Below, one piece after another: positions 1 through 39,598 of a stretch of DNA of 39,598 nt. Below the pieces are notes generated by a model. That model was not told where the DNA came from and searched no databases. It saw only the letters and a program-made list of their open reading frames with translations. Both the position numbers and the translations under genes were made by a program. Source of the DNA: Ignavibacteria bacterium (GTDB lineage Bacteria; Bacteroidota; Ignavibacteria; Tepidaquicellales; OLB5); the NCBI GenBank assembly GCA_030835085.1, contig JAUQWQ010000225.1:1-39598 (forward strand). The letters run 5' to 3'. Each line of letters begins with the position of its first letter. The first letter of the stretch is position 1.

Positions 1-257
1 TCATCTTTGATTCCCTGGAAATTGCTGAATAGGTCTTGAGCCTGCTGCTCAGCTTTACCGCCAAGGTCATTAACAATATCAACCCTTTGCTGAACAAGAC
101 TGCCTGCTATCCATGCAACATGATTCGCCTTTGTATCAAGCCTTTTATGCGCATCATCGGCGGTAATACCGGTTATTACATTCGGAAATAATTGAGTGTG
201 CAGGTCATACAGGAACAATAACGGTTCAATTCTGCTGCTTTTTGCTTTTGTGTTCAT
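1..257 (-). CDS. DinB-superfamily protein, 3' part beyond the window
   Basis: The frame is open from an ATG at 255-257 to base 1, giving the first 85 residues (MNTKAKSSRIEPLLFLYDLH...). The protein continues past the window edge. The N-terminal helix followed by a segment ending NHVAWIAGSLVQQR resembles the first metal-ligand helix of DinB/YfiT-like four-helix bundle proteins, where the His of an 'xxHxxW' turn is a ligand. Such proteins are often thiol-dependent transferases or unknown enzymes, so no substrate can be given. It is the leftmost of five DinB-like genes in the window and lies upstream of a co-oriented reductase/VOC cluster. The family call is inferred from about half of the protein. 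Confidence 0.6.
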   Translation of the reverse strand, partial: MNTKAKSSRIEPLLFLYDLHTQLFPNVITGITADDAHKRLDTKANHVAWIAGSLVQQRVDIVNDLGGKAEQQAQDLFSNFQGIKD

Positions 258-278
258 AATTGAATGTTTTTAGGATTA

Positions 279-845
279 TTAACTTTTTTGATAATGCAGT
301 ACAGTTATTCCGCAATCGTACTTTACTGAATCAATTAACTTTAAATTGATTTTTTTTGGAGTATCGCTGAAGATCCTTAAACCTTTACCAATCATTACCG
401 GATTAACAAACAGGTAATAATCATCAATAAGCTCAGCATCAATTAAAGATGATACAAATGACGCTCCGCCGTAAACCATAATGTAATTTCCATTTTGTGA
501 TTTCAGCTTATTCACTTCTTCAGTAAGATCGCCGGATGCAAGAGTTGTATTTTCCCATAATGATTCTTTTAGTGTTCTTGAAAATACTACCTTGGGTACT
601 TCAGTAAATTTTACTCCTGCGTAATAGTCAGGATTTTCAGGTTCAGCAGCCACATTTTTCCAGTGATTGATAAATCCATCGGTCATATTTTTACCAAGCA
701 ATACAGTATCGATGGGATCAGTCAGTTCAGTAACAAATTTCTTAAGTTCCTCATCCCAGTTCCATGTCATCCAGTCAAGCTCGCCATTGGGACCGCCGGC
801 AAAACCATCTATTGAGATCTGTACCTGTAATTTTAATTTTCTCAT
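279..845 (-). CDS. RibD C-terminal/dihydrofolate reductase-like protein
   Basis: This 188-residue protein begins MRKLKLQVQISIDGFAGGPNG, the typical opening of the RibD_C (DHFR-fold) family, followed by ELDWMTWNWDEEL, DTVLLGKNMTDGF and a Rossmann-like YIMVYGGASFVSSLI segment. Members are NADPH-dependent reductases related to the riboflavin pathway enzyme. Stand-alone copies like this have no assigned substrate. An upstream in-frame ATG at 929 would overlap the preceding VOC gene and add 28 basic residues with no family match. The ATG at 845 has a good AGGAAGAAGG site just upstream on the coding strand, so I chose it. It is probably co-transcribed with the VOC genes upstream. Confidence 0.85.
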   Translation of the reverse strand: MRKLKLQVQISIDGFAGGPNGELDWMTWNWDEELKKFVTELTDPIDTVLLGKNMTDGFINHWKNVAAEPENPDYYAGVKFTEVPKVVFSRTLKESLWENTTLASGDLTEEVNKLKSQNGNYIMVYGGASFVSSLIDAELIDDYYLFVNPVMIGKGLRIFSDTPKKINLKLIDSVKYDCGITVLHYQKS

Positions 846-870
846 TTTTTCCTTCTTCCTGTTTACCTTA

Positions 871-1284
871 TTACATTCCTTTTGGCTGCAGCATTCCAAT
901 ACGGTTACCTTCTGAATCAGCGAAAGCAATATAAAGACCTACACCCGGGATATCGTCCGGCTCGCCTGCTTTGTGTCCCCCGCCGATTATCTTGCCGCCG
1001 GCTTTTTCAACATCTTTCATAGATGCATGAATATCTTCAACTGCAATTACTACGGTGGGATATTGTGCATCTTTCATTCTTTGGAAGAGTCCCCCGTTTA
1101 TAATACCTTTCTGCTTTGGATATCCTTTTTCATCAGTTTCAGCGGTTTTGACTATTGTGTAATTTCCCATTTCAGGTCCAAGCTTCTGTGCATCCCAGCC
1201 AAAAGCCTGTGAATAAAATTCTGACATTCTGTCCCTGTCATCACAGGGTAATTCAAAGTGTACTACCGGATACATTTTTTTCAT
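871..1284 (-). CDS. VOC (glyoxalase/bleomycin-resistance fold) protein
   Basis: The 137 residues form a single VOC domain. It opens YPVVHFELPCDDRDRMSEFYSQAFGW (first beta-alpha-beta unit), continues with TVVIAVEDIHASMKDVEKAGGKI and ends GLYIAFADSEGNRIGMLQP, the usual C-terminal strand with a Glu metal ligand. VOC proteins bind a divalent metal with two paired modules. Many of these small soil and sediment homologues have no known substrate. It is the middle of a minus-strand cluster of three VOC genes and a DHFR-like gene, which suggests a shared stress or detoxification role, but the sequence alone does not define it. Confidence 0.85.
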   Translation of the reverse strand: MKKMYPVVHFELPCDDRDRMSEFYSQAFGWDAQKLGPEMGNYTIVKTAETDEKGYPKQKGIINGGLFQRMKDAQYPTVVIAVEDIHASMKDVEKAGGKIIGGGHKAGEPDDIPGVGLYIAFADSEGNRIGMLQPKGM

Positions 1285-1330
1285 TTTAGTATTTGTTTAT
1301 TGGTTAATGGATGTTTATTTAGTTTACAAC

Positions 1331-1358
1331 TGATAATTGATAATTGATATTTGATAGT
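1331..1358. repeat. 7-bp tandem repeat, four units
   Basis: Four consecutive heptamers read TGATAAT, TGATAAT, TGATATT and TGATAGT. They fill the gap between the start of one VOC gene and the stop of the next. A related heptamer array lies at 2280-2324. Confidence 0.8.
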
Positions 1359-1360
1359 TG

Positions 1361-1831
1361 TTAACTGTTATATGCTGCTTCAAGCTCTTTAATATTAAGC
1401 TTTGTCATTTTAAGCAAAGCCTGCATCACTTTTCCGCTTTTTGCCGCATCTTTGGAGCTCATCAGTTCACCCAGCCTCTTGGGTATAATTTGCCATGAAA
1501 GCCCGAACTTATCCTTAAGCCATCCGCATTGCGAGGTCTGCCCGCCTTCTGAAAGCTTTTCCCAGTAATGATCCACTTCTGCCTGATCTTCGCAATACAC
1601 AACAATTGAAACTGCTTCTGTGAATTTAAATGCCGGACCTGCATTTAAGGCCATTAATTCCTGGTCTTCAATCCTGAATTCTGCTGTCAACAGCACCCCT
1701 TCGGGACCGGGCATATTGGGACCGTATTTTGATCTGCTCGTTACTTCGAAATTCTTAAATACCTTTGCGTAATATTCCAATGCTTCATCAGCATTATAAT
1801 TGAACCAAAGGCAGGGTTTTACTTTTTTCAT
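1361..1831 (-). CDS. PhnB-like VOC protein (3-demethylubiquinone methyltransferase-like fold)
   Basis: The 156-residue protein starts MKKVKPCLWFNYNADEALEYYAKVF, the standard opening of the PhnB/'3-dmu-9_3-mt' branch of the VOC superfamily. It continues with EFRIEDQELMALNAGP, VSIVVYCEDQAEVDHYWEKLSEGG, then CGWLKDKFGLSWQIIPKRL. The family name comes from an old misassignment, and members are small binding or isomerase-like proteins of unknown substrate. The C-terminal tail (KSGKVMQALLKMTKLNIKELEAAY) is the usual helical extension of this branch. It sits 24 bp downstream of another VOC gene on the same strand, so the two are probably in one operon. Confidence 0.88.
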   Translation of the reverse strand: MKKVKPCLWFNYNADEALEYYAKVFKNFEVTSRSKYGPNMPGPEGVLLTAEFRIEDQELMALNAGPAFKFTEAVSIVVYCEDQAEVDHYWEKLSEGGQTSQCGWLKDKFGLSWQIIPKRLGELMSSKDAAKSGKVMQALLKMTKLNIKELEAAYNS

Positions 1832-1855
1832 GGCTGCTCCTTAATATTTTTATAA

Positions 1856-2269
1856 TTATTTATTTTTTTCCGGAAATTGACTTTCGTCTCCGTACATAAC
1901 TTCCCATTGGTGATGATCAAGGTCTTCGAAAGCGCGGTAAAACATCCAGCCGTGGTCCTGCGGTTCGCTGTATTCATATCCGCCTGCTGCGACAGCTGTA
2001 TCGACCATTTTGTTCACCTCATCCCTGCTGCTTACACTTATACATGTAATAATTTCGGTAGCTTTCGAAGCATCTGAAATTGGTTTCTTTGTAAATTTGC
2101 TGAATAGTTTTTCGGTTATAAGCATTGAAAAGATATTCTCACCAATGATCATGCATGTTGCATCCTCATCTGTGAATTTAGGATTGAAAGTGAATCCCAG
2201 TTTCGTAAAAAACTCAATCGATCTGTTCAGGTCCTTTACCGGTAAATTAACGAAAATTTCCTTAGCCAT
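1856..2269 (-). CDS. VOC family protein, glyoxalase-like
   Basis: This 137-residue protein opens MAKEIFVNLPVKDLNRSIEFFTKLGFTFNPKFTDEDATCMII, a classic VOC N-terminal half. The second half (VNKMVDTAVAAGGYEYSEPQDHGWMFYRAFEDLDHHQWEVMYGDES) carries the DxxxHxWE pattern in which the final Glu is a metal ligand. The length is normal for a complete single-domain protein. It is the most upstream of the three-gene VOC set and probably the first gene of that operon. No substrate can be assigned. Confidence 0.87.
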   Translation of the reverse strand: MAKEIFVNLPVKDLNRSIEFFTKLGFTFNPKFTDEDATCMIIGENIFSMLITEKLFSKFTKKPISDASKATEIITCISVSSRDEVNKMVDTAVAAGGYEYSEPQDHGWMFYRAFEDLDHHQWEVMYGDESQFPEKNK

Positions 2270-2279
2270 TTTTTATAGT

Positions 2280-2324
2280 TGATAGTTGATAGTTTGTATT
2301 TGTTATTTGTTATTTGTTATTTGT
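2280..2324. repeat. Heptamer tandem array (TGATAGT x2, then TATTTGT x4)
   Basis: Two TGATAGT units (2280-2293) are followed, after three bases, by four exact TATTTGT units (2297-2324). The array runs into the last codons and stop of the minus-strand gene ending at 2310, so the end of that protein (NNK) is encoded by repeat sequence. Confidence 0.8.
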
Positions 2325-3056
2325 GCTTGCTGCACCATAATAAGATGTAGTAAGCGCATCAATTAATGTGTTCTTGCGTACTTTTTTCAGATCAATATGT
2401 GTCCATCCCTGTTCACCCCATTTGTTAGGAACGGGATAAATAATACCCGGATTTACTGAAGCGAAGACATTCTGGTCAACTGCATTCAGTTTTATTGTTG
2501 CAATATTGCGTTCAGAATTCAGTGTTGCGAAAATTTTTTTATTCACCCTGAACGACGCCTTATCAAAATGCAGCATCTCAGTTGAATTTGGCATTGATAG
2601 TGCTATTTCACGGAATGTTTCGGTTTTGATCATTATACTTTTTTTTTTATCCTGCAGTTTAACAAGGCACTCCATATCTGTATCATTCAGATATATTTCC
2701 AGGCAGTAGCCGTTCTTATCGAGCCCCGGATGCTTTAACAATTCCCCGAAAACTGCTGCAACCCTGCCTTCGGGATTGCACCAATCAATTAATGTTTCAC
2801 TTATGTATTCCCCTTTTCTTATCGTAAAGGTATTGCAGCCGTATTTATCCGGCTCACTGGGGTAGAGCACTTCTGCTGCTGCAAGATATTCAATTTCATT
2901 ATTTTTGTTTAACCACGAAATGCCAAAATATCTCCTTTTATGTTCCTCATTAACAAGAGAATGCAGCTTTTCATGCGCTGCTTTTATTCCCATTGGAAAT
3001 CTTTCAGCTTTTACATACAGAACAATTATATCTTCGGGCAGGTTTTTGGATTCCAT
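2310..3056 (-). CDS. Fusion of a GyrI-like ligand-binding domain and an MmcQ/YjbR domain
   Basis: The 248-residue protein has two parts. Residues 1 to about 125 (MESKNLPEDIIVLYVKAERFPMGI, later GCNTFTIRKGEYISETLIDW) resemble the SOUL/GyrI-like effector-binding fold, in which IRKGEY strands and a following helix are usual. Residues from about 138 to 240 (IKTETFREIALSMPNSTEMLHFDKASFRVNKKIFATL ... VPNKWGEQGWTHIDLKKV) are a clear MmcQ/YjbR (CyaY-like) domain with its signature GWTHIDL. Both are small-molecule or nucleic-acid binding folds with unclear functions. It is transcribed divergently from the GlxA-type regulator and shares its upstream region, so it may be that regulator's target. The last residues lie in a heptamer repeat. 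Confidence 0.72.
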   Translation of the reverse strand: MESKNLPEDIIVLYVKAERFPMGIKAAHEKLHSLVNEEHKRRYFGISWLNKNNEIEYLAAAEVLYPSEPDKYGCNTFTIRKGEYISETLIDWCNPEGRVAAVFGELLKHPGLDKNGYCLEIYLNDTDMECLVKLQDKKKSIMIKTETFREIALSMPNSTEMLHFDKASFRVNKKIFATLNSERNIATIKLNAVDQNVFASVNPGIIYPVPNKWGEQGWTHIDLKKVRKNTLIDALTTSYYGAASTNNK

Positions 3057-3091
3057 TTCAGTATATGTTTTTAAATTGAATTTTATTCCAT

Positions 3092-3176
3092 TGTCGCAAA
3101 AAGACCTACAAACATACGGTCATTTTGCGACATAGCCAATATGCAAATACGACAATCTAACGGGTTGATTGCGACA
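3092..3176. promoter_or_regulatory. Operator-like array of TTGCGACA half-sites
   Basis: In the divergent gap there is an inverted repeat of 15-bp arms with one mismatch: TGTCGCAAAAAGACC at 3092-3106 and GGTCATTTTGCGACA at 3118-3132, with an 11-bp spacer. The right half then recurs in direct orientation: TTTTGCGACA ends at 3132, AAATACGACA at 3154 and GATTGCGACA at 3176, exactly 22 bp apart each time. Direct half-sites two helical turns apart are the usual binding arrangement of AraC-family regulators, so autoregulation by the adjacent GlxA-type protein is the likely role (inference). Confidence 0.65.
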
Positions 3177-3199
3177 TTATATGTTGTTAATTTTGTATC

Positions 3200-4171
3200 A
3201 TGAAAAATATCACAATATTAGTTCCTGAAGGTGCTGTACTTGCAAGTATTGCAGACCCCAGGTATATGTTTATTGCTGCAAATGAAATGCTGCGCAACAC
3301 AGGCAAGAAAGAAATGTTCAATGTAAAGCTTGCATCGCTGAAAAGCGATGTAACTTTGAGTGATGGAACAGCAACAATACACCCTGATGAGGTAATTTCA
3401 GATGTAAGAAAAACGGATCTTGTAATTATTCCCGCTTTAGGCAGAGATGTTGTAAAGGCTATTGAAATGAACAGGGAGTTTATTCCCTGGATAATTGAGC
3501 AGTATAAAAACGGTGCCGAAATTGCGAGTCTTTGTATCGGTGCTTTTTTATTTGCATCAACAGGACTGCTCAAAGGTAAGCAATGCTCCACCCACTGGCT
3601 TTATGCCGCGCAATTCAGGCATATGTTCCCCGATGTTAAGCTTGCCGATGATAAAATTGTTACCGACCAAAACGGACTCTACTCAAGCGGCGGCGCTACT
3701 TCATACTGGAATTTGCTGCTCTACCTTGTGGAAAAATATACTGACCGCGAAACGGCAATATTAATTTCAAAATTTTTTCTGCTTGATATAGGAAAACAAA
3801 ACCAGTCATCTTTTATTATTTTCACGGGACAAAAGGATCACAACGATGAAGCCGTAAAGAACGCACAGGAATATATTGAGCTTAATTATAAAGATAAGAT
3901 CACAGTCGATGAATTGTGCGACCTTTTTGGGGTAGGCAGGCGTACATTTGAGAGAAGGTTCAAAAAAGCTACAAACAATACAATTGTGGAATATATTCAG
4001 AGAGTAAAGATCGAAGCAGCAAAAAAAGAGCTGGAGCAGGGCAGGAAAACAGTTAATGAAGTGATGTATGATGTAGGGTATACTGATACAAAAGCTTTCC
4101 GTGATGTGTTCAAAAAAATAGCGGGACTCTCTCCGGTGGATTACAGGAATAAGTATAATAAGGAAATGTAA
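3200..4171 (+). CDS. GlxA-type transcriptional regulator (DJ-1/PfpI domain plus AraC HTH)
   Basis: The 323-residue protein combines a DJ-1/PfpI-like N-terminal domain (residues 1 to about 190, with ASLCIGAFLFASTG placing a Cys at 112 in the nucleophile-elbow position and STHWLYAAQF after it) and a C-terminal AraC/XylS double HTH (about 220-323: VDELCDLFGVGRRTFERRFKKAT and NEVMYDVGYTDTKAFRDVFKKIAGLSPVDYR). This is the domain order of GlxA-family activators. The cysteine is probably part of a ligand pocket rather than an active hydrolase. It faces the GyrI/YjbR fusion gene across a region of phased half-sites that it may bind. The ATG at 3200 follows a TAATTTTG (3188-3195) that could be a -7 element, which would leave almost no leader. 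Confidence 0.92.
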   Translation: MKNITILVPEGAVLASIADPRYMFIAANEMLRNTGKKEMFNVKLASLKSDVTLSDGTATIHPDEVISDVRKTDLVIIPALGRDVVKAIEMNREFIPWIIEQYKNGAEIASLCIGAFLFASTGLLKGKQCSTHWLYAAQFRHMFPDVKLADDKIVTDQNGLYSSGGATSYWNLLLYLVEKYTDRETAILISKFFLLDIGKQNQSSFIIFTGQKDHNDEAVKNAQEYIELNYKDKITVDELCDLFGVGRRTFERRFKKATNNTIVEYIQRVKIEAAKKELEQGRKTVNEVMYDVGYTDTKAFRDVFKKIAGLSPVDYRNKYNKEM

Positions 4172-4181
4172 TAATTAAAAA

Positions 4182-4913
4182 CTAATTCTGTTTTCCCAGA
4201 ACATAAATGATCCATGGAGCAATTTCTTTTTCACTGGCCCATTCGATCTGCTCATCCGGTTTCCCGAGAGGCTCAAACTGATCCAGCAATTTCAAACCTG
4301 AGCGGCTGAACAACTCACAATAATCGCCTGCAAACCAAATGATATCTTCTACTGGACGTTTATCCTCAACATCTTTCATTATTATTTTAACTTTCTCACC
4401 GCTTTTCGCGCTGCGGTTTTCCGGAAAGTCAATAGTAGAAAAGGAAAGCCATTCATTTAAATATATCAGCGGAGTTGAATCGACCAAAATGATCTTTCCT
4501 CTATCATTGAGCATGTCATTGAGCTTAGTCAGTAATTCTTTTCTTTGTTCTTCATCCGGGATATTATCAAAAGTGAAAATTGCTGTTATCAGGTCAAATT
4601 TTTCCGGAGTCTTAACTGCAAAATCACTTAGATCCGTGCAGTAATATTTTCCGTCAGGGTCTAAATTCCCGGCAATACTTATCATACTGCGAGAAATATC
4701 GATACCTGTAACGTTAAATCCAAGCTTTTTCAGAAAACGTGCTGAGCGGCCTGTTCCGCATCCAAAATCAAGCGCTTTATTTCCTTCAGCATATTTAGCG
4801 ATAATTTCAGGGAGATCTCTGTAAGCCAGATAATAAGTACCCGGGAACTCCAGCCGGGCATATGAAGCAGCCCTTAGGTCATCTTCGTATACATTTTTAA
4901 AATCCATATACAA
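4182..4913 (-). CDS. Class I SAM-dependent methyltransferase
   Basis: The 243-residue protein has motif I at about residues 47-56 (ALDFGCGTGR), motif II near GFNVTGIDISRSMI, YYCTDLSDF as the adenine-binding acidic loop, and FDLITAIFTFDNIPDEEQR as motif IV-V. This is the usual Rossmann methyltransferase of the Methyltransf_11/25 type, with unknown substrate. Two starts six bases apart (ATG at 4913 and 4907) cannot be separated by eye. It converges tail-to-tail with the GlxA-type regulator with only 10 bp between them and is downstream of the thioesterase on the same strand (11-bp gap), probably in one operon. Confidence 0.9.
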   Translation of the reverse strand: MYMDFKNVYEDDLRAASYARLEFPGTYYLAYRDLPEIIAKYAEGNKALDFGCGTGRSARFLKKLGFNVTGIDISRSMISIAGNLDPDGKYYCTDLSDFAVKTPEKFDLITAIFTFDNIPDEEQRKELLTKLNDMLNDRGKIILVDSTPLIYLNEWLSFSTIDFPENRSAKSGEKVKIIMKDVEDKRPVEDIIWFAGDYCELFSRSGLKLLDQFEPLGKPDEQIEWASEKEIAPWIIYVLGKQN

Positions 4914-4924
4914 TAAATATTATT

Positions 4925-5380
4925 TTACCCCAGCACTTCAACTGAATCGCCTTCAAAATCAATTATAATTTTGCGCAGCTCATCCGGCAGGCGCTCGGGT
5001 CGGTTAGTTTCAGCGTTCAGGTTAACCTGCACGGATTTTTGGGTAACAAGCAGACGGCCTGTATCGTGATGAAAGATAAGATGCTCAAAACAAAAGCTGG
5101 AATTCTTTATGTAAGAAATGCGCGTATAAATATCCAGCTGGTCATCAACCATTGCGGGTGATTCGTAATTTATCTCATTTCGCTTAACATTTATCTTCAC
5201 TCCGTCGTCAAATATTCCGGTTGGCAATAGCTGAATGCCAAGATCGCGGACATACTCAACCCTGCCGATTTCGCAATACTCAAGGTAAATGGCATTGTGC
5301 ACAATGCCCTGCGAATCAACCTGGAAATTGCGGACTCTTAAAGTGAATTTATGTTTATATTTTGATTTATCGAGTTCCAT
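4925..5380 (-). CDS. Acyl-CoA thioesterase, hotdog fold (YbgC/4HBT type)
   Basis: The 151-residue protein shows the hotdog thioesterase pattern: FQVDSQGIVHNAIYLEYCEIGRVEYVRDLGI, in which the Asp of 'VDSQGIVHN' matches the catalytic Asp of 4-hydroxybenzoyl-CoA thioesterases, followed by strands YESPAMVDDQLDIYTRI and SFCFEHLIFHHDTGRLLVTQKSVQVNLN. It would hydrolyse an acyl-CoA in the cytoplasm, probably as part of fatty acid turnover. It lies between threonine aldolase and a methyltransferase on the same strand, but the genes do not form an obvious pathway. Confidence 0.88.
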   Translation of the reverse strand: MELDKSKYKHKFTLRVRNFQVDSQGIVHNAIYLEYCEIGRVEYVRDLGIQLLPTGIFDDGVKINVKRNEINYESPAMVDDQLDIYTRISYIKNSSFCFEHLIFHHDTGRLLVTQKSVQVNLNAETNRPERLPDELRKIIIDFEGDSVEVLG

Positions 5381-5402
5381 TGATCTAAACTATGTTGATG
5401 CA

Positions 5403-5421
5403 GCACTGACAAAGTCAGTGC
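5403..5421. terminator. GC-rich hairpin after threonine aldolase
   Basis: GCACTGAC, loop AAA, GTCAGTGC: perfect 8-bp arms between the aldolase stop and the thioesterase start. There is no U-tract on either strand, so it may be a palindromic repeat or a processing site rather than an intrinsic terminator. Confidence 0.5.
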
Positions 5422-5438
5422 ACTCCGAAAATTATTCT

Positions 5439-6455
5439 TTAAGCTTTTAATGTTTTAAAAATTTCTATTGCCTGAGCGGTTTGCTCCGCTGATACATCCA
5501 TGTGGAACACGGCACGCATTCTGTCTTTGCCTTCATTGGTAACCAATACACCTTTACCTTCAAGCACATCTTTTATCTTTGCAGCATCCCTGGTTGTATT
5601 AAATACAACAATGTTGGTCTGCACTGATTCCATATCAATCACAACATAGGGCAGCTTTGAAATTTCATCTGCGAAATGTTTAGCGTTTTTATGGTCATCT
5701 TTTAAGCGCTCAACATTATTTTCTATTGCATACAATGCGCCTGCAGCAATTATCCCTGCCTGGCGCATACCGCCGCCAAGTATCTTGCGGAACTTGTGTG
5801 CGCGCGTGATAAAATCTACCTCACCGCAAAGTATTGAGCCAATCGGCGCGCCGAGTCCTTTGGAAAAGCAAAAAGTAATGGAATCAGCCTGGGAAGCATA
5901 ATCTTTTACACTTACCCCTGATTCAACAGAAGCATTAAATATCCTTGCACCGTCTAAATGAAGCTTCAGGTCATGATCTTTACAAACCTTACTCACCTGC
6001 TTAATTTCATCCAGCGGATAAACAGTGCCTCCGGCACGATTGTGAGTATTTTCGATGCAAACAAGTGAAGTTTTTGGATAGTGGTACCAATCAGGTCTTA
6101 TATGAGCTTCAATTTCATTTGCATCCATAAATCCATGCACACCTTTTAGCGGCATCACCTGCACTCCGGAAATGAACGAAGGACCGGCTATTTCGTATTT
6201 TACTATGTGTGAATCCCATTCTGCAATTATCTCTTCAGATGGGTTTGTATGGCTTTTTATTGCAAGCTGGTTACCCATACATCCGGAGGTAACAAAAAGA
6301 GCTGCCGGTTTACCGGTCAGCTCTTTACATTTTTCCTGCAACTGATTTACTGTAGGGTCATCTCCCCACACATCATCGCCAACTTCTGCATTTGCCATCG
6401 CTTCGCGCATTTCTGCCGAAGGTCTGGTTACTGTATCGCTTCTTAAATCGATCAT
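5439..6455 (-). CDS. ltaE: Low-specificity L-threonine aldolase
   Basis: The 338-residue protein is a full-length PLP-dependent fold-type I aldolase of the beta-eliminating lyase family. It starts MIDLRSDTVTRPSAEMREAMANAEVGDDVWGDDPTVN, the hallmark N-terminus of threonine aldolases, has HLDGARIFNA (the Asp that contacts the PLP pyridine nitrogen), and SKGLGAPIGS with the Schiff-base lysine at residue 199. It cleaves L-threonine and L-allo-threonine to glycine and acetaldehyde. Its ATG overlaps the stop of an upstream small gene by four bases (ATGA-type overlap), implying translational coupling. Confidence 0.96.
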   Translation of the reverse strand: MIDLRSDTVTRPSAEMREAMANAEVGDDVWGDDPTVNQLQEKCKELTGKPAALFVTSGCMGNQLAIKSHTNPSEEIIAEWDSHIVKYEIAGPSFISGVQVMPLKGVHGFMDANEIEAHIRPDWYHYPKTSLVCIENTHNRAGGTVYPLDEIKQVSKVCKDHDLKLHLDGARIFNASVESGVSVKDYASQADSITFCFSKGLGAPIGSILCGEVDFITRAHKFRKILGGGMRQAGIIAAGALYAIENNVERLKDDHKNAKHFADEISKLPYVVIDMESVQTNIVVFNTTRDAAKIKDVLEGKGVLVTNEGKDRMRAVFHMDVSAEQTAQAIEIFKTLKA

Positions 6456-6784
6456 AGTCTATTTAGTTTTAATGAAATATCAGGGAGTTTTTTATACACA
6501 AAATACCAAACATCTGCATAATGAATCTTTGTGAAATCGCGAAGTAATTTTAACAGTTCCGCAAAATATATGAAATCTTTTTCATTCAAGGAATCTTCAA
6601 AGTGGTGTTTTGTTAACAACAGTATTTTGCATATAATGTTTATTCTACGAATACTTGCATTATAGAAGACTTCATTATTATACAATGAGAGATATTTATG
6701 TTTAAGAGAATAACCATTGAGAATCGTAATGCTTTCTCTTAGATTGTAACAATATTCTTCTAATTCTAATCTGTTTCTTCTCAT
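6452..6784 (-). CDS. Hypothetical 110-residue helical protein
   Basis: I do not recognise this protein. It starts MRRNRLELEEYCYNLRESITILNGYS and is rich in Tyr, Leu, Lys and Asn, consistent with a bundle of amphipathic helices, with no signal peptide and no metal motif. The 4-bp overlap with the threonine aldolase start suggests it is translated as the first gene of that pair. Its A+T-rich, tyrosine-heavy composition is unlike its neighbours, so recent acquisition is possible. A GC-rich palindrome lies upstream at 6850. Confidence 0.55.
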   Translation of the reverse strand: MRRNRLELEEYCYNLRESITILNGYSLKHKYLSLYNNEVFYNASIRRINIICKILLLTKHHFEDSLNEKDFIYFAELLKLLRDFTKIHYADVWYFVYKKLPDISLKLNRL

Positions 6785-6849
6785 TTCATAACTACTACTT
6801 TCGACTCGCTCAATTAGACAAGGAAGTCCATTCGTGTTGCGTTAACACC

Positions 6850-6869
6850 CCCCGGTCTGAAGACCGGGG
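6850..6869. terminator. GC-rich palindrome downstream of gyrA
   Basis: CCCCGGTC, loop TGAA, GACCGGGG (inner bases could extend pairing by one). It lies 35 bp past the gyrA stop in gyrA's direction. Read in that direction no U-tract follows, so termination is plausible but not certain. Confidence 0.55.
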
Positions 6870-6903
6870 TTATATAGTACTGTTTTATTTTCGATTAACT
6901 GCA

Positions 6904-9351
6904 TTACTCAACTTCTTCATCATCGCCAACAACGCTGGCAACTGCTGATATTGTATCGCCTTCGTGGAGCTTTATGAGCCTTACGCCCTGCGTATTTCTG
7001 CCCATCACTCTGATCTCACCAAGGTTCTGCCTTATCATAATTCCTTTTGTCGTGATTATCATCAGGTCATCATTATCAACAACTTCCCTTATGGAAATCA
7101 CAGAGCCATTCTTATCGCTGGATTTCATCGTGATAACGCCTTTGCCGCCGCGGCGTGTCATGCGGTAATCCTGCAGGTCACTGCGCTTGCCGTAACCTTT
7201 ATCGGTTACAACAAGTATTGATGTTCCCGCGCGTTTTACAGCTACGAGCCCTACAACAAAGTCCTTCTTGTCAAGCTTAATTGCCCTCACACCGGCAGCA
7301 GTTCTGCCCATTGAGCGTACATCGCTTTCATTGAACCTTATAGCCATACCGCCGTGAGTACCTATGAGTATTTCCTGCTTACCGTTGGTAAGCTGAACAT
7401 CTATCAATTTATCATCTTTGCCAAGGCTGATAGCTATTATACCTCCCTTGCGGGTATTTTCGAAGCTGTTCAGGTCAGTCTTCTTCATCACACCCTGTTT
7501 TGTTACCATTGTGATGTAATGCTCTTCGGTGAAATCCTTTACATTAAGGATTGCTGTAATTTCTTCTTCTTTGCTCTTGCCTAAGTAATTAGCCACTGAA
7601 TATCCTTTGGCAGTTCTTGAAGCTTCCTGAATTTCGTGCACCTTCAGCATATAGCATTTACCAAGATCAGTAAAGAACATCAGGTGGTTATGGGTCGAAG
7701 CAACGAACATATGCTCTATGAAATCATCTTCACGTGTTGTTGCGCCTATTATGCCCTTACCGCCCCTTGACTGCCTGCGGTAACCGCTAACAGGAGTACG
7801 TTTAATGTACCCGCTGTGGCTGATAGTAATTACAACATCTTCTTCTTTAATAAATTCCTTAATGAACTCCTCATCGCTTATCTTAACGGCGTTCATTACT
7901 ATTTCAGTGCGTCTTTCATCACCATATGTTTCGCGGAGCTGTTTAAGCTCATCGGTTAAGATCTCTCTTCTCAAAGCATCGCTTGCGAGAATTCTTTTTA
8001 GCTTTTCGATAAGTTTAATAAGCTCTCGGTATTCTTCTTCAATTTTCTTGCGTTCAAGTCCCGTTAAGCGCTGCAATCTCATTTCAAGAATTGCTTTGGA
8101 CTGAATTTCAGAAAGCTTGAAGCGTTTCATCAATCTTTCCTGTGCTGTGGGTACATCCTTTGATTTTTTGATAACTTCGATAACTTCATCAATGTTATCC
8201 AGGGCAATCATGTAACCTTCTAAAATATGTGCGCGTTTTTCAGCCGCATCAAGATCAAACTTAGTTCTGCGGATGATAACATTAAGCCTGTGTTTAACAA
8301 AGCTCTCCATCATATCCTTCAGATTCAGCACCCTTGGAATACCATCAACAAGTGCAAGCAATATCACACCGAAAGTAACCTGCATCTGGGTATGCTTGAA
8401 CAGGTTATTCAGTATAACATTGGCAGCGCCTCCGCGTTTCACATCTATTACAACTCTTAAGCCGTCTTTATCTGATTCATCGCGGACATCTGAAATATCT
8501 TCAATTTTCTTATCACGTACCAGGTACGCAATGTTTTCAATCAAATTCGCTTTATTCACCTGGTAAGGAAGCTCGGATATAATAATTGTTTCCCTGTCAT
8601 TTTTAGCTACTTCTATCCTTGCTTTGGCGCGGATTATAATTTTGCCTCTTCCGGTTAAGTAAGCAGATTTAACACCCTCGAATCCCCATATAATACCGCC
8701 TGTCGGGAAGTCAGGTGCTTTGATATGCTTCATAATTTTTTCTATACCTATTGCGGGATCTTTAATGAGAGCTATTAATCCGTCAACAACTTCCGTTAAA
8801 TTGTGCGGCGGAATATTAGTTGCCATACCTACAGCAATACCGCTTGAACCATTTACAAGCAGGTTTGGCAGAATTGTGGGAAGAACCGAAGGTTCTTTCG
8901 CTGTATCATCATAGTTCGCAACAAAATCAACTGTATTTTTATCAAGATCAGCGAGTATGTTATTGGATATCTGCGCAAGCCGTACTTCAGTATAACGCAT
9001 TGCCGCGGGTGAGTCGCCGTCAACGGAGCCAAAGTTACCCTGGCCATCAACCAGCGGGTAGCGCAGGGAGAAATCCTGTACCATACGTACAATTGTATCG
9101 TAAACAGCTTTATCGCCGTGCGGATGGTATTTACCAAGCACATCACCTACTACCCTGGCGGATTTTTTATAGGGTCTGTTTGGCTGAAGACCAAGTTCGT
9201 TCATACCGTAAAGCACCCTGCGGTGAACCGGCTTTAAGCCGTCCCTTACATCAGGTAAAGCGCGTGCAACAATTACGCTCATAGAGTAATCAAGGTAAGA
9301 GTTCTGCATTTCCTGTTCAATATTTACAGGAATAATTTTTTCGTTAGCCAT
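6904..9351 (-). CDS. gyrA: DNA gyrase subunit A
   Basis: The 815-residue protein is the breakage-reunion subunit of DNA gyrase, which introduces negative supercoils together with GyrB. The N-terminal winged-helix domain has [25 protein letters not shown], the quinolone region [17 protein letters not shown] (residues 74-90) and the catalytic Tyr at 120 in [10 protein letters not shown]. The C-terminal propeller has a GyrA-box-like QSRGGKG and a second TRRGGKG, which favours GyrA over ParC, and an acidic tail (DDEEVE). The residue equivalent to E. coli Ser83 is Lys81, while Asp85 matches Asp87. It starts at an ATG close to an upstream dinB-like gene on the same strand. Confidence 0.97.
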
Positions 9352-9386
9352 CTATATATTTAATATGTATAAAATTATAATTTTTA

Positions 9387-9863
9387 TTATTCAACAGGCT
9401 GAATTCCCTGCATTGCCCTTAAAAAACCAATTTGACCTGCATGATATGAATCATGCTGCAGATGCTGCCTGAAAAAAACTATTTTCTCATCATCTGAAAA
9501 AATTTTATCACCAAGCTTTTCGGCTGATACGATACAATCATTATTTAGTTTTCTTAAGTGTTCAATTTCATCCTGCCAGGTCTGTTCAGTCTGAACGTCA
9601 GGCATCGGAGCCCAGTTATCTTCTTTGGCGTTCAGTTTAATATCTTCATTCAAATAAGTAAGTGCCCAGTGTTTCCAGTAAGCAATATGTCTTACTATCT
9701 GCCATATACCGTGCCTGCCGGGAGATGGTTTATACAGCGCTTCAGACATAGATAAACCTTCGATCTGCTTCAGCAGGCTTGCCTGCCAGAAGTTCTTTTC
9801 AATTGTAAATAACTTAAAGTCATTTACATAGGCTGCTGAGGGGTTCAAATTTTCTGTTCCCAT
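9387..9863 (-). CDS. DinB-superfamily protein
   Basis: The 158-residue protein has the DinB_2 four-helix bundle: FKLFTIEKNFWQASLLKQIEGLSMSEALYKPSPGRHGIWQIVRHIAYWKHWAL with a His in 'RHIAYWKHW', and the C-terminal HDSYHAGQIGFLRAM carrying the other two His of the metal triad. These proteins are metal-binding and often thiol-dependent transferases, and the substrate is not known. It lies between gyrA and the left edge of the integrated island and would once have been next to the purine nucleoside phosphorylase gene now at 19486. Confidence 0.88.
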   Translation of the reverse strand: MGTENLNPSAAYVNDFKLFTIEKNFWQASLLKQIEGLSMSEALYKPSPGRHGIWQIVRHIAYWKHWALTYLNEDIKLNAKEDNWAPMPDVQTEQTWQDEIEHLRKLNNDCIVSAEKLGDKIFSDDEKIVFFRQHLQHDSYHAGQIGFLRAMQGIQPVE

Positions 9864-9945
9864 AATGATGGATGATCATTAAAAAATTGTTAATAAAACC
9901 GACCGGAATTTAATGTAATATCCTTAAAATTAAGCAAAAATTAGC

Positions 9946-9960
9946 ATTAATTCAATTGAG
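9946..9960 (+). repeat. Left attachment-site candidate
   Basis: ATTAATTCAATTGAG, exact match to 19485-19499, followed by GAATAATACA. Confidence 0.65.
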
Positions 9961-10029
9961 GAATAATACAAAACCCCGTAATTGATTTATTTAAAATGTA
10001 CTTACCTATTTTTGAAAAACACAAAGTCA

Positions 10030-10046
10030 CAAATGAGTACACAAAA
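10030..10046 (+). repeat. Left internal 17-bp direct repeat (possible recombinase arm site)
   Basis: CAAATGAGTACACAAAA, exact match to 19361-19377. Direct repeats inside both ends resemble the arm-type sites bound by the N-terminal domain of Tn916-like integrases. It could also be the true core repeat. Confidence 0.6.
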
Positions 10047-10416
10047 CATATTGATTATAGGCAAATGGCAGGTACGAAGGTTAGATATTCCTAAGCCTTC
10101 GATGAAGTAAAAATATTTATTTGATTTTAGTTTTCACCTGCCCGTGATTGTGTGCAAATTTACGTAATTAATAATACTCAAACAATGTTAAAAATCAATT
10201 TCCATATGCTTATTGAAAAATAAACACGCAAATAGTGGGCTTTATAGCTACTGCCCTATTCAACTTAACAAAAGCAATGCGCCCTTTTATATATTCCCAC
10301 CCTTGCGGAACCCAGCCACAACGCATTAACAAACTGAATAAAAAAAATAAGTCCCTATGATTAAAAGCATATACAATATTTTTTATAATTTTATATTACT
10401 TTCGTTTCCGAAACTC

Positions 10417-10457
10417 ACCCCGCAAAAGCAAAAGGCAAGCTGCAGGCTTGCCGGGGT
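10417..10457. other. Nested hairpin in the left-end noncoding region
   Basis: The 9864-10537 stretch has no convincing gene. It holds the left repeats and this fold: GGCAAGC (10434-10440), loop TGCAG, GCTTGCC (10446-10452), nested within outer ACCCC (10417-10421) and GGGGT (10453-10457). Confidence 0.4.
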
Positions 10458-10495
10458 TTAAACAGTCGTAAACTCATTTCATATAAAATTATATT

Positions 10496-10534
10496 TGAAG
10501 GCGCAATAATACTTATTGCGCTGCCAGGGCAGCG
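10496..10534. terminator. Double hairpin downstream of the first island gene
   Basis: GCGCAATAA, loop TAC, TTATTGCGC (10501-10521, perfect 9-bp arms) overlaps CGCTGCC, AG, GGCAGCG (10519-10534). Both lie just past the stop of the minus-strand gene ending at 10538. The sequence after them in that direction is T/A-rich. The first bases (10496-10509, TGAAGGCGCAATAA) are repeated at 11265-11278. Confidence 0.55.
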
Positions 10535-10537
10535 GAA

Positions 10538-11179
10538 TTATTCCTGTTCTGCGGCAATATACCAGCGTTTAAAATTTATTTCAGATTTGCCGGCGATCTT
10601 ATCACGATTGTATTTGCTATCTGCTATTAGCTTTAAATGCGCCACTTTGATATAACTTAAATTTCGCTTCATTTCAAAATCCCTTTCTGAAGGTACTATG
10701 TAAATCATTTCATCAATGGAATATACCAAACCCAAACCATAATAAAGCGTGGAATTTGTTATTAAACTTAATCCTGCACCCGTTTTAAACCCTGCCAGCT
10801 CATCAATTGTAACGGCAATTACTTTTAATCCTTCATCACTCATGTAAAATTTATAATCATTTGCAGCCCTTATCAAATCTGAAAGCCAGCCCGGCGCATA
10901 TCCGGTGTGTAAATATACTAGCCTTTCAATCTCATCATGTGTGATACCGTAATATTCACACAGATTAGAAATGTTATTAACTAATTTGCCTTCAGTTAGT
11001 TTTCTGTAATGCGCTCTATCGATTTCATACCTTGTCATTTTCTCAGGTATTTCAATTTCTTTATTAAACTCATTTACTTTGAAGGTTTTTAGATCGATAT
11101 CAGTAAAATTTTGACCGTTAATTTTAAGGGCTGCTATGTTAAACCAATTAATGCCGGGTGAATTTATTGTTATATCCAT
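10538..11179 (-). CDS. Island protein of unknown function, 213 residues
   Basis: I do not recognise this protein. It starts MDITINSPGINWFNIAALKINGQNF and contains a helical middle section (MTRYEIDRAHYRKLTEGKLVNNISNLCEYYGITHDEIERLV), then strands near LKVIAVTIDELAGFKTGAGLSLITNSTLYYGLG. It has no signal peptide or membrane segment. It is the only leftward cargo gene at the left end, divergent from the rest of the cargo. A convincing promoter precedes it (11205-11236) and a double hairpin follows. Fourteen-bp direct repeats (10496-10509 and 11265-11278) flank the whole unit, so it may move or recombine as a separate cassette. Confidence 0.65.
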   Translation of the reverse strand: MDITINSPGINWFNIAALKINGQNFTDIDLKTFKVNEFNKEIEIPEKMTRYEIDRAHYRKLTEGKLVNNISNLCEYYGITHDEIERLVYLHTGYAPGWLSDLIRAANDYKFYMSDEGLKVIAVTIDELAGFKTGAGLSLITNSTLYYGLGLVYSIDEMIYIVPSERDFEMKRNLSYIKVAHLKLIADSKYNRDKIAGKSEINFKRWYIAAEQE

Positions 11180-11204
11180 TTGCTTAGTAGGTTTAATTCA
11201 GTTA

Positions 11205-11236
11205 CAAAAATATGAATATATTTATAAATAATGCAA
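11205..11236 (-). promoter_or_regulatory. Bacteroidota-type promoter for the 10538-11179 gene
   Basis: On the minus strand TTG (complement of 11234-11236) is followed after 21 bp by TATTTTTG (complement of 11205-11212), matching TTG-N19-21-TAnnTTTG. The expected start of transcription is about 20 nt upstream of the ATG. Confidence 0.55.
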
Positions 11237-11264
11237 TATTTCCGGGTGTGATCCCCGGCGTTTC

Positions 11265-11278
11265 TGAAGGCGCAATAA
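11265..11278 (+). repeat. 14-bp direct repeat, second copy
   Basis: TGAAGGCGCAATAA, identical and in the same orientation as 10496-10509. The two copies bracket one complete transcription unit. Confidence 0.6.
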
Positions 11279-11357
11279 GCCTATTTTGTGCAAAATTCAG
11301 CTAAAAATAATTGAAAAAATATCATTGAATGATACACATAATGAATTTTTTTATAGC

Positions 11358-11365
11358 TATATTTG
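11358..11365 (+). promoter_or_regulatory. Possible -7 element for the rightward cargo genes
   Basis: TATATTTG fits TAnnTTTG. No good -33 element is visible at the expected spacing. If used, it gives a leader of about 145 nt containing the two folds described next. Confidence 0.35.
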
Positions 11366-11382
11366 TAATGTACAGCAACGAC

Positions 11383-11404
11383 ACGGCCAGCCTCCGTTAA
11401 GGCT
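11383..11404 (+). promoter_or_regulatory. Attenuator-like pair of exclusive hairpins
   Basis: ACGG (11383-11386) can pair with CCGT (11394-11397), or AGCCT (11389-11393) with AGGCT (11400-11404), followed by ATTTTAGTTT. The two stems share bases and cannot form together. Confidence 0.3.
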
Positions 11405-11433
11405 ATTTTAGTTTATAAAAGAAAATTGAAAAT

Positions 11434-11494
11434 TTCCCCGTATGAGCCGTAACCAACCGGCTCCAGGTTTGTCACCTGTGTACAATACGGGGAA
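11434..11494 (+). ncRNA. 61-nt three-way-junction structured element
   Basis: A 10-bp stem, TTCCCCGTAT (11434-11443) with ATACGGGGAA (11485-11494), encloses two adjoining perfect hairpins: GAGCCG/CGGCTC (11444-11449 and 11458-11463, loop TAACCAAC) and CAGGT/ACCTG (11464-11468 and 11474-11478, loop TTGTC). Only six bases (TGTACA) are unpaired at the junction. All 21 pairs are Watson-Crick. It ends 22 bp before the ATG at 11517, so it may be a leader element, a processed RNA, or a cruciform site used by the element. It does not match the conserved bases of purine riboswitches or hammerhead ribozymes as I know them. Confidence 0.6.
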
Positions 11495-11516
11495 TAAATA
11501 AAAGTACAAAACGACT

Positions 11517-11807
11517 ATGATACAAGCTGAAAACAACGCTCAAAAAGCCTTAACACTCCCCCGGCAGCAATCTCTAAAAATTAATGATTTTGGTTATGAC
11601 TTTGTAAGGTTTACAATTTTTGATACTGATTACAGTATCACTGAGCCTTCATTGTTTGCTAAAATATTTGAGCCTTCATACAGGATAAATGCAAGCGAAG
11701 GCAATATAATTTCTATGGAGTATGACTGCCCAAACCCAAACGAGATAAATTGGAAATCTTTTATATTTACTAACTATGAAGCAAAAAGGAAAGAGGTTAG
11801 TTTATAA
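11517..11807 (+). CDS. Island protein of unknown function, 96 residues
   Basis: Unrecognised. It starts MIQAENNAQKALTLPRQQSLKINDFGYDFVRFTIFDTDYSITEPSLFAKIFEPSYRIN and has mixed strand/helix character without signal peptide or membrane segment. The N-terminal third is polar and probably flexible. It is the first rightward cargo gene, 22 bp downstream of the three-way-junction fold, and its stop is one base before the next start, so the two are surely cotranscribed. No family is suggested by its motifs. Confidence 0.55.
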   Translation: MIQAENNAQKALTLPRQQSLKINDFGYDFVRFTIFDTDYSITEPSLFAKIFEPSYRINASEGNIISMEYDCPNPNEINWKSFIFTNYEAKRKEVSL

Positions 11808-11808
11808 T

Positions 11809-12279
11809 ATGAACACAGAAAATATTATCTCTTTACAGGATAAAATAGAACGAAAATTAACAGAAGTTACTTGCTTATATTCCGGCATTGATGAAGTAAT
11901 TATTAACAATAAGAAGGATTTACAAATAACGGAAAACAGTAGAATAATTATTCATTCCATTGATGATAACTTAGAATTGGCATTAAAAGAAATCAAACGG
12001 GGGCAGGTTGAAATCGGGGGAATTGATATTGATACATTAACCCTTCCCCTATGCATGGCAGTTGAACTAAGCGAAGCATTAATAACACTGCTCAATCACT
12101 TTGATTCCGGTAAGCATATATTATCAAAAAATAAGAAGGCAATAAAACAGTTTGCAAAAGAATTGAAATTGTTATATACTATCGATCTCGATAATTTACT
12201 TAAAAGCGATATAGAGCATGAAAGCGAAATAGAAGCATTAATAAGCCAATATTCAAATTGCAATATCATAGCAAAATGA
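11809..12279 (+). CDS. Island protein of unknown function, 156 residues
   Basis: Unrecognised. I place the start at ATG 11809 (MNTENIISLQDKIERKLTEV), one base after the upstream stop and behind a purine-rich AAAGGAAAGAGG. An in-frame ATG at 11776 would overlap the upstream gene by 32 bp. The protein looks soluble and mainly helical, with a hydrophobic stretch LPLCMAVELSEALITLLNHF and then a basic helix (KNKKAIKQFAKELKLLY). It may act with the 96-residue protein upstream. A strong bulged hairpin follows at 12329. Confidence 0.6.
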   Translation: MNTENIISLQDKIERKLTEVTCLYSGIDEVIINNKKDLQITENSRIIIHSIDDNLELALKEIKRGQVEIGGIDIDTLTLPLCMAVELSEALITLLNHFDSGKHILSKNKKAIKQFAKELKLLYTIDLDNLLKSDIEHESEIEALISQYSNCNIIAK

Positions 12280-12328
12280 TATATATTTTTTGATAAAACT
12301 TAAATTATTAAATTCTGTAAACTAAATT

Positions 12329-12364
12329 AAGCTCAATGAGGCAGGGTAAAACCTGCCTGAGCTT
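12329..12364. terminator. Bulged 13-bp hairpin between two cargo genes
   Basis: AAGCTC, bulge AATG, AGGCAGG, loop GTAAAA, CCTGCCT, GAGCTT: six plus seven perfect pairs. It lies 50 bp after one stop and 23 bp before the preferred start of the next gene (12387). No U-tract follows on the plus strand, so it may be a regulatory leader hairpin rather than a terminator. Confidence 0.5.
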
Positions 12365-12386
12365 AATAAATAAATCCGGGCAGGAA

Positions 12387-13139
12387 ATGAAACATAACGG
12401 CATAAAAAAAATCGTACAAGAAATAGATGCAATATGTCGAAGTAACGATAATATTGACATAGTGATAGATCGTGCAAAGGTTTATCTCTTGAATTTTAGC
12501 GAAGTGCATTATTTCGGCAAACAAGCTGCGGGAATGGAATTTTACTCTAGATTAATATTTATTTTTAAGAAGGTTCCAATTGTAAAAAGAAAGCTACTAG
12601 CGGCATTACCAGAGTATAAAGAAGCCATTAAAGAGCATGATAAATTTGTAAAACTATTAGATGATAACAAACTGCGCATTAATAAAGCAAGTAGAGTTAA
12701 GCAACCCATAAAAAAAGAAATTGAATATTGGAAACACAAATATAAAGTAGAGAATATTATTAGGCAAATGTATTATGGAATGATTAGCGTTAAGGTTGAA
12801 AATCTAAAAAGAGAAAACAAAACAAAAGAGTTTGAGGAAATAATAAAGCACCCTGTAATTTCAAAATATTATAAACTTTTTCTAGATACACCTGCAGCCC
12901 TTGATATCTTATTAGATTACATTATAGATAGAGAAATAAAGCACCAAAAAAGATTTTTAATTGATTTAGTAAAAGAAAATCCTAAATACGTCCCACTTAT
13001 AAAAAAGTTTATAAATTACAACTACACTATAATGGATAATACAAACTACATAAGAACATTATTAGAAAAAAAATACAAAGAAAATAAAATAAAAAAAGAA
13101 GTTACAAAACATTTTAAGATAAAAGATTTTACCCATTAG
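12387..13139 (+). CDS. Island protein of unknown function, about 250 residues
   Basis: Unrecognised lysine-rich helical protein. From ATG 12387 it reads MKHNGIKKIVQEIDAICRSND, with an AGGA just upstream. The earlier in-frame ATG at 12336 lies inside the stem-loop at 12329-12364 and would add 17 residues of doubtful value. The body contains FIFKKVPIVKRKLLAALPEYKEAIKEHDKF and later DTPAALDILLDYIIDREIKHQKRFLIDLV, all amphipathic helices, with a very basic tail. The coding sequence is strikingly AT-rich compared with the chromosomal genes, consistent with transfer. Possibly nucleic-acid binding by charge only. Confidence 0.6.
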   Translation: MKHNGIKKIVQEIDAICRSNDNIDIVIDRAKVYLLNFSEVHYFGKQAAGMEFYSRLIFIFKKVPIVKRKLLAALPEYKEAIKEHDKFVKLLDDNKLRINKASRVKQPIKKEIEYWKHKYKVENIIRQMYYGMISVKVENLKRENKTKEFEEIIKHPVISKYYKLFLDTPAALDILLDYIIDREIKHQKRFLIDLVKENPKYVPLIKKFINYNYTIMDNTNYIRTLLEKKYKENKIKKEVTKHFKIKDFTH

Positions 13140-13169
13140 TGGTGAGATTATTTTTTCCCACTTATTTGG

Positions 13170-13391
13170 GTGAAATTTATATTTTCATTTACTGCCGTCA
13201 TTTCATTTGCAATATTGCTAATGAATATGACATACAAAATTTTAAATAAAATAGATTTTTTCATAGAGCACGAAGGTCCATCGCTAAAAAACCTGCCCGG
13301 TTTACCTGCAATGTCATATTCCCTTCGTGCTTTTATATTTTCTATCAATGACATTGCAGCAAACTCACACACGAATACAATTCACGGGTAA
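13170..13391 (+). CDS. Possible small membrane-anchored protein, 73 residues
   Basis: A GTG-start frame reading MKFIFSFTAVISFAILLMNMTYKIL has a hydrophobic N-terminal segment (about residues 4-22) that could be a signal anchor, followed by a short polar tail with GPSLKNLPGLPAMSY. No ribosome site is evident and the last 44 bases overlap the next gene in another frame. It fills the gap after the 12387 gene, so it is plausible but unproven. Confidence 0.35.
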   Translation: MKFIFSFTAVISFAILLMNMTYKILNKIDFFIEHEGPSLKNLPGLPAMSYSLRAFIFSINDIAANSHTNTIHG

Positions 13392-13839
13392 GCATTTTAT
13401 TACTTCACTTCCCGGCAAAAAACATAAAGGTAAAAATCGGATATTACTCGAATTTCTACCCGTACAGCGTATAGCATTTAAGCCCGTTAAGACAAGGCAC
13501 ATTTTCCAGCAAGATAAATCCATAGGTTTTAACTACGAGTTAATCAATTCTTACGGCTCAGATTATTTCAATATAATTTACATTGAATTTAACGGGCGTT
13601 ATTTGTGGACTTCAAGACAAGCGATTCTACGTTATGGTAAAATAAGAACCTTCACAAATAACAAATTAGAAACTCAGATATTTTATAAAATAGATTTTTT
13701 CAAACCTTCAAAAGAAATTGCAGTACAGGAAATGAACAGTATAAATGAATTGACTGCAAATGAAGCGAAAAACGAAATGAAAAAAATCCCGGGTGAAATT
13801 GATCTGTTTGAAGGTACTAATAATAAAAAGGGTAATTGA
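13348..13839 (+). CDS. Island protein of unknown function, 163 residues
   Basis: Unrecognised. I use ATG 13348 (MTLQQTHTRIQFTGKHFITSLPGKKHKG). A GTG at 13327 is the alternative. The protein is basic at the N-terminus, then has a beta-rich stretch (NYELINSYGSDYFNIIYIEFNGRYLWTSRQAILRYGKI) and an acidic C-terminus. It ends three bases before the TTG start of the HNH nuclease gene, so the two are one transcription unit and may be functional partners. No membrane segment is visible. Confidence 0.6.
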   Translation: MTLQQTHTRIQFTGKHFITSLPGKKHKGKNRILLEFLPVQRIAFKPVKTRHIFQQDKSIGFNYELINSYGSDYFNIIYIEFNGRYLWTSRQAILRYGKIRTFTNNKLETQIFYKIDFFKPSKEIAVQEMNSINELTANEAKNEMKKIPGEIDLFEGTNNKKGN

Positions 13840-13842
13840 TTA

Positions 13843-14445
13843 TTGAAAAATACATTCATACCGAAATGCATAAGGCTAGATGTTCTAACCAAATACCCAT
13901 TGAATGCAGTGCAGCGTGAAGCTGTATATTTATTTCTTGTAATGCGTGATGGTGAAAAATGTGCTTTATGCGGATACGTGCCTGCTGAAAATGAAAGACT
14001 TGAAATAGACCATATAGACGGAAACAAGCAAAGGCATTTTCATAAAAACCTTCAATTACTTGATAAGAAATGCAATTGCAACAAAGATAAAAAAGGCTCT
14101 AAAAATGTTTCCGGGAAAGGTATAGATTTTGCTGTGTGTGTGGATACCAATATCATACCACAAGAAGCAAGAAGCGCGGAAACAGCTTTAAAATTAAAAT
14201 ATTACCCTGAATTTATTAAATATCTAAATGAGAAAATTAAAACTCAAACTGTTTTAATTGATATTCAGGAAATGAGTTATAATATGTTTATACGTACCGG
14301 GGGAAGTGATGAAACATTCAAGAGATATGCAAAGTGTATGACCGGATCGGAAGGACCTTTTAGAATATATACAGATACCGTTACAAAGAAAAAATATTTA
14401 CAGTTGAAGGAAAATTCAGAGCTTTATAAAAAATATATGGAATAA
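13843..14445 (+). CDS. HNH endonuclease-like protein
   Basis: The 200-residue protein has an HNH/zinc-finger core at about residues 39-80: CALCGY, then LEIDHIDGNKQRHFHKNLQLLDKKCNCNK, where DH is the first catalytic His, HKNLQLL the Asn helix and CNCN the second metal-binding pair. HNH proteins cut DNA and are common in phages, mobile elements and defence systems. The C-terminal half (from FAVCVDTNIIPQEA) is not recognised and could be a target-recognition or partner domain. Translation starts at TTG 13843 (MKNTFIPK), with AAAAAGGG upstream, directly behind the 13348 gene. Confidence 0.8.
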   Translation: MKNTFIPKCIRLDVLTKYPLNAVQREAVYLFLVMRDGEKCALCGYVPAENERLEIDHIDGNKQRHFHKNLQLLDKKCNCNKDKKGSKNVSGKGIDFAVCVDTNIIPQEARSAETALKLKYYPEFIKYLNEKIKTQTVLIDIQEMSYNMFIRTGGSDETFKRYAKCMTGSEGPFRIYTDTVTKKKYLQLKENSELYKKYME

Positions 14446-15281
14446 ATTCGATAACAAATAAATATAATTCTTTTGACTTTGCAGCAAGCGGAACGAAATG
14501 CAATGGAGTGAAGCGAAGCTGCCCTGTTTGTAGGCTTAAAAGGTTTTGAAGTTACTTTGTTCTTTTAACGGTATTAATGCAATGCGCTGAAATGGAAAGT
14601 AGAAAATTTATTTTTAATTGTCATTTCTCAAAATTTTTAACCTAAAAGGAAACAGTTTTTATATCATTGCTGCATGGTTTAATCAATTCAATCTGTTTTG
14701 AAGGTCCTGAAGGCTAAATGAAAACAAGCCCCATAAATGCGCCAGGTTGAATTTACCCTGTACATATGACTAATTGCAGGTTAAACCCTGCACACGCTCA
14801 AAGGAAACCACCTTAAAAATTGATCCTGAAGGCTATCGCTGAGTGAAAAACCCCGAAATACCGGAACCCGTAAGCCTTCAAAAAGCAAGAAATGCAAATG
14901 TTGAAAAATGTTGAAACTCGAAAAAAGGTTAAAAGAAATTGAAGAAGGTAAAAAAATATCGTTAAGTGCTTTATAAATATAAACGTTAAGCATTTCAAGT
15001 CAGCACTCCTTAAAAGGAAAATACTTCATTTGCTTAATTGCAAAAATTAATCAATAAAAATCTATTTTCCGGGGTATGGAAATAATTATCGGAGTCCCTA
15101 AAAGGGGCTGAAATTTTAGCAAAGTATTTCAAATCAATTAACACTGTTAATAATATTATTTTACAGAAAAAGTATAATTATAATCTCAGGTATTTCAATA
15201 GTTCTGTAAATTGCAGGGAAATATCAGAGAATGAAATTAAGCAAATCAAAAAAATAGATTTATAATTTTAATAAAAATAAC
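14446..15281. other. Noncoding stretch with repeated short hairpins
   Basis: No convincing start-to-stop gene is seen in these 836 bp. TCCTGAAGGCTA occurs at 14705-14716 and 14824-14835, each followed by a related TGAAAA...CCCC segment. TGCAGG/CCTGCA (14775-14780 with 14787-14792) is a hairpin, and a look-alike CAGGTT...ACCCTG precedes it. A 22-codon frame (14908, MLKLEKRLKEIEEGKKISL) and an ATG-less frame (15086-15265) are also present. It may hold a structured RNA or a decayed gene. Confidence 0.4.
15086..15265 (+). pseudogene. ATG-less open frame before the 15282 gene
   Basis: 59 sense codons read LSESLKGAEILAKYFKSINT... to KQIKKIDL and stop 16 bp before the next start. The translation looks protein-like (an amphipathic helix pattern), but there is no ATG, GTG or TTG to begin it. 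A short ATG frame at 15076 runs into a stop in a different frame. It is either the remnant of a small regulator gene or begins with a rare start codon. Confidence 0.3.
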
Positions 15282-16025
15282 ATGAACACTTCAAACAATT
15301 CATTAACAGAAAAACCCGGTTTTGTAAAAAAGCATATCGAAGGCTTTCAGTTAATGATTTCCGAAATAGAAAACAAAAAAGGAAATAGCCCCCTGCTGCC
15401 TTACCTGAATAATGAAGGCTTAATAGTTTTAAGATATCACACTCCACACGCAAAAATTGATATTGAGTATAAAGCAAAAGTCCTTCAGTATTTAAAATCG
15501 GATTTTGAAACATTAATAAATACTACCTGGAATGATGAAGCTCAATTGTTAAAATGGCAATCCTCACTACGTCATTACCTGCCTTTACCGGATAAATTAA
15601 CTGAGCTGTTAAATGAAAATCCGGAATATTCTGGAACGCTTTTAGAATTGTTAAATGATATAGCTTATGGCTTGCACACAAATTTGCTTAATTACGAAAA
15701 ACTTTACAAGAAGGCTCATAATGGTACATTTCACACGGGCATATACAATAACAAATTAATCATATACTTTGATACAGAGGAAGATAAACCGGCAAACACA
15801 AATTTAGAATATGCATATTGGCATCATTGTTATAATGATCTTATCGCATTAAAAAATACGGAATGGAAAAACCTCGAGCACCTTCAGGAATGGTTTAATT
15901 CATTGAAACACTACCCCCGTATTGTAATGGGAAAAGATTTTGATAACACACTAAAAGAAAAAAACATGTTTAATATACCTTTGAATTTTGAGGTTAGAAA
16001 TATTGAGAGCGCAAATAATGGCTAA
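15282..16025 (+). CDS. Island protein with two internal repeats, 247 residues
   Basis: Unrecognised. The protein contains two related modules. The first (about residues 46-99) reads GLIVLRYHT ... DFETLINTTWNDEAQLLKW and SSLRHYLPLP. The second (about 158-213) reads KLIIYFDTE ... NDLIALKNTEWKNLEHLQEW and NSLKHYPRIV. Each has a beta strand, a helix ending in a Thr-x-Trp, and a LxxWxxSLxHY helix. This implies an internal duplication. Its stop overlaps the next gene's start by eight bases, so the two are translationally coupled and probably work together. There is no signal peptide. Confidence 0.65.
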   Translation: MNTSNNSLTEKPGFVKKHIEGFQLMISEIENKKGNSPLLPYLNNEGLIVLRYHTPHAKIDIEYKAKVLQYLKSDFETLINTTWNDEAQLLKWQSSLRHYLPLPDKLTELLNENPEYSGTLLELLNDIAYGLHTNLLNYEKLYKKAHNGTFHTGIYNNKLIIYFDTEEDKPANTNLEYAYWHHCYNDLIALKNTEWKNLEHLQEWFNSLKHYPRIVMGKDFDNTLKEKNMFNIPLNFEVRNIESANNG

Positions 16026-17454
16026 TGGTTTATATATAAAAAAATATAGCGGTACAAATTATTTCTATGACCGTGTTTTTATTGATAGCATTAAATTAGA
16101 TTCGATTCCTACAGATGGCATTCCCCTGTTTATGTGGGATACAGAAGACATATGGAGTAATGAAAAAGTTTTGGGTTCTGTTTATTGTGGTGATTTTAGA
16201 CTAAAACTTTCATTCGTTCAAAATGTAGTATCGCAGTCAGGAAAATCACTTCATGATTTTATTTTTAGAAATGATGATTTAGAAGACTATTTTTTTTTAG
16301 TGATACTTATTTCGGGTAACTATGAATTTAGCGGGACCGCCAGGCCTGAAAATATAAGCGCAAATTTTAATTATAATGACAATGATTCTTATTATATGGA
16401 TATTTGGTGTTTTGGTTTAAGCGCGGAATTTGCAAGACGTGTAGGCAGGGCACCCCTATCAACTTTAGATTTTCCAAACGGACAAATAAAAACTTTTGAG
16501 CAGTATATCCCGTTTCATTTCGGGGGATTAACTTCAAATACAGTGCTAATCAATTTACCTTCGCAAAGTTATAAAAATAGATTAGCAAATTATGGCAACC
16601 CTGCAGGTGTTTGGGCTTATGGTGATTTCTTTAATTTCATTAATGACAAATCCTCCATTAGCAGGTGGGAAGCATTCAGAGAGCTTGCAAGGGGTTTAGG
16701 TTTTTCTTATGAAATGTATTTAAACCCCGGCAGCGAAGTAACTAGCGAACCGGAATTTATTTTTAATATATTTTTCCTTAAGGACCTTGAAGGTACAGAG
16801 CCTATCAGAATAGAACAGGTAATAAAACATAATCAGGAATTAACTCACCTGTATGCTAAATGGTTATTTTTAAAATATAGAAGTCTAAGCCGTGATGGTG
16901 TTGATTATTCAAGTGGTATTTTTATTTCAAAAAACGGTAGGTTTGATAGTGACGCTGACCAAAACCATAATCAGTTATACCCAGCATGTTTAATTTATAT
17001 GAATGGTAAATTACTAAGCTATGATGAAGGAACCGGGGGTTTAATAAACTTATACAAAGATGTAGAATTTAAAGAATATGAATTGAAACAATATCCTTAT
17101 TCCTTTGGCAGTGGTGGCGGTCAGGGTAAGCTATACCCCTTAAACGAAGGTTATTCCGGTGGCATGGCATATGCTAAAATATTTAACGCCGCAACCGGAT
17201 CGGGAACAAATATTGATAGATATGACAACAAGCCAATTCAAAGATATGCAATTGAAAACTATAAAAGATTTTTAAGGTCATATGCAAAACAAAAAATATT
17301 AGAATTGCCATTAGACCAAACGGGAATAACGAAACCCTGGCAAAATGTAGTTTTGAATGATGGTGGTGGTGATGAACATTATTACATTAGTTCAATTAGG
17401 GATCTAAATTTATTTAAACGAACGATGAAAGTAACATTAATTAAGTATTACTGA
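16018..17454 (+). CDS. Putative phage tail/baseplate-like protein
   Basis: From ATG 16018 (GAGAG upstream; an earlier start at 15988 overlaps the previous gene more) the protein has 478 residues. The pattern NYEFSGTARPENISANFNYND...YYMDIWCFGLSAEF is like tail proteins of Bacteroidota prophages that read GxxxPxxxxxxF followed by a D.L strand. SRWEAFRELARGLGFSYEMYLNP and a C-terminal YYISSIRDLNLFKRTMKVTLIKYY resemble hub or tail-tip proteins. This is a pattern-based guess and no other structural phage gene is in the island. It could be a remnant, or a tail-like protein used by a satellite or toxin device. It ends two bases before a convergent lipoprotein gene. Confidence 0.5.
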   Translation: MANGLYIKKYSGTNYFYDRVFIDSIKLDSIPTDGIPLFMWDTEDIWSNEKVLGSVYCGDFRLKLSFVQNVVSQSGKSLHDFIFRNDDLEDYFFLVILISGNYEFSGTARPENISANFNYNDNDSYYMDIWCFGLSAEFARRVGRAPLSTLDFPNGQIKTFEQYIPFHFGGLTSNTVLINLPSQSYKNRLANYGNPAGVWAYGDFFNFINDKSSISRWEAFRELARGLGFSYEMYLNPGSEVTSEPEFIFNIFFLKDLEGTEPIRIEQVIKHNQELTHLYAKWLFLKYRSLSRDGVDYSSGIFISKNGRFDSDADQNHNQLYPACLIYMNGKLLSYDEGTGGLINLYKDVEFKEYELKQYPYSFGSGGGQGKLYPLNEGYSGGMAYAKIFNAATGSGTNIDRYDNKPIQRYAIENYKRFLRSYAKQKILELPLDQTGITKPWQNVVLNDGGGDEHYYISSIRDLNLFKRTMKVTLIKYY

Positions 17455-17456
17455 GC

Positions 17457-17927
17457 TTATTTACTTTCAATCTTAAAATTACGAATTGATATATATTTTT
17501 CGGGTGTTGGTAAAACAGTATTTCTTAATCCTAAGTTTAAATTAATAGTTTTGTTTACAAGTGCGCTATCTGAATGACCGTAGAAAATATAAGGCTGCCC
17601 CTGTAAGAAATCATGATGAAGTGTGTATTCTAAAATATTATTACCATTATCAATTATGCTGAAATTTGCATAATCGTAACTATTGCTATCATTATTAGTA
17701 TAAACATTGAATGAAACCTTAAAACTATCGAGGTCAAAAATTGAAATGTTTGTGTAACCTGTATCATGGAAACCAAAATTTGAAGTGCGAAGCGTGAAGC
17801 TATCCAATGAATAAAAAATTGTATTGCCACTATTCCCGTTGTTGTTTGTCACTGTATCGTTACCACAGGAATAAATAAATAAAACGGCAATCGCAGGTAT
17901 TAAAAAATAATTGCAAAGTGTTTTCAT
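17457..17927 (-). CDS. Putative lipoprotein, 156 residues
   Basis: The N-terminus (MKTLCNYFLIPAIAVLFIYSCGND) is a lipoprotein signal with lipobox YSC. The mature protein begins with a flexible Thr/Asn/Gly linker (NDTVTNNNGNSGN) and continues as a beta-rich domain (SLDSFTLRTSNF, FSIIDNGNNILEYTLHHDF). It would be anchored to a membrane facing the periplasm. No family is recognised. A possible -7 element, TATTTTTG on the minus strand (17948-17955), lies just before the start. It is a cargo gene, convergent with the tail-like gene and divergent from the excisionase gene. Confidence 0.6.
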   Translation of the reverse strand: MKTLCNYFLIPAIAVLFIYSCGNDTVTNNNGNSGNTIFYSLDSFTLRTSNFGFHDTGYTNISIFDLDSFKVSFNVYTNNDSNSYDYANFSIIDNGNNILEYTLHHDFLQGQPYIFYGHSDSALVNKTINLNLGLRNTVLPTPEKYISIRNFKIESK

Positions 17928-17990
17928 AAGTAAAAAATTTAATTTCTCAAAAATAGTTCAAATAAAGAATTTATAAAATACCTTCTGTTA

Positions 17991-18248
17991 GTGGATTTAA
18001 AAACAATAAATAGAAAATTAGATATCATATTGAAGGACCTGAACCGGAAACAGCCGCCGTTATCGGTTATTGAGGCTTGTGCATATCTGAAGGTTAAAAA
18101 ATCCACACTGTATAAGCTCACTGCAAGCCGTGTAATTCCATATTACAAGCCAAATGGGCAAACGATTTATTTCGATATTGAAGACCTTGAACGCTATGCA
18201 TATTCACACAAGATCGAAACGGCTGAAAGTATAAAAGAAAAATTTTGA
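17991..18248 (+). CDS. Excisionase-like HTH protein (MerR/HTH_17 type)
   Basis: The 85-residue protein starts at GTG (MDLKTINRKLDII) and contains a winged helix of the excisionase type: PPLSVIEACAYLKVKKSTLYKLTASRVIPYYKPNGQTIYFDIEDLERYAYSHKI. The 'S/T-LYK...IPYYK..G..IYFD..DLE.Y' pattern is the DNA-binding domain of Xis-like proteins that set the direction of tyrosine-recombinase reactions. Its stop codon directly abuts the stop of the convergent integrase gene. In Bacteroidota mobile elements a gene of this type commonly sits beside the integrase. Small transcription factors share the fold. Confidence 0.8.
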   Translation: MDLKTINRKLDIILKDLNRKQPPLSVIEACAYLKVKKSTLYKLTASRVIPYYKPNGQTIYFDIEDLERYAYSHKIETAESIKEKF

Positions 18249-19331
18249 TTAGCCTTCTTTAATCTCCAAAACAGGCAGTGAATTAACTGCATTTTTCCTT
18301 ACATCATTAATGATATTAGCATATATCTGTGTAGTCTGTATATCTGCATGACCTAATAATTTTGATACCGTGTAGAGGTCAGCCCCTTGCGTTATTAACA
18401 TAGTTGCATATGAATGGCGGGCAGTATGGAAGGTAATATTTTTTCTAATTTTCAATGGCGCAATAAATCTTTTTAAATCCCTTGTCATAGTTACATAATT
18501 TAAGCCTTCAAACACTCTACCCGTTGCATTGTAAATATTGCCTGAGCTTGTTAATATCTTTTGGGCTGTTTTGCTCAGATCGAAATATTCGTAATCCCCC
18601 GTTTTTTCATCAAATCTTTGTATCTTATTATTATTAATTTCCTCATAAAGTAAATTGCAAACGCTGCGCCTTCTTAATCCTGTGAAGCATGAAAACAAAA
18701 AAGCCCGTTTTATTAATTCATACCTTCCCCCGGGCAGTGCTGCAATTTTTTCAATTTCATCAATTGTTAAAAATTCCCTTTTTACACTTTGTGGCTTTAT
18801 TGTATCTACATTTTTTACGGGTGTATTTTCTATTAACCCTTCCCTTACAGCTTTATTAAGAAGGGTTTTAAGTTTCAAATAATATGCTCTTGCGGAATTA
18901 ATCGAAAGTTTAGACTGTAATAGCGATAGCCTGAATTTTTCAATCCATTTGCGATCTATATTTTTTAAATTAATATCACTCTTTAAATAATTTTGAAGGT
19001 ATGTATATAAGTTATCATACAGTGTATTGCCTTTTTGATGTTCAATAACAGTGCTCAGGTAGTTTAATAAACTGATATGATTTTCACGCTCTATGCATTG
19101 TGAGATACTTTTAGTTTGCTGCAGTTTCTTATTTTCCTGAATAAGCAAGATACTTACTTCATCAATTGTTTTGTTATTTTCCTTAGTGAATTTCTTATGT
19201 TCAATTAAATAATGATTAATGCACCGGCGCGATCTTGTTTGACCCTTCAGGTAGTAATCAAAATACAATGAAGTTTTAATATACTTACCTTCTTTACTGT
19301 AAATTTTTCTCTTATATAATTTCACGCTCAT
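18249..19331 (-). CDS. Tyrosine recombinase (integrase)
   Basis: The 360-residue protein has the full architecture: an N-terminal arm-binding region (MSVKLYKRKIYSKEGKYIKTSLYFDYYLKGQ), a SAM-like core-binding domain (about 90-180), and the catalytic domain with Arg in CFTGLRRRSVCNLL, HTARHSYATML (H-x-x-R), LLGHADIQTTQIYANI (His and the Tyr nucleophile). It catalyses integration and excision of the island. Its start is about 150 bp from the right 15-bp repeat and about 30 bp from the internal 17-bp repeat, as expected for an integrase next to its attachment site. It resembles integrases of Bacteroidota mobile elements. Confidence 0.93.
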   Translation of the reverse strand: MSVKLYKRKIYSKEGKYIKTSLYFDYYLKGQTRSRRCINHYLIEHKKFTKENNKTIDEVSILLIQENKKLQQTKSISQCIERENHISLLNYLSTVIEHQKGNTLYDNLYTYLQNYLKSDINLKNIDRKWIEKFRLSLLQSKLSINSARAYYLKLKTLLNKAVREGLIENTPVKNVDTIKPQSVKREFLTIDEIEKIAALPGGRYELIKRAFLFSCFTGLRRRSVCNLLYEEINNNKIQRFDEKTGDYEYFDLSKTAQKILTSSGNIYNATGRVFEGLNYVTMTRDLKRFIAPLKIRKNITFHTARHSYATMLITQGADLYTVSKLLGHADIQTTQIYANIINDVRKNAVNSLPVLEIKEG

Positions 19332-19360
19332 AATTTTATCGTTTAATTTTCATATGTACG

Positions 19361-19377
19361 CAAATGAGTACACAAAA
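19361..19377 (+). repeat. Right internal 17-bp direct repeat
   Basis: CAAATGAGTACACAAAA, identical to 10030-10046, just upstream of the integrase start. Confidence 0.6.
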
Positions 19378-19484
19378 TTTTACTAAAAGCCGAAACAAGA
19401 GGAAACAGGATATTAGTTAATAATGCTCACAGTACACGTATTCAGCACATTTTTAAAGATTAACAACGATAATTAAAACAAGTG

Positions 19485-19499
19485 ATTAATTCAATTGAG
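19485..19499 (+). repeat. Right attachment-site candidate, in the phosphorylase 3' end
   Basis: ATTAATTCAATTGAG, identical to 9946-9960. Bases 19486-19488 are the complement of the phosphorylase stop codon. Confidence 0.65.
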
Positions 19500-20241
19500 A
19501 AATGAATACAGGGAGCACTTTTTTAAGGCTTTGGGTTGCTTTTTCAGCCGTTATTAAAACATTAGAGTGTGAGGTTTGCCCTGAAGAATTTTCTTTAAGC
19601 AAATTGGTTATTACTGATACTGCCGCAACATTTATTTTTTTTGAAACCGCATCAATTACTTCGGGTACTGTTGACATTCCTGCAGCATCAAGCTTAATCC
19701 TTTTCTGAAAACGTATTTCAGAATTTGTTTCATAGGTCGGGCCGGTATAACAGCCGTATGTTCCTTCCTGAAGTTTTACATTGGTAATTTTACAGGAATT
19801 CCTGAATTTATCCTGCAGCTCTTTGCAGTAAAAAACTGGATTGTTTTTTACTGCGCTGAATTTCAGTTTATCAATAAAATTGATGTGTGAGGTTATGAGC
19901 ATTAAGTCACCTTCTGAAAAATTCTCATTCAAACCGCCTGCGGCATTTGTGATGAGGATATTTTCAGCTCCAAGTTCAACCGCATAATTTATGTTTGAAG
20001 TGATTTCTTCCAGGCTGTATCCTTCGTAAAAATGCCTTCTTCCTTTGAAGACCAGGATACATTTACCATTCACAATGCACTTATAGATAACTTTGTGGTG
20101 AACTCCGCCTTTCTCTTCAAATAGTACGGATTTATCACTTACAATACTATCATCAATATCTACCCCGCTGCCGAGTATCAAAGCCAGCCCTATTTTGCTA
20201 TTATTTATCAATTTAAATGAATAATTCTTTTTATGTTTCAA
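19486..20241 (-). CDS. Purine nucleoside phosphorylase
   Basis: It has the family I nucleoside phosphorylase motifs: LALILGSGVD (phosphate loop), VFKGRRHFYEGYS, ILITNAAGGLNENF, TYGCYTGPTYETNSEIRF and LDAAGMSTVPEVI. The enzyme splits purine nucleosides with phosphate for purine salvage. The frame stays open to an ATG at 20343, but the extra 34 residues are hydrophobic and not family-like. I prefer TTG 20241 (MKHKKNYSFKL), because a TAnnTTTG promoter element lies at 20259-20266 and the normal N-terminus is short before LGSG. An island appears to have entered at the 3' end of this gene, whose last codons form the right repeat. Confidence 0.87.
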   Translation of the reverse strand: MKHKKNYSFKLINNSKIGLALILGSGVDIDDSIVSDKSVLFEEKGGVHHKVIYKCIVNGKCILVFKGRRHFYEGYSLEEITSNINYAVELGAENILITNAAGGLNENFSEGDLMLITSHINFIDKLKFSAVKNNPVFYCKELQDKFRNSCKITNVKLQEGTYGCYTGPTYETNSEIRFQKRIKLDAAGMSTVPEVIDAVSKKINVAAVSVITNLLKENSSGQTSHSNVLITAEKATQSLKKVLPVFISQLN

Positions 20242-20258
20242 AATAATTTTATTTTTTG

Positions 20259-20266
20259 CAAATTTA
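20259..20266 (-). promoter_or_regulatory. -7 element before the phosphorylase gene
   Basis: TAAATTTG on the minus strand (CAAATTTA on plus) fits TAnnTTTG. A TTG lies 22 bp upstream of it. The element supports the TTG start at 20241 and rejects the longer frame. Confidence 0.4.
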
Positions 20267-20405
20267 CACGTGAAAATACGGTATATTACAATGAAAATAC
20301 CCGGATTTTTACAAATTGTAACAAAAGCCGCAAATTGAAACAATAAGTTATAATTTGCTGTTTAAATTACCAGAAGATGTTATTATAAACCAGATATTAT
20401 AATTA

Positions 20406-20888
20406 GTGACCGAATCCAGTATATCAAAAGCCCAGGAATACCTGGAAAGAGCTTACAAACTGCAGATGGATGGCAATTATGAAGAGGCTATAAGAAATTA
20501 CAAGCTTTCAATTGAGTTCTTTCCAACTGCAGAAGCCCACACTTTTCTTGGATGGGCATACAGTTTTTTAGGGGATCTTGACCGAGCAATTGAAGAATGC
20601 AAGGTTGCAATAGATATTGACCCCGATTACGGTAATCCTTATAACGATATAGGTTCATACCTCATACAGCAGACGCATTATGATGAAGCTATTACATGGC
20701 TGGAAATGGCGCTTAAAGCCAGGAGATATGACTCGTATCATTACGCACACCTTAATTTAGGCAGAGCATATGAGCTTAAAGGCTTATGGTTTGAAGCCCT
20801 TAATGAATACAAAACAGCTATGACGCTCTCGCCAAAATATGACCTCGCAAAAAAGCTGTATTATACATTACAGGGTAAATTAAATTAA
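20406..20888 (+). CDS. Tetratricopeptide repeat protein
   Basis: The 160-residue protein, starting at GTG, is almost entirely TPR: SKAQEYLERAYKLQMDGNYEEAIRNYKLSIEFFP (1), AEAHTFLGWAYSFLGDLDRAIEECKVAIDIDP (2), GNPYNDIGSYLIQQTHYDEAITWLEMALKAR (3), YAHLNLGRAYELKGLWFEALNEYKTAMTLSP (4). TPRs form a superhelical scaffold for protein contacts, and the partner is unknown. It is 22 bp upstream of an M48 lipoprotein protease gene, and TPR proteins and M48 proteases often work together in envelope quality control, which is the likely setting here. No signal peptide is visible. Confidence 0.9.
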   Translation: MTESSISKAQEYLERAYKLQMDGNYEEAIRNYKLSIEFFPTAEAHTFLGWAYSFLGDLDRAIEECKVAIDIDPDYGNPYNDIGSYLIQQTHYDEAITWLEMALKARRYDSYHYAHLNLGRAYELKGLWFEALNEYKTAMTLSPKYDLAKKLYYTLQGKLN

Positions 20889-20910
20889 AAGGTAACTAAA
20901 TAAATAACCT

Positions 20911-21765
20911 ATGAATTTTCTGAAAAATGAAATAAAGCATAAAGGATTTTACCCTTTTGTTTTCCTTTTTGCGTTACTGGTTGCATCTGCGGTATTCCAA
21001 AGCTGTGAGCAGTCCAATATTTTTTCAGATAAAGACGATGTAGAGCTTGGCGAACAATTCGATAAAGAAATTAAGGCCAATCCGAAAGAATTCCCTATGC
21101 TGCAGGGTCACCAGGATATTAAAGATTATGTGACTACAATGGGAAAAGAGATCCTGAACTCACCGAAAATACAGAAAAGAAGTATTTATCCGTATAATTT
21201 CCAGGTAATAGATGATACAATTATAAATGCATTCTGCACACCCGGTGGTTACGTTTATGTATATACAGGTCTGATGAAATTCCTGGATAATGAATCAGGG
21301 TTAGCGGGTGTTGTTGGGCATGAAATTGCACATGCTGAGCGCAGGCACGTTACACAGCGTTTGACTGCTTACTACGGTGTAAGCATGCTGCTTAGTTTTA
21401 TACTTGGAGGCAATCCCAGCCTTCTTGCTGAAATAGCCGCGAATTTATTTGTGGGCCTCGCTTTCTTAAAGAACTCGCGTGATGATGAAACAGAAGCGGA
21501 TTATTATTCTATACAGTATTTAAAATCAACAAAATGGTACCCGGGCGGCATTACTTTCTTCTTTGATAAAATCAAGGAAGAACAGCGCAAGAAGGGCTCC
21601 ACACCCGGTGATCTAGACAGGCTGCTCTCAACCCATCCCCTTCCTAACGACAGGATCACGTTTGTAAATAAAGAACTTGGCAAAATGAATCCGAAGCCGG
21701 ACCCGACCAAGGGGCTTTATACCGATGAATACCAGGCAATGAAACAAAAACTGCCCTCGCGTTAA
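20911..21765 (+). CDS. M48-family metalloprotease, lipoprotein
   Basis: The 284-residue protein has a lipoprotein signal (FALLVASAVFQSCEQ, Cys 32), and the M48 zinc motif GVVGHEIAHAERRH (HEIAH at 137-141), with a third ligand in ETEADYYS (Glu 195). NAFCTPGGYVYVYTGLM and LLSTHPLPNDRI are also typical of the BepA/LoiP-like group. Such proteases act in the periplasm on misfolded outer-membrane proteins. It is the second gene after the TPR gene on the same strand. A hydrophobic stretch near SMLLSFILGG is part of the family fold. Confidence 0.92.
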   Translation: MNFLKNEIKHKGFYPFVFLFALLVASAVFQSCEQSNIFSDKDDVELGEQFDKEIKANPKEFPMLQGHQDIKDYVTTMGKEILNSPKIQKRSIYPYNFQVIDDTIINAFCTPGGYVYVYTGLMKFLDNESGLAGVVGHEIAHAERRHVTQRLTAYYGVSMLLSFILGGNPSLLAEIAANLFVGLAFLKNSRDDETEADYYSIQYLKSTKWYPGGITFFFDKIKEEQRKKGSTPGDLDRLLSTHPLPNDRITFVNKELGKMNPKPDPTKGLYTDEYQAMKQKLPSR

Positions 21766-21797
21766 TTGTTTTTTCGTAATCTAACAACAAAAATTTA

Positions 21798-22331
21798 ATG
21801 TTCACAAAAACAGGAGTTGTACTAGCTTTCATATTATTTTTATTTTCTGCAAATCTCTTTTCACAAAGCAGCGATAAAGTAGTGGATGACATTACATTTA
21901 AATTCACTTTCAAAATGCCTGCAGGCTGGGAAATGAAGGATATGAAAGAGACCACTGATAAGGATGCAATTTCATATTCGTTTGAGAGTCCCGATAAAAA
22001 AATGACAATAATGCTGCTTGCATTTAAGCTTAACAGCGTAAAGAACATAGATGACTTTATTTACAACCTGGAAAAGGACATTTCCCTCAACATTCCAACC
22101 AAAAGCGGTGATTACAGTGAGCAGGATTTCGGTAAATACGATATGAAGAATGCTCATTATAAAGATAATAAATTTGATGAATCAATTTATTATTTCAGAA
22201 CGAAACTGCCTGATGCACCTAATAATTATGTATATATGCTGAGGTTCATTACTGAAACAAAGGATTTCAATTCCGAAAGAGAAACAGCGATAAAGAATAT
22301 TTCAGCAACATTTACACCAACAGCAGAATAA
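21798..22331 (+). CDS. Secreted protein of unknown function, 177 residues
   Basis: A signal peptide (MFTKTGVVLAFILFLFSANLFSQ) precedes a single domain, FKFTFKMPAGWEMKDMKETTDKDAISYSFESPDKKMTIMLLAFK, that resembles the PsbP/DUF-type fold often annotated simply as hypothetical periplasmic protein: an edge-strand PAGW motif followed by a long curved sheet. It follows the M48 protease gene by 32 bp and may share its transcript. Function is unknown. Confidence 0.7.
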   Translation: MFTKTGVVLAFILFLFSANLFSQSSDKVVDDITFKFTFKMPAGWEMKDMKETTDKDAISYSFESPDKKMTIMLLAFKLNSVKNIDDFIYNLEKDISLNIPTKSGDYSEQDFGKYDMKNAHYKDNKFDESIYYFRTKLPDAPNNYVYMLRFITETKDFNSERETAIKNISATFTPTAE

Positions 22332-22344
22332 AAAAAATATTAAT

Positions 22345-22779
22345 ATGAGCGTAAAACCAATACCAGAAGGCTATCAAAATGTGATTCCGTTCCTTATCTG
22401 CACCGGTGCTGATAAAGTTATAGATTTCTGCCAAAAAGTTTTTGGCGCAAAAGTTATGGATATATCCAAAGATGATAAGGGCACTATCATGCATGCATCT
22501 ATACAGATCAGGGATTCCGCTGTTATGCTCACAGAAGGCAGCGAAAAATACCCTGCACAACCTGCAATGATGTATGTTTATATGGAAAACTGCGATGAAA
22601 TATATAAGCTCGGTTTAGCCAGCGGCGGTACTTCGCTTCGCGAGCCGACAAATGAGTTTTACGGTGACCGTTCCTGCGGGTTCACAGATCCATCCGGTAA
22701 CCAATGGTGGGTTGCAACACATATTGAAGATGTTTCCCGTGAAGAAATTGCACGAAGAATGAAGGATAAAGAACATTAA
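22345..22779 (+). CDS. VOC family protein (PhnB-like)
   Basis: The 144-residue protein has the VOC fold of the PhnB/glyoxalase type: YQNVIPFLICTGADKVIDFCQKVFGAKVMD, ASIQIRDSAVMLTEG, MYVYMENCDEIYKLGLASGGTSLREP and GFTDPSGNQWWVATHIEDVSREEIARR. The end pattern DPSGNQWWVATHIEDVS is characteristic of the branch whose members carry an RXXXD-type helix. No substrate is known. It is the fourth VOC gene of the window, separate from the left cluster. Confidence 0.9.
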   Translation: MSVKPIPEGYQNVIPFLICTGADKVIDFCQKVFGAKVMDISKDDKGTIMHASIQIRDSAVMLTEGSEKYPAQPAMMYVYMENCDEIYKLGLASGGTSLREPTNEFYGDRSCGFTDPSGNQWWVATHIEDVSREEIARRMKDKEH

Positions 22780-22889
22780 CATTTAGTATGCAGCATATAA
22801 ATACAGGGATTTCCCGCTTATTAACTAAACTCTTAATCTAAATTTAACTGATTCAGTGATTCATTACATATTTTATTAAAGAACATTTT

Positions 22890-22913
22890 TGTATTTTACA
22901 TAAGTAAAATACA
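22890..22913. terminator. Perfect 10-bp dyad followed by T-run
   Basis: TGTATTTTAC, loop ATAA, GTAAAATACA, then a run of T from 22914. It lies 110 bp after one gene and 33 bp before the next start. It can be an intrinsic terminator for the VOC gene, or an operator for the DinB-like gene. Confidence 0.55.
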
Positions 22914-22946
22914 TTTTTTTTAACTATTTTCAATCCGGAACATTAA

Positions 22947-23447
22947 TTGCTTTACGAAGAATTTCTTCAACAATCCGCTTACAGGATAAACCTGAATTAT
23001 CCCAGGATAAAGACCTGTATTGATATGCTGAGTGATACTGAGATCTGGCAAAGACCCAACAGCTCATCAAACTCCGTTGGGAACCTTGTGCTTCATTTGT
23101 GCGGTAATATGACTCAGTATATTATTTCCGCACTTGGAAAGAACAAAGATGACCGTAACAGGGATTCGGAATTTTCGACAAAGGAAGGCTTCACGGCAGC
23201 AGAGCTGCTGGATAAAATGAAAGCAGTTAACGATAACTGCGTTACGATAATTACCGGGCTGAAAGAAGAGCAGTTGGCAGCAAAATACGAAGTACAGGGA
23301 TATACGATGAGCGGAATAGCCATTATAATTCACGTTACTGAACATTATTCATATCACACCGGGCAAATTGTATTTTTGACAAAATCTCTGAAAGATACTG
23401 ATACCGGATTTTATAAAGGCAGGAACCTTAACGCTAAGAATAAATAA
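22947..23447 (+). CDS. DinB-like DUF1572-type protein
   Basis: The 166-residue protein, TTG start, reads MLYEEFLQQSAYRINLNYPRIKTCIDMLSDTEIWQRPNSSSNSVGNLVLHLCGNMTQYII with a His ligand in VLHLCGN, and ends with HVTEHYSYHTGQIVFLTKSLK, which carries the other ligands. This is the DUF1572 branch of the DinB superfamily, sister to the gene at 32018 (LALHLCGN, HLAYHVGQI). Its function is unknown; it is metal-binding by family analogy. It leads a short operon with the HXXEE membrane gene 11 bp downstream. Confidence 0.88.
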   Translation: MLYEEFLQQSAYRINLNYPRIKTCIDMLSDTEIWQRPNSSSNSVGNLVLHLCGNMTQYIISALGKNKDDRNRDSEFSTKEGFTAAELLDKMKAVNDNCVTIITGLKEEQLAAKYEVQGYTMSGIAIIIHVTEHYSYHTGQIVFLTKSLKDTDTGFYKGRNLNAKNK

Positions 23448-23458
23448 TTTTATTTAAG

Positions 23459-24037
23459 ATGAACCTGATTTACAGGAACTGGGCTAAAGCCGGTTTATTT
23501 TTTTCACTGTTTATACTGGCTTATGTATTCCTTATACAAAAAAACAATATCGTACTGCTTGATAAATACATCCTGCTTAACCTGGCATTTTTAATGCTTC
23601 ACCAGTTTGAAGAATATGTTTACCCCGGGACCTTCCAGGATTATTTTAATACAAGAATATACAATCCATTTGGTTTTTTCAGAAACAAACTTACAGATAA
23701 AGGTGTATTGTGGGTAAATGTAATATTTGGCTGGGGAATGAACATATTTGTCTATGTATTTTTGAATACTAATCCGGTTGCTGTAATGACGGTAATTGCA
23801 ATTACTTTTATCAACGGAATAATTCATTTTTTTGTCACTTTTAAAACCAGGTATTATAATCCCGGTGTAGTTACTGGAGCGATCTTATTCATTCCTTTGG
23901 GAATTTACAGTTACAATAAGCTTTTTTCTGAAGGATTATTAAGACAGATAGATATTACGTTTATACTGCTGTATGCGGCATTGGGAAGCCTTATGATACC
24001 AATTACGATATATGCATGCCGTGAAAAAAGGCGGTAA
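23459..24037 (+). CDS. HXXEE-domain membrane protein
   Basis: The 192-residue protein has about six membrane segments, and the HXXEE motif in LNLAFLMLHQFEEYVYPGTFQDYFN. Residues DKYILLNLAFLMLHQFEEY would put the motif at the membrane edge, and WVNVIFGWGMNIFVYVFLN, TVIAITFINGIIHFFVTFK and GAILFIPLGIYSYNKLF are further segments. HXXEE proteins are uncharacterised, with conserved acidic and His residues that could bind a metal. It directly follows a DinB-like gene and is probably co-transcribed with it. Confidence 0.8.
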   Translation: MNLIYRNWAKAGLFFSLFILAYVFLIQKNNIVLLDKYILLNLAFLMLHQFEEYVYPGTFQDYFNTRIYNPFGFFRNKLTDKGVLWVNVIFGWGMNIFVYVFLNTNPVAVMTVIAITFINGIIHFFVTFKTRYYNPGVVTGAILFIPLGIYSYNKLFSEGLLRQIDITFILLYAALGSLMIPITIYACREKRR

Positions 24038-24060
24038 AGCAACCCGGCTGACCGGAATAA

Positions 24061-24714
24061 TCACATGTTAATTTCACCGTTCAAAAACGGGTTACTCTCC
24101 TTCTCTTCCCCTATTGTAGTTTCTTCCATATGTCCGGGGTAAATCGTAAAATCATTGGGATACTTGAATATCTTATTCTGTATGGAATCAAGCAATAGAT
24201 CCATATCACCCATCCACAGGTCAGTGCGGCCAACGGAACCGCGGAAGACTGTATCTCCCCCAAAAATTACTTTTTCCTTTTCATCAATAAAGCAAATACT
24301 GCCGGGTGAGTGTCCCGGAGTGTGGATTATTTTAAATTCATTCCCTGAGACTTTAACAACATCACTTTCATCAATGAATTTATCCGGGGCGGGCGGTTTT
24401 GGAAACTGCACGCCGAACATTGCAGCCTGATCCAAAGCCCTGTCAATTAGCGGCAGGTCATCTTTGTGCATCAGCACGGGAACTCCAAAAGTATCAACAG
24501 CCCATTTGTTGCCCATGATGTGATCGATGTGTCCATGTGTAAGCAAAATGAGTTTTATATTAATTCCGTTTGCTTTAACATAATTCAAGATCTCTTCTTT
24601 TTCAAAATCCTCATAGGCACCCGGATCGATAATTACTCCCTCTTTGGTGTTTTCATCCCAATAGATGTAGCAGTTCATAGAAAACGGGTTTACGGTAAAT
24701 GTTTTAATTTTCAT
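24061..24714 (-). CDS. Metallo-beta-lactamase-fold hydrolase (glyoxalase II-like)
   Basis: The 217-residue protein has all MBL zinc motifs: LILLTHGHIDHIMGNKWAV (HxHxDH), FKIIHTPGHSPGSICF, VIFGGDTVFRGSVGRTDLW (bridging Asp) and a final His in TIYPGHMEETTIGEE. This is the YcbL/glyoxalase II-like group of thioester hydrolases. It probably hydrolyses a small thioester such as a lactoyl-thiol, but the substrate cannot be set from sequence. It is divergent from smpB, sharing a region with a palindrome (24727). Confidence 0.93.
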   Translation of the reverse strand: MKIKTFTVNPFSMNCYIYWDENTKEGVIIDPGAYEDFEKEEILNYVKANGINIKLILLTHGHIDHIMGNKWAVDTFGVPVLMHKDDLPLIDRALDQAAMFGVQFPKPPAPDKFIDESDVVKVSGNEFKIIHTPGHSPGSICFIDEKEKVIFGGDTVFRGSVGRTDLWMGDMDLLLDSIQNKIFKYPNDFTIYPGHMEETTIGEEKESNPFLNGEINM

Positions 24715-24726
24715 AGGTTCATTTAA

Positions 24727-24745
24727 GCCGAACGGTACGTTCGGC
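24727..24745. promoter_or_regulatory. Palindrome upstream of the MBL hydrolase gene
   Basis: GCCGAACG, spacer GTA, CGTTCGGC: perfect 8-bp arms 12 bp before the hydrolase start in the divergent region with smpB. It could be an operator for a dimeric regulator such as a TetR-type protein (inference), or a hairpin in the leader. Confidence 0.35.
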
Positions 24746-24804
24746 AGCCGAAACAGTGATTCGACTTACTGGTTTATAGTATAGTTTTTACTTACTTTTT
24801 TGAA

Positions 24805-24812
24805 TATTTTTG
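24805..24812 (+). promoter_or_regulatory. -7 element for smpB
   Basis: TATTTTTG fits TAnnTTTG and ends nine bases before the ATG at 24822, so the transcript would have almost no leader. No -33 element is obvious. Confidence 0.35.
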
Positions 24813-24821
24813 CAATTTACG

Positions 24822-25346
24822 ATGAACAACAAGGAAAAAATAGTCAAACAGAAGCCAACAGGCAATAAGGTTACCGGCGGAACGCCGCTAAATCCAAAAC
24901 CGCGAAAAGAGGTTGTAATTGCCTTAAATAAAAGGGCTTACCATGACTTTGAAATTCTGGATAAGTACGAAACAGGTATTGTGCTTAGCGGGACTGAGGT
25001 CAAGTCACTGCGTGACCACAAGGCAAGCCTTGTTGATTCATATGCACGCGTGAAGAAAAATGAAGTTTGGCTTAACAATGCTAATATTGCAATCTACAAG
25101 CTTGGTACATTTACAAATCACGAGCCAACCAGCAGCCGCAAACTGCTGATGAAGAAAAGTGAAATCAAGAAGCTTGAAAACAAGCTGAAAGATAGAAGTC
25201 TGACCTTAATACCACTTAAGTTATACTTTTCAGGTCCTTTTGTTAAAGTTGAGCTTGGCCTGGCAAAAGGAAAGAAGCAGTATGATAAACGCGAATCAAT
25301 TAAAAAAGCTGATGTACAGAGACAGTTGAAACGCGTGAAGATCTGA
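24822..25346 (+). CDS. smpB: SsrA-binding protein SmpB
   Basis: The protein binds tmRNA and brings it to stalled ribosomes for trans-translation. From ATG 24822 it has 174 residues. The core reads ALNKRAYHDFEILDKYETGIVLSGTEVKSLRDHKASLVDSYARVKKNEVWL, then LKLYFSGPFVKVELGLAKGKKQYDKRESIKKADVQRQLKRVKI, the typical basic tail that reaches the ribosome decoding site. A TTG at 24810 would add four residues. The N-terminal extension of about 25 basic residues (KIVKQKPTGNKVTGGTPLNPKPRK) is long for the family. A second copy of the last codons follows at 25397. Confidence 0.96.
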   Translation: MNNKEKIVKQKPTGNKVTGGTPLNPKPRKEVVIALNKRAYHDFEILDKYETGIVLSGTEVKSLRDHKASLVDSYARVKKNEVWLNNANIAIYKLGTFTNHEPTSSRKLLMKKSEIKKLENKLKDRSLTLIPLKLYFSGPFVKVELGLAKGKKQYDKRESIKKADVQRQLKRVKI

Positions 25347-25360
25347 GTAAATTGAGTATT

Positions 25361-25385
25361 GAGATTCCCGCTTTCGCGGGAATGA
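25361..25385. repeat. REP-like palindrome, copy 1
   Basis: ATTCCCGC (25364-25371), TTTC, GCGGGAAT (25376-25383), inside a 25-base block matching 25506-25530 with one difference. Confidence 0.7.
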
Positions 25386-25396
25386 TTCTGCGACTA

Positions 25397-25441
25397 AAGA
25401 AAGTGGGTGTGCAAAGGTATCTGAAGAGAGTTAAAATATGA
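25397..25441 (+). pseudogene. Second, diverged copy of the SmpB C-terminal codons
   Basis: The frame from 25397 encodes KKVGVQRYLKRVKI and stop, against KKADVQRQLKRVKI at the end of smpB; 11 of 14 residues agree, though many codons differ. It lies after the first REP-like palindrome and before the second. An ATG at 25382 opens a 19-codon frame containing it. It is likely a remnant of the original smpB end, or of a duplicate. Confidence 0.65.
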
Positions 25442-25505
25442 ATTCCGACTAAATGTGGCAGCAAATATTAGATTTAATTACAAAACATTTTATAAATTTT
25501 AAATA

Positions 25506-25530
25506 GAGATTCCCGCCTTCGCGGGAATGA
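25506..25530. repeat. REP-like palindrome, copy 2
   Basis: ATTCCCGC (25509-25516), CTTC, GCGGGAAT (25521-25528). It differs from copy 1 in the loop only and lies directly before the tyrS start. Confidence 0.7.
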
Positions 25531-25536
25531 AAGAAT

Positions 25537-26748
25537 ATGTCATTTCCACCGGTAAAAGAACAGATAGATCATATTAAACGGAATACAGTTGAAATTATTC
25601 CCGAAGATGAACTTGCTAAGAAACTAGAAAAATCCATAAAGGAAAATAAACCTTTGAGGGTAAAGCTTGGGTGCGACCCGTCCAGGCCTGACCTGCATAT
25701 AGGCCACGGAGTAGTGCTGCAAAAGCTGCGTGATTTCCAGGACCTGGGGCATAAGGCTGTACTTATCATTGGTGATTTCACCGCAATGATAGGCGACCCT
25801 TCGGGGAAAAGCAAAACCCGCCCTGCGTTGACACTTGAAGAGACACGCATAAACGGCAAAACATATTTCGAGCAGGCATCAAGAATACTGCTTGAGAAAG
25901 ATCTTGAGATAAGATATAACTCCGAATGGCTGGATAAGATGACATTCAGCGATGTGATAAAGCTTTCCAGCAAATATACAGTGATGCAGATACTTGAGCG
26001 TGATGATTTTACAAAACGTATGGCAAGCAAGACTCCGATAAGCCTGCATGAACTGCTGTATCCTTTAAGCCAGGCGTATGACTCCGTTGCAGTACAAAGT
26101 GATGTTGAGCTTGGCGGCACTGACCAGAAGTTCAATTTACTTGTTGGCAGGGCTATACAGGAAGCATACGGGCAGGAATCACAGTGCATTGTAACATGCG
26201 AGCTGCTTGAAGGCACCGATGGTGTTGAAAAGATGAGCAAATCACTTAACAACGCTATTTGTTTTACTGACTCACCCAAGGATATTTTCGGCAAATCAAT
26301 GTCCATACCCGATAAGCTGATATACAAGTATTACTCACTTGGCACAATGTTAAATGATGCTGAACTTGCTGAAGTAAAGAAAGAACTTGATGATCCTGCA
26401 ACGAATCCCAGGAACCTTAAGGTTCGTTTGGGTTATGAGCTGGTGAAGAAGTATTATGATGAAGAATCTGCAAAATACGCACAGAATGAATTTGAGACGA
26501 TATTTGTGAAGAAGGAAATTCCCGATGATATACCGGAGTTCAAACTTGCCGCCAAAGAAGTGAAACTTGTTACCATCATTAAAGAAAATAATATGGCGGC
26601 AACATCGTCTGAAGCTATAAGGCTCATAAAACAGGGCGGCGTAACTATTGATGGCGAGAAGATAACTGATGAGAAATATGTTGTAAAAGCAGAGAAGGAT
26701 TTCGTGCTGAAAGTCGGCAAAAGGAAATTTTTGAGGGTATTAGTGTAG
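25537..26748 (+). CDS. tyrS: Tyrosyl-tRNA synthetase
   Basis: The 403-residue enzyme charges tRNA-Tyr. It has the class I signatures HIGH (54-57 in LHIGHGVV) and KMSKS (232-236), with VKLGCDPSRPDLHIGH and GGTDQKFNLLVGR for ATP and tyrosine binding. The C-terminal S4-like RNA-binding domain (about 340-403) ends AIRLIKQGGVTIDGEKITDEKYVVKAEKDFVLKVGKRKFLRV. The motif order and D-P-S/T-R-P-D start place it with the TyrRS-2 (TyrZ-type) bacterial group. It begins close to a REP-like palindrome, so any promoter would be upstream in the smpB 3' region. Confidence 0.97.
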   Translation: MSFPPVKEQIDHIKRNTVEIIPEDELAKKLEKSIKENKPLRVKLGCDPSRPDLHIGHGVVLQKLRDFQDLGHKAVLIIGDFTAMIGDPSGKSKTRPALTLEETRINGKTYFEQASRILLEKDLEIRYNSEWLDKMTFSDVIKLSSKYTVMQILERDDFTKRMASKTPISLHELLYPLSQAYDSVAVQSDVELGGTDQKFNLLVGRAIQEAYGQESQCIVTCELLEGTDGVEKMSKSLNNAICFTDSPKDIFGKSMSIPDKLIYKYYSLGTMLNDAELAEVKKELDDPATNPRNLKVRLGYELVKKYYDEESAKYAQNEFETIFVKKEIPDDIPEFKLAAKEVKLVTIIKENNMAATSSEAIRLIKQGGVTIDGEKITDEKYVVKAEKDFVLKVGKRKFLRVLV

Positions 26749-26758
26749 TTTCGTACTC

Positions 26759-26787
26759 ACCCCTCCAATGGAGTCCTTTGGAGGGGT
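26759..26787. terminator. Hairpin after tyrS
   Basis: ACCCCTCCAA, loop TGGAGTCCT, TTGGAGGGGT: perfect 10-bp arms starting 11 bp past the tyrS stop. Only a short T-run follows. Confidence 0.65.
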
Positions 26788-26833
26788 TTGAGTTCTTAAC
26801 AATTATTATATAACGGATTTAGATTTAATTTAT

Positions 26834-26841
26834 TATATTTG
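26834..26841 (+). promoter_or_regulatory. -7 element for the arginine decarboxylase gene
   Basis: TATATTTG fits TAnnTTTG, 55 bp before the TTG start at 26897. No clear -33 element is seen at the usual spacing. Confidence 0.4.
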
Positions 26842-26896
26842 CGCTGTATAACTCACCTATTTTTATTTAATTATTTAACTGGAGATATAAAAGAAA

Positions 26897-27442
26897 TTGT
26901 TCAAACCTACTAAAATCTTTTTCACCAAGGGTGTTGGAAGGCATAGAGATTATTTACAGTCATTTGAGCTTGCCCTTCGTATGGCTGGCATTGAAAAATG
27001 CAATTTGGTATCAGTATCAAGCATATTCCCGGCAGGCTGCAAGAGGCTTTCTAAGGAAGAAGGTTTAAAATTCCTTGAACCCGGACAGATTACTTTCTGC
27101 GTTATGGCAAGGAATTCAACCAACGAGGCCAACAGGCTGATAGCTTCATCAATAGGCGTAGCTTTACCAAGTGACGGCAATCAGTACGGCTATATTTCTG
27201 AGCATCACCCGTTCGGTGAATCGGAGAAGATCTCCGGTGAGTATGCCGAAGATATCGCAGCCCAGATGCTTGCAACAACTTTAGGAATCGAGTTTGACCC
27301 GGAACAGGCCTGGGATGAAAGAGAGCAGGTTTATAAAGCCAGCGGACAGATCTATAAAACATTCAACATTACTCAATCCGCCGAAGGCGATAAAGCAGGG
27401 ATATGGACAACAGTCATATCAGCTGCTGTTATGCTGCCCTAA
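26897..27442 (+). CDS. pdaD: Pyruvoyl-dependent arginine decarboxylase
   Basis: The 181-residue proenzyme cleaves itself to make a pyruvoyl cofactor and then decarboxylates arginine to agmatine, the first step of polyamine synthesis. The cleavage site is in [12 protein letters not shown]: Ser41-Ser42 of the N-x-V-x-S-S-I-x-P pattern, with the alpha subunit starting at Ser42. Later conserved parts are [21 protein letters not shown] and [17 protein letters not shown]. The TTG at 26897 has a GGAG about ten bases upstream. A promoter element lies at 26834. The enzyme is a known feature of Chlorobi and Ignavibacteria as well as archaea and Chlamydia. Confidence 0.93.
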
Positions 27443-27481
27443 GTTGCGAAACTGAGAAATCTTAAAATCCAAATGTGAAAA

Positions 27482-28144
27482 GTGAAACGTGAAACGAATA
27501 AATTAAAAGAATGTTTGATCGTCTCACATGGCCGATTAGTAAAAAGCGATTTAAATTATTTTAAAGTATCTGTTAAGCCCCGCAGGGCAATTACAATTAT
27601 TGCCTGTGACGGGGCTTCTGATTTTCTGAAAAGTGCGGGAGTTACGCCAAATGTTATAATTGGTGATCTGGATTCCGCCAAACCCGCAACCCTTAAATAT
27701 TTTTCCGGAAAAAATGTCACCATCAAAAAGGTAACTGACCAGAACAGGAATGACCTGGAAAAAGCCATCATGTTTGCCCTATCGAAAAATTTCAGGGTAA
27801 TAAATATTATCGGGCTATCAGGTAAACGGCTTGACCATACACTGAATAATCTCAGTATTCTGAAAAAATTCTGCAGGAAAGCTAAAATCAGGATTCACGA
27901 GAATGGTTTTTCGGGTGAAATTATCAGCAAAAGTGCGGAGTTTGCATGCAAAGTTGGAAACATTGTTTCACTCATTCCCCTGCCGAAGGCTGTTGGTGTT
28001 TCTACCAAAGGATTGAAATATCCGCTGAAGAACGGAACACTTGAATTAGGCGTGAGAGAAGGCGCATTGAATGAGGCTATTGAAAAGAATTTTTACGTTA
28101 AGATTAAGCAAGGCGTATTGCTGGTATTGATTGGGTCTGCATGA
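27482..28144 (+). CDS. thiN: Thiamine pyrophosphokinase
   Basis: The 220-residue enzyme transfers pyrophosphate from ATP to thiamine to make thiamine diphosphate. It carries IIACDGASDFL, VIIGDLDSAKP, TDQNRNDLEKAIMFAL, INIIGLSGKRLDHTLNNLSIL and VSTKGLKYPLKNG, in the family order. It starts at GTG (MKRETNKLKE), 37 bp after the decarboxylase stop on the same strand, and probably shares its transcript. It ends in a stretch containing a strong hairpin (28185) before the convergent comEC gene. Confidence 0.93.
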   Translation: MKRETNKLKECLIVSHGRLVKSDLNYFKVSVKPRRAITIIACDGASDFLKSAGVTPNVIIGDLDSAKPATLKYFSGKNVTIKKVTDQNRNDLEKAIMFALSKNFRVINIIGLSGKRLDHTLNNLSILKKFCRKAKIRIHENGFSGEIISKSAEFACKVGNIVSLIPLPKAVGVSTKGLKYPLKNGTLELGVREGALNEAIEKNFYVKIKQGVLLVLIGSA

Positions 28145-28184
28145 GCTTCTGTTAAGCAGGAATCTGCGTTAACTAATGAATGTG

Positions 28185-28216
28185 CCGCAGAGTCCCAAAA
28201 GCAGGAGACTCTGCGG
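28185..28216. terminator. Hairpin between convergent thiN and comEC
   Basis: CCGCAGAGTC (28185-28194) pairs with GACTCTGCGG (28207-28216) across a 12-nt loop: a perfect 10-bp stem in the convergent gap, which could end transcripts from both sides. Confidence 0.6.
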
Positions 28217-28230
28217 AGACAATTAAGCCA

Positions 28231-28255
28231 GAGATCCCCGCTTTCGCGTGGATAA
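28231..28255. repeat. Degenerate third copy of the REP-like palindrome
   Basis: GAGATCCCCGCTTTCGCG then TGGATAA, matching copies 1 and 2 except for a few changes. It lies between thiN and comEC. Confidence 0.5.
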
Positions 28256-28259
28256 GTTA

Positions 28260-30668
28260 TTATCGCCAATCTACCCTTCTTGTAAAATCACCGTTAGTTT
28301 TAAAAATCACAGCGCCGGATTTACTCACATCGAGTACATTGTAACCCGTTTCATTCAGCGCAGCAGAAAATATTTCAGAGCTTACTTTCCTTCTGCCTGT
28401 GACTGTTTCGCCTATAATAATGTATTCGGGATTTATTTCAGTAATCATAGCTGCCGGAGTTGTATTAAATGTACCTGAACCTGTGACTCTGAATCCCTGC
28501 ATATTGAGATCAAGTGTATTCATATATACAGTATTGAATATATTTTCTTCAGGCGTAGTGGCATCACTAAATACAAACGACTGGTCACCATACAGGAATT
28601 GCGTCATCATTGAGCTTCCAGCCAGCAGGCTATCGTAATAAATGAACAATCTGAAAGTCCCGTTCCGGTTCACAATTTTTGAGCCTGTTATAAACTCTAC
28701 CTTTGAATTTCTGAAGTTACCTGCAAATCCCTTTTCATTAACAATTCTTTGGTAGTGAACAGGCATCATCACTTTGGAAATTTCAAAATTCTGCACAAGA
28801 TACAGCAGGTTACGGAATTCATTTTTATCCAGTGAATTTATCACAAGCAGATCAAGCTTATCAATGCTATTGCCTTTCAGGTATGGAATAACAGTCCTTT
28901 GCGCGGAGTTATACTTATCATTTGATGTACCTGCATTTATCATAACTGTTGAGCCGCCCGGCATTTTGATCAGCGTACTGTTTGCTGAGCCTGTGTATAG
29001 GTAAGTTATTTCAGCTTCATCAGTCATATGAGAAACATCTTTCCAGATAGTATAATTTAATCCCAAAAACAATATGACTGTAATCCGAAACATATAATTC
29101 CGAAGATTTACAGTAAGAAGCAACACAAGTATTATGTAATAGACAATAAACATCATCCAGTCAACAAAATAGGTCTGCACAAAAGCAAAATCAAGCTTCG
29201 CGCAGAATTCAATTAAGCTGATTTGCAGGTATAACAGCATGGAATTTACCGCCCCGAAGACTGAAGCAAGCCAGCCGGTTATTGGGGAAACCAGCACCAT
29301 GATAAAGCCAATTGCCAGCGAGATGTTTGATAGTGGTATTGCAAACAGATTTGAAACCAGCGATACTATTGATATTTTTTTGAACATAATTGCTGTAACC
29401 GGCAGGGTACCTGCCTGCGCTGCAAGTGTTCCTAAAAAAAGAGTGATCACAGCTTTGAATGCTTTTATAAAGTTTTTGCTGCCATCCAGATTCTTATACC
29501 ATACAATTGAATTTACCCACCTATTGAATACGGGATAAATCACAACAATAGATAGCAGCGCTGAGAAGGAAAGTATAAATCCCGCATCAAACAATTGCCT
29601 TGGATCGATAAGCAATATTACCAGCGCAGCAAATGATATTATATTGTAGCTATTGGGCTTTCTTTCAGCCAGCTGTGCAATAAGGAAAATTGAAGCCATA
29701 ATCACTGCCCTGACAATTGATGGGGTATTTCCGGTAAGATCCATGTAAAACAACAGAGAAGCTATTGTTATGAATATTTTGAATGATTGCCGAACGGGGA
29801 TGAACAGAAGTATTCCCCAGATAATGAGCATGACATAGGCAACGTTCAGACCCGAAACCGCAATTATGTGAGCAACTCCCGCATTGATGAAGTTCTCCTT
29901 CATTTCTTTGGCGATATTGCTTCTCTCTCCCAGCAGCAGCCCTTTTAGATACTCCCCTTCAGCACCGCCAACATTTTGCTCGATCACTTTTATGGAATAC
30001 TGCTTTACGGGAATTATAATATAGGCATGAAATAGATTTTGTTCTTCATGTCCTTTGAGAGTGATATTCTCAAATCCATAAGCGCTGAACACTGCATCAA
30101 CACCATGCAGCTTTAAGTACCTGCCATAGTCAAATTCACCCGGATTCCTTTGCGGCGGCAGCGGTTCTATCTTTCCTTTTAGCTCAATAACATCGCCGTA
30201 AGTTAAGCCAACCGGCACATCTTCTTTGAATTTGTTATTATATATGGATGCAAGTACAAATCCATTGGCTGCGGAATCATTAACACTGTTTAGCTCAACT
30301 AATACCCTTATCCGGTCTTCTTTAATTTCGGGCTGTTCTGAGACAACACCTTTTATAATTGAGTTACCGGAAGCTTGTTTGAGTTTTGTTGAAATATTAT
30401 CAGGATCAGTTTTGTAATACCTGTACTGGAACGAAAAAATTCCGAAAAGTATTAGTAAAAATAAATACGGGAAAAGATACAGCTCTCCTTTGGAAATACG
30501 TGAATACAGTACTACGATGAACAATCCAACTAAAACAAGAATTGAAAGGAATAGCCAGTCCGGCAGAAATGATATATTGATTTTTAGATTATAGCTTATA
30601 AGTATTCCGATACTTAAAGGGAATACAGCCATTGCAGCGGGATATTTTTTGCTGAAGGAATTTAACAT
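28260..30668 (-). CDS. comEC: ComEC/Rec2 competence channel protein
   Basis: The 802-residue protein has an N-terminal multi-TM region with a soluble OB-like domain (VVSEQPEIKEDRIRVLVELNSV ... FDYGRYLKLHGVDAVF), and the competence core (EYLKGLLLGERSNIAKEMKENFINAGVAHIIAVSGLNVAYVML). These match the inner-membrane DNA channel of natural transformation. The C-terminal metallo-beta-lactamase-like part (from EITYLYTGSANSTLIKMPGGSTVMINAG) has lost the HxHxDH motif: the place is taken by LLVINSLDKNEFRNL. It may still form the channel without nuclease activity. It is convergent with thiN. Confidence 0.93.
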   Translation of the reverse strand: MLNSFSKKYPAAMAVFPLSIGILISYNLKINISFLPDWLFLSILVLVGLFIVVLYSRISKGELYLFPYLFLLILFGIFSFQYRYYKTDPDNISTKLKQASGNSIIKGVVSEQPEIKEDRIRVLVELNSVNDSAANGFVLASIYNNKFKEDVPVGLTYGDVIELKGKIEPLPPQRNPGEFDYGRYLKLHGVDAVFSAYGFENITLKGHEEQNLFHAYIIIPVKQYSIKVIEQNVGGAEGEYLKGLLLGERSNIAKEMKENFINAGVAHIIAVSGLNVAYVMLIIWGILLFIPVRQSFKIFITIASLLFYMDLTGNTPSIVRAVIMASIFLIAQLAERKPNSYNIISFAALVILLIDPRQLFDAGFILSFSALLSIVVIYPVFNRWVNSIVWYKNLDGSKNFIKAFKAVITLFLGTLAAQAGTLPVTAIMFKKISIVSLVSNLFAIPLSNISLAIGFIMVLVSPITGWLASVFGAVNSMLLYLQISLIEFCAKLDFAFVQTYFVDWMMFIVYYIILVLLLTVNLRNYMFRITVILFLGLNYTIWKDVSHMTDEAEITYLYTGSANSTLIKMPGGSTVMINAGTSNDKYNSAQRTVIPYLKGNSIDKLDLLVINSLDKNEFRNLLYLVQNFEISKVMMPVHYQRIVNEKGFAGNFRNSKVEFITGSKIVNRNGTFRLFIYYDSLLAGSSMMTQFLYGDQSFVFSDATTPEENIFNTVYMNTLDLNMQGFRVTGSGTFNTTPAAMITEINPEYIIIGETVTGRRKVSSEIFSAALNETGYNVLDVSKSGAVIFKTNGDFTRRVDWR

Positions 30669-30905
30669 TTTGCAAAGTTAGTAATATTTGTCATTATTTT
30701 TGGGGATAAATGGAAATATGAATAAAGTACTATGGAAGAAAAGAAAAAACTGTTCAGATATCAATAAATCACTTTTTTACCGTATGGGACCTCTTTGTAG
30801 CTTCACGCCTCGCAGCACTGGTATAATGGCTGACAATGACTATATATATCCTTCTCTACAAACTATCCAAATAATTTTGTAATTTGCGTTAATAACAGAA
30901 AAAGT

Positions 30906-31514
30906 ATGAAACCAATAGTAACCGAACGTCTGATAATCCGTGAATTCCGCCCGGCTGACCTGGGAGAGATATACAGGATTCTTGACGTTGAGCTTAAGTT
31001 CATTGATTCAAAGGAACAGGATTCATCAATTGCACAACGGAAACAGTGGCTGGAGTGGACCATACAGGGCTACAAGCAAAACCGCCTGCTGTTAAATCCG
31101 CCTTACGGAGACCATGCAATTGTTCTTAAGGATTCACTGCAGCTTATAGGTGCATGCGGTTTTGTGCCGGTGCTTGCACCACTCGGACTCGTTCCATATT
31201 ACCGCTATATTACAGGCGCAGCTGATACAGAACAAAACTATCCCGAAGTAGGTATATTTTTCGCAGTGTCCTCGCACTACCAGTGCCGGGGATTTGCGCA
31301 TGAGGCTGCATCGGGTTTGATAAAATACGGTTTTGATACACTGAAACTGCAAAGGATAGTTGGCATCACACATAAGTATAATAATCCTTCAATGGCTGTG
31401 CTAAAGCGGCTGGGAATGCGTATTGAGACACTGCCCGACCACAAATGGATGCAGGTAGTGGGTTTCGCTGAAAATAATGAAGAATGGAAGTCAAATATCA
31501 AGAAAGCAGGCTGA
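30906..31514 (+). CDS. GNAT-family N-acetyltransferase (RimJ/RimL-like)
   Basis: The 202-residue protein reads MKPIVTERLIIREFRPADLGEIYRILD, the N-terminus of RimJ/RimL-like acetyltransferases, then HAIVLKDSLQLIGACGFVPV, YPEVGIFFAVSSHYQCRGFAHEAASGLIKYGFDTLKLQRI (the Q-x-x-G-x-A acetyl-CoA loop) and HKYNNPSMAVLKRLGMRIE. It uses acetyl-CoA to modify an amine such as a protein N-terminus or an antibiotic, with unknown substrate. It starts a plus-strand run of several genes. Confidence 0.92.
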   Translation: MKPIVTERLIIREFRPADLGEIYRILDVELKFIDSKEQDSSIAQRKQWLEWTIQGYKQNRLLLNPPYGDHAIVLKDSLQLIGACGFVPVLAPLGLVPYYRYITGAADTEQNYPEVGIFFAVSSHYQCRGFAHEAASGLIKYGFDTLKLQRIVGITHKYNNPSMAVLKRLGMRIETLPDHKWMQVVGFAENNEEWKSNIKKAG

Positions 31515-31525
31515 ATAGAAATAAT

Positions 31526-31999
31526 ATGTCATTTGAAAGCAAAATAAATTTTAACGGTAAGGAATATAACAGCCTAAGTGATATACCCGATGAATTCAAA
31601 GTAATGTTCAAAGATGAGAACAATAACGGGATACCGGACTTTGTTGAAGGGCTGCTGAACTCTGGCGCTGCCGGAAGCGGAAAACCGCTTGTAGCGAACT
31701 TTAATTCATTCTTCTACAACGGAAAGCAGTACAGCAGCATTGACCAGATGCCGCCGGAAGCGAAGGAAATGGTCACAAAGGGATTAAGCAAACTTGAAAG
31801 CTCAGGCTTAGGCATTATGATGCCGAAGGCCGGGCAAAATATCAATTCAATAAATCAAACAACAACAGCCATGCCGCAGGAATTAAAAGATGAAGCCCAA
31901 CAGGAATTACGCCCGGGTTTTAAGTTCAGATTAATAATGACAATTGTTATGTTTATTCTTGCCGTAGTATATATACTATGGCTCCTAAAAATGGTTTAA
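31526..31999 (+). CDS. Membrane-anchored protein of unknown function, 157 residues
   Basis: From ATG 31526 it reads MSFESKINFNGKEYNSLSDIPDEFKVMFKDENNNGIPDFVEGLL. Two related NGKxYxSxxxxP modules appear: NFNGKEYNSLSDIPDEFKVMF and FYNGKQYSSIDQMPPEAKEMV. The first includes an EF-hand-like DENNNGIPDFVE calcium loop. A C-terminal transmembrane helix (LIMTIVMFILAVVYILWLL) anchors it. The start at 31484 would overlap the upstream gene, so I use 31526. Confidence 0.65.
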   Translation: MSFESKINFNGKEYNSLSDIPDEFKVMFKDENNNGIPDFVEGLLNSGAAGSGKPLVANFNSFFYNGKQYSSIDQMPPEAKEMVTKGLSKLESSGLGIMMPKAGQNINSINQTTTAMPQELKDEAQQELRPGFKFRLIMTIVMFILAVVYILWLLKMV

Positions 32000-32017
32000 T
32001 AATCTCAATCAATCATA

Positions 32018-32458
32018 ATGAAAAACATCACATCACTATACCAAAAGTACCTCGATAGCCTCAAGAACGAGATTTCACTCTACCAGAACGAGAGTGACCT
32101 GTGGAAGCTTGCCGGAGACATAAAGAACTCTCCCGGAAACCTGGCTTTGCACCTGTGCGGAAATTTACAGCATAATATCGGAGCAGTTCTCGGAAACAAT
32201 GGATATATTCGCAACCGTGACCTGGAATTTTCACGCAAGGATGCTGGCAAACAGGATATATTGAATGAAATAGAAATTACTTCAGAAATTGTACTAACAG
32301 TACTTGAAGATCTGACTGACGAACGGTTGACTGAAGAATTCCCCGATAAATCACACGGTGAAGGTCAGACAGTCAGCGATATGCTGTTGAGGCTGGCATT
32401 TCACCTGGCTTATCATGTAGGGCAGATAAACTACCACAGAAGGATCCTAACTTTTTGA
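32018..32458 (+). CDS. DinB-like DUF1572-type protein
   Basis: The 146-residue protein is a shorter sister of the gene at 22947: ALHLCGNLQHNIGAVLGN supplies the first His ligand, and HLAYHVGQINYHRRIL the others. The rest is helical (EIEITSEIVLTVLEDLTDERLTEEF). It probably binds a divalent metal by family analogy, with unknown reaction. It lies within a plus-strand run, 18 bp after a membrane protein gene and 12 bp before the cyclase gene. Confidence 0.88.
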   Translation: MKNITSLYQKYLDSLKNEISLYQNESDLWKLAGDIKNSPGNLALHLCGNLQHNIGAVLGNNGYIRNRDLEFSRKDAGKQDILNEIEITSEIVLTVLEDLTDERLTEEFPDKSHGEGQTVSDMLLRLAFHLAYHVGQINYHRRILTF

Positions 32459-32470
32459 TAAACTCATAAT

Positions 32471-33763
32471 TTGATACAGGACAGTTCTTTTAAAAAGGAA
32501 TTTGAGTTTGAAAAGACTCTAAGCGAGTATAAAAGGGTAAAGATAATATGTTACCTGCTTGCTATTGGTATGGTAGTGAGCATACTAAACAATTATCTCG
32601 ATTTCCTGGATCTGCAGAAATTTTTCAAATACAAAACTTCAGGTTACGCTATAATAATCTGGGTATTTTTCTTTCTGAACTATGAGCTGATTTTTCTTTT
32701 CCTGCTGAGAAGGTACATAAAGAATAAATTATCTATTAATGACCACGTAAAGCTTGCACATACCCTTATTGAAATAGTCTTCCCGGGCATATTGATGTTC
32801 ATGCTTACTATAATTGAAGAGCGCGCCGTTTATCTTGATGCGCCGTATTTTTTGACTTACTTTCTGCTCATTGCAATTTCATCCCTTCAGCTTAATTTCA
32901 GGATTAGTTTTTTCCTGGGAATTGTGGCAGCTCTGCAGTATTCGGCATTGACATATTACATTTACAATTATATTATCCCTGCAAATGACATTAAATCACA
33001 CATGCCAATTGCTTCGTATTATGTAAGAGCGGTAATGATGCTCTTCACAGGCGCGGCTTCGGGAATGATAGCAACAGAGATCAATAACAGAGTGCAGAAT
33101 TCTTTTAAGCAGCTTGTAGAAAAACAAAAAATTATCAACCTATTCGGCCAGCAGGTATCCCGCGAAATTGTGGATGAAATTATTCAGAGAAAAGATGAGC
33201 TTGATGTTAAACGCGTTAATGCCACAATTATGTTCCTTGATATCCGTAACTTCAGCACGTATGCAGAAACCAAGGACCCGCAGGAAATAATTGAATTCCA
33301 GAATAACATTTTTGACCCTCTGATAGAGATAATTTCAAAACATAAGGGTTTGGTGAACCAGTTCCTGGGTGATGGTTTTATGGCATCGTTCGGGATTCCG
33401 TTACAAACATCAAACCATGAACAAAATGCATTCAATGCGGGACTTGAGATAATTAACAAAATAAAGGTTCTGGCTGAAGTCGGTGTAATTCCAATTACAA
33501 GGGTCGGTATCGGGATTCACTCAGGTGAAGTTATTACCGGAAATATCGGCAACGATATCCGCAAGCAGTATTCAATAGCCGGGACTACCGTAATAACTGC
33601 CGCAAGGCTTGAGCAGCTTAACAAAGAGTACCGCACGCAGTATTTAGTTACAAGAGAGTTTTTAAATAAAATTAATATTAACGGTCAGGCGGTGGAGTCA
33701 CTTGGCGATGTTTCAATTAAAGGGTTTGAAAAACCCGTGGAGGTAATGTGCGTAAAAGTGTAA
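32471..33763 (+). CDS. Class III adenylate/guanylate cyclase-like protein with six-TM domain
   Basis: The 430-residue protein (TTG start) has about six N-terminal TM helices, a short coiled-coil linker and a class III cyclase domain (from about residue 240). The metal aspartates are present: Asp257 in FLDIRNFSTYA and Asp301 in FLGDGFMASFGIP. The conserved region GIGIHSGEVITGNIGNDIRKQYSIAGTTVITAARLEQL lacks the usual GDTVN: the ribose-binding Asn is Ile375, while Arg379 remains. It may make cAMP poorly, or be a regulatory pseudoenzyme. A lipoprotein gene starts inside its 3' end, overlapping by 16 bp. Confidence 0.88.
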   Translation: MIQDSSFKKEFEFEKTLSEYKRVKIICYLLAIGMVVSILNNYLDFLDLQKFFKYKTSGYAIIIWVFFFLNYELIFLFLLRRYIKNKLSINDHVKLAHTLIEIVFPGILMFMLTIIEERAVYLDAPYFLTYFLLIAISSLQLNFRISFFLGIVAALQYSALTYYIYNYIIPANDIKSHMPIASYYVRAVMMLFTGAASGMIATEINNRVQNSFKQLVEKQKIINLFGQQVSREIVDEIIQRKDELDVKRVNATIMFLDIRNFSTYAETKDPQEIIEFQNNIFDPLIEIISKHKGLVNQFLGDGFMASFGIPLQTSNHEQNAFNAGLEIINKIKVLAEVGVIPITRVGIGIHSGEVITGNIGNDIRKQYSIAGTTVITAARLEQLNKEYRTQYLVTREFLNKININGQAVESLGDVSIKGFEKPVEVMCVKV

Positions 33764-34134
33764 TATTATTTGTCCTGGTTTTCGCTTATATCTGGGGCTG
33801 CTCGGGGAGCGAAGATAAATATAACCTTATTCCCAAAGAAGACAGGAAATCGCTTGCCCAGGTATGTAAATGTATGGAACCCGTTACGGTATACAAAGAA
33901 AAAATGACCACAGAAACTGATTCATCGTTAAGGAGAATGTACAGGGATTCATTTGAGATCAAGGCTGCGGAATTGCTGCCATGCCTTGAGGAGTTTGAAA
34001 AACTCGAAGTGAAGTTCGGTACCAGCGAAAAGTATTTGAACCAGATGGTTGAATATATCAAAGAAAAACATCCCAATTGCGTACCGCTGATGATGGGAAT
34101 AGGTCCAAATGATTCAGTGAATACTAAAAAATAA
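33748..34134 (+). CDS. Putative small lipoprotein
   Basis: The 128-residue protein starts at GTG inside the cyclase gene and has a lipoprotein signal (MRKSVILFVLVFAYIWGCSGSE, Cys 18). The mature part has four more cysteines (VCKCMEP, LLPCLEEF, HPNCVP) in a helical setting. These could form disulfides in the periplasm. The 16-bp overlap with the cyclase implies translational coupling, and a sensor role for the cyclase is possible (inference). It is not a recognised family. Confidence 0.65.
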   Translation: MRKSVILFVLVFAYIWGCSGSEDKYNLIPKEDRKSLAQVCKCMEPVTVYKEKMTTETDSSLRRMYRDSFEIKAAELLPCLEEFEKLEVKFGTSEKYLNQMVEYIKEKHPNCVPLMMGIGPNDSVNTKK

Positions 34135-34141
34135 TTATCAT

Positions 34142-34609
34142 ATGAACGTAATTAATAATACTATTAACCGGTTAAATTCTTTTATTAACGAAGTGCCTGA
34201 AAGGTTCAATCAGATTCCCGCAGATGAATTGGTTTTTAAGAAGTCACCGGGAAAATGGTCTAAGAAAGAGATCCTCGGGCATCTGTGTGATTCTGCAATA
34301 AACAATTTAAGCAGATTCGTTCGCGCACAGTTTGAAGAACAGCCATTTGAGTTAACACCATATGCGCAGGATGACTGGGTAAGAGTTAACCACTACAACG
34401 AAATGAACACCGTTGAGCTTTTGAATTATTGGGTTATTGTGAACAAACAAATAGTACAGATAATTACAAATATACCTGAAGAAAAACTGGCAGGAACAAT
34501 AGTGTTTGGCGATGATGCGTTCCGTGAGGATAAATCAGAGAAAAATCTATTATGGCTCATTGAAGATTATGTTGTTCATATGGAGTATCATTTGAAGCAG
34601 GTATTTTAG
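34142..34609 (+). CDS. DinB-superfamily protein
   Basis: The 155-residue protein has WSKKEILGHLCDSAINNLSRFVRAQ with the first His ligand and IEDYVVHMEYHLKQVF with the other two, the DinB_2 (YfiT-like) arrangement. It begins eight bases after the lipoprotein stop, so it is the last gene of the plus-strand run. A strong bidirectional hairpin follows at 34622. Its biochemical role is not known. Confidence 0.9.
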   Translation: MNVINNTINRLNSFINEVPERFNQIPADELVFKKSPGKWSKKEILGHLCDSAINNLSRFVRAQFEEQPFELTPYAQDDWVRVNHYNEMNTVELLNYWVIVNKQIVQIITNIPEEKLAGTIVFGDDAFREDKSEKNLLWLIEDYVVHMEYHLKQVF

Positions 34610-34621
34610 GGATAAATGACG

Positions 34622-34660
34622 ATAAGACTTCGGAAGCCTTAAAGACTTCCGAAGTCTTAT
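34622..34660. terminator. Bidirectional 15-bp hairpin between convergent genes
   Basis: ATAAGACTTCGGAAG, loop of nine, CTTCCGAAGTCTTAT: perfect arms. It overlaps the stop codon of the minus-strand gene ending at 34657. A related but broken copy of the surrounding sequence is at 35951. Confidence 0.75.
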
Positions 34661-35847
34661 AATTTACAAAGGGGAGACGTTTTCTTCAGCGAAGAAATAA
34701 ATATAGCAATCGTTCCTGCAAGCATTCCACCCGATAAAATGAACATATACACAGCATAGTTTGATATGCCCGTAATCTTAAACCAAATCACCAAAGCGGG
34801 ATAGAAGAGCAGCACTTCACTCAGCGCAAATGTAATGAGGAATAAAACCACTCCGTATTTAAACCATTTACTGCCTGCCGCAATCAGATCAAATCCCGCG
34901 AACCAGCCAAGCATACCCGCTGATATCACTCCCAGCATAACCAAATGAATAAACCCAATGGTCACTTCCCTGCTCAAAAAAGCGGCATCGCCAATATTTG
35001 GCAGTGCGGATACAAGCTGAAGCAGATACTTAACAAAAAGAGCCAAGAAACTGAAACGGAACAGGCTGTGTGTTATATTATTTCTATCGTGAAAGACCTT
35101 GATTTCATTTGAGAATAAAAGTTTGTAGAGATAACGGAGTCCGATTAACTGAATAAACGCGGTGATTATTGCCAGCCAGTAAACATACGCAGGTAAATTG
35201 AATCCCAGCAATGAAAGCGTATACGCTGCAACATTAGTATAAAAAAGAATTTTGAACGCTGATGATGCGGTTCTCTCATTGAACTTCGCGCCTTTGGTTT
35301 CGTAGTACTTAAGCCATAAACCAATGAGTGCAAAAATGAACCAGCCGTTATACTGAAAGTGCAGGTAAAAGTATATTACCTGTTTGTAAAGATCAGTACC
35401 TGCGGAGCCCTGTATGACAACTACAACCAATCCCCATGGACCTAATGACGAAAGGAACAGGAAGAATAACGCTCCATAGATGAACTTTAGTGAAAGGGTT
35501 TCGTGCTTAATCCCCGAAATATCTTTAAGCACAAAGAATATGAATGCATACGAGCAGAATATATGCAATGTTGAAAAAGTTATGGAATAAGCAGCATAGC
35601 CCTGCCATGCAAAAGTGAAGAGCATTCCGATAATTGATACCTGTGTTATCCAGAAAAGTATATTATACTTTTTCTGTTTAGCGGGATCTTTAACATATGT
35701 GTAAACTATCGCAATGTATAGCGCATTGTACAGCCAGCCGAGTATTGCAAAGTGTGAATGTGAGTGCAGGGTATTTTCGAAGTTAAGCAATTCAATTGGA
35801 AAAACGAATTTCATCCGCAGGAAAGTGCCAATTGCGGCAACGATCAC
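34657..35847 (-). CDS. Polytopic membrane protein with heme-copper-oxidase-like His motifs
   Basis: The protein has at least 396 residues and about twelve membrane segments. Conserved histidines appear in NFENTLHSHSHFAILGWLYNALYIAI, in YFYLHFQYNGWFIFALIGLWL and in IGFIHLVMLGVISAGMLGWF, which recall heme ligands of cbb3/NorB-like subunit I proteins. No other oxidase subunit is next to it. The GTG at 35847 starts inside the first membrane helix, so the real start may lie a little upstream, where the frame stays open but has no standard start. A related homologue is common in Bacteroidota. Function is not certain. Confidence 0.6.
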   Translation of the reverse strand: MIVAAIGTFLRMKFVFPIELLNFENTLHSHSHFAILGWLYNALYIAIVYTYVKDPAKQKKYNILFWITQVSIIGMLFTFAWQGYAAYSITFSTLHIFCSYAFIFFVLKDISGIKHETLSLKFIYGALFFLFLSSLGPWGLVVVVIQGSAGTDLYKQVIYFYLHFQYNGWFIFALIGLWLKYYETKGAKFNERTASSAFKILFYTNVAAYTLSLLGFNLPAYVYWLAIITAFIQLIGLRYLYKLLFSNEIKVFHDRNNITHSLFRFSFLALFVKYLLQLVSALPNIGDAAFLSREVTIGFIHLVMLGVISAGMLGWFAGFDLIAAGSKWFKYGVVLFLITFALSEVLLFYPALVIWFKITGISNYAVYMFILSGGMLAGTIAIFISSLKKTSPLCKL

Positions 35848-35950
35848 AAAATACAGCAGCGAAAGTCTTATTTTACTTTGGAATTCGATAGGTTATATTC
35901 GTATTTTTATTTATGGTTGACAAAAATACGAATCTTTTAACTGAAAAAGA

Positions 35951-35999
35951 ACGATAAGACTTTGGAAGTATTACCTTTAAAGGGGGAGATGTTTATTGC
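35951..35999. repeat. Degenerate copy of the 34618-34683 sequence
   Basis: ACGATAAGACTTTGGAAG, then AAAGGGGGAGATGTTT, against ACGATAAGACTTCGGAAG and AAAGGGGAGACGTTT at 34618 and 34668. The inner palindrome arm has been lost in this copy. Confidence 0.55.
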
Positions 36000-36006
36000 A
36001 ATATTT

Positions 36007-37776
36007 TCAATTCAGCACCTTCATCTCAACGCGGCGGTTTTTGGCAGCGCCTTCTTCGATGGAGTTATCCCCTATCGGAACACTTTCGCCGTAGCCTTTA
36101 GCAATCAGCCTTGCGGGATCTATTCCCGCGCTCTCCAAAAACGCAACAACACTCTCAGCCCGTTTTTGCGATAAGGTTAAATTGTAATCATCGCTTCCTT
36201 TACTATCGGTGTGAGCTGATATTTCAATTTTTACATTCAGGTTATCGTTCAGGAATTTAACGACTCTATCAAGCTCAACAAATGAGCCCTGCTGTAAATC
36301 TGATTTATCGAAATCGAAGTAAATATTATTCAGAACAATTGATGTATTTTGCAGCGACTGAATTGACTGCATTATAATATCAACTGTCAGTTCGCTGAAT
36401 TCATTCTGCCCGCTTAGATCAATATTATTACTAACAGAATAATACCCTGTGCGTTCAGCAAAATAGCTGTAGTTTGCGCCATTAGGCAGAGTAATAATGT
36501 AACTGCCCGTCTCGGGGTCGCTGGTAAGCTCACCCGAATTAGTATTAGCGCTCAGGTTATACCAAAGAAGCTTCACGTCAAGCGGTTTGGAATTCTCATC
36601 GGTAACTTTCCCTTTGATAGTCAGAACACTCTTTTCGGGCATTGCTTCCTTCGGCAGAGCAACGCGGTAAATATCATATCCCCCTTTTCCGCCTTCGCGG
36701 TCACTGGAAAAATACGCAAACCTGCCATCGGTTGAAATTTTGTAAGCAACATCATACCCTGAGGTATTTATTTCTTTGCCAAGATTTACGGGCTCGCTCC
36801 AATTGGACCAAGATGTATCGTTAAGCCTAACGGTTTTAAATACATCAAGGCTGCCGAGTCCGTAATGCCCGTCACTTGAAAAATACAGCGTCTTTCCATC
36901 GGGATGCAGGAACGGTGAACGCTCAGCATAAGGTGTGTTGACCATAGTACCGATATTTATTGGCTTACCCCACCCGGAATCACTCTTAACCGAAACATAA
37001 ATATCTGTGTTGCCTTCATACTCTCCATGGTAGAACTGCCCGCCCTTTACAAAATCACCAACACCGCCAGGTCTATCGCTCGTGAAGAAAAATGCTTTAC
37101 CATCGGCGGTGAGGAATCCATCGCACTCCCAATACTGCGTATTGAGCAGCTTGGGAAAGGGTTTAATCTGTGACCAACCGGTGGGAGTCTTCTGCACGTA
37201 AAAGTTATCTCCGCCGCCTATGAATCCTTTATACGACCCGAAGAGCACCATTGTATTTCCATCTGCTGAGACGCTGTTTATCGCGTCATTTTCATTTGTG
37301 CTGAATGGCGAACCGAGGTTTTGCGGCTTTATCCATGTATCGGCAATTAACTGAGAGAAGTAGATATCCTCGCCGCCCTTTTTGCCTTCTGCAAAAGTGA
37401 AATACATTATAGTGCCATCAATAGAAAGTACCGGGAAGTACTCACTTTTCTTTGTGTTAACGGTCTCAATATTGGTTACAGTTAGTCCCTGCTCCATAGC
37501 TCCAAGCATGGAAATAATTTTATCCGTCCGGTCTATATCTTCAATAAACAGATCGCGGTAATCGAGAAATACTTTAATGGCACCGTTCCAGTCTTTTTTA
37601 TCAATGTAGGGTTTGGCGAGTCTTTGCACGGCAACAAATGCGTCTTCCTGCGGAGCGGTCTGCAGTATATACTGCCTAAGCTCTTCATCACTTTGAATAG
37701 TTTCAAGATCACGCTGGGCATATAAATTAATGTTAAAAAAGGGTATTATCAGCAGTATTAAATAAATCCGTTTCAT
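36007..37776 (-). CDS. PD40 beta-propeller/OmpA-family envelope protein
   Basis: The 589-residue protein has a signal peptide (MKRIYLILLIIPFFNINLYAQ), a helical TPR-like region, several PD40/WD40-like blades (TMYFTFAEGKKGGEDIYFSQL, TLYFSSDGHYGLGSLDVF, FAYFSSDREGGKGGYDIYRV), a carboxypeptidase-regulatory-like domain (LTIKGKVTDENSKPLDVKLLW) and an OmpA peptidoglycan-binding domain (NIYFDFDKSDLQQGSFVELDRVV ... ISAHTDSKGSDDYNLTLSQKRAESV ... NRRVEMKVLN). It tethers the envelope to peptidoglycan. A paralogue lies directly upstream. Confidence 0.92.
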   Translation of the reverse strand: MKRIYLILLIIPFFNINLYAQRDLETIQSDEELRQYILQTAPQEDAFVAVQRLAKPYIDKKDWNGAIKVFLDYRDLFIEDIDRTDKIISMLGAMEQGLTVTNIETVNTKKSEYFPVLSIDGTIMYFTFAEGKKGGEDIYFSQLIADTWIKPQNLGSPFSTNENDAINSVSADGNTMVLFGSYKGFIGGGDNFYVQKTPTGWSQIKPFPKLLNTQYWECDGFLTADGKAFFFTSDRPGGVGDFVKGGQFYHGEYEGNTDIYVSVKSDSGWGKPINIGTMVNTPYAERSPFLHPDGKTLYFSSDGHYGLGSLDVFKTVRLNDTSWSNWSEPVNLGKEINTSGYDVAYKISTDGRFAYFSSDREGGKGGYDIYRVALPKEAMPEKSVLTIKGKVTDENSKPLDVKLLWYNLSANTNSGELTSDPETGSYIITLPNGANYSYFAERTGYYSVSNNIDLSGQNEFSELTVDIIMQSIQSLQNTSIVLNNIYFDFDKSDLQQGSFVELDRVVKFLNDNLNVKIEISAHTDSKGSDDYNLTLSQKRAESVVAFLESAGIDPARLIAKGYGESVPIGDNSIEEGAAKNRRVEMKVLN

Positions 37777-37819
37777 ATCATTATTTAACTAAAAATTATG
37801 AAAAAGGATTTCAAAAAAA

Positions 37820-39598
37820 TTATTTCCGCAGCCTGAACTCAACCCTGCGGTTAAGCGCCCTGCCCTCTTCGGTATCGTTTGGTGCAACGGGCTGTGACTC
37901 ACCAAATCCCTGTGAGATAATGTTAGCAGGATTAATGCCGATACTCACCAGGTAACTTACCACTGATGCAGCGCGTTTATCCGAGAGATCTTTGTTGAAA
38001 TGATCACTGCCAACATCATCAGTATGCGCGTTGATTTCAACCATTACATCGGGATTTGCATGCATGAACCTGTAAAGCAGGTTCAATGCTTCATGTGATT
38101 CATCTTTCAATTCAAATTTACCGGAATCAAAAAATATGTTCTCTATCTTAATCGCCTTGCCTGAATTTTTGAGCTCTTCAACAGATATAACGCTCATATT
38201 TGTGCTGATCTGCTCGAATGCTTTCGCTGCAGTCAGGTCAAGGTAATTTACAATTGAATAAAATCCTTTTACATCAGCGTAATAAGCGTAATACCTGCCT
38301 GTAGGCAGTGCGATGAAATATTCGCCCGTAACCGGGTCAGTTTTGGCAACGCCAACTTCTTTTTTAAGTTCAACATCTTCCCACTTGATCTGCGCTTCAA
38401 CGGGATTCCCGTTCTCATCAAGCACCTTACCGTTAATTGTAACAACATCACTTACGGGCTGGACTTCTTCGGGCAGCTCGACGTAATAAATATCCTCTTC
38501 ACCAAAACCAATATCGTTTACTGTTGAAAAATACGCCTGCTTGCCGTCTGTTGAAATTTTGAATCCCCAATCCTCATTCGGTGTGTTTATCTCTTTTCCT
38601 AAATTTACCGGTTCGCTCCAGTGTGTCCATGATGAATCATTTAGTCTCACGGATTTAAATACATCGCTTTTGCCAAGTCCCGTGTGACCATCAGATGAGA
38701 AGTACAGAGTCTTGCCATCGGGATGAAGGAACGGTGTGCGTTCGGTATAGGGAGTATTGATAAAATCACCAAGGTTAATTGCCGTTTTGCTCCAGGAACC
38801 ATCAGCTTCTTTGAGTACAACATACAGATCAGTATTACCCCAGTACATGCCGTGATGATAATCTCCTTTTGGGTGATAGTCGCCCACACCGCCGGGTCGT
38901 TCACTTGAAAAAATTATCGCCTTGCCATCTGCAGTAAGGTATGCATCAGCATCCCACCACTTGGAATTTATAGGTTCAGGGTACTGCTGAACTTCTGTAA
39001 ATCCGCTTTTGGTTTTTTCCGTGTAGAAATTATCACCGCGACCGAGCGCATTTAAGTAGTTGCCAAAGAGTACAAGTGTATTCCCGTCAGCGGAAATGCT
39101 GTTAATGTATTCATTGCTTTCGGTGTTTATCTTACCAATAAGTGGTTTGGCTATTATCCAGCGGTTATTAAGGTACTGCGAAATGAAAATATCCTCACCG
39201 CCTACGTTATCTTCCCTGTCACGGCCTGTGAAATATATTTTTTTGCCGTCAGGCGATATTACGGGGCTGTACTCTTTACCCAACGAGTTAATATTACCTC
39301 CCATATTGTAAAGCCTGATATTTTTGGCGGAATCGTTTAAAATTGAAATTATCTTATCAATTCTTTCGTCAAGTCCAAGGAATTTAAATTTATTATCTTC
39401 GTATATCTTGATAGCTTTTTTCCAGTCATGTTTAAATATTGACGGGGCAGCAAGATACTGAAGGGCAATAAAGGCATCTTCGCTTGGAGCGTAGAGTTTT
39501 ACTATATTGGCATAATACTCCGGCGACTCGCCGTCATCAACCTGAATTTTCTGGGAATTGGAATCTGTATGCAAAGCCAATAGCAAGAGGATTATTGA
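37820..39598 (-). CDS. PD40 beta-propeller/OmpA-family envelope protein, start beyond the window
   Basis: This paralogue of the next gene has the same domain order: signal region (only part is in the window, ILLLLALHTDSNSQ), TPR-like region, PD40 blades (KIYFTGRDREDNVGGEDIFISQY, TLYFSSDGHTGLGKSDVF), a CNA/regulatory-like domain (VTINGKVLDENGNPVEAQIKW) and an OmpA C-terminus (IFFDSGKFELKDESHEALNLLYRFM ... INAHTDDVGSDHFNKDLSDKRAASV ... NRRVEFRLRK). The frame is open to the last base, so the true N-terminus is outside. The pair is a tandem duplication, 43 bp apart. It is a likely outer-membrane or periplasmic structural protein. Confidence 0.9.
   Translation of the reverse strand, partial: SIILLLLALHTDSNSQKIQVDDGESPEYYANIVKLYAPSEDAFIALQYLAAPSIFKHDWKKAIKIYEDNKFKFLGLDERIDKIISILNDSAKNIRLYNMGGNINSLGKEYSPVISPDGKKIYFTGRDREDNVGGEDIFISQYLNNRWIIAKPLIGKINTESNEYINSISADGNTLVLFGNYLNALGRGDNFYTEKTKSGFTEVQQYPEPINSKWWDADAYLTADGKAIIFSSERPGGVGDYHPKGDYHHGMYWGNTDLYVVLKEADGSWSKTAINLGDFINTPYTERTPFLHPDGKTLYFSSDGHTGLGKSDVFKSVRLNDSSWTHWSEPVNLGKEINTPNEDWGFKISTDGKQAYFSTVNDIGFGEEDIYYVELPEEVQPVSDVVTINGKVLDENGNPVEAQIKWEDVELKKEVGVAKTDPVTGEYFIALPTGRYYAYYADVKGFYSIVNYLDLTAAKAFEQISTNMSVISVEELKNSGKAIKIENIFFDSGKFELKDESHEALNLLYRFMHANPDVMVEINAHTDDVGSDHFNKDLSDKRAASVVSYLVSIGINPANIISQGFGESQPVAPNDTEEGRALNRRVEFRLRK

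Follow-up and report, generated by a model that had tools for sequence, protein, structure and literature searches.

Why does a perfectly paired, branched hairpin stand directly ahead of a run of mostly orphan genes, and does it act as RNA, as DNA or not at all? We addressed this question in a 39,598-nt stretch of Ignavibacteria DNA (hereafter the window, meaning the whole 39.6 kb that was analysed). The original prediction had described a 10-bp stem enclosing abutting hairpins of 6 and 5 bp with only TGTACA unpaired, and exactly this arrangement was found:

11434-11494, + strand: three-way junction of 61 nt, TTCCCCGTAT-GAGCCG-TAACCAAC-CGGCTC-CAGGT-TTGTC-ACCTG-TGTACA-ATACGGGGAA
11434-11443 paired with 11485-11494, + strand: closing stem of 10 bp, read from the sequence
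11444-11463, + strand: hairpin 1, 6-bp stem, loop TAACCAAC
11464-11478, + strand: hairpin 2, 5-bp stem, loop TTGTC
11479-11484, + strand: unpaired TGTACA

As had been claimed, the pairs in the stems of 10, 6 and 5 bp are all Watson-Crick (21/21). The two inner hairpins adjoin directly, leaving 0/0/6 unpaired nucleotides at the junction, and their loops of 8 and 5 nt lack long loop-loop complementarity. The AT-rich surroundings also proved correct, with a GC content of 54% in the fold as compared to 30% in the left and 23% in the right intergenic flank.

Folded as RNA, the site has a minimum free energy of -28.8 kcal/mol on the + strand (z -4.6) and -32.4 kcal/mol on the - strand (z -5.7), and on neither strand was any dinucleotide shuffle as stable (0/200 each). 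DNA parameters gave the same junction on both strands, at -17.9 and -18.9 kcal/mol. A sliding scan of 61-nt segments revealed the most stable fold of this length in the window, on either strand; at steps of 5 nt the site ranked first on the - strand and among the first four on the + strand, where its exact value (-28.8) is the best once the step offset is removed. It is also the only perfect junction in the window with a closing stem of at least 8 bp and inner stems of at least 4 bp. First-order Markov sequence with the window's composition, 77 Mb in all, gave 45 perfect junctions with stems of 8/5/5 bp or longer and 4 perfect junctions with at least 21 pairs, the latter corresponding to ~0.002 per window (about 1 in 500). 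A 1.24-Mb sample of natural DNA, which contains the window's own site several times, yielded one other perfect junction, with 20 pairs and neither inner stem shorter than 5 bp. The fold is real, and chance is an improbable source of it within one window; a rarity of 1 in 500 is no proof of function, because the first-stage scan presumably spanned many windows.

The fold lies in an integrative element, whose ends and integrase are as follows:

9946-19503, no strand assigned: integrative element of 9.54 kb, recognised by att repeats, a tyrosine integrase and an empty site in same-genus genomes
9946-9964 and 19485-19503: att direct repeats, with the core ATTAATTCAATTGAG at 9946-9960 and 19485-19499
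10030-10046 and 19361-19377: identical 17-bp arm-type repeats, CAAATGAGTACACAAAA, inside each element end
18249-19331, - strand: tyrosine integrase of the element, at its right end

Alignments to five same-genus genomes skip from ~9960-9970 to 19485, and a sixth genome, which is more diverged, fits the same pattern; the empty sites of these relatives carry ATTAATTCAATTGAG once, with small substitutions. By its integrase, its direct att repeats and the empty site in relatives, the region is a mobile element, and the island that carries the fold is a recent acquisition. The genes that matter for the fold are these:

10538-11179, - strand: divergent leftward gene, 213 aa, orphan
11517-11807, + strand: first rightward gene, 96 aa, orphan
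13843-14445: HNH nuclease
15988-17454, + strand: homologue (~40-45% at the amino acid level) of a gene in the phage-like structural cluster of the genus; protein at 16018-17454

Between the leftward gene and the rightward genes from 11517 lies a 337-bp intergenic region, in which the fold ends 22 nt upstream of the 11517 start codon; the predicted position ahead of the cargo genes thus stands, the site lying between divergent genes of what is indeed an integrative element. Families could be recognised only for the integrase, the HNH nuclease and the 15988-17927 pair among the flanking genes, and structure predictions of the 213-aa protein and the 16018-17454 protein were too poor for use.

Several other features of the island were observed. 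Homologues of the 16018-17454 protein and, in several loci, of the lipoprotein-like 17457-17927 product adjoin each other in a compact phage-like cluster (L081-L086), which contains a CI-like repressor, terminase, portal, major head protein and endolysin. Six of 12 same-genus genomes carry the cluster, and the own genome contains a fragment of it (G000:C194); it may be a prophage of wide distribution or a module akin to a gene-transfer agent, with the island as its possible satellite or remnant. A stretch of 830 bp (14446-15281) has no sizeable ORF, with all three forward frames broken, and possibly represents decayed genes. A 27-nt repeat around GGCGCAATAA occurs in three copies (10491-10517, 11260-11286 and 18448-18474), two flanking the leftward gene and one within the integrase gene; these are possible protein-binding sites.

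The fold's place close to one end of a mobile element, together with the identical junction on both DNA strands (-17.9 and -18.9 kcal/mol), would suit a DNA site, that is, a hairpin on single-stranded or supercoiled DNA that an element protein binds or nicks for replication or transfer. The origins of satellites and plasmids are often found in divergent intergenic regions, which also favours this reading. However, the fold is away from the att ends, no iterons surround it, and no HUH/Rep protein or relaxase was recognised among the element proteins, where orphans could hide one. We consider a DNA site distinctly unlikely.

A search for relatives was made at several levels. DNA similarity showed the fold to be single-copy in its own genome and gave only partial matches of ~20 nt, none with the junction, in family and phylum genomes. 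A single-sequence covariance model, which detects only fairly similar relatives and may pass over distant ones, returned nothing convincing from 345 phylum genomes and 38 relatives, and no match in fetched related islands and phage-like clusters. Phages and plasmids searched by blastn held no relative of the fold, none of the 63 viral contigs with the closing-stem palindrome had the junction, and neither did any match to a loop-only pattern with free stems in the own genome, viral contigs and a one-genome-per-species collection. Overall, no homologue was found in the own genome, up to 395 phylum genomes, viral contigs, phages, plasmids or Rfam. The 11517, 11776, 12336 and 10538 proteins, used as bait, yielded nothing usable in the searched genomes; a match of the 11517 protein in G013 (26% over 57 residues) is weak and was judged to be chance. 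About a dozen viral contigs share a recurrent 43-nt hairpin-like sequence, CCCCGTAT...ATACGGGG, which is unrelated to the junction (loci L109, L110, L112, L117, L120, L121, L127, L132-L134, L144, L167 and L168). Neither the fold nor the neighbouring genes yielded usable relatives in these searches.

These searches showed no conservation, about 1 in 500 windows of such composition gives an equally good perfect junction while a scan of this kind takes in many windows, and the island also has its 830 bp of broken frames; all of this would fit a chance or relic hairpin of no present function, surfaced in a degenerate intergenic region by a large fold scan. Two features point the other way: the composition of the fold is sharply unlike that of its flanks, and a decaying relic should show some mismatch or G-U pair, whereas the 21 pairs have none. 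A lack of function is, on balance, unlikely.

If the fold acts as RNA, its strand matters. Directly after it the + strand reads TAAATAAAAG, with no T-run; it is not a rightward intrinsic terminator, because no U-tract directly follows the hairpin. The - strand continues with ATTTTCAATTTTC, an interrupted T-rich tract, and could hold a leftward branched intrinsic terminator or insulator that keeps antisense transcription from the operon side out of the divergent gene and the region controlling it. Such a site needs no leader role, and the greater stability on the - strand (-32.4) and ATTTTCAATTTTCTTTTATA after the fold (5 T in 8 from one base past the stem) are in its favour. The site resembles an intrinsic terminator in its stable GC-rich hairpin and T-rich tail on the - strand, but differs in being branched, in its imperfect T-tract and in having no gene to terminate: no leftward gene ends nearby, and the next leftward genes are ~6 kb off. 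A three-way hairpin is, moreover, an unusual terminator shape, and the fold is absent from the list of a terminator scanner because the loop limit of that scanner is 8. We regard this terminator as improbable, although it comes next after the leader among the readings.

The features below bear on the leader of the rightward operon:

11358-11365, + strand: TATATTTG, weak putative promoter of the rightward operon, matching the Bacteroidota -7 consensus TAnnTTTG (PMC7366714)
11205-11212, - strand: TATTTTTG, weak putative -7 element of the leftward gene, close to its start codon
11389-11404, + strand: short hairpin resembling a terminator, within the leader, AGCCTCCGTTAAGGCT followed by ATTTTAGTTT; the 3' part of the hairpin can pair instead with 11546-11554
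11442-11501, + strand: possible leader ORF of 19 codons, MSRNQPAPGLSPVYNTGNK and a stop codon, open by sequence only

The TAnnTTTG-like site on the + strand is 159 nt upstream of the 11517 gene. If both -7 matches are real, the fold would belong to the rightward leader only, because the leftward promoter leaves it outside its own leader; at least one such motif per strand is expected with a chance of 0.23 in a shuffled region of this kind, and the matches, which presume a host of the phylum Bacteroidota, are weak evidence of strand. The pairs of the fold persisted in every leader context tried, with a mean predicted pair probability of 0.97, while the ATG bases of the 11517 gene are predicted to be 65-96% unpaired. 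Without the fold, the leader is ordinary relative to shuffles (z -0.62), and with it the z-score falls to -3.8 to -4.2; in the modelled leader, the fold is an isolated domain. A long-range pairing of 9 bp, GTTAAGGCT/AGCCTTAAC (11396-11404 with 11546-11554), has a predicted probability of ~0.9 and would enclose the fold and the start codon, with the caveat that one 9-bp match in 200 nt is not rare. The 19-codon ORF begins within the 5' arm of the closing stem, crosses the fold and ends 15 nt short of the 11517 start codon. No homologue of its product was found, and an ORF of such length is not rare and may have arisen by chance.

We favour, at a probability of roughly 0.4, the reading as an independently folding leader domain, situated 5' of the rightward operon (11517 onward) and acting post-transcriptionally. 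What favours it is the stability and rarity of the fold, its GC island, the divergent genes, the TAnnTTTG-like site upstream, the persistence of the fold in an otherwise unstructured leader with a largely unpaired ATG, the lack of a T-run after it on the + strand and the ORF that spans it. The leader reading is weakened by the lack of a homologue and hence of covariation, by the 23% chance, per strand, of meeting the -7 motif in such a region, by an ORF that is not rare by chance, and by the greater stability on the - strand, which does not favour a + strand RNA. Transcription would begin near 11370, and close to the 5' end of the leader mRNA the branched hairpin could serve as a compact operator or roadblock, which may shield the mRNA from decay, be recognised by an element-encoded protein, or both. 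Alternatively or in addition, a ribosome translating the 19-codon ORF through the hairpin might recognise it and could melt the fold. Expression of the operon would then be set post-transcriptionally while the start codon stays exposed.

Among the options first proposed (leader RNA, separate small RNA or cruciform site), position and context favour the leader; no evidence was found for the separate small RNA. A distinct, element-encoded small RNA would suit so compact and very stable a fold, but the + strand has no T-run, no promoter/terminator pair surrounds the fold, no Rfam family covers it and the leftward gene has a promoter-like site of its own near its start; we consider a separate small RNA very improbable. 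The leader thus ranks as most likely, followed by the leftward terminator, no function and the DNA site.

Comparison with known systems gave partial likenesses. Purine-type riboswitches are three-way junctions with a closing stem and two side-by-side hairpins, a plan which the fold shares, but its junction (0/0/6 unpaired) and its loops (8 and 5 nt) differ and it has no Rfam match. No Rfam 15 covariance model matched at the gathering score, and a relaxed search was also empty over the fold; the earlier statement that its loops are absent from known riboswitch and ribozyme sets holds as far as Rfam 15 shows, and we found no evidence for riboswitch or ribozyme identity. Like the leader of T4 gene 32, the fold is compact, precedes the start codon of a gene on a mobile element and could affect translation or mRNA stability. 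The T4 leader, which has an autoregulatory protein site, contains a pseudoknot whose role was shown by experiment (PMC3014915), while the fold is a three-way junction for which no homologues were found. No described element resembling it was found in the literature.

It is doubtful that the junction represents an undescribed class, either of leader RNA or of DNA control site, that is confined to a family of small integrative elements of this lineage and couples the 19-codon ORF to the fold; one sequence for which no relatives were found is as yet too little to establish a new class. If functional, the fold would be a new control element in poorly studied integrative elements, nearly all of whose genes are orphans.
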